This document shows, piece after piece, positions 1 through 51,340 of a DNA stretch of 51,340 nt. The position numbers and the translations under genes are program-made. The DNA is from a virus, in the IMG/VR virus record IMGVR_UViG_3300044802_000032, positions 1 to 51,340 of that record; one strand, 5' to 3'. Below the pieces are notes generated by a model. The model saw only the letters and a list, made by a program, of their open reading frames with translations, made no database searches and had not been told where the DNA came from. Every line of letters begins with the position of its first letter. Positions within the stretch are counted from its first letter, which is position 1.

Positions 1-127
1 AGGAGAAACCATGCTCACAAAAGAACAAATCCTAACCGCGACGAAAGCAGAAATCGACGCCGCCTACCAGAAGCTGATTGCAGCCAAGCCTAATGCCGAC
101 TGCTCCGACTGCTCCGACTGCTACGGC
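1..127. repeat. Direct terminal repeat, left end (identical to 51214-51340)
   Basis: Bases 1-127 are identical to the last 127 bases. A length of exactly 127 equals a common assembler k-mer, which is what a circular or circularly permuted molecule gives when a de Bruijn contig is not trimmed. The same 127 bases also occur at 50615-50741 in the paralogous gene, where identity runs to about 131 bases, so the overlap lies in a repeat. Confidence 0.9.
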
Positions 128-511
128 TGCTCCGACTGCTACGGCTGCTCCCGATGCTCCGACTGCTACGGCTGCTCCGGCTGCTCCGACTGCTCCGACT
201 GCTACGACTGCTCCGACTGCTCCGGCTGCTCCCGCTGCTCCGCCTGCTCCGACTGCTCCGGCTGCTCCCGATGCTCCGCCTGCTCCGACTGCTACGGCTG
301 CTCCGACTGCTCCGACTGCTACGGCTGCTCCGGCTGCTCCGACTGCTCCGACTGCTACGGCTGCTCCGACTGCTCCGGCTGCTCCCGATGCTCCGCCTGC
401 TCCGACTGCTACGGCTGCTACGGCTGCTCCGGCTTGCGGTATGCAATCCTCGGCATCGAATTTACCAAGGACGAGTACGAGGCTTTTCTGCTACGGATGC
501 AAACCGCATAA
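11..511 (+). CDS. Cysteine-triplet repeat protein, copy 1 (166 aa)
   Basis: The protein has three parts: a 30-residue lysine/alanine helix-like head (MLTKEQILTATKAEIDAAYQ...), 37 consecutive tripeptides of the form C-S/Y-D/G/R/A, and a 25-residue tail with FTKDEYEAFLLRM. Cysteine occurs at every third residue for 111 residues, always encoded TGC, so the DNA is a 9-nt-type repeat built on TGCTCC and TGCTAC. AGGAGA lies 4 nt before the ATG. Head and tail are the same as in the second copy at 50625, but the repeat number differs (37 against 44). Function is unknown. A metal- or disulfide-binding role is inference only. The coding sense is supported by the conserved non-repetitive ends and the good ribosome site. 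Confidence 0.85.
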   Translation: MLTKEQILTATKAEIDAAYQKLIAAKPNADCSDCSDCYGCSDCYGCSRCSDCYGCSGCSDCSDCYDCSDCSGCSRCSACSDCSGCSRCSACSDCYGCSDCSDCYGCSGCSDCSDCYGCSDCSGCSRCSACSDCYGCYGCSGLRYAILGIEFTKDEYEAFLLRMQTA

Positions 512-538
512 CCACCACCCCACACAGGAGACACGACC

Positions 539-700
539 ATGCTAGCCGACTTTTTCAAATGGATCAGGGACGGCGTACAGCGCGCCGTCGCTGACGGCAT
601 CACCGCGGGATTGCAGGAGGGGATACAGCTTGCGACCCAGCGCCAGCCGCCGGCAATCGACGTGGAGCCTGAGACATCACCAAAGCGCCCGCGACGGTAG
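539..700 (+). CDS. Small conserved protein, FFKWI family, copy B (53 aa)
   Basis: ATG follows AGGAGACACGACC. The product begins MLADFFKWIRDGVQRAVADG, is helical in appearance and ends in a basic KRPRR tail. It is a close paralogue of the 53-residue gene at 50370-50531, with most differences conservative or silent, which supports coding. The duplication also includes the 62 bp after the stop. If the genome is circular, the order is FFKWI-A, Cys-repeat 2, Cys-repeat 1, FFKWI-B, that is, a nested duplication. No function is recognised. Confidence 0.75.
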   Translation: MLADFFKWIRDGVQRAVADGITAGLQEGIQLATQRQPPAIDVEPETSPKRPRR

Positions 701-763
701 GACTTGCGACCTACCCCCGACTTGAGCGCTTAGCGCCCACGGAGGGAGTAGGCCGGATTCCCC
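701..763 (+). repeat. Duplicated intergenic element (copy 1)
   Basis: This stretch after the FFKWI-B stop is nearly identical to 50532-50594, with one substitution seen. It contains CCTAC and GTAGG arms around GCGCTTAGCGC, so it could fold into a stem-loop in the rightward transcript. It separates small genes in both places. A terminator, processing or regulatory role cannot be decided from the sequence. Confidence 0.7.
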
Positions 764-789
764 GGATTGCACCACCAGAAGTACACCCT

Positions 790-975
790 ATGAAAACCAC
801 GACCCGTGACCTACTCACCATGGCCAGGATAATCCGGCTACACCACACGAAGACCCACAGCAAGAGCATCCGCGGGGACATTGCCGAGGTAATGCGAGAT
901 TACCTGCGCCACAACGATCATGCGCGCGTGCGCGCAGCCTACGCCCGCGGGGATGCACTGTACGGAACCATGTGA
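790..975 (+). CDS. Hypothetical basic protein (61 aa)
   Basis: The sequence starts MKTTTRDLLTMARIIRLHHT and ends YARGDALYGTM. It is rich in Arg and His and looks helical, perhaps a small DNA- or RNA-binding protein, but no family is recognised. Upstream there is only a weak AGAAG-type ribosome site. It lies in the rightward early-type gene run between FFKWI-B and the 57-residue gene. Moderate confidence because of the weak start signal. Confidence 0.5.
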   Translation: MKTTTRDLLTMARIIRLHHTKTHSKSIRGDIAEVMRDYLRHNDHARVRAAYARGDALYGTM

Positions 976-991
976 CACCTACGCCCCACCA

Positions 992-1014
992 ACTGTTCGG
1001 AGTTTCCGAATAGT
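992..1014 (+). promoter_or_regulatory. Hairpin between small genes
   Basis: ACTGTTCGGA and TCCGAATAGT are 10-base arms with one G-T pair and a 3-base loop, in the 71-base gap between the genes at 790 and 1047. No T-tract follows, so it is more likely an RNA processing or operator-type element than an intrinsic terminator. Confidence 0.5.
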
Positions 1015-1046
1015 TCACGACCCCGAACCGAAAGGAACTTTCGACC

Positions 1047-1220
1047 ATGGAACGCCTGATCTACGACCGCCACCGCGCTCGCGACTTGTCGGGGCTCACC
1101 TGGCAGCGCATCCCCTGGGACCCGCCTCGGTGGCGGAAGGATAACACCTACGCCTACGCCTCGAAATGCCAGCGACCTTGCAAGAGGATCGTGGAGCAAC
1201 CGAAGAAATCCAACCATTGA
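1047..1220 (+). CDS. Hypothetical protein (57 aa)
   Basis: A short reading frame starting ATG after AAAGGAAC, with the product MERLIYDRHRARDLSGLTWQ... and a lysine-rich end (EQPKKSNH). It contains two cysteines (KCQRPCK) and many aromatic and basic residues. The spacing to the next gene is 11 nt, as expected for a polycistronic early unit. The ribosome site has the same form as its neighbours. No family is recognised. Confidence 0.6.
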   Translation: MERLIYDRHRARDLSGLTWQRIPWDPPRWRKDNTYAYASKCQRPCKRIVEQPKKSNH

Positions 1221-1231
1221 AAGGGTATCTG

Positions 1232-1549
1232 ATGACGATCAACATTCACCTGAACAAAGAATGCGACTTCCCCAACGCGTGGGCTGTGCTGTGCGTGACA
1301 GACTACGAAACTGGCTCCTATGATGGATGGGGTAATGCTCTAACCTTGATGGCAGACGGATCGGTAAAGGAATGGAACCTCTCCCATTGTTCCTGCTACG
1401 AACCGTTTGACAAATCCACCGAACAATGGCCGAGCGTAGAAGCATTTCGCAGGGATCTGGAGAACGTAACCGCCACCGAGGTATCGGCAAAGTTGACCTC
1501 ACGCTTCTTGACGGAAGCCGACAAACTGACACCGCCTACCACCCATTGA
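1232..1549 (+). CDS. Hypothetical protein (105 aa)
   Basis: The start is ATG at 1232, after GAAAGGG; the frame is open further upstream but without a ribosome site. The product begins MTINIHLNKECDFPNAWAVL and contains DGSVKEWNLSHCSCYEPFDK. The body looks like a small globular alpha/beta protein, with a C-terminal amphipathic helix and a TPPTTH end. It is part of the rightward small-gene operon leading to the recombinase. Function is unknown. Confidence 0.65.
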   Translation: MTINIHLNKECDFPNAWAVLCVTDYETGSYDGWGNALTLMADGSVKEWNLSHCSCYEPFDKSTEQWPSVEAFRRDLENVTATEVSAKLTSRFLTEADKLTPPTTH

Positions 1550-1573
1550 CCTCCAACCGAAAGGGAAAAACCT

Positions 1574-1936
1574 ATGCCGACCGAAACCCCGCTGAGACAC
1601 ACTCCAGGCCCGTGGATAACCTCCGGATCAATCCACTGGCCGTATAGTAAAACTAGCCGCGTCCTCAATGCAATCTGGGGACCTCCGGACCACCACCAAA
1701 GACGAACACGAATCTGTATCATTAGTCGGCGAAGGAAAGAAGAATCGGACGCCAACGCCCGCCTGATAGCCTCCGCCCCGGAGCTGCTGACCGCCGTACA
1801 TGAATTGCTATGGCACATTGGCAACAACTGCATCGTTGACGACTACAAGCATACCGAGGAGGAAATGGTACGCGGTCGCCATGCGGTAGACCTGGCCTAT
1901 ACCGTCATTGCCAAGGCCGAGGGAAGGAAACCATGA
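1574..1936 (+). CDS. Phage protein with HTPGPW / DANARLIASAPELL motif (120 aa)
   Basis: The N-terminus carries HTPGPWITSG and the C-terminal half DANARLIASAPELLTAVHELL. This motif pair is common in small phage proteins of unknown function. The start follows GAAAGGGAAAAACC. The stop overlaps the recombinase start by ATGA, so the two are translationally coupled. The middle part is basic and less conserved in appearance. Family recognised by motif only; no biochemical role is known. Confidence 0.7.
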   Translation: MPTETPLRHTPGPWITSGSIHWPYSKTSRVLNAIWGPPDHHQRRTRICIISRRRKEESDANARLIASAPELLTAVHELLWHIGNNCIVDDYKHTEEEMVRGRHAVDLAYTVIAKAEGRKP

Positions 1937-2640
1937 ATACCGAAGCCCGAGAGTGCTGTTTATACGCGAGGTTTTCACCTCGTCCCAACCCTGAGCAATG
2001 TGACAGTATCGAAACTCAGCTTGAGCGGTTACGGGCCTGGGCCGTTGGCCTGGGTTACAACGTCGTCAAGGAGTTTACCGACGCCAACAAGAGCGGGGCT
2101 TCGACGGATCACCGGCCCGGATTGGAAGAGGCCATTGACTGGGCTTGTTCCTATCGCTGCATCCTGGCGGTGTATTCCCTCTCCCGCCTGGCACGCTCGA
2201 CCAAGGACGCTCTGGACATCGCCCACCGCCTGGAGAGATCCCGGGCCGACCTGGCGAGCATCCACGAACGGATTGACACCGCTTCACCGCAGGGGCGGTT
2301 CACGTTCACCATCTTCGCTGCCATGGCACAGCTTGAACGCGAGATCGCATCCGAGAGAACATCCTACGCCATGAGGAAGCACCAGCGCGAAGGCCGACGC
2401 ATGGGGAGGGTTGACCGTATCCCCTACGGAATGCGGAACGTGAACGGCAGCGGCCTGGAACCATGCCCCGAAGAACAGGAGACGATCCGCCTCATACGGC
2501 AATGGTTCTCCGAGGGAAACACCCTCCGCGGTATCTGCCGAATGCTGGACGCAGCAGGCCGCGGGCGACGGGGAAAGACCTGGTACCCCAAGGGGCCTGA
2601 CCTCGTTCGAGCAATCGTTGACCGCGGGAAGCCAGCTTAG
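1933..2640 (+). CDS. Serine recombinase, resolvase/integrase-type, short (235 aa)
   Basis: The N-terminal resolvase domain shows the catalytic motif YARFS (Ser15), followed by SIETQLERLRAWA and the conserved YSLSRLARSTKDAL segment. A small Recombinase-domain-like region follows (MGRVDRIPYGMR, then LRGICRMLDAAGR). At 235 residues it is much shorter than large serine integrases, lacking the zinc-ribbon and coiled-coil end, and a little longer than classic resolvases. It could resolve genome multimers or act as a reduced integrase. It is the last gene of the rightward unit and converges with the gene at 2637. No attachment site could be identified. Confidence 0.88.
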   Translation: MNTEARECCLYARFSPRPNPEQCDSIETQLERLRAWAVGLGYNVVKEFTDANKSGASTDHRPGLEEAIDWACSYRCILAVYSLSRLARSTKDALDIAHRLERSRADLASIHERIDTASPQGRFTFTIFAAMAQLEREIASERTSYAMRKHQREGRRMGRVDRIPYGMRNVNGSGLEPCPEEQETIRLIRQWFSEGNTLRGICRMLDAAGRGRRGKTWYPKGPDLVRAIVDRGKPA

Positions 2641-2855
2641 CGCTTCCTACGCCTGGCCATGCGTTGCAACCGGAGGTTTGCAAGATCATCGGAGACTGAC
2701 GAAATGATCCGCTCCAACCGAATGGCCACGATCTCAGCGGGCCATTTCCGCACCTCCATCAGCGTGCGGATCTCCCTGGCCACCGGGCTCCACTCCCCTT
2801 CCGAACAATTCAGATTGACCTGAGGTGGTCGCGGGGGGCGTGGGGATCTGGCCAT
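2637..2855 (-). CDS. Hypothetical basic protein (72 aa)
   Basis: ATG at 2855 with GGAGG five bases upstream. The product MARSPRPPRPPQVNLNCSEG... has a proline-rich N-terminus, a helical centre (SPVAREIRTLMEVRKWPAEI) and a basic RMARRRKR end. It is the last gene of the leftward replication block, and its stop overlaps the recombinase stop by four bases on the other strand. No family is recognised. Confidence 0.6.
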   Translation of the reverse strand: MARSPRPPRPPQVNLNCSEGEWSPVAREIRTLMEVRKWPAEIVAIRLERIISSVSDDLANLRLQRMARRRKR

Positions 2856-2928
2856 GGGAACCTCCACCGGCCACCAGTCCCTTCCATGGAAGTGGTGGCC
2901 ACCTTGATCCGGCGCGTCCTACGCCGAT

Positions 2929-3306
2929 TTACATTTCGGAATCGTTGTCAGCGTCCGTCGCGTCCTTGTTTTCCTCCTTGCGCGCTTCGATCTTGATCTT
3001 GCAGTCGTCCACCAACCGAAGCAACTTCTCCTCGTCGTCGATCCGCAATTCCGTGATCCCATTCTCCTTCATCTTGCAGATCAGATCCTCCCGCCCGACG
3101 TTCATCTTCTCACGGAACTTGGCGACGTTGCGCTTGGCCGTGACGTACACGTCCGCCGCTGCGGTCACCGCTTCGGGAACCTCGTCGAAGGTGTCCGCAA
3201 TTCGCATCTGCTTCTTCTTTGCCATCTTGGTCTCCTTCATTCGGCGGCAATAGAGACACCTGCCACACACTGCCGCCTTGGTGGTGCAGGTACAGGTTGG
3301 ATTCAT
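2929..3306 (-). CDS. Zinc-ribbon-headed hypothetical protein (125 aa)
   Basis: The ATG at 3306 overlaps the RuvC-like stop (ATGA). The N-terminus is cysteine-rich (TCTCTTKAAVCGRCLYCRRM), typical of a small zinc ribbon. A second good start, ATG at 3225 preceded by AAGGAGACCAAG, would give a 98-residue protein of charged helices (AKRNVAKFREKMNVG..., KIKIEARKEENKD). The two parts may be a fusion in frame or two nested products. The acidic DADNDSEM tail is notable. Function is unknown. Confidence 0.6.
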   Translation of the reverse strand: MNPTCTCTTKAAVCGRCLYCRRMKETKMAKKKQMRIADTFDEVPEAVTAAADVYVTAKRNVAKFREKMNVGREDLICKMKENGITELRIDDEEKLLRLVDDCKIKIEARKEENKDATDADNDSEM

Positions 3307-3764
3307 CGCTGCAACCCCAGCCGCCGGCCGTACTCGGCAATCAGCAAGGCGTCGGCCGTGGCCAACGTAACCTTCTCGCTTGGGAACAACTGTTGAGCCC
3401 TCGCCTTGAGCCGGTTCTTGTGCTGGGTCTTGGTCTCGTTCTTTCCTCTGGAAGGCACCCCCATGGCCTTCTGCCACCGCTGGGGGCTGACGACCTCGAA
3501 TGGCAACTCCAGGGCGATCAGCACACCCCGCAGGAACCCATAGTTCATCCCGAACTTGAACGAGGAAGCCACACCCTGACCGGGGAAGGAATGTACGCCT
3601 TCCAGGTATCCCATGGCCTTGCCGGTGTAGGATTCCGCAATCCAGTCGGCAATATCCCGCTCCGTGCCGGATAGGGTGGTAGTGGAAATGGTAGATCCAC
3701 CAGGACCCACCTCGATCACCGCAACCCCGCCACTCTGGCCCGGGTCAATTCCGATGTAGATCAT
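3303..3764 (-). CDS. RuvC-like Holliday junction resolvase (153 aa)
   Basis: The N-terminal MIYIGIDPGQSGG is the RNase-H-fold first strand with the catalytic Asp7. MGYLEGVHSF supplies the likely Glu of the second strand, and TADALLIAEYG the C-terminal acidic cluster. The length fits phage RuvC-like resolvases. The expected role is cutting branched DNA during recombination or before packaging. It is coupled to both neighbours by ATGA overlaps, within the replication/recombination operon. Confidence 0.85.
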   Translation of the reverse strand: MIYIGIDPGQSGGVAVIEVGPGGSTISTTTLSGTERDIADWIAESYTGKAMGYLEGVHSFPGQGVASSFKFGMNYGFLRGVLIALELPFEVVSPQRWQKAMGVPSRGKNETKTQHKNRLKARAQQLFPSEKVTLATADALLIAEYGRRLGLQR

Positions 3765-4270
3765 GCTATAGCCTTTGCCTTCCGCCGCCTGGTGACCTTA
3801 CCACGTTGTTGGTCAATGGCAGCAAACACCCCAGAAAACACCGCAGAGTATTCCCGATACCGAGTTTTCCAACCCTCCAACTCCCGCAGCGCGCGACGAA
3901 TGACCTGGTTGGAAAGATCCTCATTCTGGGAAATGTGCAACGAGGAAGCGTAACAACCAGCGTCGCAGACTTCAGTGTCGATCATCACATGATGCCAGGC
4001 CCGAACTTGATGGGAGCCATCATCCAGCACGATCTCTATGTCGATACTCCGCATATAGTATCGAGCCTGATCGAGGCGATACGCCTTGCCGGCCACCTTG
4101 TCGTTCCACTCGATGTAAGGACGCAATGGAGAAGACTTCTTTGCTGCATCCGCCACGAACTCGGCCGCCGTACAAGTAGGCCCCAGCTCATCCAACCGAC
4201 GCCCGATAATCTCCGCGTCCTGGTTGTTGATCCGTGAGCCACGCGCCGCTTTATAGGTTGTCTTTTGCAT
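3761..4270 (-). CDS. Conserved phage protein (169 aa)
   Basis: The start at 4270 follows CAGGGGCAACACA. The core shows SSPLRPYIEWNDKVAGKAYRL and IVLDDGSHQVRAWHHVMID, a pattern I have seen in uncharacterised phage proteins next to recombination genes. The C-terminus is basic (KVTRRRKAKAIA). It precedes and overlaps the RuvC-like gene. It is separated from the gene upstream by a 230-base repeat-filled gap. No activity can be assigned. Confidence 0.7.
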   Translation of the reverse strand: MQKTTYKAARGSRINNQDAEIIGRRLDELGPTCTAAEFVADAAKKSSPLRPYIEWNDKVAGKAYRLDQARYYMRSIDIEIVLDDGSHQVRAWHHVMIDTEVCDAGCYASSLHISQNEDLSNQVIRRALRELEGWKTRYREYSAVFSGVFAAIDQQRGKVTRRRKAKAIA

Positions 4271-4286
4271 TGTGTTGCCCCTGAAA

Positions 4287-4500
4287 AACAGATCTGACCT
4301 CACCGAACCGCACCGCACCGTACCCAACCGGACCTTAACGGCCACACCTCAACGGACCAAAACAGACCCCACCACGCCAAACCGCAACGGCCTTACCGAA
4401 CCGTACCGCAACGGACCCTACCGCGCCGAACCCCAACGGCCAAACCGAACCGTACCCAACCGAAACAAACCTCACCTTACCGGACCCCATCGGCCCCATC
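4287..4500. repeat. Degenerate ACCGN-type pentamer array
   Basis: About 210 bases between two leftward genes are built from degenerate 5-base units such as ACCGA, ACCGC, ACCGT and AACGG, interspersed with GGACC. The array directly precedes the start region of the gene at 4270, so it would form its long 5' leader, read as CGGTN repeats in the RNA. No reading frame with a good ribosome site lies within it. Confidence 0.8.
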
Positions 4501-4501
4501 A

Positions 4502-5191
4502 TCAGCTTGCCGTTTCCACCTCAAACATTCCATGGCTGCCACCTGGCCCGGAACTCGAATTTGGTCGCCATTCCCCGATGCCACAGCAGCGCCCGGCAAT
4601 CGACAGCAAATTGATAAGCTGTTCAGCACTCACCGCCGTTGCCAGGTATTCCACAACCACCGTGGTGGACCATTCCAACCACTCGGGACGGTACCGGAGA
4701 TCCAGGGCCTTGTTGGGGAGTCGGATGCCCTCCGTGCTCATCCGCATGTCCTCGTACTGCAAGGTGGCGTAGTCGAAGTTGTCCTCTCCCATGATCGTGC
4801 AGATGCCACGCGCCTCCACCATATGGAGCCCATCGACGTAACGACAGGCCGCCACCATCGCCGCCTTGATCTGCCGGCAAGGGATACCGTACACCGCACC
4901 CTTCTCGCCAGCCTTGCCAGAGATCAGATAGCAGGCCGCCAGGTATTCCGCATGAGGGTCGCGCTTGCCGCGGGGTTGCTTGGCTTTCTGCTGTTGCTTG
5001 TCGATGATCTTCCTAGCCGCATCATCGCTGAAATGATGCTGCATGTATGACGTAAGACCACGCAGCCGAACCTTAAACCGGCGAAAGTCCGGCTTGGGAA
5101 TGATGATCCGCTCCGCAGTGGTCACGATTTCAGCCAGATTGGCCGCCGTACCGTTTCCAGAAATCCGATTCGCTTTCTTCGTTGCTACCAT
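4502..5191 (-). CDS. Conserved phage protein with IGEWRP motif (229 aa)
   Basis: The start at 5191 follows CAGGAGAGCTATT. The protein has a central AEYLAACYLISGK...YGIPCRQIKAAMVAACRYVDG region and a C-terminal IAGRCCGIGEWRPNSSSGPG segment. The IGEWRP/G-rich ending recurs in uncharacterised phage proteins. It lies between the DnaC-like loader and the RuvC-like block, suggesting a role in DNA metabolism (inference). No catalytic motif is evident. Confidence 0.75.
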   Translation of the reverse strand: MVATKKANRISGNGTAANLAEIVTTAERIIIPKPDFRRFKVRLRGLTSYMQHHFSDDAARKIIDKQQQKAKQPRGKRDPHAEYLAACYLISGKAGEKGAVYGIPCRQIKAAMVAACRYVDGLHMVEARGICTIMGEDNFDYATLQYEDMRMSTEGIRLPNKALDLRYRPEWLEWSTTVVVEYLATAVSAEQLINLLSIAGRCCGIGEWRPNSSSGPGGSHGMFEVETAS

Positions 5192-5205
5192 AATAGCTCT
5201 CCTGG

Positions 5206-5784
5206 TTATGGTTCCATTCTTCGATCAGACCCGTGCAGATGGAACCAAGTCCCGCACAGTATCCGTGACGCAATCCGTTTGTCGTACACCGTTCCGATCA
5301 CCTCGGGCAGCAAGTTGCTGACGTAGATCGTCGGCAGATTGATCCGAGTGTCCGCGTACAGTTTCACCGCCTGGTAGGGGGCCTCGGTGATGGTGTCTCG
5401 CCCACCTACCTCATCCAAAACAGTCAGGCCGAACTTCCCCAGGGCCGCCAAATACATGCGTGCCCCGAGGAAATCGGTTGTCAGATCCTCACACGTCAGG
5501 TACAGGGCCGACGCGGCAAAGTCGCACAGCGCCAATGTTGCCGAAGTCTTTCCCCGCCCAGGGTCGCCGTGCAAGTACAATGGCCACTTGTGCCGTCCCT
5601 GGCACAACTGGCGCAACAGGCACCGCAACTCCAGATCCACAGCCGACATATCACGGGGGTGGTCCTTGGGGTGAACCTTCTTCGGGTGCGGAAGCAGCTT
5701 CACCTTGGGGTTTCCCGGTGGCGTAGCGAGGCCCAATGACTTCGCCGCCGCGGGTACGTCCTCCCCCACTCTTCGGACCACCAT
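5206..5784 (-). CDS. DnaC/IstB-like ATPase, probable helicase loader (192 aa)
   Basis: Walker A GDPGRGKT lies at about residues 73-80, Walker B LTVLDEVG at 120-127, and a DKRIASRI arginine-containing segment near the C-terminus matches DnaC/IstB AAA+ proteins. ATG 5784 follows GAGGTG. The protein would load the host replicative helicase onto phage DNA, which fits the absence of a phage helicase or polymerase here. It overlaps the upstream gene (5651-5953) by 134 bases in a different frame, an unusually long overlap. Confidence 0.83.
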   Translation of the reverse strand: MVVRRVGEDVPAAAKSLGLATPPGNPKVKLLPHPKKVHPKDHPRDMSAVDLELRCLLRQLCQGRHKWPLYLHGDPGRGKTSATLALCDFAASALYLTCEDLTTDFLGARMYLAALGKFGLTVLDEVGGRDTITEAPYQAVKLYADTRINLPTIYVSNLLPEVIGTVYDKRIASRILCGTWFHLHGSDRRMEP

Positions 5785-5953
5785 GATGCACCTCAAACAA
5801 TCCCTGATAGTAGTTGTCGATCGACTGCCGCATCGAGGCTATCGAGGCATCCATGCCCCACTTTCGAAACCGCTTCGCCTGAAGATGCTGGTAGTAGTCG
5901 GACACGGACAACCCTCGCTTGCGGCGGTAGGCCATCCACTCAGCCCAGGCCAC
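5651..5953 (-). CDS. Small replication-organiser-like protein (100 aa)
   Basis: GTG start at 5953. The sequence AWAEWMAYRRKRG...LQAKRFRKWGMDASIASMRQ followed by SIDNYYQGLFE resembles the C-terminal part of phage replisome-organiser proteins, which usually precede a DnaC-like loader. Here the large N-terminal DNA-binding part is missing, because an in-frame stop lies just upstream. The last 45 residues (GGPKSGGGRTRGG... to PPP) are read from bases that also encode the loader start. Alternatively the tail is a read-out after loss of a stop. Confidence 0.65.
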   Translation of the reverse strand: MAWAEWMAYRRKRGLSVSDYYQHLQAKRFRKWGMDASIASMRQSIDNYYQGLFEVHHGGPKSGGGRTRGGEVIGPRYATGKPQGEAASAPEEGSPQGPPP

Positions 5954-5970
5954 CGCAAACGATGTTTCCC

Positions 5971-6531
5971 CTAGAAAGGGATGTCGCTATCGCCACCACC
6001 CGCTTCCCCTTCCTCCGCAGCCTTTGCCGCCGGGGGCTTCGGCTGAGTCACCTTCCGCTTCGGTGCAGGCCTCGCTTCCGCCGCTGGGGCCACAGCAGCC
6101 GCAGCCTTTGCCGCCGGGGGCTTCGGCTTGCCGAAAATGGCATCCAGCCGACGAATCCCCTCAGCGCACAGGGGCTCGATCTGCTTGCCACCACCATAGG
6201 GCAAATCCCACTGATCGTAGGTCTTTCCGTTGGAAGTCTCGTGAGAACAGACGCAAGTGATCTCCAGCCCCACGAAAGACAGGTGCTGTTCGTTGTTCAG
6301 ATCCAGCTCCGAGAACTCATCGAACAACGGCAGCCCGGCCGCCTCCAATGCCGCCCGCATCCGAGCAGCCCCCTTCTCAGATTTCAAATAGAACGTGATC
6401 GTCCGCTCGTAGTCGCCCGGCTTGATTGTCAGATAGAAGAAGGGCGTCTTCTTCTCATGCGACTCGCCAAACCCCTGCCCGATGATCGGCACACCCTCGT
6501 AGGTGCCCAATGGATATAGTGTGGAAGCCAA
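5971..6531 (-). CDS. SSB-like single-strand DNA-binding protein (186 aa)
   Basis: The extreme C-terminus GGGDSDIPF is the acidic tip used by SSB proteins to recruit partners, preceded by a flexible Ala/Pro/Lys-rich linker (PPAAKAA repeats). The N-terminal 110 residues (YPLGTYEGVPIIGQGFGESH...) would be the OB-fold part, though it is not closely similar to classical SSB. TTG at 6531 is chosen because AAAAAGGAGGG lies six bases upstream and it starts 2 nt after the previous stop. Confidence 0.78.
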   Translation of the reverse strand: MASTLYPLGTYEGVPIIGQGFGESHEKKTPFFYLTIKPGDYERTITFYLKSEKGAARMRAALEAAGLPLFDEFSELDLNNEQHLSFVGLEITCVCSHETSNGKTYDQWDLPYGGGKQIEPLCAEGIRRLDAIFGKPKPPAAKAAAAVAPAAEARPAPKRKVTQPKPPAAKAAEEGEAGGGDSDIPF

Positions 6532-6533
6532 GA

Positions 6534-7391
6534 TCAACCCTCCTTTTTCTGTAGGTGTTCCATGATGTTGTCCCAACCTTCTTTCCCGGATTGCCCCATT
6601 TCAATCTCGGCAGGCATTCCGTAACGGTTCTTGGCGTCGAAAGCAGGCGACCACTCGGTACGGAAATATCGACGGCTGGTCTTCACCGCCTTCTGCTTGC
6701 CGGCCTTGTCCTGGCTGTTCTCTTTCGTGAAGATTTCAAACTCAGCCATCAGAACGATGTCCGCCCAGGCAAACGTCGCCTCCCAGGTGGGCTTGCCCTC
6801 GAACTGGGGCACCCACCGATTGTAATCTTCGCCGGTGGGATTCTTGTGGTTGCCCACCCCGGTGTGGGCCAGCAACACGACCATCATCTGCCGTTCCCGC
6901 CGCAGCCGATCCAAGGCCACCAGCAGTTCCTTCCAGATCGACATGGCGACGGCCTTGTAGCCCTCCATGTAGTTCAGGAATCCCTTCTTGGTCATGTTGT
7001 CGTCATAGGCGGTGTGGCAGATGTAGGCGTTGGCCAGCTTCTCCCAGCCACTTATCGTATCCACAACCAGAGTCTTGCGACTGTGCTTGTCGTTGATGAG
7101 CGCCTCGATGGACCCCATCACGCTCTCCCACGTCAGGGTCTCGTAGTTGGGGATCGACTCGGGCACCTGGCCCGCGTCCATCAAAGAGTGCAGGCCGGTC
7201 TCCCCAGGTGATAGCAGGAACACCGGGCTGTCACACGACGCCGCACAAAGCGTCTTTCCCACCCCCTGCCGGCCGTGGATGATGATCCGCGGCGGAAGGT
7301 GAGCACTCCCCTTCATAAAGTCACCAAGCGACACTTTCGTTGCTGCTGGTGTTGCCGCTGTCTGCGTCTGTTCCGGTCCTTTGACCGCCAT
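6534..7391 (-). CDS. Sak4-like RecA-fold ATPase (285 aa)
   Basis: Walker A GRQGVGKT is at residues 40-47 and a Walker B-type strand LVVDTIS at about 108-114. MMVVLLAHTGVGN and the WADIVLMAEFEIF region match phage AAA_24/Sak4 recombinases, which act with an SSB in single-strand annealing. ATG 7391 is preceded by GAAGGAGTTGAAC. The SSB-like gene follows at once, and a nuclease gene precedes it with a 71-base overlap, giving a nuclease-recombinase-SSB recombination set. Confidence 0.85.
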   Translation of the reverse strand: MAVKGPEQTQTAATPAATKVSLGDFMKGSAHLPPRIIIHGRQGVGKTLCAASCDSPVFLLSPGETGLHSLMDAGQVPESIPNYETLTWESVMGSIEALINDKHSRKTLVVDTISGWEKLANAYICHTAYDDNMTKKGFLNYMEGYKAVAMSIWKELLVALDRLRRERQMMVVLLAHTGVGNHKNPTGEDYNRWVPQFEGKPTWEATFAWADIVLMAEFEIFTKENSQDKAGKQKAVKTSRRYFRTEWSPAFDAKNRYGMPAEIEMGQSGKEGWDNIMEHLQKKEG

Positions 7392-8589
7392 GTTCAACTC
7401 CTTCGGGTAATAGGGCTTTCCAAAATGCCTCCAAACCTTGATGGATCAGGGTTCCGATCCTCAACGACTCGGCTTCGTCATCGTCAATGTGCTCCAGGCC
7501 CATTTCGTAACGGTACAGGAATTTTCTTGGGCAGCTCTGGTGCGTCCGAATGCTGGAAAACGTGATCGTGTTGTGGTGGTTGCCCTCCAACTCAGGCAAC
7601 TCTACGTGGACCTGATCGTGGGGAACCCAGTTGGCAGATCCCGCAGTATCAAAACCACTACAGATTCCCAAAAATTGACACGCCCGCCCATAGTTCATGC
7701 AGGAGCCAGGATGCTTGGGCCAGGCAATGCGGGGGTCCCTGCCCTTTCGCTCCAGGTCCCGCTGGATGGCCCGAGCCGCCAGGATCAACTGGCTCGACTG
7801 CCACAGATCTCCAGCGTACTCCATCAGCTCCGCATCGAGCCGAGGAATCGACCGCCGCTGAAAGTAGAACTCTGGACGGCTGGCAATGTCTGCTGACAAC
7901 TTCGCTTCCCACTCTTCGGGGGTTTGCAACCGGGACATGAGGGTGTAGCCCGCCGAGGCATCACCACTTTGCCGCCAATCTCCCAACGTGCATGAGCAAT
8001 CACGGTCATCGTATCCGACACCCAATCCATGGCATGTATCACACGACTTCTTGGCCTTCTTGGGTGCATTCCGTACCCGAATACCATCCTCTCCCAGCAC
8101 GATCTTGAAGCCACGTTCGTCCCGCAATGGAACCTGTTCCGGCCGGATCGTGGGCTTGCGGATCACATCCCACATGGCTCCGTCCATCTTCTCTCCCTGC
8201 AACCACTTCAGCAGCAGGTAATGCGTCGGCTGTGCTTCCACCACCATTTGCCGCCAGAAGGGGCTGGCGGGGTCAACAATGTCCTCGGAGGTAGTCTTGT
8301 GATCCATGACCAGCAAGTGGCCCTTGTCATCCTGCACAACCACGTCGATCTTACCGGCCGTACTCAGAATCCGGCCCTTGGCCCCCGTCTCCGGGTTCAC
8401 CACGGCCGCCTTGATCGTCGTCTCCACCTCAGTGGGTACCAGCTTCCAATGCTGCCATCTTGCCGCGTACCCGATCAGCAGGGCCCGGCACGTCGCCACC
8501 CGCAACAGGTCCGGTTGTTCCTGATTGGGTACCGATGCCGCGTCTATCGCATCCAGCGCCGCCTGGAGTGGTGCGCTACTTGTCTCCAC
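7321..8589 (-). CDS. PD-(D/E)XK (RecB/Cas4-like) nuclease, circularly permuted (422 aa)
   Basis: GTG 8589 follows AAAAAGGAGACGATCA. Motif order: GKIDVVV (Asp82) at 79-85, MDHKTT (Asp96, Lys98) at 95-100, a CDTCHGLG...CSC zinc-knuckle-like insert at 183-200, the cluster C297-x6-C304-x5-C310, and only then TFSSIRTHQSCPRKFLYRYE (342-361) and GTLIHQGLEAFW (379-390). In AddB/Cas4-like proteins the CPRKF and GxxxH elements come first. Here the first part has moved to the C-terminus, next to the other three cysteines that would bind an Fe-S cluster. The expected role is DNA end resection for the Sak4/SSB system. Confidence 0.85.
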   Translation of the reverse strand: METSSAPLQAALDAIDAASVPNQEQPDLLRVATCRALLIGYAARWQHWKLVPTEVETTIKAAVVNPETGAKGRILSTAGKIDVVVQDDKGHLLVMDHKTTSEDIVDPASPFWRQMVVEAQPTHYLLLKWLQGEKMDGAMWDVIRKPTIRPEQVPLRDERGFKIVLGEDGIRVRNAPKKAKKSCDTCHGLGVGYDDRDCSCTLGDWRQSGDASAGYTLMSRLQTPEEWEAKLSADIASRPEFYFQRRSIPRLDAELMEYAGDLWQSSQLILAARAIQRDLERKGRDPRIAWPKHPGSCMNYGRACQFLGICSGFDTAGSANWVPHDQVHVELPELEGNHHNTITFSSIRTHQSCPRKFLYRYEMGLEHIDDDEAESLRIGTLIHQGLEAFWKALLPEGVEHGGQRTGTDADSGNTSSNESVAW

Positions 8590-8770
8590 TGATCGTCTCC
8601 TTTTTCGGTAACTTGTTCTTGGCCCCTTCCCGCACAATGGGGATCTCTCGGGAGCCGGTGAATCCCAGCCGGATCTGATCCTTGCGGATCTCCACCAGCT
8701 CCACCATCAACTCCCCCTTTGGGGTGGAAATGGCTACTTTATCACCTCGCTTGAACCTCAACACTAGCAT
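8576..8770 (-). CDS. csrA: CsrA-family RNA-binding regulator (64 aa)
   Basis: MLVLRFKRGDKVAISTPKGE starts like CsrA (MLxLxRxxGE), with EIRKDQIRLGF and the RNA-binding IPIVRE near residues 43-48. Length is close to the usual 60-65. The start follows GAAAGGAGTTACG. CsrA dimers bind GGA motifs in mRNA leaders. This one sits in a phage early operon upstream of the nuclease gene, overlapping its start, and beside an array of GGA triplets. It may redirect host translation or regulate phage genes (inference). Confidence 0.88.
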   Translation of the reverse strand: MLVLRFKRGDKVAISTPKGELMVELVEIRKDQIRLGFTGSREIPIVREGAKNKLPKKETISGDK

Positions 8771-8814
8771 CGTAACTCCTTTCACCGTGCGGTCGCATGT
8801 GGTTTTCGCTGTTA

Positions 8815-8992
8815 CCCAGACCTGGACATGGACCTGGACATGGACCAGGACGCGGACAAGGACCCGGACCCGGACCCGGACCTGGACCTGGACCCGGACC
8901 AGGACCAGGACCTGGACCTGGACCTGGACCCGGACCAGGACCAGGACCTGGACCTGGACCCGGACCAGGACCAGGACCTGGACCTGGACCAA
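8815..8992 (+). repeat. GGACCN hexamer array, 28 GGA triplets at 6-nt spacing
   Basis: From about 8822 the + strand reads GGACNN without interruption, mainly GGACCT, GGACCC and GGACCA, with a higher-order unit of about 30 bases repeated near the right end. Read rightward the RNA would have 28 GGA motifs, several as ACCAGGA or ACAAGGA, which is like CsrA recognition sites. Read leftward it would be the leader of csrA with AGGUCC units. Every unit also contains a GGACC site. No promoter for a rightward transcript is obvious. Confidence 0.9.
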
Positions 8993-9025
8993 CCAGTTCG
9001 CATGATGGCTGCGTTCATGGCAAAA

Positions 9026-9318
9026 TTATTTCTGCGAAACAGGCAGCCGATGCTCCCAGACAGCAGCGTCGATGATTGCACAGCGATTCAGAATCACGCT
9101 TCCGGGCATCGGCTCTATTTCGCGCGCAGGCCGGTTTTGAACATATCCGCGAACCGTCCGGTATCCGCAATCCACGCCGCTTCCTCGATCAGCAGTTCGT
9201 TGCCATCCACGGCGACAAGCCGTCCGGTGTAATAATGTGTCACCGTTCGGATCAGGTAACTCTGCCCAATCTCCCACAACCCAACCATCTGCTTCGCTGC
9301 TTCTTTTGCTTTCGCCAC
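9026..9318 (-). pseudogene. Frameshifted conserved phage protein (VTHYYTGR...IADTGRFAD)
   Basis: The first frame encodes GQSYLIRTVTHYYTGRLVAV, then EEAAWIADTGRFADMFKTG, and stops at 9115. The second frame continues with EIEPMPGSVILNRCAIIDAA and VWEHRLPVSQK to 9026. Together they form one continuous small phage protein family, so a frameshift lies near 9125. The DNA there is GCCTGCGCGCGAAATAG. Removing one GC pair from the GCGCGC run restores the frame as TGLREIEPMP. This may be a real mutation, a sequencing error or a slippery switch. GTG 9318 has AGGAG seven bases upstream; ATG 9324 is too close to it. Confidence 0.75.
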
Positions 9319-9478
9319 GTTCATTCTCCTATAGTGGGGGTTGTTTCAATCCACTCCCGCCGGAAGTCGGAGGGAGAAAAAAACCGCTGTGCATCGGGCT
9401 ATCCCGCTGTCACCGTGCACACCCTCGGGCTGGCAAGCGGGCTGCATGACCACCATACTGGGCTGCGGTGTAGAAAAA

Positions 9479-9598
9479 GACGCGACGGTCCAGGCATTGA
9501 GACGGTCTAGAACCGTAGCCTGGCATTCTGCCTGCATTTGGCAGTTGGCGCTCGCTCGCTGGAAGGTACCTATAGCGAGTTTGCCACACCGTCGCGTC
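9479..9598. other. Multibranched inverted-repeat element (candidate structured RNA)
   Basis: An 11-base perfect outer stem (GACGCGACGGT at 9479-9489 with ACCGTCGCGTC at 9588-9598) encloses three hairpins: CCAGGC/GCCTGG with inner ACGGT/ACCGT (9490-9523), CTGCC/GGCAG (9528-9544) and CTCGCT/AGCGAG (9551-9579). All pairs listed are exact complements. The strand cannot be decided because both could fold. It is either a new structured RNA or a DNA cruciform-type origin element. Confidence 0.6.
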
Positions 9599-9602
9599 AG
9601 AT

Positions 9603-9641
9603 CCGGTGCCAGCCGCGACTCTCTCCCTAAGATGGCACCGG
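9603..9641. repeat. Inverted repeat CCGGTGCC/GGCACCGG
   Basis: Perfect 8-base arms at 9603-9610 and 9634-9641 with a 23-base loop lie just after the multibranched element. They may belong to the same folded structure. Confidence 0.6.
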
Positions 9642-9644
9642 TAG

Positions 9645-9874
9645 GTCGTTGATCGGGGGGTATGTATAGTACACATATCCCCCTGAAAGAATGTCGTTGA
9701 TCGGGTAAGAATCGCTTCCGTTCCTGCATCATGCAAGCTCCATGTCCCAGTTCTTTCAGGACTCACAACCCGGCCCCCGTGGCCGCCAGTTGCACACCTT
9801 TGATCGGTGAGTGGCTGAGAATATCCGATCCCGCCGAAGGTCGTCAAGCCCAGGATCGGGAAATTCCTGAAAGA
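9645..9874. repeat. Interleaved short repeats (TTGATCGG and CCTGAAAGA)
   Basis: TTGATCGG occurs at about 9649 and 9697, with TTTGATCGG at 9797 and an inverted CCGATC at about 9826. CCTGAAAGA occurs at 9682 and 9866, and inverted as TTCTTTCAGG at 9751. Such iteron-like motifs just upstream of a promoter and beside the replication genes fit a replication origin or repressor sites. This is inference. Confidence 0.5.
9655..9684. repeat. GGGGGTATGT/ACATATCCCCC hairpin flanked by direct repeats
   Basis: The arms pair over about 11 bases with one mismatch around ATAGTAC. GTCGTTGATCGGG occurs on both sides (9645-9657 and 9693-9705), so the hairpin sits between two identical 13-mers. The arrangement resembles an operator or initiator-binding cluster. 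No T-tract follows, so it is not a simple terminator. Confidence 0.65.
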
Positions 9875-9893
9875 TTCCGGGGAAACTTTTCTC

Positions 9894-9922
9894 TTGACAG
9901 CGAACCCCTGCCGAAGCATACT
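9894..9922 (+). promoter_or_regulatory. Rightward sigma70-type promoter
   Basis: TTGACA (9894-9899) matches the -35 consensus fully. A 17-base spacer leads to CATACT (9917-9922), matching four of six -10 positions. It points toward the rightward genes from 10039 or 10495 onward and lies just before the 12-base inverted repeat. Confidence 0.75.
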
Positions 9923-9935
9923 GACCTCCTGACAC

Positions 9936-9991
9936 TTGTGAACCTACGAATACAAAACATCCCTCGCTGCCTGGCTTCTGTAGGTTCACAA
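9936..9991 (+). promoter_or_regulatory. 12-bp inverted repeat TTGTGAACCTAC / GTAGGTTCACAA
   Basis: Perfect 12-base arms at 9936-9947 and 9980-9991 lie 14 bases after the promoter -10 element, with a 32-base loop. They could be paired repressor operators or a leader stem. The next element at 9998-10019 (CGCC-GGGC-GGCG, then a CTTTTT run) looks like a weak intrinsic terminator, so the leader may attenuate transcription. Confidence 0.6.
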
Positions 9992-9997
9992 CTCAAT

Positions 9998-10019
9998 CGC
10001 CGGGCGGCGGGGGCTTTTT
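9998..10019 (+). terminator. Possible leader terminator
   Basis: A 4-base GC stem (CGCC/GGCG) is followed by GGGGC and TTTTT. It lies between the promoter and the AAAGGAG ribosome site at 10027. The stem is short, so it may work only together with the upstream inverted repeat. Confidence 0.35.
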
Positions 10020-10038
10020 GTTCTCAAAGGAGCCGACA

Positions 10039-10308
10039 ATGCGTTACCGCGACTCGCTACCGCGACGGCTCCATCGCTGGTCTGAAGCGCCAGCGGGCGG
10101 GCGATCGTTCTCCCACGGGGACGGTCATTATGTCCTGGGCGTCCGTGGGGTTGGTCCGGTACCTACGTGGGGCAGATCCACGAGGTTGGGCAAGTGGGCT
10201 ACGGCCCCGGTGGAAACCCGGAATGCCAACAGCATGGGGACGGGGACTGAAACCCGTCATTACGACCGAACGACGCGGCTCCACTGGACAGGGGTGATCT
10301 TTTTCTGA
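10039..10308 (+). CDS. Possible small protein (89 aa), uncertain
   Basis: An ATG with a good AAAGGAG site opens a frame MRYRDSLPRRLHRWSEAPAG ending HWTGVIFF. Composition is Arg/Gly-rich and low in hydrophobic residues, and the other frames are also open in parts, so coding status is unsure. It would be the first gene after the 9894 promoter. It may instead be a leader or a frameshifted remnant. Confidence 0.35.
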   Translation: MRYRDSLPRRLHRWSEAPAGGRSFSHGDGHYVLGVRGVGPVPTWGRSTRLGKWATAPVETRNANSMGTGTETRHYDRTTRLHWTGVIFF

Positions 10309-10494
10309 AGCGACTCGACTTGCGCGCGCTGGAAGCCATCGAAGAGAAGAAAAGAAGACAAGTAAGGCGACCGGACGGACAAGGAAGGGTACGGACAGGT
10401 AAACATCCCCTGGACAGAGGTGAGCGGAGTGAGGGAGTAGGCCCAGCGGTGCGGTTATGCGCTGAGTTATGCCTTTTGTCGTTCTGGAGGTTCG
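10309..10494 (+). other. Intergenic stretch before 10495
   Basis: No supported gene. It is purine-rich at first (GAAGAGAAGAAAAGAAGA) and contains GAGGGAGTAGGCC, which is similar to the duplicated intergenic element at 701 and 50532. It ends in TCTGGAGG, the ribosome site of the next gene. Confidence 0.4.
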
Positions 10495-11148
10495 ATGAAC
10501 GCCTACGAGACCTACATCGGCAGCAACGCGGACGCAACGCGGCTGCTGTACGCGAAGCTGACAGCCATCGGCCCAGTGGGGATCGTAGCAACGAACCTGT
10601 TCCGGGCCGTCAAGTGTTCGTCGCGTGCAAAAGGCTATCACAGGCGTGACCACTCCCGCGAAGCATATGGCCGCAAGCAGTGGTCGATCCAGAACGTCTG
10701 TGACGCTCTCAGCGAGCACGCGGCGAGCCTGGGCATAGTCTGGGGATGGGGCGAAGACCGCAACACCATGGGCTATCCCTGGGTGTTGTACGTGGAGATC
10801 CCAACCGGCCAGGTTTCCTTCCACTCGCCGGTGCGCGGTTCTGGCCCCGACTACCCTGGAGAGTGGGACCACCAGAAGGAAGCCAGCCATACCCGGATCT
10901 GCCAATGGACACAGGGCCTTCTGGACACGCACCCGGATGTTGTACCGGCCAGGGAGTTGGATCGGTCAGCACCGTTGCTTGGCAAGGACAAGATGCCCTT
11001 TGGGAAGCACAAGGACAAGCCATTAGAGGATGTTCCATACGACTACCTGAGATGGTTCCTGGACCAGCAATGGGCAGAAAAATGGCCGGCTCTAATGGAT
11101 TATGCCATCACTCGAAAACCCTACCCCCCTCCCGCCACCCCCACCTGA
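10495..11148 (+). CDS. Phage protein with C-terminal DUF3820-like domain (217 aa)
   Basis: The N-terminal 160 residues (TYIGSNADATRLLYAKL..., VATNLFRAVKCSSRAKGYHR, YVEIPTGQVSFHSPVRGSGP) form a conserved phage domain of unknown role. The C-terminus DKMPFGKHKDKPLEDVPYDY then LRWFLDQ matches DUF3820, also present in bacterial proteins. Start ATG follows TCTGGAGG. A second short DUF3820-like protein is encoded at 48212. First well-supported gene of the rightward middle block. Confidence 0.8.
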   Translation: MNAYETYIGSNADATRLLYAKLTAIGPVGIVATNLFRAVKCSSRAKGYHRRDHSREAYGRKQWSIQNVCDALSEHAASLGIVWGWGEDRNTMGYPWVLYVEIPTGQVSFHSPVRGSGPDYPGEWDHQKEASHTRICQWTQGLLDTHPDVVPARELDRSAPLLGKDKMPFGKHKDKPLEDVPYDYLRWFLDQQWAEKWPALMDYAITRKPYPPPATPT

Positions 11149-11158
11149 AAGGACCGAC

Positions 11159-12019
11159 ATGGGTGAGAAAACGAAGATCGCCTGGACGGACTACACATTT
11201 TCGCCCTGGATCGGCTGCGCGAAAGTATCTGCCGGCTGCGCAAACTGCTACGCAGAGCGCGAGTTCGACAAACGTCGGCACCGTGCCGCATGGGGTCGAA
11301 ACGGCACACGGAGCCTTACGAATGATGCCTACTGGCGACAGCCATTCCGGTGGAAGTCGGGCCGGGTATTCTGTGCCAGCCTGTGCGACGTGTTCGAGGA
11401 TTGGCATGACTCGATTGTGGATCACCGAGGACGCGAGGTGCGGCGGTGTGAGTGGTGTGATCGCCTTGTGGTCTGTCCGGATGACGCTTGCCACGCATGT
11501 ATCCCTCCGCGAACGACCGTGATGGCGACGATGAGTGACGTTCGGACTCGGCTTTGGGACCTGATCGGGAAAACAATCCACCTCGATTGGCAGCTATTGA
11601 CGAAGCGGCCTGAGAACGTGCTGCGGATGGTTCCTGACGAATGGCTCCGGGACTGGCCTGCGCACGTGTGGTTGGGCACCAGCGTCGAGGACCAGGATGC
11701 GGCCGACAAGCGAATCCCTGAGTTACTGAAGATCCCGGCAGGGGTACGGTTTCTGAGCGTCGAGCCTTTACTGAGGCCAGTGGACCTCTCCGGTCTACTT
11801 CTGGGCATTCATTGGATAATTTGCGGTGCGGAAAGCGGACCCCACCGTCGGCCGTGCAAGATCGAATGGGTCGAGTCGATCGTCAACCAGTGCTGTGCGG
11901 CTGGCGTGAAGTGTTTCGTTAAGCAGGTGAGTATCAATGGCCGCGTGTCCAAGAATCCGGACGAGTGGCCAGGTAACCTTCGGATAAGGGAGTTTCCTAA
12001 TGCCCTACAAGGACCCTGA
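11159..12019 (+). CDS. Gp37/Gp68-type (DUF5131) phage protein (286 aa)
   Basis: The N-terminus TKIAWTDYTFSPWIGCAKVS then AGCANCYAE is the hallmark of the phage Gp37/Gp68 family, with the CxxxxxxCxxC pattern reminiscent of radical-SAM cluster ligands. WQLLTKRPENVLRMVP, VWLGTSVEDQ, SVEPLLRPVDL and IICGAESGPHRRPC follow in the family order. A CEWCDR...CPDDACHAC insert adds a possible zinc site. Start ATG 11159 has AAAGGACCG before it. The reaction catalysed is not established. Confidence 0.88.
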   Translation: MGEKTKIAWTDYTFSPWIGCAKVSAGCANCYAEREFDKRRHRAAWGRNGTRSLTNDAYWRQPFRWKSGRVFCASLCDVFEDWHDSIVDHRGREVRRCEWCDRLVVCPDDACHACIPPRTTVMATMSDVRTRLWDLIGKTIHLDWQLLTKRPENVLRMVPDEWLRDWPAHVWLGTSVEDQDAADKRIPELLKIPAGVRFLSVEPLLRPVDLSGLLLGIHWIICGAESGPHRRPCKIEWVESIVNQCCAAGVKCFVKQVSINGRVSKNPDEWPGNLRIREFPNALQGP

Positions 12020-12452
12020 AGTCGCTCGGATGAAATCGAAGGAATCAAAACGGAAATACCGCGCCCGTGAACACGCGAAGCGGTATGGGGATGGCGCTGG
12101 TGACATGCGTGGGCGTCACGGCAGGCAAGCAACAGGTGAAGGCAACGGACGATGGAACGCTTCCGCAAAACGGATCACAAGTGAAGGGTACGTCGCAGTT
12201 CGTGTGCCTGTCGATCATCCGCACGCGTGGGGCCCGGTTACCCTAAAGCGATTTCGATACGCCTACGAGCACGTCGTGGTAATGATGAAACACCTCGGAC
12301 GGGCGATGGTGGACGGCGAAGTTGTTCACCACAAAAATGGGGACCGCACAGATAATCGACTTGACAACCTGGAGCTAATGACCGCCGGGGAGCACCAGCG
12401 GTATCACTCGCTACACACTCGCAATCGCAATTCGATCGGAAAATTCGCGTGA
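12000..12452 (+). CDS. HNH homing-type endonuclease (150 aa)
   Basis: The C-terminal half has YAYEHVVVMMKHLGRAMVDG, then EVVHHKNGDRTDNRLDNLEL, the HNH motif with catalytic histidines and the N-x3-N segment seen in phage HNH enzymes. The N-terminus is basic (KSKESKRKYRAREHAKRYG). It overlaps the preceding gene by 20 bases and is followed by a GTGA overlap. It is probably a free-standing homing endonuclease inserted between functional genes. Confidence 0.88.
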   Translation: MPYKDPEVARMKSKESKRKYRAREHAKRYGDGAGDMRGRHGRQATGEGNGRWNASAKRITSEGYVAVRVPVDHPHAWGPVTLKRFRYAYEHVVVMMKHLGRAMVDGEVVHHKNGDRTDNRLDNLELMTAGEHQRYHSLHTRNRNSIGKFA

Positions 12453-12550
12453 CACCGAAAACGGAGAAGCAGCTCGACATTGGCGGCGAACTGGTCAAGG
12501 ACATGGACCGGTTCCCCGGTCCGCTACGACTGCAACAGTTTCCCACCTGA
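12449..12550 (+). CDS. Hypothetical micro-protein (33 aa)
   Basis: A GTG start overlaps the HNH stop (GTGA). The product is TPKTEKQLDIGGELVKDMDR followed by FPGPLRLQQFPT, a regular charged sequence rather than random composition. It fills the gap before the next ribosome site exactly. No family is known; confidence rests on coupling and composition. Confidence 0.45.
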   Translation: MTPKTEKQLDIGGELVKDMDRFPGPLRLQQFPT

Positions 12551-12563
12551 AAGGACTACCGAC

Positions 12564-12764
12564 ATGGACCCGAAGTACGACTCGATGTACAAAGCCGCTG
12601 CAACGCCTGGAGCGTTCGTAGACGCGATCATTGCCTCAATGGCCCCAGCACCCACCCCGCCGGCTCCAACGCCTCCACCGACGCCACCGAGCCCCACGCC
12701 GGTTCCTGTGCCACCAACCCCGGTTGACAGGCTCATTGCTATCAGGGGCAGTTGGGGTGGTTGA
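12564..12764 (+). CDS. Proline-rich small protein (66 aa)
   Basis: ATG follows GAAAGGACTACCGAC. The product starts MDPKYDSMYKAAATPGAFVD and then has a run of Pro/Thr/Ala (PAPTPPAPTPPPTPPSPTPV), ending VDRLIAIRGSWGG. Its stop overlaps the next gene start. It could be a short linker or anchor protein working with that gene. Function is unknown. Confidence 0.6.
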   Translation: MDPKYDSMYKAAATPGAFVDAIIASMAPAPTPPAPTPPPTPPSPTPVPVPPTPVDRLIAIRGSWGG

Positions 12765-13366
12765 TGAACACCAGCCGCTTCCCGGTGCCTGCTAGCACGC
12801 TGGCGTTCTTCCAGGCGGATTACCTGTTCTCGGATGCCAATATGGTGAAGCCGTGGGCCAACGGCGGGAAGGCACTCGAACTGGGCGTACAAGCCCAGGT
12901 GCCTTGGTTGTGGAAGGACGGCCAATCAATCCAGATCGGCCTCGGTGGTGCCCTGTACGACATCCGCAACAACATCCCCCTCTACTTCGGGGCTGAGGTG
13001 ATGACCTACCCAGGCGTTGGGTCCGAGGGTGTTGGCTTCGACGGTGCGGTCGATTACCTGAGCCTGCGGTATGCCACCGGGACCACGATGAACACCAACA
13101 CCGCCATCGGGGTTACGACCACGGCCGCCTTCACCGGCTGGCGGCAGTACACGTACCAGATCACAGCGGCCAATCTCCAAAACGCCATCCAGAAGGTGAA
13201 TGTCGCCCGACTGATCCGCGGAGCGAAGCTGATGAGCACCGACATCACCGATTACGCGCTGAGCGAGATCGTGTTCTCGGATGAGGCCGCCTACCCCGGG
13301 CCGGCCGGCAGCCATATCGTGTCGGGCTGCTCGTTCAAAAACTTCCAGGCGTGGGTGCGGACGTAG
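12764..13366 (+). CDS. Hypothetical protein, possible beta-rich surface protein (200 aa)
   Basis: ATG 12764 overlaps the previous stop (TGATG). The sequence is rich in Gly, Thr, Tyr and Asn with short alternating strands (IQIGLGGALYDIRNNIPLYF, YLSLRYATGTTMNTNTAIGV) and ends FKNFQAWVRT. It looks like a carbohydrate-binding or adhesin-type beta-sandwich, but no family is recognised. Oddly, it lies among middle genes rather than in the late structural block. Confidence 0.6.
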   Translation: MNTSRFPVPASTLAFFQADYLFSDANMVKPWANGGKALELGVQAQVPWLWKDGQSIQIGLGGALYDIRNNIPLYFGAEVMTYPGVGSEGVGFDGAVDYLSLRYATGTTMNTNTAIGVTTTAAFTGWRQYTYQITAANLQNAIQKVNVARLIRGAKLMSTDITDYALSEIVFSDEAAYPGPAGSHIVSGCSFKNFQAWVRT

Positions 13367-13414
13367 GAGGATTCGAGAGGCGATGATGACAACCAACCCG
13401 AAGGAGACGCGACG

Positions 13415-13654
13415 ATGATTACTCTCTACGCACGACGACACCAGTTCCACCGAGGCGAGAAGTACGCCGACATGATCGACGTGTACAGCAAAGACGCCAA
13501 AGGTAAGCCGTGCCCGCAAGCGATGGTGCATGTCGATTGCTTCGATGGCTTGCAGTTGCACCAGACGTTGAGCCGAACCGACAAGGAAATCGAGCTGCGG
13601 ATTCTCGACACGGACGAGTCGGTTGGAACTGACACCGTGGAACAGGACCAGTAA
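13415..13654 (+). CDS. Hypothetical protein (79 aa)
   Basis: Start ATG with GAAGGAGACGCGACG upstream. The product MITLYARRHQFHRGEKYADM... has mixed alpha/beta composition and an acidic end (DTDESVGTDTVEQDQ). It is followed by the next ribosome site within 25 bases. No family is recognised. Confidence 0.6.
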   Translation: MITLYARRHQFHRGEKYADMIDVYSKDAKGKPCPQAMVHVDCFDGLQLHQTLSRTDKEIELRILDTDESVGTDTVEQDQ

Positions 13655-13678
13655 CCACCGGCCCAGCCGGCGAAAGGA

Positions 13679-14038
13679 GTGATGATAATTAAATACGAGA
13701 TCGGCGATAGACTGTGGTACGTGCCACGCGATGCACGCAATCAACCGCACGAGCTGACGATCACGGCAGTCGGACGAAAATGGCTGCGGACAGACTTGCA
13801 TCTGTCCGTTGAAGCCGCAACTCTGCGAGTGCCGTGCAAAGGCTGTAGTGATATGGGGCAATGTTGGCGTGACCGGAAGGCGTGGGAGGCCCACCAGAAT
13901 CTGCTTGACACGTGGCGACTGTTCGCGGCAGCCGTTGCGAGGGGAATGCCAAAGGGCACCACGTTGATCGGAATCCGAATGGCGGCCGACGCATTAAATC
14001 TAAACGTGGCTGTCCCAGAAAAGGAGATCGCATTATGA
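13679..14038 (+). CDS. Hypothetical protein with CxxC-x5-C motif (119 aa)
   Basis: The frame reads MMIIKYEIGDRLWYVPRDAR..., then RVPCKGCSDMGQCWRDRKAW, ending VAVPEKEIAL. The N-terminal part looks like a small SH3-like or beta-barrel fold; the cysteines suggest a metal site. The ribosome site AAAGGAG touches the GTG at 13679, so the true start may be ATG 13682. Its stop overlaps the next start (ATGA). Confidence 0.6.
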   Translation: MMIIKYEIGDRLWYVPRDARNQPHELTITAVGRKWLRTDLHLSVEAATLRVPCKGCSDMGQCWRDRKAWEAHQNLLDTWRLFAAAVARGMPKGTTLIGIRMAADALNLNVAVPEKEIAL

Positions 14039-14517
14039 CGACTAACCTACTCGCCCAACTCAACAGCGGGAGCCAGAACGAGATCCGCGCGGCCGAGCGG
14101 ATACGGGAACTGGAGGCCGAGGTTGCCAAGCTGCGTAAATTACTGGAGAAGTTGCGGCCGATTATCAACGAGAGCAACAGGCTTGTGACGGCTCTGCGGG
14201 CGGTGGTAGCGGAAATTCAGCAGGCTGCCACCCCGTGCGAAAAATGCCGTGACATGGAGGATTCTGGGCCGTATATCCATTATTGTGAGCGATGCAAGGA
14301 TCGCATCGTAGGTGTGGTGTGGGCACAGATGATTGTCAATCCTGCCGTCAGCACCGGAGCGGCAGCCGACTCGGCCAAGCACCAGCAGTGTCTCGGCTGC
14401 AACCAATCGATCATTTTCTACCCCTGTGTCCACTGCGGCATACGGTCCGACGGATCGTATCCGCCACATGATCCACGATCGTCCGAGGCGAAGAGCGTCG
14501 AGAAAGGGGCGGGGTGA
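14035..14517 (+). CDS. Coiled-coil zinc-finger-like protein (160 aa)
   Basis: The N-terminal 60 residues form a likely coiled coil (AAERIRELEAEVAKLRKLLE). They are followed by CxxC pairs: CEKC, YCERCKD, CLGCNQ and CVHCG, enough for two zinc sites. The start is translationally coupled to the gene before it (ATGA) with AAAAGGAG upstream. A nucleic-acid or adaptor role is plausible, but not shown. Confidence 0.65.
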   Translation: MTTNLLAQLNSGSQNEIRAAERIRELEAEVAKLRKLLEKLRPIINESNRLVTALRAVVAEIQQAATPCEKCRDMEDSGPYIHYCERCKDRIVGVVWAQMIVNPAVSTGAAADSAKHQQCLGCNQSIIFYPCVHCGIRSDGSYPPHDPRSSEAKSVEKGAG

Positions 14518-14750
14518 TGCTGATTGCATTCTGGACAGCGATAGGACTCTATACTGCGTGGGCTCTACACGTTACCTGCCGCACGGCGGCAGACGCGGAA
14601 AACTCGCTGTGGGTGTACACCGACGGTGAGCTACGATGGTCGCTGGTCGTCTCCGCGATCTGCGTAGCGGCTGGATCGATCTGGCCGATCGTAGAGTTGC
14701 GGCTATGGTGGGTTGCACGAAAGGCCAACGAGCGGAAAGGCGGTGGGTGA
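14517..14750 (+). CDS. Two-span membrane protein (77 aa)
   Basis: Two hydrophobic segments are visible: residues 1-21 (MLIAFWTAIGLYTAWALHVT) and about 41-65 (WSLVVSAICVAAGSIWPIVE). The C-terminus is basic (RKANERKGGG). ATG overlaps the previous stop by one base (TGATG). It may be a small inner-membrane protein of the infected cell. A holin role is possible but its position outside the late operon argues against it. Confidence 0.6.
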   Translation: MLIAFWTAIGLYTAWALHVTCRTAADAENSLWVYTDGELRWSLVVSAICVAAGSIWPIVELRLWWVARKANERKGGG

Positions 14751-14986
14751 TGTTCACGATACACTTGATCTACCCAAAGGACGCCGACGCCGGAGAATAC
14801 CCACAAACATCGTGTTGTGGAGCCCGTGCCGTATACTGGGATCGCAAAACGAAGCGCTACGTGTGCTACAAAGGCGATGGCGACTCACGAATGCTCATAC
14901 TGCTGTGCGAGCGATGCAGCCGAGAAAATGCGAGCCATCGCCAAGAAACGCCATCGGCCGGGGACGAGAAAGGACCAGCGACATGA
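14750..14986 (+). CDS. Cysteine-containing small protein (78 aa)
   Basis: ATG 14750 sits in AAAGGCGGTGGGTGATG, a 17-base segment repeated twice more at later gene starts. The product has PQTSCCGARAVYWDRKTKRY and LLCERCSRENASH, a possible split zinc ribbon. It ends with ATGA overlap into the next gene. The 21 bases at 14941-14961 are repeated at 15699-15719. Confidence 0.55.
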   Translation: MFTIHLIYPKDADAGEYPQTSCCGARAVYWDRKTKRYVCYKGDGDSRMLILLCERCSRENASHRQETPSAGDEKGPAT

Positions 14987-15180
14987 CGAACCGACAGATC
15001 AAACGACGCGCCGAGAAGTTGGCGCGGGAGTTATTCACCAACAGTAACAAACAGGTGGCCGATCGGCTCGTGCTGACTGCCGACGGTCGCGACCTTGGAG
15101 GCTGGGGCATCGAGCCGGTCACAAATCGAATCTATGCGGCCATGCTGGAGTTGGTAAAGGCCGAGAAAGGAGAGGTATAA
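14983..15180 (+). CDS. Hypothetical protein (65 aa)
   Basis: The start overlaps the previous stop (ATGA) and follows GAAAGGACCAGCGAC. The sequence MTNRQIKRRAEKLARELFTN... is basic and helical at first, then LVLTADGRDLGGWGIEPVTN. The stop overlaps the next start (TAATG). This regular coupling supports expression. No family is recognised. Confidence 0.6.
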   Translation: MTNRQIKRRAEKLARELFTNSNKQVADRLVLTADGRDLGGWGIEPVTNRIYAAMLELVKAEKGEV

Positions 15181-15698
15181 TGCGATGCCCAGTTTGCGGA
15201 TTTGTTCACTGCTACCACACGTGGGACCAGATGGTGGCGGCCATGAGGTACAATCAGCGGGAAACCGACAAGAGGCGGTCGGAGCGTGATCCGAGCTACC
15301 GAGAGAAGATGAGGGCGATTCCCGAATCAGCAGGCGAGCCGAGAAAGGCGGTGGGTGATGGTGCGGCTCTGGTTGTTCTACCCAATCGAAAAACTCTTGA
15401 CGTTTCTGACGGCAACGCGGTGGCAACTCCGCTCACACGCGATTGTCCTGGGGCCGATTGCCCTGATGATCGTGTGGCGACGACGAAAGCAGATCGCCGA
15501 GAGCGACCGGAAAGGCGGTGGGTGATGGTTACTGAACACAACGGGCCGCAACTGGTGCTCATCTGCCACGGCTGCAAGTGGAAGTGCGAGAACGAATGCT
15601 GGCATCCGACGCAGAACCACCGTAGCTTTCCGCTGAATCGAATCGAGACGCCTACGTGGTGTCCGATCAAGCATGAGACCGGGGAGGGAAACAAGTGA
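15180..15698 (+). CDS. Cysteine-rich ORF, probably two genes joined in frame (172 aa)
   Basis: The N-terminus MRCPVCGFVHCYHTWDQMVA looks like a small zinc protein. The C-terminal part from ATG 15525 (MVTEHNGPQLVLICHGCKWK..., then TPTWCPIKHETG) resembles a stand-alone phage cysteine protein and has its own AAAGGCGGTGGG site. The middle, about residues 55-115, has unlike composition and overlaps the membrane ORF 15358-15525 in another frame. I think the first gene lost its stop by an indel and now reads through. Treat 15525-15698 as a possible separate 57-residue gene. Confidence 0.55.
   Translation: MRCPVCGFVHCYHTWDQMVAAMRYNQRETDKRRSERDPSYREKMRAIPESAGEPRKAVGDGAALVVLPNRKTLDVSDGNAVATPLTRDCPGADCPDDRVATTKADRRERPERRWVMVTEHNGPQLVLICHGCKWKCENECWHPTQNHRSFPLNRIETPTWCPIKHETGEGNK
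15358..15525 (+). CDS. Small membrane protein (55 aa), overlapping frame
   Basis: ATG 15358 is preceded by AAAGGCGGTGGGTG, the same start region as the genes at 14750 and 15525. The product MVRLWLFYPIEKLLTFLTAT...HAIVLGPIALMIVWRRRKQI has one or two hydrophobic segments and ends RKGGG, as does the membrane protein at 14517. The end overlaps the next start (TGATG). These features make it more gene-like than the longer frame it overlaps. Confidence 0.5.
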   Translation: MVRLWLFYPIEKLLTFLTATRWQLRSHAIVLGPIALMIVWRRRKQIAESDRKGGG

Positions 15699-15759
15699 CC
15701 AAGAAACGCCATCGGCCGGCCCCGCGGTGAGACCGGCCGATGGCGCATGGTGAGGTCAC
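15695..15759. terminator. Bidirectional terminator between convergent blocks
   Basis: A perfect 13-base inverted repeat, CGCCATCGGCCGG at 15707-15719 and CCGGCCGATGGCG at 15733-15745, is nested within GTGACC/GGTCAC outer arms. It lies exactly between the rightward stop at 15698 and the leftward stop at 15756, overlapping both gene ends slightly. No strong T-tract is present, but position and stability support a two-way terminator. Confidence 0.8.
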
Positions 15760-16181
15760 TTGGCTCGATGCGTCCGCTCCGCATCATCATGGGCCCGGTC
15801 CGCGTCGGTATGCTTCTCAGCCAGATCATCATGGGCCCGGTCCGCGTCGAGGTGCCGTTGCGACTGGAAGGACAAGCAGGTAGCCGTGGCAGCAGCAACA
15901 TTGTTCATCGCGGTTGTGGATCGGGTAATCAGATCCACCAGCGTTGTCCGTCCGAAATCATCCAGCCGGATGATCGAACTTCGTAGGTTTTGTTCGCGTT
16001 CAATGGCCTCCCTGGAAACGCGCTCCTCTCGCCGCATCAACCACCTACCCATGAGAATCATCGCCGTGAACATCACGATGCAAGCCAACGCCACCATGCC
16101 AATCGCCCATCCCTGATTGTTGGCATTCTGCACAATGGTGGCAGCGGCATCGACTACTTTTTGCGTGGCCATGGGGTCCAT
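15756..16181 (-). CDS. Membrane-anchored protein with DADRAHDD repeats (141 aa)
   Basis: One clear transmembrane segment, residues about 26-47 (AIGMVALACIVMFTAMILMG), is followed by a charged coiled-coil-like region and a tail with two copies of DADRAHDD. The tail repeat is also visible in the DNA (about 15782-15805 and 15825-15848). ATG 16181 follows CGGAGACTGACC. As the last late gene near other lysis-like genes it could be a holin or spanin-type protein, but this is inference. Confidence 0.65.
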   Translation of the reverse strand: MDPMATQKVVDAAATIVQNANNQGWAIGMVALACIVMFTAMILMGRWLMRREERVSREAIEREQNLRSSIIRLDDFGRTTLVDLITRSTTAMNNVAAATATCLSFQSQRHLDADRAHDDLAEKHTDADRAHDDAERTHRAK

Positions 16182-16183
16182 GG

Positions 16184-16465
16184 TCAGTCTCCGTGCAGAG
16201 CTTTTTGCCGGGCCTTGAGCATCGCCGCCAGTTGCTCCAGGAACACCGCCACCACCGGCAGGACGTTGGCCGCCGTGGGGATCTCCTCCACCAGCGACCG
16301 GATCTTGGCAGTGATGGCTGCCAGGTCCCCGGTGATCTTCACCACATTGGCCTTGATAGCAACAGCGCCATCAAGCACCCCCGTCACCTTCGGGATCGTG
16401 TTGGACTCGATTGCCTGAGTCATCAGCGTATCAGCCGTCTGAGCCATCTTTGCAATGTCGAACAT
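16184..16465 (-). CDS. Hypothetical helical protein (93 aa)
   Basis: ATG 16465 follows CGGAGAACTGACC, nearly the same start region as the next gene. The protein MFDIAKMAQTADTLMTQAIE... ends with AVFLEQLAAMLKARQKALHGD and is almost all amphipathic or hydrophobic helix, with a possible membrane segment. It lies just before the membrane protein gene in the late operon. A lysis-accessory or holin-like role is possible. Confidence 0.6.
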   Translation of the reverse strand: MFDIAKMAQTADTLMTQAIESNTIPKVTGVLDGAVAIKANVVKITGDLAAITAKIRSLVEEIPTAANVLPVVAVFLEQLAAMLKARQKALHGD

Positions 16466-16467
16466 GG

Positions 16468-17394
16468 TCAGTTCTCCGTGAAAGTGATCGTGTAAGATCC
16501 AGCAGAAGGAATCGTCAACGTGCCGGCATTCATCTGACGGAAGGGCCCCGTCTTCAAGCTGACTGACAGGGGACCTGCCACCAAGGATACCGGGCCCAGC
16601 ACCAGTTGCGACGGCACCGGCGGCGGCGGATTCGGAATCGGCGGCTGGCCAGTGAACTCGGCCCAGGCTTCCTGGAGACCGTCCAGGTTGAATCCGTCGA
16701 ACGTCTGGCCAGTGGCCGGGTTGATGAGATCCTGATCCCGGTACCGGGCCCAGGCTTCTCCACAGCACTTCGAGATCCACGCCGGGGTGACCCACAGCAC
16801 TTCGCCCCAGGTGACCAACTTGAAAGCTCCGTCTGCCCGGCGACCTGCCAGGCCCACGCAATGGTCAATCGAACCGGCCCGCCGTGGGGCGTCGATCAGT
16901 TGGCCAGCCGAGGCATTCATCAGGCTGGCCGAGCTGACACCCAGCTTCAGCCACTTGAAGTAGTACAGGGCTTTGGCGAAACCATCCAAATCCAGGGGAT
17001 TGACGGTTCCATAGGGACCGCAGGGGTGACGCTTGCCGGTTGGGTCCTTCAGTCCATTGGCCGCCTCCCATGCCAAGTCCGTTCCCAGATCCAAGCCGGT
17101 ATCGGAGCCGCCGGTCTCGGTAAAATAGTCATCCCGAACCTCAGCGTCGGACACGATGATGGGTTTTCGGGTCGCACCATAGGTGACGCCGAGTAAGTAA
17201 TTCGCGTCACATGCTTTGACACAATCACCCAGCGACTCGTTCAGGAACATCTGAAACGAGTTGCAACCGTTCGTGCCGTCGAATACAGCCGGCGGCGGGG
17301 TGAGATTGCGAAGATGAAAGCCCATCGGCATCGCATTCCCCAACAGCAGCGGATGGGACGCACGGGCACCAGTCTTGCGGATTGTAGTAGTCAA
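16468..17394 (-). CDS. Putative papain-like cysteine peptidase with C-terminal beta domain (308 aa)
   Basis: The segment FLNESLGDCVKACDANYLLG resembles the catalytic Cys region of papain-fold peptidases (GDC). SIDHCVGLAGRRADGAFKLV then TWGEVLWVTPAW resembles the His and Trp-Gly part. After a proline linker (PPIPNPPPPVPS) a C-terminal beta-rich domain ends SYTITFTEN. TTG 17394 overlaps the previous stop and has GGGAGAAGCTCC upstream. It could cut a host peptide or peptidoglycan bridge during entry or lysis. Assignment is by motif only. Confidence 0.55.
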   Translation of the reverse strand: MTTTIRKTGARASHPLLLGNAMPMGFHLRNLTPPPAVFDGTNGCNSFQMFLNESLGDCVKACDANYLLGVTYGATRKPIIVSDAEVRDDYFTETGGSDTGLDLGTDLAWEAANGLKDPTGKRHPCGPYGTVNPLDLDGFAKALYYFKWLKLGVSSASLMNASAGQLIDAPRRAGSIDHCVGLAGRRADGAFKLVTWGEVLWVTPAWISKCCGEAWARYRDQDLINPATGQTFDGFNLDGLQEAWAEFTGQPPIPNPPPPVPSQLVLGPVSLVAGPLSVSLKTGPFRQMNAGTLTIPSAGSYTITFTEN

Positions 17395-18113
17395 GGAGCT
17401 TCTCCCTGTTCGAGCTTGAATTGCTTGGTGTCATCCAGCCACTTCTTCAGGATGTCAAACGACTGCATCCCGGTAATCCGGTTGGTCTCCTTGCCGTCCA
17501 TCAACATAATGAACGTCGGCAGCAGAGTGGGCTTCCACTTGTCTTGAGCCGTGGCGTCCACATCGCAGTCAACGCGGGTAATCGAGTACCCGGCCGCCTT
17601 GAGCTTTGCCAACACCGGCTCCATCAGGTTGCAGGCCCCGCAGGTAGTACGGGATACCTCCATCAGGACCACTGTGCCTGTCGGCTTCGGTGGATCGACT
17701 GGAGGCACCGGGGGATTCACTGGCGGGGTCGGCGGCGTCACCGGCGTTGGGATCGGGTACAGCTTCGCCAGCACCGCAGCAAGCGTGGCGGCGTCCTGGG
17801 TGAGCTTCGCTTGGGCCTGTACCGTAGCAGTCTGGGCGGTGGCGATCTGCGTCTGCACGCTCGCCAGGGCCGTCTGTGCGGCCGTCGTCTGGGCCTGGGC
17901 CTGGGCAACGGCCATCTTGTCAGCCTCGCAGGCGGCGATCGCAGCCAACAGGTCGGCCGGGATGGGGGCCGGATCAGCCGTCTTGACGACCACCTTCGTG
18001 GTCTGCGGAGCCAGCGGCGGGGAGAACAGCGGAACCGGACAGCATTTGCTCCCCGGCGGGCAGCAGGGGGCAACAGCAAACGCCGTCGCCAGTAGAACGA
18101 GTAGTAAGTGCAT
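17391..18113 (-). CDS. Secreted coiled-coil thioredoxin-like protein (240 aa)
   Basis: The N-terminal 15 residues (MHLLLVLLATAFAVA) form a signal peptide followed by CC, which could be a lipoprotein-type site. Residues 58-118 form an Ala/Gln-rich coiled coil. A proline linker (PTPPVNPPVPPVDPP) leads to a thioredoxin fold with active site CGAC (158-161) and cis-Pro in LLPTF. ATG follows CAGGAGGACTTTCG. It may shuffle disulfides of envelope or virion proteins during lysis or maturation. An exported phage thioredoxin of this design is uncommon. Confidence 0.72.
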   Translation of the reverse strand: MHLLLVLLATAFAVAPCCPPGSKCCPVPLFSPPLAPQTTKVVVKTADPAPIPADLLAAIAACEADKMAVAQAQAQTTAAQTALASVQTQIATAQTATVQAQAKLTQDAATLAAVLAKLYPIPTPVTPPTPPVNPPVPPVDPPKPTGTVVLMEVSRTTCGACNLMEPVLAKLKAAGYSITRVDCDVDATAQDKWKPTLLPTFIMLMDGKETNRITGMQSFDILKKWLDDTKQFKLEQGEAP

Positions 18114-18123
18114 CGAAAGTCCT

Positions 18124-18167
18124 CCTGAAAAAGCCCCCGGGCAGCCGGCACCCGCGGGCTGCCGGCC
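18124..18167 (-). terminator. Leftward terminator upstream of the thioredoxin-like gene
   Basis: On the minus strand CCGGCAGCC pairs with GGCTGCC(C)GG, with one bulged base, followed by GGGGGCTTTTT. It lies just before the AGGAGG site of the 18113 gene. It would reduce expression of the last four late genes unless transcription reads through or restarts. Confidence 0.65.
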
Positions 18168-18189
18168 ACCCAGGAGGAGACACCCGAAA

Positions 18190-18465
18190 TCAGATGCCGA
18201 AGAACGCGAACAGTTGCAGCAGCCCGGCCAGGATGGCGGGGCCATTGGCCATCACCCACTTGAGAATCGCCATCCAGTCGATGGCCCCAACGATCTCGCC
18301 GTTGGCCTGCTCATAGGAGTACAAGCAAGCGTGCTCGACAATCGCAGCCAACCGGGGATGCTTCAACATCCCAGCCGCGATCTTCGCACACTCGCCATTA
18401 TCCTTGCCCAGGGCGGCAAACGCCGCTTGGCAGTTCAACCCAGCCGACACGTTCTCGATACTCAT
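18190..18465 (-). CDS. Hypothetical protein with hydrophobic C-terminus (91 aa)
   Basis: ATG 18465 follows CTGGAGGATTGTGTG. The N-terminal part contains LNCQAAFAALGKDNGECAKI and the C-terminal 25 residues (ILKWVMANGPAILAGLLQLF) form a likely membrane anchor. It follows the agmatine-deiminase-like gene directly. Function is unknown. Confidence 0.6.
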   Translation of the reverse strand: MSIENVSAGLNCQAAFAALGKDNGECAKIAAGMLKHPRLAAIVEHACLYSYEQANGEIVGAIDWMAILKWVMANGPAILAGLLQLFAFFGI

Positions 18466-18492
18466 CACACAATCCTCCAGGAAAAAGAGAAA

Positions 18493-19353
18493 CTAAAGAC
18501 GGTACTGAGCCGTCACACATCGTAAAAGACCACCTTCCATCGACAGGTCACTGCACGGGATCAGGTGGACATCCGCGTCGGCGATATGCTCACGCAACTT
18601 GCACTCCGTACAGGCATCCTCACTGACTCCGAACGCTGGTGCGAGGGCCAGATTGCCGATCCTCAGATAGTTGATACTGTACCCGTATCCCGGGTTGTAG
18701 TCATCAGCAAATGGGTAGCGGATGCGGAACTCAGCCTTACTCAGATGCACGCAGCGGTGGTAGGCGTTGGGGAACGATACTGTCGTCAGTCCCTCCCCAT
18801 GCAGGATCTTCTTCAGGTTGGCGGTGTAGCCCTTCATGGCCGGATCATGGTAGTTGTTGACGAACACCGTATGGGCATCAGCGAAAGCCACGATACCATC
18901 GGCGTGCCCCAACGTGTCGTCAGGCTCTACCGGCAACGGGATGATCTCACCCTCCAGCAGCGTCTCCAGGTGATCCAGCAGGGCCATCCGGTCCGTGCCG
19001 GGATTGTCCAGGAACACCTGTTCCGTCATCAGGATGGTGGACCCGTGCCGTACGATGTTGCCGCCGTCCAGAACAATGGGGCTCATCCGAACACCATGGA
19101 ACAACGACCGCCAGGTACATTCAGGTACCACCAACTGCGGGTACCGTTCAAAGTCCTTCCGATAGGTGAACTTGATGAATCCCTTGTTGACTTGAACGGG
19201 CATCCAATCCCTGAGCCAGATGTTGCGGCAGTCGTAGACGTTGCGCACCGTGATCCCCGCCATTGAGAGCGCGGATAGCATTGGCCCGTAAGTCTCGGGG
19301 TACCGCACCAGCGCGGCGGGAACGAACACGATGTTGTCGAGGGTGTCGGTCAT
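18493..19353 (-). CDS. Agmatine deiminase / peptidyl-arginine-deiminase-like enzyme (286 aa)
   Basis: Family motifs appear in order: NIWLRDWMP (residues 44-52), LDGGNIV (95-101), DDTLGHADGIVAF (145-157, with catalytic His150) and a C-terminal EGGLLRCVT with the nucleophile Cys279. The usual HC pair is RC here. Known relatives convert agmatine to N-carbamoylputrescine or deiminate arginine. ATG 19353 follows AGGATAGACTCC. At 286 residues it is shorter than typical agmatine deiminases (about 340-370). It is one of two guanidino-modifying homologues in this operon. Substrate is not known. Confidence 0.8.
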   Translation of the reverse strand: MTDTLDNIVFVPAALVRYPETYGPMLSALSMAGITVRNVYDCRNIWLRDWMPVQVNKGFIKFTYRKDFERYPQLVVPECTWRSLFHGVRMSPIVLDGGNIVRHGSTILMTEQVFLDNPGTDRMALLDHLETLLEGEIIPLPVEPDDTLGHADGIVAFADAHTVFVNNYHDPAMKGYTANLKKILHGEGLTTVSFPNAYHRCVHLSKAEFRIRYPFADDYNPGYGYSINYLRIGNLALAPAFGVSEDACTECKLREHIADADVHLIPCSDLSMEGGLLRCVTAQYRL

Positions 19354-19363
19354 GGAGTCTATC

Positions 19364-19537
19364 CTAGATGCAAAAGGTTACTGAACCGATCAATGCGAAG
19401 GCGAGCATCAGCAACACCAGTATGGCCCCCATAGAGCACAAGAACACGCCCTGAATTCCTCCCTCAATGATGCGCTGCTGCCACTCCGGACGTTGAAAGT
19501 ATCGCTCCCAACTCCGTATCCACCGTGTTCTAGACAT
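19364..19537 (-). CDS. Single-span membrane protein (57 aa)
   Basis: Start ATG 19537 after GGACGAGCAAATC. The N-terminus is basic and aromatic (MSRTRWIRSWERYFQRPEWQ) and residues about 33-55 are hydrophobic (GVFLCSMGAILVLLMLAFAL). It lies between the decarboxylase-like and the deiminase-like genes and could anchor or couple them at the membrane (inference). No family is recognised. Confidence 0.55.
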   Translation of the reverse strand: MSRTRWIRSWERYFQRPEWQQRIIEGGIQGVFLCSMGAILVLLMLAFALIGSVTFCI

Positions 19538-19555
19538 GATTTGCTCGTCCAATCA

Positions 19556-20272
19556 TCATAGGGCCTCCACTCGGACAATCGCGTCCACTCCCGCTTCAAC
19601 GTGATCGCTCACCTTGCAGCAGGGCCGGAAGCGGTAGCGGGAGTCCAGGGGGAGGATGGTTACAACCATCGATCCCCAGCGGATCATGCCAAACCGTTGG
19701 CTCTGGTTCAGGGTCACTGTCCGCCCCTCTCGAAACGGAACGATGCAATCAACGTCCTGGTCGGCAATCTGGACAAGGAAATACCAGTATTTCAGGTACG
19801 GGCAAAAGCACTTGTTTACGACGCGCTGGTTGTCCCGCATGAACTCCATCCCGCCGGCCACCTTGCCTTTGTTCAGGATATTCCGCTCCACAAAAAGCAT
19901 AGGAACTTGCCGAGTCTTGAGCGGCGGCAGCGGAAACCTCGTCATGGTGCAATCACTAGCGGCACGGTTGACGTGAACGTCAGCAAACGACATGAACGTG
20001 GCGCTGACCAAGGCCGGCTTGTCGATGGACTGCTGATGGCCCAGCAAGTCGTTGACGCTACACTGAGCCCCCTTCACGTCGAATAGATCCTCGTCGGGTG
20101 TGAATCGTCCTTGCGTCGTTATGACCCCATCTGCGGAGGCCATAAAGACATCCCGATTGCAACGCAGCGGCCGGGGTGGATCTCGGAAGAACGCGGAATG
20201 TGCAGCCGTTTTCAGAGAGAGCTTCTGAAACTCTTCCACATCAGTGGCCAGCCATTCATCGAGACTCTTCAT
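19556..20272 (-). CDS. Phosphatidylserine decarboxylase-like protein (238 aa)
   Basis: Motifs of the short PSD type appear in order: FFRDPPRP (28-35), ASADG (45-49), SATFMSFADVHVNRAA (90-105, with the catalytic His) and FGMIRWGSMVVTILP (194-208). Ser201 of WGSM is the expected self-cleavage and pyruvoyl residue, where family members usually have FGSR or GST. The product would convert phosphatidylserine to phosphatidylethanolamine in the membrane, or act on a related amine. ATG follows TAGGTGATCC. Eight bases separate it from the DDAH-like gene, indicating one transcript. Confidence 0.8.
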   Translation of the reverse strand: MKSLDEWLATDVEEFQKLSLKTAAHSAFFRDPPRPLRCNRDVFMASADGVITTQGRFTPDEDLFDVKGAQCSVNDLLGHQQSIDKPALVSATFMSFADVHVNRAASDCTMTRFPLPPLKTRQVPMLFVERNILNKGKVAGGMEFMRDNQRVVNKCFCPYLKYWYFLVQIADQDVDCIVPFREGRTVTLNQSQRFGMIRWGSMVVTILPLDSRYRFRPCCKVSDHVEAGVDAIVRVEAL

Positions 20273-20279
20273 GGATCAC

Positions 20280-21269
20280 CTAGACAACAGGCTGAGAAAA
20301 CGCGGCGCGTGTCATGTGAAGCACGCAGCACGAAAGGCAAGCCCCACTCTTCTCAAATTCCGACAGATTGACGGGAACGAATTCAAGTCCATTCTGAACG
20401 GCGACCTTCTCCAGAAACTTCTCCTTCTCCATGTCCTCTTCCCAATCCTCGGACCCACGCTTGTGCTCTGGCAAGGAACTGTCACAGAGAAGGAGGTTCA
20501 CCGTTCGGACGCAATTCGTGGCACCCGCGAACTCCAGCTTCTTCGGGACCGGGATGATCTCCATGTGCTTCTCGATCTGGGCAATCTCCTCCTTGCTCAT
20601 CTGCGTTGTGGCAGCAATCACCTTCTCGGGTGTAAGGGGGCACAGGACGGTATCTAGGTGATAGTTTCGCTCATCACGCATCTCGATGCTGATGACCTTG
20701 CAGCCGAACTGCTTCTCAAACCACTGATGGGTTGCCTTTTCTGTTCTGATTCCGTGCGCCATACAGTACACATCGTCGATCAGATGCTTGCAGTCGGCCT
20801 CACCCTCAAAATGAGTGGGTGGTCGGTGCACTTCATACTCGCACAGCTCGAAGAACGTCTTGGCCGCCTTGTCTTCGCCTTTCCTCGGAGGGCTCTTGTA
20901 GTTGGCCACAACCACGATGGGCTTTGGTTTGTGCAGCAAAACTACGGCCACGTTTGCGACATAGATCCGATCAGGATAGTCCCCTGAGCACGGGAGCACA
21001 TAGACCAAGCTGGATTCACTGGAAAGCCAGTTGTACAACCCTCCCCATTGCTGCCGTGCTTTGTCGAAGTCCTCCTCAATTTCTTCCGGTGTCAGAGCCC
21101 ACATCCAATCGTTGTTGGGATCTGCGCAGTCCCAAGTGTGTGGGTACGCCATCATGTACACAGGCTGATCCAGGAGCGATGGATTCTCGATCTTGACATT
21201 CGCATCCGGCTTCTTCTGCGGGTTGCTGGTGGCCTGCTTGGGCTTGATGAGCGGTTTCTTATCGGGCAT
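20280..21269 (-). CDS. DDAH / amidinotransferase-like guanidino-modifying enzyme (329 aa)
   Basis: The region DRIYVANVAVVL (100-111), SPPRKGED (126-133), HFEGEAD (153-159), MAHGIRTEK (170-178), NYHLDTVLCPL (202-212) and SEFEKSGACLSC (303-314) follows the pentein-fold order of dimethylargininases and arginine deiminases. His204 and Cys314 are the expected catalytic residues. The N-terminal 35 residues are lysine/proline-rich and probably unstructured. ATG 21269 lies in the end of the giant internal-protein gene (11-base overlap) and follows GAGGTAACGTCA. Substrate is unknown. Confidence 0.78.
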   Translation of the reverse strand: MPDKKPLIKPKQATSNPQKKPDANVKIENPSLLDQPVYMMAYPHTWDCADPNNDWMWALTPEEIEEDFDKARQQWGGLYNWLSSESSLVYVLPCSGDYPDRIYVANVAVVLLHKPKPIVVVANYKSPPRKGEDKAAKTFFELCEYEVHRPPTHFEGEADCKHLIDDVYCMAHGIRTEKATHQWFEKQFGCKVISIEMRDERNYHLDTVLCPLTPEKVIAATTQMSKEEIAQIEKHMEIIPVPKKLEFAGATNCVRTVNLLLCDSSLPEHKRGSEDWEEDMEKEKFLEKVAVQNGLEFVPVNLSEFEKSGACLSCCVLHMTRAAFSQPVV

Positions 21270-24200
21270 TGACGTTACCTCTCAATTCTTGCATCATCAT
21301 CAGATAGGCCACGCGATCATCCCCCTTCGCCCGCAAGAGCCGGTTTCCGATCGTTCGTTGAAGATCCATCTTCTCTTCAGGAGTGGCCTCATCCCAGACC
21401 ATCTTGAACTGTTCAACACCCTGGGTATGCTGGGCGTACCACCGCAAATCACTCATGCCGGCATGTTGGCTGAGAGACTGGGCAGCCTTGGAAGTCAACT
21501 CGGATTTCAGAACTGCCTCACGAAGGGCCATAGCACCTTCCGCTGGGTCCTTTCGCAGAGTCGCCAACAACGTGTGTTTGGCCTCGACTTGCTTTTTCTC
21601 CTTGGCGGTCATACCCTCGCCTAGATGTTCCAGGCTGAGGCGATGAGCCAATTCCACCGCGGCCGTGGCTGGGGCTGCAACAGTCGTGACACCAAAGCTC
21701 CGCGATGCCTGTCGCAGCATTCCCTTCTGGGGGATGTCCGTCCAATCCCCTTCCGCCTTGCCGGTGAACATGCCCACCATCTGGGCACCGGCATGATACA
21801 GCAACGGATTCTGAGACTCCAGTGTGGACCGCAAGTGTTCCTCGTACTGTGCCCAACCACCACCAGGGATCTTGTCGGCCTCCATCTTTCCACGGAGGTC
21901 AAACTGTTTGCCGGTGCCAATCTTCGCCACGGCAGATACCCCTGGTCCAAGTAGAGGGTGCAACCAAGTCTGGCCGATTTCTTGGATCATGTTGCCGATG
22001 ATCTGGTTGGCATTCTTTCCCTGCCGAAGTCCTTCCACCAGGGATGGAACCCCGAAAAGCCGCATCCCACGTTTCAGGCCGATCATCTGCGGAATATCCA
22101 ATACCCTCCGTTGCCCCTTCTCGTCGTCACCCAAATCGATCGCACCCAACGGCGTACCCGGGCGACCAGTGAATTGCCCCTGGACAAGATAGTTCACCAG
22201 CGGAGGAATCACCGCAAAGGCCATCACCACTTTCGATAGTTGCGCAGCACGGGCAGAAATCGCAGCTTCACGGGTGGCAGCGGTAAATCCCGGGTCTCCA
22301 GTCAGCATTCGACGGCCAAGACCCATTGCCATCTTTCCACCGGACAGGAAGGGAGAGATTCCCAAGTCTCGGATGGTTCGCTCCCATGACTTCATGGTGC
22401 GACGGTTGTAGTTCCCCAGCGCCTCCATGAACTGATTCCGACTCTCCTCCTTCGCTGCACCCCGCTTCACCAGGTTGTCAAAGTATTGATCGAACAGCAC
22501 CCGCACAGCGGTATCGAGCTTGTGGAGGAACTTTGCACCGGGGGCCTTGGTCTCGAACTCGGGACGCAGGAGACCCCGCTTGGCCAAGTCGGCAATCCGT
22601 TTTAGGGACTCGGGCGTCTCCCGAAAAACGTCTGTGGCAGACTTCGCCATGTCGTGAATGGCGGTGAGGTTGTCGGCGAAGCTGGCCTTCTTCAACAAAT
22701 CCATCCCAGCCGAAGTTGAACCCAAGGCATTCGCAACCGTGCGCCACATGGTGAGGGTATGGCTCACTGTGTCCATCTGAGAGGCCACTTGAAGCGCCGT
22801 AAATCCTTGGGCCCACCAGAACGGCTTCTGTCTCATGTCGGTTCCCAGCACATTCCGCAACTCCGTCACCTTGTCGGGATGCACCCAGAAGGCCGCCCGC
22901 TCATCCATGTGGGTGACACCGGTGTCGGGGTTGGTAACCGGCATATCCATGGGCATTCGCTTGAATCCTTCCGGAGGATCAAATGCCTCTCCGCGCGGGG
23001 GTTGTTCCACCGCCATACCTGCCTTCACCATGGAGTCCATCAAGGCAATCTTGGTGGCTTGGTTGTGCCGTGGTCCGATCACGGCCATTAGATTCGTCTC
23101 CAGATCGTTGGAGTAGTCACCGAGTCCGGTGGCCCGCCGCATGAACGTATCGCGCTTCACGTCTGGATTTCGGTAGCTGGAAGCCAGCGAGTTTTCCGGC
23201 AACTCCGTGCTGCCCTTCTGCTGGAACTCCTGCCACTGCGCAGCCCGCTTCTTGCTGATGAGGTTGACACGGGCACCCGTGTACCGTCCCCGTCCCACCT
23301 GGGGCGTGTCAGGATCAAGTCGCTTGTTCTCGTTGTACAACTGATCCATGTACGGGTTGACGTGTTCCTTCCAGCCTTCGATGGCTGCCTTCATTGTCGG
23401 ATCAACCATCGCTTCCATAACGGTAGTCCGGTAATCCTCCAGATCGTGGGCGGTCTCGATGGCTTCCGCCCGTTCTGTGAACTTTCGAGCTTGGGCCATG
23501 TCGCCAGCCTTGGCGGCATTGGCAGCCTCGACAAGAGCCTGACGATGAATGTCAAGAACATTATCGGCGTTGAGCATGTCGGAGAATCGGCTGAGGAAAG
23601 CCTTGTTCTTCCAGTTCTCTCCAAACACCTGACGGAAGAGTTGACGAACGATGGGCTTGGCGGCCCCAGCCGCTCCAGCATGGGCCTGGGCAGCAATACG
23701 GACTTGGGGATCGGCCGAAAGCTGAGGCATGACGGACTTGCCGAACATTCCCTTGATTTGTTCTGCGGCGCTGGTGAAGAACTCACCCATGCCCCGTGGT
23801 ACAAAGGCCATCACAGGATTGGGCATTGGTGAAAGAAGAGCGTCGGGGCCGCCACGGGCCTTCGCCTGCTCACCGAACATGGCCCCGATGTAGAAGTTCC
23901 CCTTTTCGTCCTGAACAAGATCCTTACTCAGCTTCGGATCGGACTTGGCATAGGCCGTATCGGAATACTTGTGCAGGTCCAGCACCCCTCGCTTCGCCAT
24001 GTCTATCACGGCACGGTCGAAGGCCGCCTTGTCGGAGAACTGATCGCCGATCGCTCGGTGAAGGTCACGTAGCGATACCACCGCATCGTTACGAACGCCC
24101 GGCTCCAAGGTCTCCATGCCCTTGAGAATGACGTTTTCAAACGGGTGTACACCCGCCCCTACTTCCCCTTGCGGGACTTCTTCGCCTGATCGGCCGCCAT

Positions 24201-25578
24201 GAACTCCTTGGCCACCTTCATCGGGGGCACCTTTACCCCGGACATCTTCGCCCACCGCCGGCCCGACGGGTGGGCGGCGATCCGCATCATCTTCTCTTGC
24301 GCCTTCGATCGGCTGGGCACGATTCTCTCCTTCTGTTGGGGGTGCTCCTGGCGTCTCACCAGGCGTTCCAGGTTGCGTTCCAGGGGCCCCCGGGGCCTGG
24401 GGCTCGCCAGGAGCCGCCTGGGCTTCCTGCTGGGATCGCCATGCCGCCGCCCGTTCCTTGGAGCGGATCTGACGCCGGCTCATACCCTCCATGGCCGCCC
24501 CTGGAGCGGCAAGGACCGCCATGGGGCCAATGGACTGGGCGTAAGCCTTGCCAGCGTCCAGTAGCAGTTGCTTGACTTCCACAGGCTTTCCCTGGGCCAC
24601 GTTCTCAATGGCCGAGTCGATGGCCTTTGCCCCCGCCATTACCACGGGACCATGTAGCAGGACCGTCTTGGCGTACTGCTTGACAATCGCCTGCCCCAGT
24701 TCATTCGTGATTTCGTCGCCCACCTTGCCGCGGAGGGCCTCGGGGAGATTGGCAAACAGAAGCCCCTTCAAGCTGGCACTGACCGTCGCCGCCCACCGGG
24801 CCGTGCTGGGGGCAACCCCCTTCTCCAAGAGGCTGTCATAGGTCTCATCGTACTGGCCGGGCATGAAGGTGGCCGCCGTCGCTGCCCCCCGGGCTAGGCC
24901 CACCGCTTTCGCACCAGCACCCAAAGCCTTGGTAGCCACGCCAGCAACTTTTCCCGCACCACCGGCCAAGGCCAATTCAGGTATCATCCCAGCAGCGCCC
25001 ACAACCCACTCCCGCGGATCGGCCCAAGATGCTTCGGGATTGGAGATCGGGTCAGCACCCGACCTGGCATTGTAAATCTGCTTGGCAAATCGAGCGGTTT
25101 CCGGATCGGGGCTTTCCTCTAAGCCGGTCCACTTCGCAATGGTTCCTCCCAACTTTTCGGCACCGGCCAGAAGGTTTACCCCAGCACGCCCAAGTGTTCC
25201 CAAACTGCTGACTCGTTTGCGAAGGCTGGCCTCACGATGAACAGCATCAAGGAACTGATCGCGGGCCTCTTTGGGAATTTCCTTGGCGGCAGACAATGCA
25301 GCCGACTGCGATGGGGCCCCGAAGGCCGTCAGTTCCGCCACCTCGTTCACATGCTCGGGACTTCCCGGCTTGAACGTGGTGGATCTACCACTGGTCCACC
25401 GCTCGGCGGCACTCGGGCTAAGGGGCTTCTCAGGAGACACTACTTCCGAAGCAACAGGAGGGGCAGACGATTGGACACCACCTTCAACCGGAAACTCCTT
25501 CAGCCAGTCGTGACCTTCCACCGTCGCGGTTGTACCGCCGCTATTGACAACCGGAAATTCATCGAGCCAGTCAGCCAT
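21259..25578 (-). CDS. Very large internal/ejection-type virion protein (1439 aa)
   Basis: The N-terminus has two copies of a short motif, DWLDEFPV and DWLKEFPV, separated by about 20 residues. Then follow an Ala/Gly-rich helical region with hydrophobic stretches (residues about 190-370), a Gly/Pro/Glu-rich linker, a winged-helix-like segment (VVSLRDLHRAIGDQFSDKAA and FYIGAMFG), and a long helical C-terminal half with a membrane-active-looking stretch (VVMAFAVIPPLVNYLV). Size and design fit internal proteins ejected with the DNA by podoviruses, or large polyvalent proteins. Six bases after the upstream stop; translation is probably coupled. Confidence 0.75.
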   Translation of the reverse strand: MADWLDEFPVVNSGGTTATVEGHDWLKEFPVEGGVQSSAPPVASEVVSPEKPLSPSAAERWTSGRSTTFKPGSPEHVNEVAELTAFGAPSQSAALSAAKEIPKEARDQFLDAVHREASLRKRVSSLGTLGRAGVNLLAGAEKLGGTIAKWTGLEESPDPETARFAKQIYNARSGADPISNPEASWADPREWVVGAAGMIPELALAGGAGKVAGVATKALGAGAKAVGLARGAATAATFMPGQYDETYDSLLEKGVAPSTARWAATVSASLKGLLFANLPEALRGKVGDEITNELGQAIVKQYAKTVLLHGPVVMAGAKAIDSAIENVAQGKPVEVKQLLLDAGKAYAQSIGPMAVLAAPGAAMEGMSRRQIRSKERAAAWRSQQEAQAAPGEPQAPGAPGTQPGTPGETPGAPPTEGENRAQPIEGAREDDADRRPPVGPAVGEDVRGKGAPDEGGQGVHGGRSGEEVPQGEVGAGVHPFENVILKGMETLEPGVRNDAVVSLRDLHRAIGDQFSDKAAFDRAVIDMAKRGVLDLHKYSDTAYAKSDPKLSKDLVQDEKGNFYIGAMFGEQAKARGGPDALLSPMPNPVMAFVPRGMGEFFTSAAEQIKGMFGKSVMPQLSADPQVRIAAQAHAGAAGAAKPIVRQLFRQVFGENWKNKAFLSRFSDMLNADNVLDIHRQALVEAANAAKAGDMAQARKFTERAEAIETAHDLEDYRTTVMEAMVDPTMKAAIEGWKEHVNPYMDQLYNENKRLDPDTPQVGRGRYTGARVNLISKKRAAQWQEFQQKGSTELPENSLASSYRNPDVKRDTFMRRATGLGDYSNDLETNLMAVIGPRHNQATKIALMDSMVKAGMAVEQPPRGEAFDPPEGFKRMPMDMPVTNPDTGVTHMDERAAFWVHPDKVTELRNVLGTDMRQKPFWWAQGFTALQVASQMDTVSHTLTMWRTVANALGSTSAGMDLLKKASFADNLTAIHDMAKSATDVFRETPESLKRIADLAKRGLLRPEFETKAPGAKFLHKLDTAVRVLFDQYFDNLVKRGAAKEESRNQFMEALGNYNRRTMKSWERTIRDLGISPFLSGGKMAMGLGRRMLTGDPGFTAATREAAISARAAQLSKVVMAFAVIPPLVNYLVQGQFTGRPGTPLGAIDLGDDEKGQRRVLDIPQMIGLKRGMRLFGVPSLVEGLRQGKNANQIIGNMIQEIGQTWLHPLLGPGVSAVAKIGTGKQFDLRGKMEADKIPGGGWAQYEEHLRSTLESQNPLLYHAGAQMVGMFTGKAEGDWTDIPQKGMLRQASRSFGVTTVAAPATAAVELAHRLSLEHLGEGMTAKEKKQVEAKHTLLATLRKDPAEGAMALREAVLKSELTSKAAQSLSQHAGMSDLRWYAQHTQGVEQFKMVWDEATPEEKMDLQRTIGNRLLRAKGDDRVAYLMMMQELRGNVNAR

Positions 25579-25584
25579 GGTGTG

Positions 25585-27177
25585 TTACGGAATATCGTGT
25601 TTCTTACCATCGGGACCAATGAATTGCTTCACTCCTTGCGCTTTCAAGGCCATTACTTCGTCGCGTGATTTGGCAGTCGGGATTGCACTTTTGCCTGGTG
25701 CCTCCCGTCCCCATCGCATCATTCCACTGCCGTCGAATCCTGCCGTGACCGGCGCTGGCGGAGCTGCTTGCGGCGGTGTCTGCGGTTGCGGAGACTCGCT
25801 CGGTGAGTCCTGTTCATCCTCAAGGCCCAGATGCCTTAGCCCCCGTTCCAACTCCGCACGATATTGGGCAATCTGCTTGGCGTTGGGTATTCCAATGTGT
25901 GTTTGTCCGGATTCATCAGTAAGCAACTGTGTTTGTCCGGCCCACTTTGCAGTGTGCTGATCGAGAAATAACCCCAACCTTCCCTGTCTCGACTGCTCTG
26001 GTGTCTCACGCATCTTCGGATGCTGCATTTCGTGCATCGTCTTCATCGCCGCCATGGCATGGTCATCGACCACGTACCGCCGCTCCCTGCCGTTCCACAC
26101 CATCGGCAGCCCCTTCATCTGCTCGGCCACGTCCTGACCGTACTGCTGGGCTACCCGGGCGTGGATCACCTGATCCCTGGAGTAGGGCTTGAAGTAGGGC
26201 CTGCCATCCGGGCCTTGGGCCCACGTCCCATTGGGAAGTGCATCCCAATCGGCCTTGGTGGGGACCTGGGGCAAGTGTGCCCACTGTTGCCGCTGTTGAT
26301 CCTGCTGCTGCTGTCGGGCGGCGGCAATCTCCTCCTCGCTTGCCGCTGGAGCCGACTGGGCTGATCGCTGGGTCGTCTGACCTTGCCGCCAGAAGTTGTT
26401 GCCGGTGGTCACCGGAGGCGCAGGCGGCGGCGGTTGGGGCGACTTCGGCTCGGGAACGCCCTCACCAGCCCCGGCCACCTGCTGGTCCTCACCACCGGCC
26501 GCGGGAGGCTCGGGAGGCTTCCAACCGCGAGGCAGCGTCAGGCCGCCCGTCTTCATGTCCAGTTGCCACGGCTTCGAGCGCTCGCTGGGATCAAGCTGGG
26601 AAATCAGCTTCGCCTTCATGGTCTCAGGCGACTGCCCCTGTTGCTCGGGCGAGACGGGGGCCGCCTGCCGCATGATGGCCACCCGCTTGGCGACCAACTT
26701 CTCTTCGACGGCCTTCTTCGCTTCGTCCGTCAGATCGGGATTCATGGCGTTCTCATGCCGCTGATTCTCGATCATCTGGAGATCCTGGTTGGCCAGCGGA
26801 CTGGGAATCCGCAAGTCTCCCGAGGACAACCCTTGGGCAATCTGCTGGTCCTGATGTTGCTGACGACGCTGCCGGATCTCCTCCACCAGCCCCGGTGCGT
26901 AGGAGTCGTCTTCCTCGCCCCGCCGTAGGATCTCATCGGCTGCATCTTCCCCACGCATGGCCAGGCCAGCCGTCACCGCCTGGTGCAACGCTGGGTGGAC
27001 GCCAGGTTCCGGTTGCTGATGCTCCACGGCAAACAACCCGTGAATGTAGTGCTCACGCAGGGTATCGTCAGAGGCCGACTGGTAATCGGTGGGAGCATCC
27101 CCAATCATTGACTGGAGACTTCCCTGGTCACTTTCCAGGTCGGTGGGCGCGTATTGAGTCGAACCGTCAGTGGACAT
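25585..27177 (-). CDS. Internal virion protein candidate, Gln/Pro-rich (530 aa)
   Basis: ATG 27177 follows TAGGAGTAGATC. The N-terminal 200 residues are acidic helices (LREHYIHGLFAVEHQQPEPG, DEILRRGEEDDSYAPGLVEE). The middle is proline-rich (KSPQPPPPAPPV) and rich in Gln (EEEIAAARQQQQDQQRQQWA). The C-terminus ends VKQFIGPDGKKHDIP. It sits between the glycine-rich protein and the giant internal protein, so a role in the internal core or DNA ejection is likely by position. No enzymatic motif is visible. Confidence 0.65.
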   Translation of the reverse strand: MSTDGSTQYAPTDLESDQGSLQSMIGDAPTDYQSASDDTLREHYIHGLFAVEHQQPEPGVHPALHQAVTAGLAMRGEDAADEILRRGEEDDSYAPGLVEEIRQRRQQHQDQQIAQGLSSGDLRIPSPLANQDLQMIENQRHENAMNPDLTDEAKKAVEEKLVAKRVAIMRQAAPVSPEQQGQSPETMKAKLISQLDPSERSKPWQLDMKTGGLTLPRGWKPPEPPAAGGEDQQVAGAGEGVPEPKSPQPPPPAPPVTTGNNFWRQGQTTQRSAQSAPAASEEEIAAARQQQQDQQRQQWAHLPQVPTKADWDALPNGTWAQGPDGRPYFKPYSRDQVIHARVAQQYGQDVAEQMKGLPMVWNGRERRYVVDDHAMAAMKTMHEMQHPKMRETPEQSRQGRLGLFLDQHTAKWAGQTQLLTDESGQTHIGIPNAKQIAQYRAELERGLRHLGLEDEQDSPSESPQPQTPPQAAPPAPVTAGFDGSGMMRWGREAPGKSAIPTAKSRDEVMALKAQGVKQFIGPDGKKHDIP

Positions 27178-27186
27178 GATCTACTC

Positions 27187-27867
27187 CTAAAATCCTTCAC
27201 CAACGATGCCCGAATCACCGCCACCGCTATAGTCCGGTGCCCCACCGCCGAGATCCATACTCCCGTACTCGCCACCCCCGCCGCCCAAGGAATAGCTGCC
27301 GTAGGCGTTGCCCGACGAGTCAATCCCAGGCATCGAACCGCCACCACCGCCACCCAGGCCGCCACCTTGGAAGGCCAGCGGCCTGTCAAACGACACCCCG
27401 CCACCACCGCCCCCGCCACCTCCACTGTTGCCATGGGCGAACAGTCCGGCATACCCCAGCCCCAAGTTCTGCCCGAATTGCGACTGTTGCTGTGCCATGC
27501 GGGCCCCCTCCATCCCAACCGTGCTCTGGAAGCCCACCTTGGTCTTCGTCAACTGGTCGTTGAGGTTGTTCAGCGCTCGCTGGTACTGATCCATGTACCC
27601 CATCCGCATCGAAGGCATCACCGTGGTGCCCGTCAATCCCGTGCCGGCCAGCTTCGCCATCCCAGTTCCCATGGCTGACTGGTAGTTCTGCTTCAAGTCG
27701 GCCTGCTGGGCATTCCCGTACCCCTGCAACTCGCTCATCACCGACGAGTACAAGTCGCCCGGGTTGGGGACATTGCCCACGTTGTAGCCGCCAGCACCAC
27801 TTTGGGCCTGACTGCCGAACCGCTGCCCCATCATGGCAGCCACCATCGTATTGGCCATCTGACTCAT
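27187..27867 (-). CDS. Glycine-rich structural protein (226 aa)
   Basis: The N-terminal 130 residues are Gln/Met-rich helices (MSQMANTMVAAMMGQRFGSQ, MDQYQRALNNLNDQLTKTKV). The C-terminal 80 residues contain several runs of five to nine glycines (SGGGGGGGGGVSF). ATG 27867 follows AAAGGATAACGATT. The position suggests a virion core or tail component next to the internal proteins. No homologous domain is recognised. Confidence 0.65.
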   Translation of the reverse strand: MSQMANTMVAAMMGQRFGSQAQSGAGGYNVGNVPNPGDLYSSVMSELQGYGNAQQADLKQNYQSAMGTGMAKLAGTGLTGTTVMPSMRMGYMDQYQRALNNLNDQLTKTKVGFQSTVGMEGARMAQQQSQFGQNLGLGYAGLFAHGNSGGGGGGGGGVSFDRPLAFQGGGLGGGGGGSMPGIDSSGNAYGSYSLGGGGGEYGSMDLGGGAPDYSGGGDSGIVGEGF

Positions 27868-27879
27868 AATCGTTATCCT

Positions 27880-28320
27880 TTAGTATCCCGACAGGAAAAT
27901 CCACATCGTGTTTGGGGCCACGCGAAATGTCACGCCGGTAATTGGGTCAACATATCCGTCATGCCATAGTAGTGTTGCAATGTCTGCGTCTGGCCAGCGT
28001 GCATTGATGGCAAGTTGCCCCTGGATGATAGCAATTTCAAATGGTACGCCTGCACGGTCAAAGGATTTTTTAGGGTTTAACCTTCCTGGAGCTGCCAACG
28101 GAGAACACACAAACCCACCAAGGGATACGAGGAGGTTAGCCTGAGTCCAGATGGTGTAGTAGTCATCACGAGTCAAATCCGGTTCTGCCAATATCCCTTG
28201 AATCTCTCCATCGGGAAGACTCGTTGTCAATCCGCCCACCAAACCACAGGGCATAACCAAACCGTCGCAGTACAAAAATCCTCCACCACTAGGGTTTACT
28301 GAATACGAAAGGTCGAACAT
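27880..28320 (-). CDS. Hypothetical structural protein (146 aa)
   Basis: The sequence MFDLSYSVNPSGGGFLYCDG... contains LPDGEIQGILAEPDLTRDDY and ends TFRVAPNTMWIFLSGY, of mixed composition with many hydrophobic strands. The ribosome site is weak. Codon composition in this gene appears more AT-rich than in its neighbours (for example TTTTTTAGGGTTTAACC), which could mean recent acquisition. Function is unknown. Confidence 0.6.
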   Translation of the reverse strand: MFDLSYSVNPSGGGFLYCDGLVMPCGLVGGLTTSLPDGEIQGILAEPDLTRDDYYTIWTQANLLVSLGGFVCSPLAAPGRLNPKKSFDRAGVPFEIAIIQGQLAINARWPDADIATLLWHDGYVDPITGVTFRVAPNTMWIFLSGY

Positions 28321-28329
28321 AACATGGCA

Positions 28330-28770
28330 TCAAGATGATCGTGGAACAACAATCCGAGTGGGGTAGCAAATCTGATTCGTCGTGTCGAACATCATCACCG
28401 GCGCGCCGCCATTGGCTGCTGCAATGACAATCGCAGCCGTGCCATCCACCGCTGGAGCCAACACCATCTGGGCCCCCGGGAACGCCTTCAGATCCCCGTT
28501 GGTGATGTACCAGCCCTTCCCATCGTGGCCCGGGCTCACACCGTCATAGGGCAGGTCCGACGATCCAGGCGGGTTCTTCTTCTGCTGGTCCTGTACCGGC
28601 TTGCTGATCGGGTTATTCGGATCACTGACCGGCAACGTCAGGTTGTTGAAGGCCATGATGAGCCGATTGATCGCCGCCCAGATAGCATCCAGCTCACCCT
28701 GGCTCGACGCTGCCGGGTTCACCTGCGGCATCTCACCAAACTGCAACGGATATGGACGAGAATTTGCCAT
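28330..28770 (-). CDS. Hypothetical structural protein (146 aa)
   Basis: It contains SQGELDAIWAAINRLIMAFN, a helix, then a polar linker and a beta-type C-terminal half (AQMVLAPAVDGTAAIVIAAA, MMFDTTNQICYPTRIVVPRS). The ATG at 28770 adjoins the end of the large 767-residue gene. It may be a short fibre, or an adaptor of the tail. No family is recognised. Confidence 0.62.
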   Translation of the reverse strand: MANSRPYPLQFGEMPQVNPAASSQGELDAIWAAINRLIMAFNNLTLPVSDPNNPISKPVQDQQKKNPPGSSDLPYDGVSPGHDGKGWYITNGDLKAFPGAQMVLAPAVDGTAAIVIAAANGGAPVMMFDTTNQICYPTRIVVPRSS

Positions 28771-31074
28771 CTACCTGAGTGGCCCACCTTTCCGCGTCTG
28801 CACCCGGATCGCTTCCATCGCCCAGCCGGTACCGGCAGATACCAAGATCCCAATCGCCCCACCACGGCAATGGGGGTACGAGCGGTGGTTGAAGCCGGCC
28901 GGCCATGTCCCACCGCTCACCGAGACCAGCGACGGGATGGCCGCCACGATCTGCTGGGCCGTGTCCCCCACGAACAGCCGGTAGTTGGCCGCCGTCGATG
29001 CGCTGTCCAAGTCGGCCGCCAGGCTCATTAGGACGCCCTCGTAGCCCGGGCCCCCAATCCGCACCGGGCCATACACCACCTCGGCCATGAAAGCCACACC
29101 GTCGTCACTGGTGGCCGCCAAGTCAAAGGTACGGGCATACCCGTCCAGGTCCCCCAGGATCGTTATCACCGGGGTAGCCGGCCCGGGGCTGTACCGGATC
29201 ATCGCCGTTGCCTGCATCGCCAACGGGAACACCTGGGGCCAGAACGAGCTGCCCACCCAGTCCACGAAGTAGTGGGTGCCCGTGGCGGTAATCACCACCT
29301 GGGACACCGGGCTTGCCCCCGTGCCCGCCGTCGCCTGCAAGAGCACGTTGCCCGAGGCGTCCGTCACCGTAGTGGTGACCGGGATCGCACCCATGGTGCA
29401 GGTAATGACCTGGCCAGCTACCAGGAATAGCGGCAACGTGTTGTCCTGTCCACCGGAACCAGGGCCCCTGGCCTCCACCGAATACCACCCGGTGACCGGG
29501 GCGGTGAAAGTCCCCGTGCTAGCAATCGTTGTCACCGTCGCTGCCAAGGGCGTCACCGAAATGTGAATCCCTCTGGCCTCGGTGTCGTAGCACAGGGTTA
29601 CGGTATTGTTCAGCCGATCCACCTGGAGCAACTCCTGGGGCAGCGTCGGCCGTGATAGCGGTTGCGGATACGACTGCCCGCCCGGGGCCACCTGATACAG
29701 CCCATCCCGTGATAGCACCACCAGGGAGCTGTCAGGCAGCCGACACCAGGCGTTGGGGCCCAAAACGCCAATCTCCCGGGACAAGGCCGTGATCGTGCCA
29801 CCATAGGCGGGATCGGCCGTCAACAGCCACATGGACCGCTCGCAGCCGAAGATCAGGTAGTCGTCCGAGTGCGGGATCAGCGCCGTCAGGTTGTCGGGGA
29901 TGCCCCCCGCCGTTGTCGCATTGCCCGCTACCGCCCGGCTGGCGTCGTTGGGGTCGTATCCGTAGTCCCAGTCGTTGGGGTCCAGAACCCGACTCATGTA
30001 CCAGATCGGCCCGGGCTGCCCGGCCAGCACCAGCCGCCCCCGATAGGTGCAGCACAGCGGGCAGTTCAGCGGCGGGATGCCGTAGTACAGGCTCGTCCAA
30101 GAGAGGGTATACGACACATTCGTCCGGTCGGCATCGGTCGTGGTGTCGTCCAGGGTAAGTGTCGTGGTCCCCCGTGTCCCCACGGCCACCAAGTACTGCG
30201 AGGTTCCAATCCCCGAGACGTTGGGGATCGTCAGGGTGAGCATGGAATCACTCGATGCCTGGGGCACCGCCGCCCAACTCCCACCCGTCAAGGTCGCCAC
30301 TCCAGCAGCTATCGTCACCAGCCCCACGTTGTAGTGGGCTGCCGGGATCGGGAAGCTGCCCATCAAGGAGGTCAACGCCGCGGCCGGCCGGGCAGGGTCG
30401 AACACCTTGGGAACTCGTCCAATCTGCCAGGTGACCCCGCTGGCCTGATCGGTCATAGCCCCCGTGAACGTGATGTAGCTACCATCCGCGGCCACGCTCG
30501 TGATGGGGAAGATGTTCGATTCCAAGTCCACCAGCCCGGAGATCCACACAACGTCGAGTGTCAGGTCGATGTTCAGGGTTCGCCAATCCGTGATAACCCC
30601 ACTGTGATCGGAAAGCCGATTCGTGCCGGAAATGGCTCCATCCAATCCCGTCAGGTTCGGCGTCCGGTAGTCAGCGATGTAGTACAGGGGCCCCACCTGA
30701 GTCCCCTGCAACTGTGGAGCATCTGGGTTAAGACTCCCAGTCGTCTGAGTCAAATGCCCAGGGTTGCTGGTGTTCTGATAGAACTTCCCATCACTGACAG
30801 CCACCAGCACGTTCCGCGAAACCCCATCGCTTCCGATGTACCCCGCAGATCCCAGGAGTTGAAAGGGCAGGCCCCCGCCCAACTGCTCGGCATACGCCTT
30901 GCTGATCGCTGGCCGGGAGCCGCCCCGTTGACGAGTGGCCAGGGGGTCAAATGGACGGCAATTGACCGTGTACGGGGTCGCGTAAGGCTTGCCCGTGGCA
31001 ATTTGGAAGCCCACATTGCGCACGAGCCCGCCTATCGGGAACATCAGCTCGATCACTCGTGACTGGACTGGCAT
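28771..31074 (-). CDS. Large beta-rich tail protein, nozzle-type candidate (767 aa)
   Basis: ATG 31074 follows GAGAGGAGACCGAC. The start FPIGGLVRNVGFQIATGKPY...NCRPFDPLATRQRGGSRPAI is typical of large phage tail proteins that begin by recalling all gene parameters (the RPFDP...RGGSRP motif). The rest is a long series of beta strands with LICGCERSMWLL-like and PDSSLVVLSRDGLYQVAPGG propeller-type segments. By size and neighbours it may be the tail nozzle or tubular protein B analogue. This is inference. Confidence 0.68.
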   Translation of the reverse strand: MPVQSRVIELMFPIGGLVRNVGFQIATGKPYATPYTVNCRPFDPLATRQRGGSRPAISKAYAEQLGGGLPFQLLGSAGYIGSDGVSRNVLVAVSDGKFYQNTSNPGHLTQTTGSLNPDAPQLQGTQVGPLYYIADYRTPNLTGLDGAISGTNRLSDHSGVITDWRTLNIDLTLDVVWISGLVDLESNIFPITSVAADGSYITFTGAMTDQASGVTWQIGRVPKVFDPARPAAALTSLMGSFPIPAAHYNVGLVTIAAGVATLTGGSWAAVPQASSDSMLTLTIPNVSGIGTSQYLVAVGTRGTTTLTLDDTTTDADRTNVSYTLSWTSLYYGIPPLNCPLCCTYRGRLVLAGQPGPIWYMSRVLDPNDWDYGYDPNDASRAVAGNATTAGGIPDNLTALIPHSDDYLIFGCERSMWLLTADPAYGGTITALSREIGVLGPNAWCRLPDSSLVVLSRDGLYQVAPGGQSYPQPLSRPTLPQELLQVDRLNNTVTLCYDTEARGIHISVTPLAATVTTIASTGTFTAPVTGWYSVEARGPGSGGQDNTLPLFLVAGQVITCTMGAIPVTTTVTDASGNVLLQATAGTGASPVSQVVITATGTHYFVDWVGSSFWPQVFPLAMQATAMIRYSPGPATPVITILGDLDGYARTFDLAATSDDGVAFMAEVVYGPVRIGGPGYEGVLMSLAADLDSASTAANYRLFVGDTAQQIVAAIPSLVSVSGGTWPAGFNHRSYPHCRGGAIGILVSAGTGWAMEAIRVQTRKGGPLR

Positions 31075-31099
31075 GTCGGTCTCCTCTCAACGAGTGAGA

Positions 31100-31861
31100 C
31101 TATGCACCAGCAATGGCAATCCAGTTCGTCCCATCACTGAAAAACGCAGCGCCCTTGTAGGTCGCAATCGTCAAATGCGTCGTGGCGTTGATGGTCTCAG
31201 CGGCATTGGGGAACACGTCCGCAGTCTGCGCCGAGTTGTTCAGGACGTAGACGATCCTTCCAGCCGCAGGAGCCGGTAAGGTCACGAACACATGGCTGGC
31301 GTCGGCACAGGTCACATAACAAACCTGCTTCGTCAACGCCGTCTTCCCGCCCGTCAGGCCAGCCGCAAAGGTGCCATAGTTCAGGGTCGAGAAAGCACCC
31401 GAACCGATGATGAGTCCACCCGTCAAGGTCGCCAGGCCAGAGGCCGTAAGCGTCGAGACCGATGCACCACCGCTCAAGGCAGAACTGACACCCGTGCCAC
31501 TCACTCCATAGCACTGGAGCAAGAACCACTGCCACGAATCGACAGCCACCTCAATCGAGATGAACGTTGCCCACTGGCCCGCCGCCGTGTAGTTGATCGT
31601 CGAGTTGGTGCCGTCGAACGTACCCGACACCAGTAGGGCCAGGTCGCCGCCATGGGTTCGCAGCGAGACGGTCGCAATCAAACCCGGCCGATCAGGAGGC
31701 ATCAGCGTGCGAGCTTCGGCCCCTGCGGTGTCGATCTGTAGGAGCGCCAGGTGCCTGTCCATGTAGACATAATTCGAGCCGACGACAGCGCCCGGATCTT
31801 GGATGAGGTTCCAGATCACCCCGGCGCATAAGTCTGAGGCAATACGATGGGGATCAGACAT
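31100..31861 (-). CDS. Structural/fibre protein (253 aa)
   Basis: ATG 31861 follows CAAGGAGTTTTTGCT. The N-terminal half (SDPHRIASDLCAGVIWNLIQ, MDRHLALLQIDTAGAEARTL) is followed by a repetitive Thr/Ser/Gly region (GGASVSTLTASGLATLTGGL) and a C-terminal segment common in phage fibres (INATTHLTIATYKGAAFFSD then GTNWIAIAGA). Probably a tail fibre or head decoration subunit. Confidence 0.7.
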   Translation of the reverse strand: MSDPHRIASDLCAGVIWNLIQDPGAVVGSNYVYMDRHLALLQIDTAGAEARTLMPPDRPGLIATVSLRTHGGDLALLVSGTFDGTNSTINYTAAGQWATFISIEVAVDSWQWFLLQCYGVSGTGVSSALSGGASVSTLTASGLATLTGGLIIGSGAFSTLNYGTFAAGLTGGKTALTKQVCYVTCADASHVFVTLPAPAAGRIVYVLNNSAQTADVFPNAAETINATTHLTIATYKGAAFFSDGTNWIAIAGA

Positions 31862-31884
31862 AGCAAAAACTCCTTGAAAAAAGG

Positions 31885-33156
31885 TCAGATGTTGTAGCCA
31901 GGCATGTTTATCGAACCACCACAATGGCGGATGAAATGGTTGTCGTGATCGTACTCGTCATCACAGCGACCCTGCCCAAGGCTGTCGGCGGTGTCGTACT
32001 CGGCATCCCTCTTGGCCGCCTGAGCCAACATCACCCCAAGCTGCTGGCCATGGGGACCCTGGGGGTTGTCCTCAAGGTTGCGCTCGGCAGCTGCCAGTAC
32101 ACTCTCAAGCAGCACCGGTGCCAGCACTTCAGCCCCGAGGGGGATTCGATTTGTCGCATCGAGCATCAGCGGGCGAAGGGTGAACACCCCAGTCAATGCC
32201 AACGCCGCCGAGGGGATCGGCCAGAAGATGATGTTCCGCAGCGAGCCCGGAGGCGTCGTCGGATCGAACACGGCATTGATGATCGCAAAGTTTCTCGGGT
32301 GACCGGCGATGTTGTCACGGGCGAGATTCTTGCGGATTTCCACCTCCCGGATCATCTTCACTTCCCGATGCTGCCACCCCAAGCCGGTGGGCATCGTCAG
32401 GGGCCCGGCCACCGAGTCCACATTGGCCGGAATAGGGTAAATCGGACTGGGTGTGAACGTCGCTGGGGTGGCCACCGCAATGTCAGCAGGCGGGCTCACC
32501 AACGTCACAGGAGAAGTGCTGGACAAGTTGTAGGTCTTGCCCTTGAACGACACGGTAGAAGTCAACGCCAACCACGTCGGCAGCGTGCCGGTCACCAGGG
32601 TGACAACCCCCGATGCCAACGTGATGGTGGCCGCCGTGTACGGGGCGATGGTGTTGATCGTGAGCACCTGGCGAAGGAAGCTCCAATCCCTGAACTGGTA
32701 GACCGCCTGAAGGCCGTCCCGGATGCAGTCGTTGATCTGGACAATCTGATCCGCACTGGGAAACGGGCTACCCACCGTAAGCGGAGTCGCCACCGACCAT
32801 TGGCCGAAGTAGCTCCCTGCCAACTTCGCCTGTAGACTCTGGAAAGTGACCCCCATGGAGGTTGTGGCCTGGCTGGTCACGGCCTCTAGACTGTGCTGGA
32901 AGTAGTAAGTGGTTCCGAGATAAATCACCCGAACCCAGGCGGTGTACGCCAACCCCGGGGCCGGCTCGGTGAAGGTGTAGGCGAACAGGCCGGTAGACAA
33001 CTTTGTCATTGCCGTACCGGCAGCAACCACCGTCGCGTTGGTGTCATCGCGCTTGACGCCATAGGCACCCGTGGGGTCAATCAACGTCATCGACGTGGGA
33101 TCGGTGAGCCCCAACCCGTCGATGTACCAGTTGCGTTCGATAGTTCGTGTGCCCAT
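31885..33156 (-). CDS. Connector / tail tubular A-like protein (423 aa)
   Basis: The start MGTRTIERNWYIDGLGLTDP at ATG 33156 is chosen because it begins 3 bases after the upstream stop; the frame is open further. The middle has SADQIVQINDCIRDGLQAVY then QFRDWSFLR, and the C-terminal part APVLLESVLAAAERNLEDNP resembles adaptor proteins that follow the portal ring. N-terminal 100 residues look like an Ig-like domain. The function as head-tail connector is inferred. Confidence 0.65.
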   Translation of the reverse strand: MGTRTIERNWYIDGLGLTDPTSMTLIDPTGAYGVKRDDTNATVVAAGTAMTKLSTGLFAYTFTEPAPGLAYTAWVRVIYLGTTYYFQHSLEAVTSQATTSMGVTFQSLQAKLAGSYFGQWSVATPLTVGSPFPSADQIVQINDCIRDGLQAVYQFRDWSFLRQVLTINTIAPYTAATITLASGVVTLVTGTLPTWLALTSTVSFKGKTYNLSSTSPVTLVSPPADIAVATPATFTPSPIYPIPANVDSVAGPLTMPTGLGWQHREVKMIREVEIRKNLARDNIAGHPRNFAIINAVFDPTTPPGSLRNIIFWPIPSAALALTGVFTLRPLMLDATNRIPLGAEVLAPVLLESVLAAAERNLEDNPQGPHGQQLGVMLAQAAKRDAEYDTADSLGQGRCDDEYDHDNHFIRHCGGSINMPGYNI

Positions 33157-33158
33157 AG

Positions 33159-33839
33159 TTACACCGCTTCCGAGTAGATGTTGATTTCTTCGGTGGTGAT
33201 ACCGGGTGGCGTGGTGGTGTTGTTGACAGCTATGGTTCCAATCGTGAAGCTGTCCTGCTTCGCGCAGGCGATGCCGCCGATGGTGGCCATGACAATAACC
33301 GTGATCTGATCGCCATCGGCCCAGGCGTTGGCCCCCGTTCCCTGCGAGACGGTGTACTCGTAGCTGCCGGTCTCTTGCCCGATAGGACCGGTGGTGGTGG
33401 CCACCATCGTGATCCCATTCCGTTTGACCAACAACGACGGCAACGAATCGGCACTCACCAGGGCCCCATTCGATCCGAAACACAGGATGCGACCGTAGAA
33501 AGTGCCGGTGGTCGGGATGTAAGGGCCCATCGTTTGATCCTCGAAAACTGCCTGAGGCGAAACCACCGTGGCCTGGACTTGGAACAGCGGCAATGTCAAG
33601 GTCTGAGCATTGCTGGCCGTCAACGGCTGCAACGTCGCACTGGCTGACAAACCTACTGGAATCTGGCTGGCTGATTGAATCGTCGGATCGATCAACGTGC
33701 AGGTAGCAGCAAACGTCTGCAACGAAATCACCGTAGCCGTCAAATATACGACGGTGGGCTCTTGCACCGTCGCATTGCCGGAAAGCGTCGGCAGCGAAAC
33801 CTGAGTGTCATCGACAATGGTAGGAGCGTATAAGGTCAT
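33159..33839 (-). CDS. Beta-rich structural protein (226 aa)
   Basis: Translation is coupled to the gene before it by an ATGA overlap. The N-terminal 90 residues consist of Thr/Leu/Gln-rich strands with a repeating pattern (ATVISLQTFAATCTLIDPTI, ASATLQPLTASNAQTLTLPL). The C-terminal half has SLLVKRNGITMVATTTGPIG and an Ig-like look. Probably a virion surface or fibre protein. No family is recognised. Confidence 0.65.
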   Translation of the reverse strand: MTLYAPTIVDDTQVSLPTLSGNATVQEPTVVYLTATVISLQTFAATCTLIDPTIQSASQIPVGLSASATLQPLTASNAQTLTLPLFQVQATVVSPQAVFEDQTMGPYIPTTGTFYGRILCFGSNGALVSADSLPSLLVKRNGITMVATTTGPIGQETGSYEYTVSQGTGANAWADGDQITVIVMATIGGIACAKQDSFTIGTIAVNNTTTPPGITTEEINIYSEAV

Positions 33840-34279
33840 GTTTGAGCGACGGTAATGAATCCAGCAGCATTGATGGCAAGCTTGAAGTCACCACCACCAA
33901 GAGCGCGGGGCAATAACGATCCGGCATCCGTGTCAATGTACGCCAGGGGCACACCGTTGCTGCCATCATCCCGATAGACCACGGCAGCCTTGACCGTTTG
34001 CCCTGCCTCCAGACTTCCAAAGTCAATGTCGGCACAGGAGATTTTAGCCAAGTCGGTGCTGTTGTTGGCCGTCACTGTAGGTGTCCCAATGGTCTGCGTT
34101 GCGTAGGAGGCAACGGTAATCAGAATCAAACCCGACTGATCGAGAAACGTCGTGTCGTCCTTGTTTGGTGTGTACGTGCTGGTGGAACGAACCAAGGCAC
34201 ACTTGTAGGTGCCAGCCTCCCAAGCCGTAGCTGCCTTGAGCAGATCCCGCAGGCCGATGTTGTACAGCAGATTTGCCAT
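33836..34279 (-). CDS. Small structural protein (147 aa)
   Basis: ATG 34279 follows TAGGAACCAATC. The product MANLLYNIGLRDLLKAATAW ... DDGSNGVPLAYIDTDAGSLL resembles small phage virion proteins whose N-terminal helix fits into a ring and whose rest is a beta-sandwich. It lies in the middle of the fibre and LamG-like gene run. Function by position only. Confidence 0.65.
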   Translation of the reverse strand: MANLLYNIGLRDLLKAATAWEAGTYKCALVRSTSTYTPNKDDTTFLDQSGLILITVASYATQTIGTPTVTANNSTDLAKISCADIDFGSLEAGQTVKAAVVYRDDGSNGVPLAYIDTDAGSLLPRALGGGDFKLAINAAGFITVAQT

Positions 34280-34288
34280 GATTGGTTC

Positions 34289-35041
34289 CTAGATTGCGGC
34301 CGTCAGGACCGGCAGCGAAATAACGGTGGCCGAACTCATCCAGCGGCCCAGGTAACTTTCCACGCTCTGTCGATCCGTGGTGCCCAGCACGGTGGGGAAG
34401 ACCAGCACCTCGAACAAGTTCAGGTAGGAGTTGCGATTGCCTCTCCACTGCGCACCCAGCCGCAGGCCGGTGATGTAGGGGAAGGACGGCGTGCTGCTGG
34501 TGGACACCGTGGAGTCCGCCTCGGCCACCCCGTTCTTGAAGGCGTACCAATGCGTCGTACTGACAGTGAGCGAGTACAGATAGGTCTCGTTCACCGAGTA
34601 CGCCGTGCCAGTGGGATCAACGGACGTGCCCGCGGGATACACTGGATAGATGGCACCCCATCGAGGTGTAGTCGTGATGTAGTGGGGCGACCCGCTATCG
34701 AACGACGAGCTTTGATCGGGCTCGTAGCTGATCTCCGGAGCGTAGCCCGTGTTGCCGTCGCCGAGGAACTGAGCCGCAAAGCAGATCGTGTGGGGCTCTT
34801 GCAGGGCTGTGAAGGCGGCCAGCATGTACTTCCAGTTTCCACCGGCCAAGAGGAACTGAATCCCCGGCAGGCTCCCTACGACATTGGCCACGAAGGACGG
34901 CTGGTTGACGGTGGTGGCCTGGACGGCGTTGTTGCCGTTCCCGCTCTGATCGGCCCATGCCGAGACCGTGCCGCCGGACTGGGTGACGCCCATGTCCGCA
35001 GCCAGCCAAAGTTTCGGCGATAGATCCAGGGGAATGGCCAT
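34289..35041 (-). CDS. LamG/concanavalin-like virion protein A (250 aa)
   Basis: ATG 35041. LWLAADMGVTQSGGTVSAWA then DQSGNGNNAVQATTVNQPSF is a typical opening of LamG-type beta-sandwich domains in phage and bacterial surface proteins, and TDRQSVESYLGRWMSS ends the domain. It is paralogous in layout to the protein at 35805 (LWLDASELSAG... and TDRQAVESYLYDKWW). A carbohydrate-binding or decoration role on the virion is likely. Confidence 0.75.
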   Translation of the reverse strand: MAIPLDLSPKLWLAADMGVTQSGGTVSAWADQSGNGNNAVQATTVNQPSFVANVVGSLPGIQFLLAGGNWKYMLAAFTALQEPHTICFAAQFLGDGNTGYAPEISYEPDQSSSFDSGSPHYITTTPRWGAIYPVYPAGTSVDPTGTAYSVNETYLYSLTVSTTHWYAFKNGVAEADSTVSTSSTPSFPYITGLRLGAQWRGNRNSYLNLFEVLVFPTVLGTTDRQSVESYLGRWMSSATVISLPVLTAAI

Positions 35042-35042
35042 C

Positions 35043-35438
35043 TCAACTCCAAGTCGTGTAGGCGTCACCGATGCCCAACGTGTTCAGGTACGGCAGGAAA
35101 ACAGTCGTCACATCCAGGAACGCTGCAATCTCTGTTGGCAAGGCATTCGCCAAGGCGGTAAGCGTGACGTGCCAGGTACTTCCAGTCAGTGTCAAGGTTT
35201 TGGTGTACGTTCTGCCGTCCTTGGTCACGCCCACCACGTTCCACACGCCCGTCTGCCCGACACGGGTGATGCGGTGCGAGGTCATTGGCAGAATGGCATT
35301 CAACCGGAACAACGCCCGGTGCATGGAAATGATCTCCTCGCCCAGCGGAGAGATCGAGTTGTTGTTCCAGGCGTGAATGGTGCAATTCACGACATCGTTC
35401 TGACAACTGATGACACCAAGCTGTGGGATCGGAGGCAT
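35043..35438 (-). CDS. Hypothetical structural protein (131 aa)
   Basis: ATG 35438 follows AATAGGACCTATC. It contains NVVGVTKDGRTYTKTLTLTG, an Ig-like beta pattern, and an N-terminal helix-strand segment (ISPLGEEIISMHRALFRLNA). It lies between the two LamG-like genes with a one-base gap to the next. Function is unknown. Confidence 0.62.
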   Translation of the reverse strand: MPPIPQLGVISCQNDVVNCTIHAWNNNSISPLGEEIISMHRALFRLNAILPMTSHRITRVGQTGVWNVVGVTKDGRTYTKTLTLTGSTWHVTLTALANALPTEIAAFLDVTTVFLPYLNTLGIGDAYTTWS

Positions 35439-35446
35439 GATAGGTC

Positions 35447-35779
35447 CTATTCGAGGCGGGGGATACCCAGACCTTGGGAAACGAGTGTTGACGCCGCAGT
35501 CACCGCCGTGTCGCTTGCGCTACTCGACAACACGGTTATCACCACCACCTGAGAAGCGGCACAGTGAATGAGGATCACCGCTTGAAGCGTTGTCTCCGCA
35601 GAATCCTTCGTTAGCACCTGAGCCGCCCCGTTGACGGTGATACCATTGACGGTACCCTTCCATGTAATCAATGTAGCGCCCACCGCCAACCCCGACAGCC
35701 GGCAGTCGATCAGCCAATCCCCAGCCCCCGGAGTACCGGTGTAGATCGTGTAAGCGCTGGTGTGAATATCTGCACTCAC
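35447..35779 (-). CDS. Small beta-rich structural protein (110 aa)
   Basis: GTG 35779 with GGGGACCGCATC before it. The product SADIHTSAYTIYTGTPGAGD ... VVVITVLSSSASDTAVTAAS is a likely single Ig-like or beta-sandwich domain. Its neighbours are a LamG-like protein and a small hypothetical gene, so a virion surface role is likely. Confidence 0.6.
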   Translation of the reverse strand: MSADIHTSAYTIYTGTPGAGDWLIDCRLSGLAVGATLITWKGTVNGITVNGAAQVLTKDSAETTLQAVILIHCAASQVVVITVLSSSASDTAVTAASTLVSQGLGIPRLE

Positions 35780-35804
35780 GATGCGGTCCCCACAAGGTTA
35801 CGGA

Positions 35805-36782
35805 TCAGCGGCCGATCAGAGATCGAACAAGGCGGGCGGCAACTCCTGGAGGCGTAGTTGACACGGAAACCGCCGAAGCGGTCGCCGTTTTAGTGCCGCC
35901 GTCGGTGACGATGCAGCGATACCAGTACGTGCCAGAAGACAACCCGCTGTCGCCATAGCTTGTGCTGCTGGAGTTGCTGCCAATGTTGGCCCACACTCCC
36001 GGCGATCCACTGGCGTCCGGGGCTCGCTGGAATTGGTAGGTGTATGGTGATAGTCCGCCGCTGGCTGCCGTCGTAGACACGGTAAGCGTCGTGCCCGTTA
36101 CGCTGGACGTGCTGACCGTGCCCGCCGTGACTGCGGACAGCCACCATTTGTCGTACAGGTACGACTCAACGGCTTGGCGGTCGGTGTCGGAGAGGGCGCA
36201 GTTGAAGGCAATTAGCTCCGCACCCTGAGAATCAGAAAATTCATTGGTCCCACCGATAGCAGTTGTGTCTGACCCGCCGAAACCTAATGTTTTCGGTCCA
36301 GCGTGGGGTGAACCGGACGCAAGCAGCGTTCCAGAGGAATAGAAATACCCAACCGACCCGCTGCCAATGCCAGTATAGAGTTTCCAGTCGGTCGTCGCGG
36401 AAGGCGATCCACTGGGTGTCACCCAACCTCCGTAGAACGCCTGATCTTGGGCAGCACGCCACCAGCCCAATAACCAGATATCATCGCTGGTGTGGACAAG
36501 ACTGGTGATAACTCGCTGCCAGTCCTGCACTGTCGTGAGTCTCCCAATGCCAACGACAGTCCAATCACCTGCACTCAGATCAACAGTAGAAATAAGTTGC
36601 TGCGTCAGGCTCTTCTGAAATTGCATCACCGACAAGCCATTTAAGGCATTCGCAATCACGGTTCCCGACCCAACGGCATTTCTGCCGTACCCGCTCTTGT
36701 CCGGCCATGTAGCCAACGAGCCCGCCGACAATTCGGAGGCATCGAGCCACAGCACAGGATTCAGACTGAGCGGGACGGGCAT
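35805..36782 (-). CDS. LamG plus fibronectin-like virion protein B (325 aa)
   Basis: Residues 1-210 form a LamG-type domain (LWLDASELSAGSLATWPDKS, TDRQAVESYLYDKWWLS). Residues about 215-310 resemble an Ig/fibronectin III domain (VSTTAASGGLSPYTYQFQRA, SGTYWYRCIVTDGGTKT). The ATG overlaps the previous stop (TAATG). It is a longer relative of the protein at 34289. Such domains often bind cell-surface sugars. Not detectable: any enzymatic motif. Confidence 0.75.
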   Translation of the reverse strand: MPVPLSLNPVLWLDASELSAGSLATWPDKSGYGRNAVGSGTVIANALNGLSVMQFQKSLTQQLISTVDLSAGDWTVVGIGRLTTVQDWQRVITSLVHTSDDIWLLGWWRAAQDQAFYGGWVTPSGSPSATTDWKLYTGIGSGSVGYFYSSGTLLASGSPHAGPKTLGFGGSDTTAIGGTNEFSDSQGAELIAFNCALSDTDRQAVESYLYDKWWLSAVTAGTVSTSSVTGTTLTVSTTAASGGLSPYTYQFQRAPDASGSPGVWANIGSNSSSTSYGDSGLSSGTYWYRCIVTDGGTKTATASAVSVSTTPPGVAARLVRSLIGR

Positions 36783-37087
36783 TACAGACTCTCTGCGGTG
36801 GTCTTGGCGGCGCTCAGTCGGGAGACGGTCTGCTGCACCTTGAGCCGGGCATCAGCCAGAGCGAGGCTTGCCATCCCAGCCGCCGTCTGTTGGGAGGCGT
36901 CCCCGGTGGCACTCGCCAAAATGTCCGACTCGATTACCGCAATCGCTGCGGCATTGTCGGACAGGATGGCGTTGGCTTGATCCAGCCCCGTCTTGATGCT
37001 GAACTGAGCGGCGGCGATCTTGGACAAAGCGTCATCGCACTTCTGCGTGATCCGCTGCGTGGCGGTCAGATTGTCATTGAATCCCAT
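36782..37087 (-). CDS. Helical hypothetical protein (101 aa)
   Basis: ATG 37087 follows GACAGGAGATTCCT. The protein is almost all helix with heptad-like spacing (QRITQKCDDALSKIAAAQFS, ADARLKVQQTVSRLSAAKTT), so it is probably a short coiled coil, perhaps a fibre stalk or chaperone for the LamG-like proteins. Function is inferred from position only. Confidence 0.62.
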   Translation of the reverse strand: MGFNDNLTATQRITQKCDDALSKIAAAQFSIKTGLDQANAILSDNAAAIAVIESDILASATGDASQQTAAGMASLALADARLKVQQTVSRLSAAKTTAESL

Positions 37088-37121
37088 AGGAATCTCCTGT
37101 CAACTATTACTCTCGTAGCAA

Positions 37122-37448
37122 CTACGTCTTGAGGTTGAGATCGAACACCCCGGCCGCATTCCCGATGGCCTTCAGGTGGGCCGCCGGATAGCACACCGCC
37201 GGCAGCGGGCAGCACATATTGGCACCCACCGTGCTGGTGGCCGCCGTCCCTGCACCATCCTGCAACGGAACATAAGGGCCGGCTTCATGGAGCGAAGACA
37301 ACCAAGTCAGCGTGCTAATGCTGGTGGTCGCCGGCATGTAGATCATGCCCCCGGCGTACTCCATCATGGAAATGGGCGTGCTGTCGGCTGCGGCCGTTCC
37401 CACCGCCACGCTGATCTGATGAACGCTGGCACGAAGAATGTAAGACAT
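37122..37448 (-). CDS. Small structural protein (108 aa)
   Basis: ATG 37448 follows AAGAGAGGGCGTC. The sequence MSYILRASVHQISVAVGTAA ... CCPLPAVCYPAAHLKAIGNA contains three cysteines close together (CCPLPAVC). It looks like a compact beta-sandwich of the head-fibre or decoration type. No family is recognised. Confidence 0.6.
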   Translation of the reverse strand: MSYILRASVHQISVAVGTAAADSTPISMMEYAGGMIYMPATTSISTLTWLSSLHEAGPYVPLQDGAGTAATSTVGANMCCPLPAVCYPAAHLKAIGNAAGVFDLNLKT

Positions 37449-37459
37449 GACGCCCTCTC

Positions 37460-38659
37460 TTAGGGTATGAGCATGATATCCATGAACGGGTAATCGACGC
37501 CGCTACCCGATCCGGTGAAGGTTCCCACCACGTCGCCCACCGTGACGCCGTCCTTGACGTTGCCGGCGCTCAGGTTGGTGATCGACGAGGCCACCTTGCT
37601 GCCGTTCTTGGAGACGTTGAGGATCTTGTAGCTGGTTCCCGTCCAGACGTTGGCCTGGCCCGGATCGGTGTTGCGAGCGGCTTCGTCGAAGGTGCCCGCA
37701 ACGGACAAGATGGTCGCGCTGTTGAGAATCGAGGCTGCCTGGGCTGTTACGGCCGCTTGATCGGTGACCAACTGGGCGGCCGCGGTGGTTGCACTGGTGG
37801 GATAGGTCCCCGCGCTTCCACCGGAGTAGTTATTATGACCGGTCACAGTGTAGGCCGCCGCCACCACGCCGCTTTTGAGCGTGTAGAGCGTCATGTCGAG
37901 CGTGCCCTGCTGGCCCAACACGGTCTGGGTGCTGTCAATGTAGCCCGCGGCGGCGAGCACAGCCGCTTGATCGGTGGCAAGCTGCGCAGCCTGGCTGGTG
38001 GCCGTCGTGGGGTACGTCCCCGCATCGCCACCTGGGTAATTGGAGTGTCCGGTGACCACGAAGGACGCTGCTACCACCGACGACTTGAGTACGTAGGTGG
38101 ACAGATCGCTACCGATATTGAGCGACACGTATCCCGTTGTGTTAGCCCCCGTGACTTGAGCGGCGTTGATTGTAGTCGGGGCAACAGCATTTCCGATGAC
38201 CAAAGAACCACCTCCGGAAATCGTCAACGATGCGAAGGTGTAGGAGACTGGAGCTAAATTATCCCCACCCAGCGTATTGGCGTAGGCACAGACGATGGAA
38301 TCGGTGGAGGCGGGTACTACGGCATTTACAATGGCTCCAGATGTTGCATCCGCGTCGATATCGGAATCGGCTGTTGTGCAGGAAACAGAAGACGACCCAC
38401 TGCCTCCGCTGGTTACCGTGTACGTTCCGTTGGGGCTATAAGAACTTCCGGAAAGGCTGAAGCCACTCGCGATGAAAACGCTTCCGCTGGAGACCTCCGC
38501 ACCAAAGGTTCCAGAAATCGTAAAGGTGATTGTGCCGCTGGAAATGGTGACATGCGTGACTGTATACACCGGCCAAAAAGCAGACGACAAAATCATACCC
38601 CCGACACTGGTAAATCCAACTTCAATCGGCCCGTCGGCGATGGTGGTGAAGGTTGCCAT
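37460..38659 (-). CDS. Repetitive fibre-like protein (399 aa)
   Basis: ATG 38659 with CTGGAGATCGTGAAT upstream. After an N-terminal beta domain come two repeats of about 65-70 residues, each with LKSxVVAAxxVTGHxNY, GGxAGTYPTxAT and an Ala/Gln helix (AAQLATDQAAVLAAAGYID). The C-terminus has SYKILNVSKNGSKVASSITN, typical of fibre tips. Probably a fibre or spike subunit. Confidence 0.7.
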   Translation of the reverse strand: MATFTTIADGPIEVGFTSVGGMILSSAFWPVYTVTHVTISSGTITFTISGTFGAEVSSGSVFIASGFSLSGSSYSPNGTYTVTSGGSGSSSVSCTTADSDIDADATSGAIVNAVVPASTDSIVCAYANTLGGDNLAPVSYTFASLTISGGGSLVIGNAVAPTTINAAQVTGANTTGYVSLNIGSDLSTYVLKSSVVAASFVVTGHSNYPGGDAGTYPTTATSQAAQLATDQAAVLAAAGYIDSTQTVLGQQGTLDMTLYTLKSGVVAAAYTVTGHNNYSGGSAGTYPTSATTAAAQLVTDQAAVTAQAASILNSATILSVAGTFDEAARNTDPGQANVWTGTSYKILNVSKNGSKVASSITNLSAGNVKDGVTVGDVVGTFTGSGSGVDYPFMDIMLIP

Positions 38660-38686
38660 ATTCACGATCTCCAGTGACACGATCTT

Positions 38687-38732
38687 CAAAAACCACCGCC
38701 TCCCGAGTGCCGATTTCTCGACACCCGGGAGG
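38687..38732 (-). terminator. Intrinsic terminator, leftward, after the 38763 gene
   Basis: CCTCCCGGGTG and CACTCGGGAGG pair on the minus strand (38722-38732 with 38699-38709, one G-T pair) with a 12-base loop. They are followed by CGGTGGTTTTTG. It lies between the genes ending at 38763 and starting at 38659 and would end transcripts of the capsid unit. Confidence 0.8.
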
Positions 38733-38762
38733 CTTTCCCATTCAAAACTACCCGACCGACGA

Positions 38763-39743
38763 CTACGGAGGGGCCGTGTCCGGGCCCGTCAAGGTGTAGC
38801 TCGGAGAAGCCTGGGCACAGGCCCACCACTCCATCCACACCCCCAAGGCCGCCGGCGTCCCACCACTCGCCACATTGCGAACCCCGAACGTTGGGGCCAA
38901 CAGCGTGGCATTCGGGAAGGTGTACGTCAGCCCGTAAGGCGTGGTGTTCTGGGTCACCCCTCGCACCAGGCGCGCCTTAGTGACCTCAACACCGTTGACG
39001 TACCAGCGCAGGAAGCCCAGGCTGGCCTGGTAGCGGAAGCCCAGGTTGATCCAGCTCGGGACGTAGGTGTTCACCGTTACCGGATTCGTGACCGAACCCG
39101 CCGAGGCAACCACCGTGCCCAAGGCCGCCAGGTTGGTGTTCAGCGTTCCATCCACCAAGTTCTGGGCCGCACCCGTCGTGGCCGTGGCACCCAGCATGTA
39201 GGTGCCAGAACCGTTCTGGTACATGCCGCTGACGGCCCCCGTGGTGATCGCACCCATCCGGGAGAAGCCCACGAAGTCGCCCGCGGAATAGAACGGCGGC
39301 GAGCTGGCATGAGTCGTAAACAACTGGGAAGTCGTCAGCGCCGACGGCTGGGCCAGCCCGAGGAACCAGGCCCACTTCGCGGCGGTGATCGCCGAAAACC
39401 GTAGCCGGGCCTCGAAGCACAGATCGAAGTTGTTCAACACGAAGGGGCAGCACAGCGCGTTGCCCCGCTGAATCACGGCTTCGTGATCCGCCGTGGCGGC
39501 CATCGTCGCCTTGATGATTCCCGCCTCGCCTTGAAGCGTTTCCGCAATCTGGGCGAAGGTCGTTCCACTTCCCGACGCCAGCACGCCATAGTTGCCGCTG
39601 TTGTACGGGTTGAACTCGTCGATGAAGCCGTAGCCGTAGTTATGGTCCTGCATGGCAAGAATCTCGTCCACCGGGAAGTTATCCCAGAGAGATCCACTCA
39701 GACCATAGCCCGGCTGGCTCGAAACCAACGTAGGACGTTGCAT
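38763..39743 (-). CDS. Capsid-associated LamG-like or decoration protein (326 aa)
   Basis: ATG 39743. The N-terminus (VSSQPGYGLSGSLWDNFPVD) is followed by a lectin-like beta body: FDLCFEARLRFSAITAAKWA, WINLGFRYQASLGFLRWYVN and GVWMEWWACAQ. It is encoded directly after the major capsid gene and ends in a terminator, so it is likely to be a head decoration or abundant structural protein. Confidence 0.7.
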   Translation of the reverse strand: MQRPTLVSSQPGYGLSGSLWDNFPVDEILAMQDHNYGYGFIDEFNPYNSGNYGVLASGSGTTFAQIAETLQGEAGIIKATMAATADHEAVIQRGNALCCPFVLNNFDLCFEARLRFSAITAAKWAWFLGLAQPSALTTSQLFTTHASSPPFYSAGDFVGFSRMGAITTGAVSGMYQNGSGTYMLGATATTGAAQNLVDGTLNTNLAALGTVVASAGSVTNPVTVNTYVPSWINLGFRYQASLGFLRWYVNGVEVTKARLVRGVTQNTTPYGLTYTFPNATLLAPTFGVRNVASGGTPAALGVWMEWWACAQASPSYTLTGPDTAPP

Positions 39744-39808
39744 GTTTTGGTACTCACAAAAAAAGGCTCAATGTTCAGTTTTTTTCAACCCACTGCCACC
39801 GGCAGAAG

Positions 39809-40930
39809 TTAGTCGTTCTCGGTCACCCACGTCAGCGACGTGCCAATGAAGTTCGCTCGCCGATCCAGACACACGATCTGGTTCGAGTCGTCCATCACCC
39901 GCCACCGCACGTTGTGACGGTCCTTGTCCTGGTACGGAGTCCGCTTGACCATTCTCAGCCCAGGGGCGTAGAACGCCTTGAACTTCGTCCAGTTGAGGCC
40001 CAAGAACACGCCATCCGTCCGCAGATTGGCCGATTGGCTGTTGGTCCAGGCGGGAACCCAGTTCACGGGCACATTGCGGATGTAGCACACACCGCCGTGC
40101 GCGGCCAGGTCGTCGCCGATGTTGTCGTTGCCCTGTTGCAACAGCCGCCGCATGAGCTGGATGCGGCTGTACGTGGTGAGGAACTCCCACTTCGGCTTGC
40201 CCGGGGCCAACTCGGGATAGCTCTGGGCCGGCTTGAAGTAGCACTTGTCCATGCACTCCATCACCTTGTCGATGAAGTCGTTGCGGCTCACCTGCGAATA
40301 GGTGAAGCAACGGTTCGACCAGTTGGTGTACTTCGTGCAGTCCACGTTACCGCACTCGGAGAACCCCGGAGGATTCCCGCCGTAGAACCCGGAGCCGGTA
40401 TGCGCCGGCACACCAGCCACGGTGCGAGTAGCCGCCGAAGTCATCGGCATGGGCTGAATCCACCACAACGGACCGGACGGCGAACGGGGCACCAGCGTCG
40501 GACCAGTCGGCCCAGGCCCCATCATCAGGTCTTCCATGCCCGCCCAGTAATCGTTGTACATGGCGTGTTCCAACACGTCCATGTGGTTGATGATCTCTTC
40601 CGCGGAACGCTTGAACACGTCCTCGGTAATGTCCACGGTGTAGTTGGTCGTGTTCTGCGACCAGCCCATGTTGCCGTGGGTGAGCATTTCGACCCGGTTC
40701 GTCGCGTCCACCGCATACGGACCGGACAGAGAGAAGTTGCCAGGGTTCGTCACCTGCAACTTCCATTCGCAGAACGGCCCGCCCATCGTCTCCGTGGAGG
40801 CTTGGGTGAACAGCCGACTGGGGTAGTAATACTCCTGCAACGGCAGGCTGATATCCTTCCAATCGACCTTGAAATACTTCTTCAGGACCGTCTCGATGAA
40901 TCCCGGTACCTGTTCGATGTTCAAAGCCAT
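39809..40930 (-). CDS. Major capsid protein (373 aa)
   Basis: ATG 40930 follows TAGGAGTCCGAATTC. The length, the position after scaffold and portal, and the strong ribosome site fit the major capsid protein. The sequence MALNIEQVPGFIETVLKKYF ... GLNWTKFKAFYAPGLRMVKR and the beta-rich end do not allow me to name a subfamily with certainty. It has about eight cysteines, high for a capsid protein. The HK97 fold is inferred. Confidence 0.75.
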   Translation of the reverse strand: MALNIEQVPGFIETVLKKYFKVDWKDISLPLQEYYYPSRLFTQASTETMGGPFCEWKLQVTNPGNFSLSGPYAVDATNRVEMLTHGNMGWSQNTTNYTVDITEDVFKRSAEEIINHMDVLEHAMYNDYWAGMEDLMMGPGPTGPTLVPRSPSGPLWWIQPMPMTSAATRTVAGVPAHTGSGFYGGNPPGFSECGNVDCTKYTNWSNRCFTYSQVSRNDFIDKVMECMDKCYFKPAQSYPELAPGKPKWEFLTTYSRIQLMRRLLQQGNDNIGDDLAAHGGVCYIRNVPVNWVPAWTNSQSANLRTDGVFLGLNWTKFKAFYAPGLRMVKRTPYQDKDRHNVRWRVMDDSNQIVCLDRRANFIGTSLTWVTEND

Positions 40931-40962
40931 GAATTCGGACTCCTATGTACGCAGGGTCCGAC

Positions 40963-42048
40963 TTACTCAGTGTCGCCGCCGGCTTCGCGTCGGGCAAATT
41001 CCGCCTTCAACTCGGCCATCACGGCCGGATTGTCTTTGGGCGAGCCCTTGCCGTTGCTGGCGTCGTGGACGGACTTGTTGGCCGGCCCGCCCATCCGCTT
41101 GCCGGACTGCTTCTTGAGCTTGTCGATGACCTGCTGTTTTGCAGACTTGATGATTTCCGGACCGAACTGTGCAAGCACCGCTCGTTCCACAAAAGCCTTG
41201 TCCGTGCGACCCGTTTGACCGCGCTGCGTGAGGCCAGCCAATACCGCGAAATGATGCTTCCACACCTTGTCGCAGCGGGCTACCTCTTCGGCCGACCGCT
41301 TGCCGGCCACGCCGAACAACTCGGGATGTCCCACGGCGTCAATCGCCGCGTCGAAATCCTTGATCCGCTGCCCGTTGGCCCGACGATTCTCAACGGTCGT
41401 CAGTTGGGCAATCGCACCTTCCAATTGGGCGATGCGCGCGGTGGCGTCCTTGACGAAGGCGTTGTGAGGATTCACCACGCCGTCATCAAAGTCGGAGGGC
41501 ATCAGGTACTTTTCCAGTCCTTCAACCTTCGCGGTCGCTTCGGACACCGGAACAACGGGCTTCTTCTCCACGGGCGGGGCGGCCTGCGTCTCGGCGGATG
41601 GAGTCATGCCGGTTGCAGCCGCTTGGGCTTCGAGGATCGTAAGCGTGCGTTCCAGTTCTTGACGGCTGTTGAAGGTGGGAAGCATCGCTTCCGGCACTCC
41701 ATAAGCCGTCGCCAGGCCCTTGAGATCCGCATCGAGCCAATCCTGCCCGCCGTCTGACGTGCTGGTGGTAGTCTCGGTTGGGGTTTCCGTGGCCCGGTCA
41801 TCGCCGGCCGCCTGTTGGGCAGCGGCGGAATCATCCCCGGCGGGAGTCACATCGCCAGAGGGTGTATCAATGGATTCGGTGGTGGTGGTGGTCTCCGTGG
41901 GAGTCTCGGCTTCCGGCTTCACCTCGCTGGCGTCGGCAGCGCGAGCCTCCTTCTCGACACGAATGTCCTCATAGACCTTGTTCACAAGGTCGTCCATCGC
42001 CTTTTGGTCCTCGAATTGATCCGGCAGGGCTGTCAGTACGTCGGGCAT
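40963..42048 (-). CDS. Capsid scaffold protein (361 aa)
   Basis: ATG 42048 follows CAGGAGAATGACCG. The N-terminal third is acidic and low-complexity with Thr/Glu runs (PEAETPTETTTTTESIDTPS). The rest is charged helix (NSRQELERTLTILEAQAAAT, DATARIAQLEGAIAQLTTVE) ending in a basic segment (KKQSGKRMGG). It directly precedes the capsid gene in transcription order. This is the classic design and place of a scaffold protein. Confidence 0.78.
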   Translation of the reverse strand: MPDVLTALPDQFEDQKAMDDLVNKVYEDIRVEKEARAADASEVKPEAETPTETTTTTESIDTPSGDVTPAGDDSAAAQQAAGDDRATETPTETTTSTSDGGQDWLDADLKGLATAYGVPEAMLPTFNSRQELERTLTILEAQAAATGMTPSAETQAAPPVEKKPVVPVSEATAKVEGLEKYLMPSDFDDGVVNPHNAFVKDATARIAQLEGAIAQLTTVENRRANGQRIKDFDAAIDAVGHPELFGVAGKRSAEEVARCDKVWKHHFAVLAGLTQRGQTGRTDKAFVERAVLAQFGPEIIKSAKQQVIDKLKKQSGKRMGGPANKSVHDASNGKGSPKDNPAVMAELKAEFARREAGGDTE

Positions 42049-42076
42049 CGGTCATTCTCCTGGGAAGGGTGGTGGT

Positions 42077-42382
42077 TCAGTCGCCGTAGCCGGCGTCGTT
42101 GTCTCTTTTTCCAGTGGCCCGCAGCCAACCCCGCCGGCCCTTCTTGCCCCGATCCGTGAACACGGCGTTTCCGTTCTCGTCCCACTTGACTCCAGTGAGC
42201 CCATGCGATCTGGCAAACTCCCGGTACTCGGGGACCATCTCACGGTGACAAGACGCGGCCACAGAAGGCAACGGATTGGCATCGCCATAGGTCTTGCTCG
42301 ACGAGTCATGGGTGGTGGGGGCGTCGTTCTCGACAACCTGCCCGTTGGCGTCAAAGGCAAGGGGAACTCGCATCGAACTCAT
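42077..42382 (-). CDS. Hypothetical protein between portal and scaffold (101 aa)
   Basis: The ATG overlaps the portal stop (ATGA). The product SSMRVPLAFDANGQVVENDA ... VPEYREFARSHGLTGVKWDE then NGNAVFTDRGKKGRRGWLRA is compact with a GVKWDENG segment often seen in small phage proteins of this position. A head-assembly role is inferred from context. Confidence 0.68.
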   Translation of the reverse strand: MSSMRVPLAFDANGQVVENDAPTTHDSSSKTYGDANPLPSVAASCHREMVPEYREFARSHGLTGVKWDENGNAVFTDRGKKGRRGWLRATGKRDNDAGYGD

Positions 42383-44178
42383 GCCGGGGCCCTCTTCATG
42401 CTGGCCATCTGTTGCGGACTGGCGCTACTCTTCCCCATCATCGCCTGGGAAAGCATCGCGCCCCGATTGGCGGCCGTGCCCCCGGTGGGGACGTTTCGCC
42501 GAACCACCTCTCGGCTGGTGACGGCCGGCGAATGCACCGTGTTCTCGTCGCCACCCAGTTGCGGCCGACCGCCGCCCTGGTTCGGCTGCTGACTGAGCAT
42601 TCGGAACAACCGCTTGAGGATCGGCAAGTCGAGGTTTTCTGCGTACAGATTGAACAGCTCCTTGCCGTCGATGATCCCCGCCTGGATCATGGGGTACAGC
42701 GGGCCAATCTGGTTCAGCACCTCGCTGATCTGCTGGAGCTCCATCTGCGGAGAGCGGTACATCAGCGAGTAGGGGACCACCTTCAGCGAGTAGTTGTCAC
42801 GCTCGCCTTCACGGTAATCGGGCGTCCAGTTCGATGGCGCTTTCTCCCCCGTGTTGCCCGCATCCACCCAGGTCTCTTGCTCGAAGGCCCCGTCGTCCCA
42901 CATCAGGTTCTTCAGCTCTTCACCGATTTCCCCGGTGAACCGCATCACGTTCTGGCTCATCTTGCCGATGACACCCGCCGAATGCTGAGCAATCTGGGAC
43001 TCTTGCCGGGCCGTTTGGGCTTCCGCCCCCAGCCCACCCAGACTGCGAATGTTCCCCGACTGCACGTTGAAGATCTCATCCAGGGCCGCGGTGAAGGCGT
43101 GAATGTTTCCGTCCACCGTGCCGATGGTAATGGTGTTGATGTCCTTCGGGTTGTTGAACGGCAGCCAATCCCCGTTCTTCGCGTTACGGGCGTTGTCCGC
43201 TTCCTTGGCCTGGCCGGGCGGGAAACCCACAACCTGCTTGGCAATGCTCGCCTGGTGGATCATCTTCCGCAGCAGGCGGTTGTAGACATCGTGCAGGCCC
43301 TTCAAGTTCTGGGACGGCGAGGAAGGGATCACGTTGTCAGGCACGAATCCCAGCGAAAGGTACTTGTAGGGGCCCCTCGGGCTGCCTTCCCAATCCACAA
43401 CCTTCAAGGGCTTGACGCTATCCAGCCCGGGCGAGGCCGGGAAAGTCACCCACTGCTTGTTCTCAGCCACCCACACGTCTTCCAGCCAGATCATGGGCTC
43501 CAGCTCGTCGTCGTCCACCGCCATGCAGTTGGCAATCTGGTTGGCGTACTCGCTGCCCGTGTCGAACAGGTACTTGCTGTTGGGGGCCAGTTGCTTCACC
43601 ACCTTGGCGTCGAAGTCGCCGCCGGAGCGCTCCTTCACCTTGGCCCAACTGCACCGGTACCGGTCCCCGGCGAACCGCATCTTCGTGAGGTCCCGCGCCG
43701 AGAGATCCAGGATCAAGTCGTCTACCGAGACCCGATCGACCCACGGCCGCCCCACATCCACCCAGGTGTCATCCTCGAGCTGCCGGTCCTCGTCATCCGC
43801 CATCCGTACCTTGGCCACTCCCATCAGGAAGATGGCGTCCAGCACCATCAGGTACAGCGATTGCTCAAGGTTGATGTTCGACACCAACTGGTTGAGGTTC
43901 TCCTGGAGGTGGTACGCAAACGGCCGGTTCTTCGGATCGGACGACACGCACTTGTAGCGGGGGCTACCACCGACAAGAGCGAAGGAAAGGATCTGGGCGA
44001 ATTGCGAAATGCGGTTCGCGTAGGTCGCGTATCGCGCACCATTCTGGGAGTACCAACTACCAACATAATCCCGAATTATCTCAGCCCTGACGCGACGGAA
44101 TGGATCGAGGACATCCCGCGACGTGGAAATCGCCCGGTGAAGTCGCGTCCGCTCAAGCTCACTGGTGAAGTCGATCAC
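42379..44178 (-). CDS. Portal protein (599 aa)
   Basis: GTG 44178, preceded by GAGGACCATCCC, is chosen because the longer frame would run into a terminator. The protein has the length and helix-rich plan of portals: SWYSQNGARYATYANRISQF, DDLILDLSARDLTKMRFAGD, GLHDVYNRLLRKMIHQASIA and a C-terminal LNQIGPLYPMIQAGIIDGKE, NLPILKRLF-type segment. It lies between terminase and scaffold genes. The C-terminal tail is Gln/Gly-rich. Confidence 0.82.
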   Translation of the reverse strand: MIDFTSELERTRLHRAISTSRDVLDPFRRVRAEIIRDYVGSWYSQNGARYATYANRISQFAQILSFALVGGSPRYKCVSSDPKNRPFAYHLQENLNQLVSNINLEQSLYLMVLDAIFLMGVAKVRMADDEDRQLEDDTWVDVGRPWVDRVSVDDLILDLSARDLTKMRFAGDRYRCSWAKVKERSGGDFDAKVVKQLAPNSKYLFDTGSEYANQIANCMAVDDDELEPMIWLEDVWVAENKQWVTFPASPGLDSVKPLKVVDWEGSPRGPYKYLSLGFVPDNVIPSSPSQNLKGLHDVYNRLLRKMIHQASIAKQVVGFPPGQAKEADNARNAKNGDWLPFNNPKDINTITIGTVDGNIHAFTAALDEIFNVQSGNIRSLGGLGAEAQTARQESQIAQHSAGVIGKMSQNVMRFTGEIGEELKNLMWDDGAFEQETWVDAGNTGEKAPSNWTPDYREGERDNYSLKVVPYSLMYRSPQMELQQISEVLNQIGPLYPMIQAGIIDGKELFNLYAENLDLPILKRLFRMLSQQPNQGGGRPQLGGDENTVHSPAVTSREVVRRNVPTGGTAANRGAMLSQAMMGKSSASPQQMASMKRAPA

Positions 44179-44212
44179 GGGATGGTCCTCAGTGTGCGCT
44201 GAGCTAGCCAAG

Positions 44213-44260
44213 AAACAAAAAAACGACGGCAATCGAGTGATAGGGCACCCTATTGCCGTC
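44213..44260 (-). terminator. Strong intrinsic terminator downstream of terL/tRNA
   Basis: On the minus strand GACGGCAAT pairs perfectly with ATTGCCGTC (44252-44260 with 44225-44233), with an inner AGGG/CCCT hairpin, followed by GTTTTTTTGTTT. It lies between the tRNA and the portal start, so portal and capsid genes need read-through or a second promoter. Confidence 0.88.
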
Positions 44261-44262
44261 GT

Positions 44263-44375
44263 CTGTTGTCGCCTTGGCCCCTGACCGATAGCTACTCGAT
44301 CAGGTGCTCAGTGTTTTGAAGGTCGCTCCGGTATCTAGACGCCGGGGAAGGCAAACAGACCCGGTGGCGACCAAG
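44263..44375 (-). ncRNA. Structured segment between tRNA and terminator
   Basis: The minus strand holds GGTCGC and GCGACC arms (44371-44366 with about 44326-44321) enclosing CCGG/CCGG stems, and a second 9-base hairpin, CCTGATCGA with TCGGTCAGG, around GTAGCTA. No reading frame is present. It may be a structured RNA made with the tRNA, or leader of the terminator. No known RNA family is recognised. Confidence 0.45.
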
Positions 44376-44447
44376 TGGCGGGCGTGAGAATCGAACTCAC
44401 CTGACTCGGCTTATGAGGCCGAGAAGACGCCTTGCCTTCCGCCCGCG
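44376..44447 (-). tRNA. tRNA-Met (CAT), initiator-like
   Basis: The minus strand folds into a cloverleaf: acceptor CGCGGGC with GCCCGCC, anticodon stem TCGGC/GCCGA around CTCATAA (anticodon CAT), and T-arm GTGAG-TTCGATT-CTCAC. The D-arm is short (AAGG/TCTT) and position 8 is G, so it is atypical. Position 1-72 is C-C, not paired, as in initiator tRNA; alternative pairing by one base is possible. CCA is not encoded. It begins five bases after the terL stop. Confidence 0.8.
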
Positions 44448-44451
44448 TCAT

Positions 44452-46404
44452 CTACCAGACCTCCGATCCCATTGCTGGGGCCCCCAGAAGATCGTTCAGA
44501 GAGAAGCCTTCACCGCCCGAGTCGTCGTCATCCCGCATCCGATCCGACTGCCGAAGGGCCTCACGTTGTCGCCAGGCCGGCGATCCGTAGGGAGGATTCT
44601 GACTTTTCTCTTCCTCGTTGTCAAGTCCACCCGACCGATCCAGGCACCCCATGATAGCTACCCCACCGGCCACGCACCGGTCTCCGTGGCCCTTCTCACT
44701 CTCCCCCGCATCCTTCGTCGGCTTGTGAACAACCTTCCCATCTTCCCACTCATATTCCCCGCACTCCCGCAAGTATTCCTCCGACCGCGGAATGAATCGA
44801 CCGTCCTCCATCGCAATGCAGGCCGCTTCGAACAGATCACCCTTGGCCTGCTCGGTCCCGTTCCACCAGCCCGGTTTCTTCGTCTTCTTCCTCGATCCTA
44901 CAATGTCCGCATCCCGGTAGTACACGTTCGAATAGTGCAGCACATCCAGCACCTCCTTACCGAAACTCTGCCCCGTCGGCCCGGTGGCTTCCCAGATCAG
45001 ATAGCAATCGTAAAGCCATTTGGCCAAAGCAGTTGAGAGCCGGGCGAACTTCGTCGCCATCGAGCCCATCACCGTGTACTCCAACACCTGGCACCCACTC
45101 TGCTTGTCGATCCCGAAGGCCACCGAATTGCTGGAGTAGTTCCCCGTCCCCCCCGCTGAAATGTCGCACCCCAGAACGTAGTCGCTCCGCGGCGGCTTCC
45201 GGCCCAGCCCAGGCTCGAACCACAGCTTCAAGGGGCCCCCCTCCCGCTGAATCAGCCCGGTCACCTCCAAGGTCTCGGCGTCGTACACCACGTTCCCTTG
45301 GAACACCGGCGGCCGGACATGCTCAGCCCGCATCTTGTCCAGGATCGCCACGTCGAATACTTTTCCCACCGACCCCCTCGGGTTGCGGTCCAACTCCTGA
45401 GCAATGGATCTCGGCGTAGCCCGCGGCCGAAGGCACTGGGCATCGTACCAAGGCGACCGGATCATACCCTCCATCGGGTGTCCACGTCGCTCGATCTTCT
45501 TCAGGTCCTCGGCGTGCTCCTTCGAGTACACCATGATCTTGTGGTGGTCCTTCATGTCCAGCGGAACCAGCTTCCCAGCGCACACCTTGTACATCAGCCG
45601 GTTCTGCGTCGGGTTGTCCTTCCAGTCCAGGATGATCTTCACCGCGCTTGAGTTTTCATCCTTCGACATCTGGTAAAACACGCCCGTGTCGCCCTTGTGC
45701 GTGCTCACAAACACCCGGCAATTTGATACGTGCTGTGTGCTATCCATCGCCGCATCGATCTCATTCGGCTTGAACTTCGCCACCTCGTCGAAGCCGAACA
45801 CCGTCTTTCTTCCACCAGATGCCACGTCGCCCGTCGCCGAGTACCCCACGATGGAACTCTCTATCTCCTGGTTGAAGAAGTAATGTTCAGTCGTACTCCG
45901 CTTGTAATGCGGCTTCATCCAGAATGGCAGCCGATCTATCATCCAGTCGATCTTCCACATCAACGTGTCGCTGTCCACCAGCGAATCCACCAATCCCTCG
46001 TTGCGCGTCACCAGCCCCGCCGAGAACATCGGATCTCGAAGCCACCGCCGCAGGAACACCATCAGGTACATCCAGGTCGCTCCCTGCGCCCGTGACTTGT
46101 CCACCACCACGTCAATCGGCGTCTCGCGCTTCTCGCTGTCCGTGATCGCCTGATCCATCACCACAATCGGATGGTCTTGATGGCTCCACGTTGAAAAAGG
46201 TTTCACCTTAATCAGGGCCCGCGGCTCGAACACAAAACAGAATGCGTTGAACCAGAAAAGAACATCCGCGAATGCCGCCTCCCGCAACCCCCGCTGAAAA
46301 CCCACGTCTTTCGCCGCCAACTGCCGCAACTTGATCCGCCAGCGAAGATTCTTCGCAGGATCTTTCGGTACTCGATCTATGAACGGACAACCCGTCTCGA
46401 TCAT
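44452..46404 (-). CDS. terL: Terminase large subunit (650 aa)
   Basis: The ATPase part has a variant Walker A, KSRAQGATW (103-111), and Walker B VFGFDE (202-207). The nuclease part has GCDISAGGTGNYSSN (Asp414), LIWEATGP (Glu472) and KGHGDRCVAGG near the end. This is the order of RNase-H-type terminase nucleases. The ATG overlaps the small terminase stop (ATGA). It drives DNA packaging with the portal. At 650 residues it is somewhat long. Confidence 0.92.
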   Translation of the reverse strand: MIETGCPFIDRVPKDPAKNLRWRIKLRQLAAKDVGFQRGLREAAFADVLFWFNAFCFVFEPRALIKVKPFSTWSHQDHPIVVMDQAITDSEKRETPIDVVVDKSRAQGATWMYLMVFLRRWLRDPMFSAGLVTRNEGLVDSLVDSDTLMWKIDWMIDRLPFWMKPHYKRSTTEHYFFNQEIESSIVGYSATGDVASGGRKTVFGFDEVAKFKPNEIDAAMDSTQHVSNCRVFVSTHKGDTGVFYQMSKDENSSAVKIILDWKDNPTQNRLMYKVCAGKLVPLDMKDHHKIMVYSKEHAEDLKKIERRGHPMEGMIRSPWYDAQCLRPRATPRSIAQELDRNPRGSVGKVFDVAILDKMRAEHVRPPVFQGNVVYDAETLEVTGLIQREGGPLKLWFEPGLGRKPPRSDYVLGCDISAGGTGNYSSNSVAFGIDKQSGCQVLEYTVMGSMATKFARLSTALAKWLYDCYLIWEATGPTGQSFGKEVLDVLHYSNVYYRDADIVGSRKKTKKPGWWNGTEQAKGDLFEAACIAMEDGRFIPRSEEYLRECGEYEWEDGKVVHKPTKDAGESEKGHGDRCVAGGVAIMGCLDRSGGLDNEEEKSQNPPYGSPAWRQREALRQSDRMRDDDDSGGEGFSLNDLLGAPAMGSEVW

Positions 46405-46976
46405 ACCATTGACCTCAACTCCGCTCTGCTATCCGCTAACTTCACCGCTCCCATCTTGTCCAGTATCATCTCAATCTCGTACAACGACGCTCGCTCTCCC
46501 TTCTGATTCTTCGACTCCTCCTCGTCTACCGCCCCCACCTTCACCTTCATCAACATCTCCGTAAACTTCAAGTCCGCACTCGCCGCCGTCAACATGAGTG
46601 CAACAGCCCCCGATGACGGCGGCTTCTCCGTCGCTCGCTCGAAATGTACCTTCGTCGCTCCACTCCCCTTCCTCTCCCCTATCACAAAGATCCGCTGCGA
46701 ATGTACCCACTCGATCTCCGCCTCCAACCCCGCATGCGCCACCAACGGGTACCAACTGCTCGGAATCACCCAGTCCTCCCGATCATAGATCGCCGCCCCC
46801 CTCCTCGGCTCCTTCCGCGGGAACCACACCTCGTTCTCCCGGATCTTCCGCCACGCCGCAAACGCATTCATGCTCTTCTTATGCTCCCCATACTCAGCCA
46901 TGAACGCCTGCATCGCCTCCTCCCCCAACGTCCTACGTATCCGCTCCTTCGCCTCTAACTTGCTCTCGACTGCCAT
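46401..46976 (-). CDS. Small terminase subunit candidate (191 aa)
   Basis: It lies directly before terL and overlaps it. ATG 46976 follows GGTAGGAAAG. The N-terminus is helical and basic (SKLEAKERIRRTLGEEAMQA, EHKKSMNAFAAWRKIRENEV), suited to DNA recognition; the C-terminus is charged (KNQKGERASLYEIEMILDKM). Position and size fit terS, but the sequence is not close to a family I can name. Confidence 0.65.
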   Translation of the reverse strand: MAVESKLEAKERIRRTLGEEAMQAFMAEYGEHKKSMNAFAAWRKIRENEVWFPRKEPRRGAAIYDREDWVIPSSWYPLVAHAGLEAEIEWVHSQRIFVIGERKGSGATKVHFERATEKPPSSGAVALMLTAASADLKFTEMLMKVKVGAVDEEESKNQKGERASLYEIEMILDKMGAVKLADSRAELRSMV

Positions 46977-46981
46977 CTTTC

Positions 46982-47194
46982 CTACCCCCAATTCCCATTA
47001 CCCCTGCCCTCTACCGTTCCCTCCTTCAACTCCACCTCCAACAACCCCGCCTCCTTGCAACCCTCACATCCCTCTCCTCCTTCACATTCATGGAACCGCA
47101 AATCGTACAGCCGCGCCCTCACTGCCTCCAACCGCTTTAACCTCAACCGACGACTCACCAACGGACTCCTCTGTACAAATCGCTTCAGTACCAT
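46982..47194 (-). CDS. Small Arg/Cys-containing protein (70 aa)
   Basis: ATG 47194 follows CAGGAGAGAGCG. The product MVLKRFVQRSPLVSRRLRLK RLE... has a basic first half and CEGGEGCEGCKEAGLL in the second, a possible zinc site. It is the first supported gene of the late leftward operon, just before the small terminase. It may be a regulator of late expression or packaging (inference). Confidence 0.6.
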   Translation of the reverse strand: MVLKRFVQRSPLVSRRLRLKRLEAVRARLYDLRFHECEGGEGCEGCKEAGLLEVELKEGTVEGRGNGNWG

Positions 47195-47888
47195 CGCTCT
47201 CTCCTGTTGTGCGTGTTTCCTAGCTTCACATCTCCACACCCTTTTCGCTGTGTGTGAGTTATACCGGTTCCCGGTCGCCCATTGGGCCAGGGGTCTGGTT
47301 CACTTTCCGGGAACATCGAGGGGCCCCAGGCCATGGCAGCCGACCACCTGGTCGCCCTCGCCTGCTGCCTCGCACGCGCGCGCGCCCATGATATTATCGC
47401 TATAGCACGGGAGATATGGGCATTTGTGGACACTGTAAGGGATTCGCTTACACGTGGTCGGCACTGTAACATGGCTTCCGCAGCCGCTTCCATCCATCGC
47501 CGGGGCATCATAACCCTGGTCGCCTCGGTTGTCGAGGCCGCTTCGTTGAAGGCCCTCGCCAGGGCTGTTGGATGATGGATAACAACACCCCAAGGGCTAG
47601 CAACAGCAGCCCCCTGCATACGGGATGCCCATAGGTACTGGTCACCCCATGTCCGACGGCACATCGGAACCGAGGTATTGACATCCCAATGGGGACACCA
47701 TGGCAACATCACGGGTACGGACGCGCAATGGGATATGGCCAGAGTGTCACCTACCCTACCCTCCCTTGACGGGCGGCTAGAATAGCTGTTGACAGGGCCA
47801 GGTTTGAAGGCGTCTTCCCTTACATTTCACCCCAAGGGGCTGGCACTGAGAACCCATTCCCGAGCAAGGGGCTGAGAAGACCGGGGCT
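47195..47888. other. Long intergenic region upstream of the late operon
   Basis: No gene here is convincing. The region should hold the late leftward promoter; TATAAC on the minus strand near 47259 is a possible -10 without a clear -35. An inverted repeat TGTAAG/CTTACA lies near 47436-47454, and CACTGTAA occurs twice nearby. Both strands have open frames, of which the one at 47282-47575 (+) is the most protein-like. Confidence 0.5.
47282..47575 (+). CDS. Possible protein (97 aa), uncertain
   Basis: The frame reads SLSGNIEGPQAMAADHLVAL ... ARAHDIIAIAREIWAFVDTV then SIHRRGIITLVASVVEAASL, which looks like a plausible helical protein. The start is a TTG without a ribosome site; ATG 47334 is another choice. 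The opposite strand is also open (47185-47712). It points against the flanking genes, so it may be spurious. Confidence 0.25.
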   Translation: MGQGSGSLSGNIEGPQAMAADHLVALACCLARARAHDIIAIAREIWAFVDTVRDSLTRGRHCNMASAAASIHRRGIITLVASVVEAASLKALARAVG

Positions 47889-48215
47889 CTACCGGTCGCA
47901 ATGATTATCGTAAGTCTCTCGACAGGAGGCAATATCAGTAGCACGCTTGAGGGTAGCGAGACGGAGCCGACGGGGCTGATGCGACCAGACTTCCTTGACC
48001 GCTTCGCCACACAACTTGCACGAAATCAGACCTGAACGCAGGGGCACTGACTCGACACATTGACGGCAACCACAGGCAAGGCAAATGCACCATTTCAGGC
48101 CATTTTTAGGCCGTTCGTGCACACGGCACAGGGCACAGTCTCGCCGATCCTTCCACCGCTGGAGACGTTGCTTTGAACTCATCGGGGAACGCTTGAACTT
48201 ACGACGTTGAGTCAT
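47889..48215 (-). CDS. Cysteine-rich zinc-binding protein (108 aa)
   Basis: The start overlaps the previous stop (ATGA). A basic N-terminus (MTQRRKFKRSPMSSKQRLQR) is followed by CALC, CICLACGCRQC and ISCKLCGE, enough cysteines for two or three zinc ions, then a basic tail. Composition suggests a nucleic-acid-binding factor, perhaps of late transcription, given its place next to the late operon. No family is recognised. Confidence 0.65.
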   Translation of the reverse strand: MTQRRKFKRSPMSSKQRLQRWKDRRDCALCRVHERPKNGLKWCICLACGCRQCVESVPLRSGLISCKLCGEAVKEVWSHQPRRLRLATLKRATDIASCRETYDNHCDR

Positions 48216-48445
48216 GGCATCACCGCTCTAGAACGTCGCCCACGGTTACCCTTGAGATACTCCCTCAGGAACCGCTTGAGGTATGCGAATCGCCAGCAGA
48301 TAGGCTTCTGACGACGGATCCAACACAGGTAGGCAATCGGCACCTCTTGAATGGGCTTCCCGTTGTGTTTCCCGAACCACAACAGAGTAGCGGGCGAGAA
48401 CATGCGTAACGCTGTTTCCCGTCGAACTCGTTTACGCTTCGCCAT
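48212..48445 (-). CDS. DUF3820-like basic protein (77 aa)
   Basis: ATG 48445 after CAGGGGAACTATC. LLWFGKHNGKPIQEVPIAYL then CWI matches the DUF3820 motif (FGKxxGKPxxEVPxxYL), also found at the C-terminus of the 10495 gene. The N-terminus is very basic (MAKRKRVRRETALR), as is the end. The pair with the zinc-type gene forms its own leftward unit with a promoter at 48518. Confidence 0.68.
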   Translation of the reverse strand: MAKRKRVRRETALRMFSPATLLWFGKHNGKPIQEVPIAYLCWIRRQKPICWRFAYLKRFLREYLKGNRGRRSRAVMP

Positions 48446-48517
48446 GATAGTTCCCCTGCCTGCTGCCCCCAGGCGGGCGTCGGCCATCGCCGATCGCCCC
48501 GGGGGACAACGGGGGCA

Positions 48518-48547
48518 ATGATAGCCCGAATCTGCACCCTCCGTCAA
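48518..48547 (-). promoter_or_regulatory. Leftward sigma70-type promoter
   Basis: On the minus strand TTGACG (48547-48542, five of six) is followed after 18 bases by TATCAT (48523-48518, five of six). It lies about 70 bases before the start of the 48445 gene. This is the best leftward promoter seen in the window. Confidence 0.75.
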
Positions 48548-48549
48548 TA

Positions 48550-48571
48550 GAAAAACCGCCCCCAATGGGGC
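48550..48571 (-). terminator. Small leftward terminator before the promoter
   Basis: GCCCC-ATT-GGGGGC followed by GGTTTTTC on the minus strand. It ends just upstream of the promoter -35, so it would insulate the 48518 promoter from read-through. Confidence 0.6.
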
Positions 48572-48700
48572 TTGGAGATAGAGCACCTCAACTGTATACC
48601 CCGCCGAAAACCGTATCCCATCCATCTAGGCTTGTCCAGATTACGTATATTCTAGGTTTAACAAGTACGCGTAACTTGCAGGATATGGCCTTGGCGACAG

Positions 48701-48736
48701 TGTAGCGGAATTGCACGGGTTGTAGCGGAATTGCAC
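48701..48736. repeat. Twin 16-bp direct repeats TGTAGCGGAATTGCAC
   Basis: Two exact copies at 48701-48716 and 48721-48736 are spaced 20 bases centre to centre, about two helical turns, in the divergent region between leftward and rightward genes. This is the usual arrangement of operator sites for a dimeric regulator. Confidence 0.75.
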
Positions 48737-48799
48737 ATACCAATGGGAGTGTGCGACTGACTTATGGGGTACAGATACCCATCACGTCGAAAAGAAATC

Positions 48800-48831
48800 T
48801 TGAAATAGTTGCAAGTGGCGTATATTTTAGG
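48800..48831 (+). promoter_or_regulatory. Possible rightward promoter
   Basis: TTGAAA (48800-48805) with TATTTT 17 bases on, or TATATT 15 bases on. CGTATATTTTAGG here resembles CGTATATTCTAGG at 48644-48656 (12 of 13 bases), so the element is duplicated across the twin repeats. It would drive the rightward genes from 48972 onward. Confidence 0.5.
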
Positions 48832-48971
48832 AGTTATGACAGATCCGCTCGCCGATGAAACGAATAGAAACATACCTTCCCCCCCGCTCAATCACCCTAA
48901 TATACGGGCGGACGAAGAAACCTTGACGACGACTTACACTTCACCACACCACAACCACGGAGGACGAGACA

Positions 48972-49295
48972 ATGAGACCGACCACCCAGACGGAGAGGGA
49001 AATTCTTTCTGAATCCATTCGGATTTTGGAGGATCTTGGCTACCTGGACGCGGCAGGCTTCACGGCAATGGCCCTACGAGCCCTCCAGATCGACGCAGAG
49101 AGCGTTCCCAACATGGTACACCCCATAGCCGACCTGGAGCACTTCGACGCCCGTGGCGAGCGCCAGGCGATCCACGGGACATGCACGTGCAGGGGCGACA
49201 CATGGCCCATGAACAACAACACCTGTTGGCAATGTGAGCTGTGCGGAGAAATCTACCCCAGCGAGCGCCAGGCAATGCAGGAAGGGCAATCATGA
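48972..49295 (+). CDS. Hypothetical protein with C-terminal zinc site (107 aa)
   Basis: ATG follows CACGGAGGACGAGACA. The N-terminal 50 residues are helical (TQTEREILSESIRILEDLGY). The C-terminal part has CTCRGDTW and CWQCELCGEIYPSERQA, a probable zinc ribbon. It is the first supported gene of the rightward early-type run, with an ATGA overlap into the next. No family is recognised. Confidence 0.65.
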   Translation: MRPTTQTEREILSESIRILEDLGYLDAAGFTAMALRALQIDAESVPNMVHPIADLEHFDARGERQAIHGTCTCRGDTWPMNNNTCWQCELCGEIYPSERQAMQEGQS

Positions 49296-49495
49296 ACCTG
49301 AGCATTGACTACACTCAGCCCGCCGTTCTCCACACTGGACCCTTTGATACTTGCCTCGGTCGTCCTGACTGGGCCCGGTGCGATGGGGAATTGTGGATTG
49401 TCCGCCGCGGGATTGACGAAGGCTATCGGTTCGCCCCCAGGACCCCAGAGAACATGACCCCACACGGGCCCCGCTTGTGGTATCCCGTTGTGTAA
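49292..49495 (+). CDS. Hypothetical protein (67 aa)
   Basis: The start overlaps the previous stop (ATGA) and follows GGAAGGGCAATC. The product MNLSIDYTQPAVLHTGPFDT ... WIVRRGIDEGYRFAPRTPEN is compact and beta-rich. Its 3' side has two mutually exclusive hairpins at 49501-49528. Function is unknown. Confidence 0.6.
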   Translation: MNLSIDYTQPAVLHTGPFDTCLGRPDWARCDGELWIVRRGIDEGYRFAPRTPENMTPHGPRLWYPVV

Positions 49496-49500
49496 CCGCC

Positions 49501-49528
49501 GGCGCTTCGCTGGGGGTAGCGCCCCAGC
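49501..49528 (+). promoter_or_regulatory. Two mutually exclusive hairpins
   Basis: GGCGCT (49501-49506) can pair with AGCGCC (49518-49523), or GCTGGGG (49509-49515) with CCCCAGC (49522-49528). The pairings overlap, so only one can form. They lie 6 bases after a stop and 54 bases before the next start. No T-tract follows. Confidence 0.45.
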
Positions 49529-49581
49529 CTAGCCCGTGCCGTTCGAGCCGAGATGATTACCACCCTCAATGGAGTAAGGAA

Positions 49582-50004
49582 ATGAAGACGATGAACGAGT
49601 TGATTACCGACATCCAGTTTCTACGGCGTTTCATGCCCACCGCGGAACTCGACACGATTATCGATAACATCCGCAGCGAAGAGGGCGAGTACTTCCACGA
49701 CCTGATCGTCGAGTGGGCCGCGAAGATCCGCACCATGCCCAAGACCTACGAGCAGGACGGCAAAGGCGAGGAGGCCGTGGCCCACCTGCACTACTTCAGC
49801 GGATCGGGTGATTGGTATATCACGGAGAAAGACCAGGAGGCCGCACAACACCAGGCATTCGGGCTAGCAGACTTCTACCACGACGGCGGCGAACTGGGAT
49901 ACATCAGCATTGTCGAGTTGATCCGGGCTGGCATCGAGCTGGACGTGCACTGGACCCCCAAGACGTTGCGGGAGATCCGCAAGGAAAGCAAGGTGACAGC
50001 ATGA
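49582..50004 (+). CDS. DUF2958 protein (140 aa)
   Basis: ATG 49582 with GGAG seven bases upstream. HLHYFSGSGDWYITEKDQEA, HQAFGLADF, ELGYISIVELIRAGIELDVH and WTPKTLREI follow the DUF2958 pattern, a family found on phages and plasmids with no assigned activity. The N-terminal 60 residues are an added helical part. Overlaps the next start (ATGA). Confidence 0.8.
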   Translation: MKTMNELITDIQFLRRFMPTAELDTIIDNIRSEEGEYFHDLIVEWAAKIRTMPKTYEQDGKGEEAVAHLHYFSGSGDWYITEKDQEAAQHQAFGLADFYHDGGELGYISIVELIRAGIELDVHWTPKTLREIRKESKVTA

Positions 50005-50273
50005 CCACGGCAACCATCAAGACCTACAAGGAGTGGTGGGGCAGCAGTCTCACCCTTACGAAGTTCCTGCAACCAGGCGACCTTGTTGACGAGGAAATGG
50101 CCGAATACTTCCTTGGCGTCTTGCCGCCGGCCTGCCATACCGGCAAGCTGATCCAGATCGGCGAACCCTATTCCCATGTAGCAGGCTTCCCCACGTACAT
50201 GACCATCGAACGCACGCCCGAGGGGTGGACCTACCGCGGAATCTGCTTTGTCGGCAGAACGACACCAGCCTAA
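50001..50273 (+). CDS. Conserved phage protein (90 aa)
   Basis: The sequence DEEMAEYFLGVLPPACHTGK then LIQIGEPYSHVAGFPTYMTI matches a small family often found next to DUF2958 genes in phages and plasmids. Coupled to the DUF2958 gene by ATGA. Beta-rich C-terminus (PEGWTYRGICFVGR). Function is unknown. Confidence 0.72.
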   Translation: MTTATIKTYKEWWGSSLTLTKFLQPGDLVDEEMAEYFLGVLPPACHTGKLIQIGEPYSHVAGFPTYMTIERTPEGWTYRGICFVGRTTPA

Positions 50274-50369
50274 CCGCTTCGATTCCACCCACCCCCTAGC
50301 GCGTAGCGCCAGGAGGACGGTAGGACCGGGCGGACCGGCCCCAGCTTGTAACCCTATGGAGACACGACC
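50274..50369 (+). other. Intergenic stretch with GCGC repeats
   Basis: The 96 bases contain CTAGCGCGTAGCGCC, like the GCGCTTAGCGC core of the duplicated intergenic element, and several GGACC/GGACGG units. The end is the ribosome region GGAGACACGACC shared with the start at 539. No gene is seen. Confidence 0.4.
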
Positions 50370-50531
50370 ATGCTATCCGAGTTTTTCAAATGGATTCGGG
50401 ACGGAGTACAGAAGGCCGTCGCCGACGGCATCACCGCGGGCTTACAGGAGGGCATCGAACACGCGACCCACCGCCAGGCCCAGGCAATCGACGTAGAGCC
50501 CGAGGCAACTTCGAAGCGCTCGCGACGGTAG
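50370..50531 (+). CDS. Small conserved protein, FFKWI family, copy A (53 aa)
   Basis: ATG after GGAGACACGACC. The product MLSEFFKWIRDGVQKAVADG ... EPEATSKRSRR is a paralogue of the protein at 539-700. Differences concentrate in the middle (EHATHRQAQ against QLATQRQPP), while reading frame and length are kept, supporting a real gene. Precedes the second cysteine-repeat gene. Function is unknown. Confidence 0.75.
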   Translation: MLSEFFKWIRDGVQKAVADGITAGLQEGIEHATHRQAQAIDVEPEATSKRSRR

Positions 50532-50594
50532 GACTTGCGACCTACCCCCGACTTGAGCGCTTAGCGCCCAAGGAGGGAGTAGGCCGGATTCCCC
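50532..50594 (+). repeat. Duplicated intergenic element (copy 2)
   Basis: Nearly identical to 701-763. It lies between FFKWI-A and the second cysteine-repeat gene. The presence of the same element after both FFKWI copies shows that gene and element were duplicated together. Confidence 0.7.
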
Positions 50595-50624
50595 AGCTTG
50601 CACCCCCACCCCAAAGGAGAAACC

Positions 50625-51188
50625 ATGCTCACAAAAGAACAAATCCTAACCGCGACGAAAGCAGAAATCGACGCCGCCTACCAGAAGCTGATTGCAGCCA
50701 AGCCTAATGCCGACTGCTCCGACTGCTCCGACTGCTACGGCTGCTACGACTGCTACGGCTGCTCCCGATGCTCCGACTGCTCCGGCTGCTCCCGCTGCTC
50801 CGCCTGCTCCGACTGCTCCGGCTGCTCCCGCTGCTCCGCCTGCTCCCGCTGCTCCGACTGCTCCGACTGCTCCGACTGCTCCCGCTGCTCCGACTGCTCC
50901 GACTGCTACGGCTGCTCCGACTGCTCCGCCTGCTCCCGCTGCTCCGCCTGCTCCGACTGCTCCGGCTGCTCCGACTGCTCCGACTGCTCCCGCTGCTCCG
51001 ACTGCTACGGCTGCTACGGCTGCTCCGACTGCTCCGACTGCTCCGACTGCTCCGACTGCTACGACTGCTACGGCTGCTCCCGATGCTCCGACTGCTACGG
51101 CTGCTCCGGCTTGCGGTATGCAATCCTCGGCATCGAATTTACCAAGGACGAGTACGAGGCTTTTCTGCTACGGATGCAAACCGCATAA
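50625..51188 (+). CDS. Cysteine-triplet repeat protein, copy 2 (187 aa)
   Basis: ATG 50625 follows CAAAGGAGAAACC. It has the same head (30 residues) and tail (25 residues) as the gene at 11, but 44 tripeptides of C-S/Y-D/G/R/A in a different order. Copies of short blocks (for example CSGCSRCSACSD) recur, which suggests growth by unequal exchange. The gene is followed by a CCACCACC run and then by the start of copy 1 across the circle junction. It is probably a thiol-rich protein, role unknown. Confidence 0.85.
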   Translation: MLTKEQILTATKAEIDAAYQKLIAAKPNADCSDCSDCYGCYDCYGCSRCSDCSGCSRCSACSDCSGCSRCSACSRCSDCSDCSDCSRCSDCSDCYGCSDCSACSRCSACSDCSGCSDCSDCSRCSDCYGCYGCSDCSDCSDCSDCYDCYGCSRCSDCYGCSGLRYAILGIEFTKDEYEAFLLRMQTA

Positions 51189-51213
51189 CCACCACCACCA
51201 CCACCACCCCTAG

Positions 51214-51340
51214 AGGAGAAACCATGCTCACAAAAGAACAAATCCTAACCGCGACGAAAGCAGAAATCGACGCCGCCTACCAGAAGCTGATTGCAGCCAA
51301 GCCTAATGCCGACTGCTCCGACTGCTCCGACTGCTACGGC
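51214..51340 (+). repeat. Direct terminal repeat, right end; 5' part of copy 1
   Basis: Identical to bases 1-127. It holds the ribosome site and the first 39 codons of the cysteine-repeat gene (ATG at 51224), cut by the window end. If the genome is circular this is the same gene as at 11-511, not a third copy. Confidence 0.9.

Follow-up and report, generated by a model that had tools for sequence, protein, structure and literature searches.

A gene pair of phages and bacteria that may convert arginine to putrescine through a relative of phosphatidylserine decarboxylase

Why would a virus place a relative of guanidino-modifying enzymes directly next to a relative of phosphatidylserine decarboxylase (PSD), and what could the two proteins make together? 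The question arises from a cassette of four genes in the virus record IMGVR_UViG_3300044802_000032, whose whole sequence of 51,340 bases is the window analyzed here. Near-copies of one gene lie at the two ends of the window (11-511 and 50598-51188), so the record is probably a complete genome. The cassette has the tight order A-B-C-D on the minus strand, with 8 bases separating the end of A from the start of B (Table 1). All four open reading frames (ORFs) lie where the sequence-only reading had placed them, the profile E-values put the families far beyond chance, and A, B, and D show third-position GC consistent with real genes. Gene C encodes one hydrophobic segment, has no match in the family libraries searched, and may be unrelated to the other genes.

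Table 1. Coordinates of the cassette genes and of a candidate terminator in the window
Feature	Position	Strand	Length	Basis and assignment
Gene A	20280..21269	-	329 aa	ORF list; predicted arginine dihydrolase
Gene B	19556..20272	-	238 aa	ORF list; PSD-family pyruvoyl enzyme (predicted)
Gene C	19364..19552	-	62 aa from TTG, 57 aa from internal ATG	ORF list
Gene D	18493..19353	-	286 aa	ORF list; agmatine-deiminase/PAD-type pentein
Candidate intrinsic terminator, end of D	18498..18514	-		Weak, consensus only

In a PHROGs search of the surrounding genome, the product of 44452-46404 was terminase-like, and a weak head-closure match was obtained for 28771-31074. Further large ORFs on the same strand continue down to a 1439-aa ORF directly before A, which puts the cassette last in the structural-gene cluster. 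The lysis-like genes that had been claimed to adjoin the cassette were not recovered, the sole lysis match being a spanin profile at E=0.44. A role of the cassette as a defense system was rejected, with PADLOC returning no match for A-D.

Predicted activities of genes A and B

Gene A matches PF19420 (eukaryotic-type DDAH) in Pfam (5.8e-8) and phrog_12759 in PHROGs (3e-38), and in NCBIfam the model of mycobacterial dimethylargininase (2e-28) ranks slightly above that of arginine dihydrolase (1e-24). The equivalog cut-off of the latter (450 bits) is missed by A (86.9 bits) and by its bacterial homologues (at most 106 bits). Comparison with solved structures gave a clearer order: the A profile matches AgrE/ArgZ best (1.4e-25) and DDAH only at 7e-5, and a wide profile including the bacterial A sequences matches them at 1.7e-37 and 3e-6, respectively. 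When the AlphaFold (AF2) model of A (pLDDT 90) was compared with the PDB by Foldseek, the top 13 matches were all ArgZ/AgrE (E ~1e-21, TM 0.88 on the ArgZ domain), followed by DDAH (2.5e-14), with SxtG/AGAT lower still. The assignment of A as a dimethylargininase or amidinotransferase, which the sequence-only reading had favored, is therefore disfavored, as ArgZ/AgrE are clearly closer in the PDB than DDAH, SxtG, and AGAT.

The residues N53, N106, R129, and R175 of A align with Asn22, Asn71, Arg90, and Arg139 of AgrE (counted along the AgrE sequence). N53, N106, R129, and the catalytic residues H204 and C314 are present in all 35 A sequences; 33 of these also have R175. In ArgZ, Asn71 decides whether two hydrolysis steps take place or one, and in DDAH-type enzymes the two arginines bind the alpha-carboxylate of the substrate. 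The N71S variant of ArgZ, altered at the position of N106 in A, is represented in the PDB by a structure described in its title as a trapped intermediate (6juz). A shares with the cyanobacterial enzymes ArgZ (Sll1336) and AgrE (Alr4995) the pentein fold, the catalytic Cys/His, and the equivalents of Asn22/Asn71 and Arg90/Arg139, with a sequence identity of about 24% across the aligned structures; unlike them, it is a single domain, lacks the ornithine cyclodeaminase domain, and is coupled to B. Sequence, predicted fold, and diagnostic residues thus point to cyanobacterial arginine dihydrolase as the closest relative of A, and its predicted reaction is the conversion of arginine to ornithine, two NH3, and CO2.

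Gene B matches PF02666 (PS_Dcarbxylase) in Pfam (1.3e-21) and phrog_12670 in PHROGs (2.5e-28), and falls below the curated PSD equivalog cut-offs of NCBIfam (best 59.7 bits against a 183-bit cut-off). The AF2 model of B (pLDDT 87) has E. coli PSD as its sole match in the PDB (E 4.6e-6, TM 0.5). We also considered B as an AdoMetDC-type pyruvoyl ornithine or arginine decarboxylase (PF02675) and rejected this assignment, since B matches only PSD models and PSD structures. The PSD fold, the Asp/His/Ser residues, and the Gly-Ser cleavage site are all present in B. D48, H100, and G200-S201 are invariant (S201 in 45/45 rows), so self-cleavage of B to a pyruvoyl enzyme is expected. The same fold, the DxH motif, and the Gly-Ser self-cleavage site are found in the short archaetidylserine-type PSDs (E. 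coli PSD, 7cnw/6l06).

Comparison of B with these PSDs also revealed differences. The canonical Val-Gly-Ala region of PSD is Ile-Ala-Asp in B, and E129, D171, and Q190 are invariant or near-invariant features of B, with D171 in all sequences and E129 in 47/47 sequences of one alignment and in 44/45 of another, where one sequence has Asp. At the positions of E129 and D171, the housekeeping PSDs carry Ser/Ala/Lys and Ala/Gly, respectively, in a comparison that draws on a small sample of seven housekeeping PSDs from B-carrying genomes with one wrong row (L249). D173, N102, N122, Q190, and Q202 are also typical of the B clade, and in the tree B forms a group apart from the housekeeping PSDs (97, with four housekeeping PSDs as the outgroup). 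The PSD-like label of the sequence-only reading thus stands for the fold and the pyruvoyl site, while membership of the housekeeping group does not. The extra acidic residues of the B clade would suit a cationic substrate, and B appears to be a relative of a membrane-lipid enzyme turned into an amino-acid decarboxylase, with ornithine as its predicted substrate.

Distribution of the A-B pair in viruses and bacteria

In phage records, the tblastn hits to A and to B fell into two shared groups: about 40 phages of Campylobacter and six of Bacteroides. The two genes are adjacent in Bacteroides phage DAC19 and far apart in Campylobacter phage CPX, and the Campylobacter phages retain both despite the distance between them. 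A scan of viral contigs with B only yielded 202 relatives; A adjoins B in 75 of the 80 loci examined, and the other five start at a contig edge. The corresponding scan with A yielded 243 relatives. After merging identical sequences, A and B are neighbors in at least 121 distinct viral sequences, a count that comes from short-motif scans with 80 loci taken per scan and is a lower bound, not a frequency. A was present in all 12 B-carrying viral records searched with A. The exceptions to neighboring are the Campylobacter phages, contig ends, one phage that has the genes on opposite strands (L032), and two divergent homologues of A (L033 and L034) for which no B was found. These two are also the only A homologues without R175. 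In the main T4-like group, the pair again lies in the structural region, flanked by genes that we take, from our own reading of the sequences, to encode the major head protein and PhoH.

Gene D is distributed differently. Among the 19 loci recovered with D, most have it beside A-B, in some cases inserted between the two genes; in two phages (L188/L012 and L195/L011) the distance is about 9 kb, and L201 and L202 have D without A-B. Most A-B phages lack D, as do the bacterial A-B loci. A further D homologue, in a record named 'Bacteriophage sp.' (L003), looks like part of a Bacteroidales mobile element and was set aside as phage evidence. Of the three-gene neighborhood proposed for viral contigs, the A-B pair is the conserved unit, and D is an accessory gene that only some phages carry. 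Neither a wrong fold, nor lost catalytic residues, nor a lack of a conserved neighborhood was found for the enzymes of the cassette.

A scan of bacterial genomes with B recovered 38 loci, from Latescibacterota, Verrucomicrobiota, Campylobacterota, Pseudomonadota, Actinomycetota, and further groups, with A next to B in 36 of them, usually in the order B-A. A was found in every one of the 23 searchable bacterial genomes with B, including one in which it is not adjacent. Streptoalloteichus carries two A and two B genes, the members of each pair being close together. The coupling in bacteria indicates that A and B are linked independently of phage gene order, and the distances of A and B correlate at r=0.92, as expected for co-inherited genes.

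Of the 38 bacterial loci, 22 have a gene for a MATE exporter close to B-A. This gene follows the pair immediately and on the same strand in Latescibacterota, Sulfurimonas-type bacteria, Sedimenticola, Thioalkalivibrio, and some Actinomycetota, and lies on the opposite strand in Verrucomicrobiales; Xenorhabdus and Photorhabdus carry an ABC exporter in its place. These exporters would fit another secreted amine equally well. Ten Verrucomicrobiales loci contain a PotD-like spermidine/putrescine-binding protein (4.8e-53, under its equivalog cut-off), followed in eight of the ten by a hybrid histidine kinase. Only in two Xenorhabdus was the pair accompanied by over-cut-off matches to aminobutyraldehyde dehydrogenase and GABA transaminase, the usual steps from putrescine to GABA.

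Candidate pathway and alternative readings

The simplest reading that uses both enzymes places A and B in series. A would hydrolyze L-arginine to L-ornithine in the manner of ArgZ/AgrE, B would cleave itself at Gly200-Ser201 to yield the pyruvoyl group, and the pyruvoyl form of B would then decarboxylate ornithine to putrescine. The position of A-B downstream of the structural genes suggests a late product, which would appear when packaged DNA needs counter-ions and translation peaks. What we infer from these data is which substrates are used, which way the flow runs, and what putrescine serves for. The pathway is favored by the coupling of A and B, the kinship of A with ArgZ/AgrE, the residue change in B, and the polyamine-related neighbors in bacteria, and we consider it probable that A and B form a two-enzyme route from arginine to putrescine operating during infection. 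We lean slightly toward the broader proposal of a widespread and undescribed arginine-to-putrescine pathway in phages and many bacterial phyla, in which a protein of the PSD fold has turned into a pyruvoyl ornithine decarboxylase and which provides phages with a self-contained late supply of polyamines.

The polyamine genes of the carriers speak partly for and partly against this pathway. In eight Verrucomicrobiales genomes, SpeA over cut-off is absent and no strong match to an ornithine/lysine/arginine decarboxylase was detected (one borderline, G014); LysA is present in these genomes. Several other B-carrying bacteria have SpeA or an ornithine/lysine/arginine decarboxylase match, so the pair is not merely a gap-filler. 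Spermidine synthase over cut-off is absent from the 17 bacterial genomes checked. AdoMetDC and spermidine synthase are both absent from the 20 A-B phage records checked, so putrescine itself would be the end product in phages.

The two enzymes could also act in the reverse order: B would then convert arginine to agmatine, and A (and D) would strip agmatine of its guanidino group, yielding putrescine or N-carbamoylputrescine. Pyruvoyl enzymes of phages and bacteria have evolved into both arginine and ornithine decarboxylases (PMC9992855, PMC10407285), and D resembles the agmatine deiminases: it matches PF04371 in Pfam (9.8e-21), and its closest PDB entries are the agmatine deiminases of C. jejuni and H. 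pylori. H150 and C279 of D are invariant (7/7 rows), as is D152, while Asp96 replaces the Glu of the agmatine deiminase 'EGG' motif, and D scores 32.6 bits against the NCBIfam agmatine deiminase cut-off of 483. However, A keeps the equivalents of both AgrE arginines, R90 and R139, and agmatine has no alpha-carboxylate for them to bind; moreover, most phages with the pair, and the bacterial loci, do without D. The reverse order is therefore rather unlikely. In the arginine-to-putrescine route through ornithine, D may form a side branch acting on agmatine or arginine.

It is unlikely that the pair makes some other arginine-derived amine or natural product, exported by bacteria and used by the phages. 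An exporter of the MATE or ABC type is the commonest third gene, and some of the hosts, such as Saccharothrix and Xenorhabdus, make natural products; against this, no recurrent biosynthetic genes were found beside the bacterial pair, A-B comes without an exporter in phages, and the PotD-like and putrescine-to-GABA genes point to polyamines.

The PSD fold and intact catalytic residues of B would also fit a true phosphatidylserine decarboxylase that alters infected membranes, with A as a separate arginine enzyme alongside. This is quite improbable in view of the obligate pairing with A across phyla, the clade-specific acidic residues of B, and the second, normal PSD in 19 of the 23 B-carrying bacterial genomes; in addition, apart from a lone fatty-acid desaturase at a single locus (L216), no lipid genes lie by B. 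Of the dual role first suggested for the cassette, the polyamine/arginine part agrees with the kinship of A and the bacterial neighbors, while the membrane-lipid part is disfavored, since B is a PSD paralogue in its own right, linked with an arginine enzyme and not with lipid genes.

Some phages are known to carry amino acids or putrescine on their DNA. It is nevertheless very unlikely that the enzymes serve to modify a base or virion protein, for instance through an amine added to or trimmed on phage DNA: the Campylobacter phages do have modified DNA (PMC6884629), but the bacterial pairs come with exporters and have no DNA-modification genes beside them, and DNA hypermodification was rejected for the present genome, where no base-modification gene was recognized among ten other proteins searched against PHROGs.

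Relation to known systems and biological meaning

Supply of polyamines by pyruvoyl decarboxylases is known in phages and bacteria. Phages carry ornithine/arginine decarboxylases of the AdoMetDC fold, and arginase was not found in phages (PMC9992855); in bacteria, AdoMetDC-fold enzymes underwent the same change to ornithine/arginine decarboxylases (PMC10407285). A Pseudomonas phage that raises putrescine finishes infection faster (PMC11898732). B has in common with the AdoMetDC-derived enzymes that it is a pyruvoyl decarboxylase of phages and bacteria with a presumed part in putrescine supply; in contrast to B, they have another protein fold and no ornithine-making partner (PMC9992855, PMC10407285). 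The homologues of A and B are annotated as 'amidinotransferase' and 'phosphatidylserine decarboxylase' in Campylobacter phages (Fletchervirus) and as hypothetical in DAC19 and the other Bacteroides phages, and the records and literature searched do not link them as one pathway. No description of the A-B pair was found in the full-text literature searched, whose scope excluded most subscription journals and preprints, so that this is not proof of novelty. What is new is probably the pair itself, with its different decarboxylase fold and its built-in source of ornithine.

If the arginine-to-putrescine route is correct, hundreds of phage genes now labeled as lipid decarboxylases, amidinotransferases, or hypothetical proteins would belong to one polyamine pathway, as would their counterparts in several bacterial phyla. 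The route would account for the ornithine supply of phages without arginase, and the putrescine-making enzymes would gain a further protein fold. In Verrucomicrobiales, the A-B pair may be the missing source of putrescine. In phages, the late placement of the cassette would suit DNA packaging or translation, and an old question becomes testable, namely whether phages produce their own counter-ions for packaged DNA.

Window ends and single open reading frames

A gene bearing CSDCYGC-type repeats is present as near-copies at both ends of the record, which suggests terminal repeats or a circular or complete genome. One open reading frame with Asp-Leu, Asp-Pro and Asp-Gln repeats in a long run is probably not a gene but a simple repeat.

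Homologues of A, B and D on their own

The homologues of the arginine dihydrolase-like pentein A in two viral sequences (L033 and L034) are divergent, occur without the PSD-family gene B and lack R175, which is conserved in other A proteins; they may act on a different substrate. At L239, a partial B is directly followed by a MATE fragment, with A missing between them, and this locus is decayed or misassembled. Homologues of the agmatine-deiminase-type protein D are present in viral contigs L201 and L202, with A and B absent within the stretch examined. In L003, labelled 'Bacteriophage sp.', a larger N-terminal region is fused to a D-like domain, and the record also contains genes that resemble those for conjugation and for a reverse transcriptase of the group II intron type.

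Coordinates of the features
Feature	Location	Remark
CSDCYGC-type repeat gene	window 11-511; 50598-51188	
Asp-rich repeat frame	window 8828-9232	+ strand
Protein with C-terminal thioredoxin domain	window 17391-18245	downstream of cassette A-B-C-D; domain match 1e-8
Divergent A	L033:9778-10698; L034:198-1097	
Partial B	L239:9986-10554	
D-like fusion	L003:6972-8516	
Pair, MATE, PotD-like, kinase	L225:11742-17168	also L216, L219, L220, L227, L235, L236, L237

Verrucomicrobiales loci with the A-B pair

In Verrucomicrobiales, genes for a MATE exporter, a PotD-like binding protein and a dCache-domain hybrid histidine kinase come after the A-B pair. Together they have the appearance of a cluster for making, exporting and sensing a polyamine.
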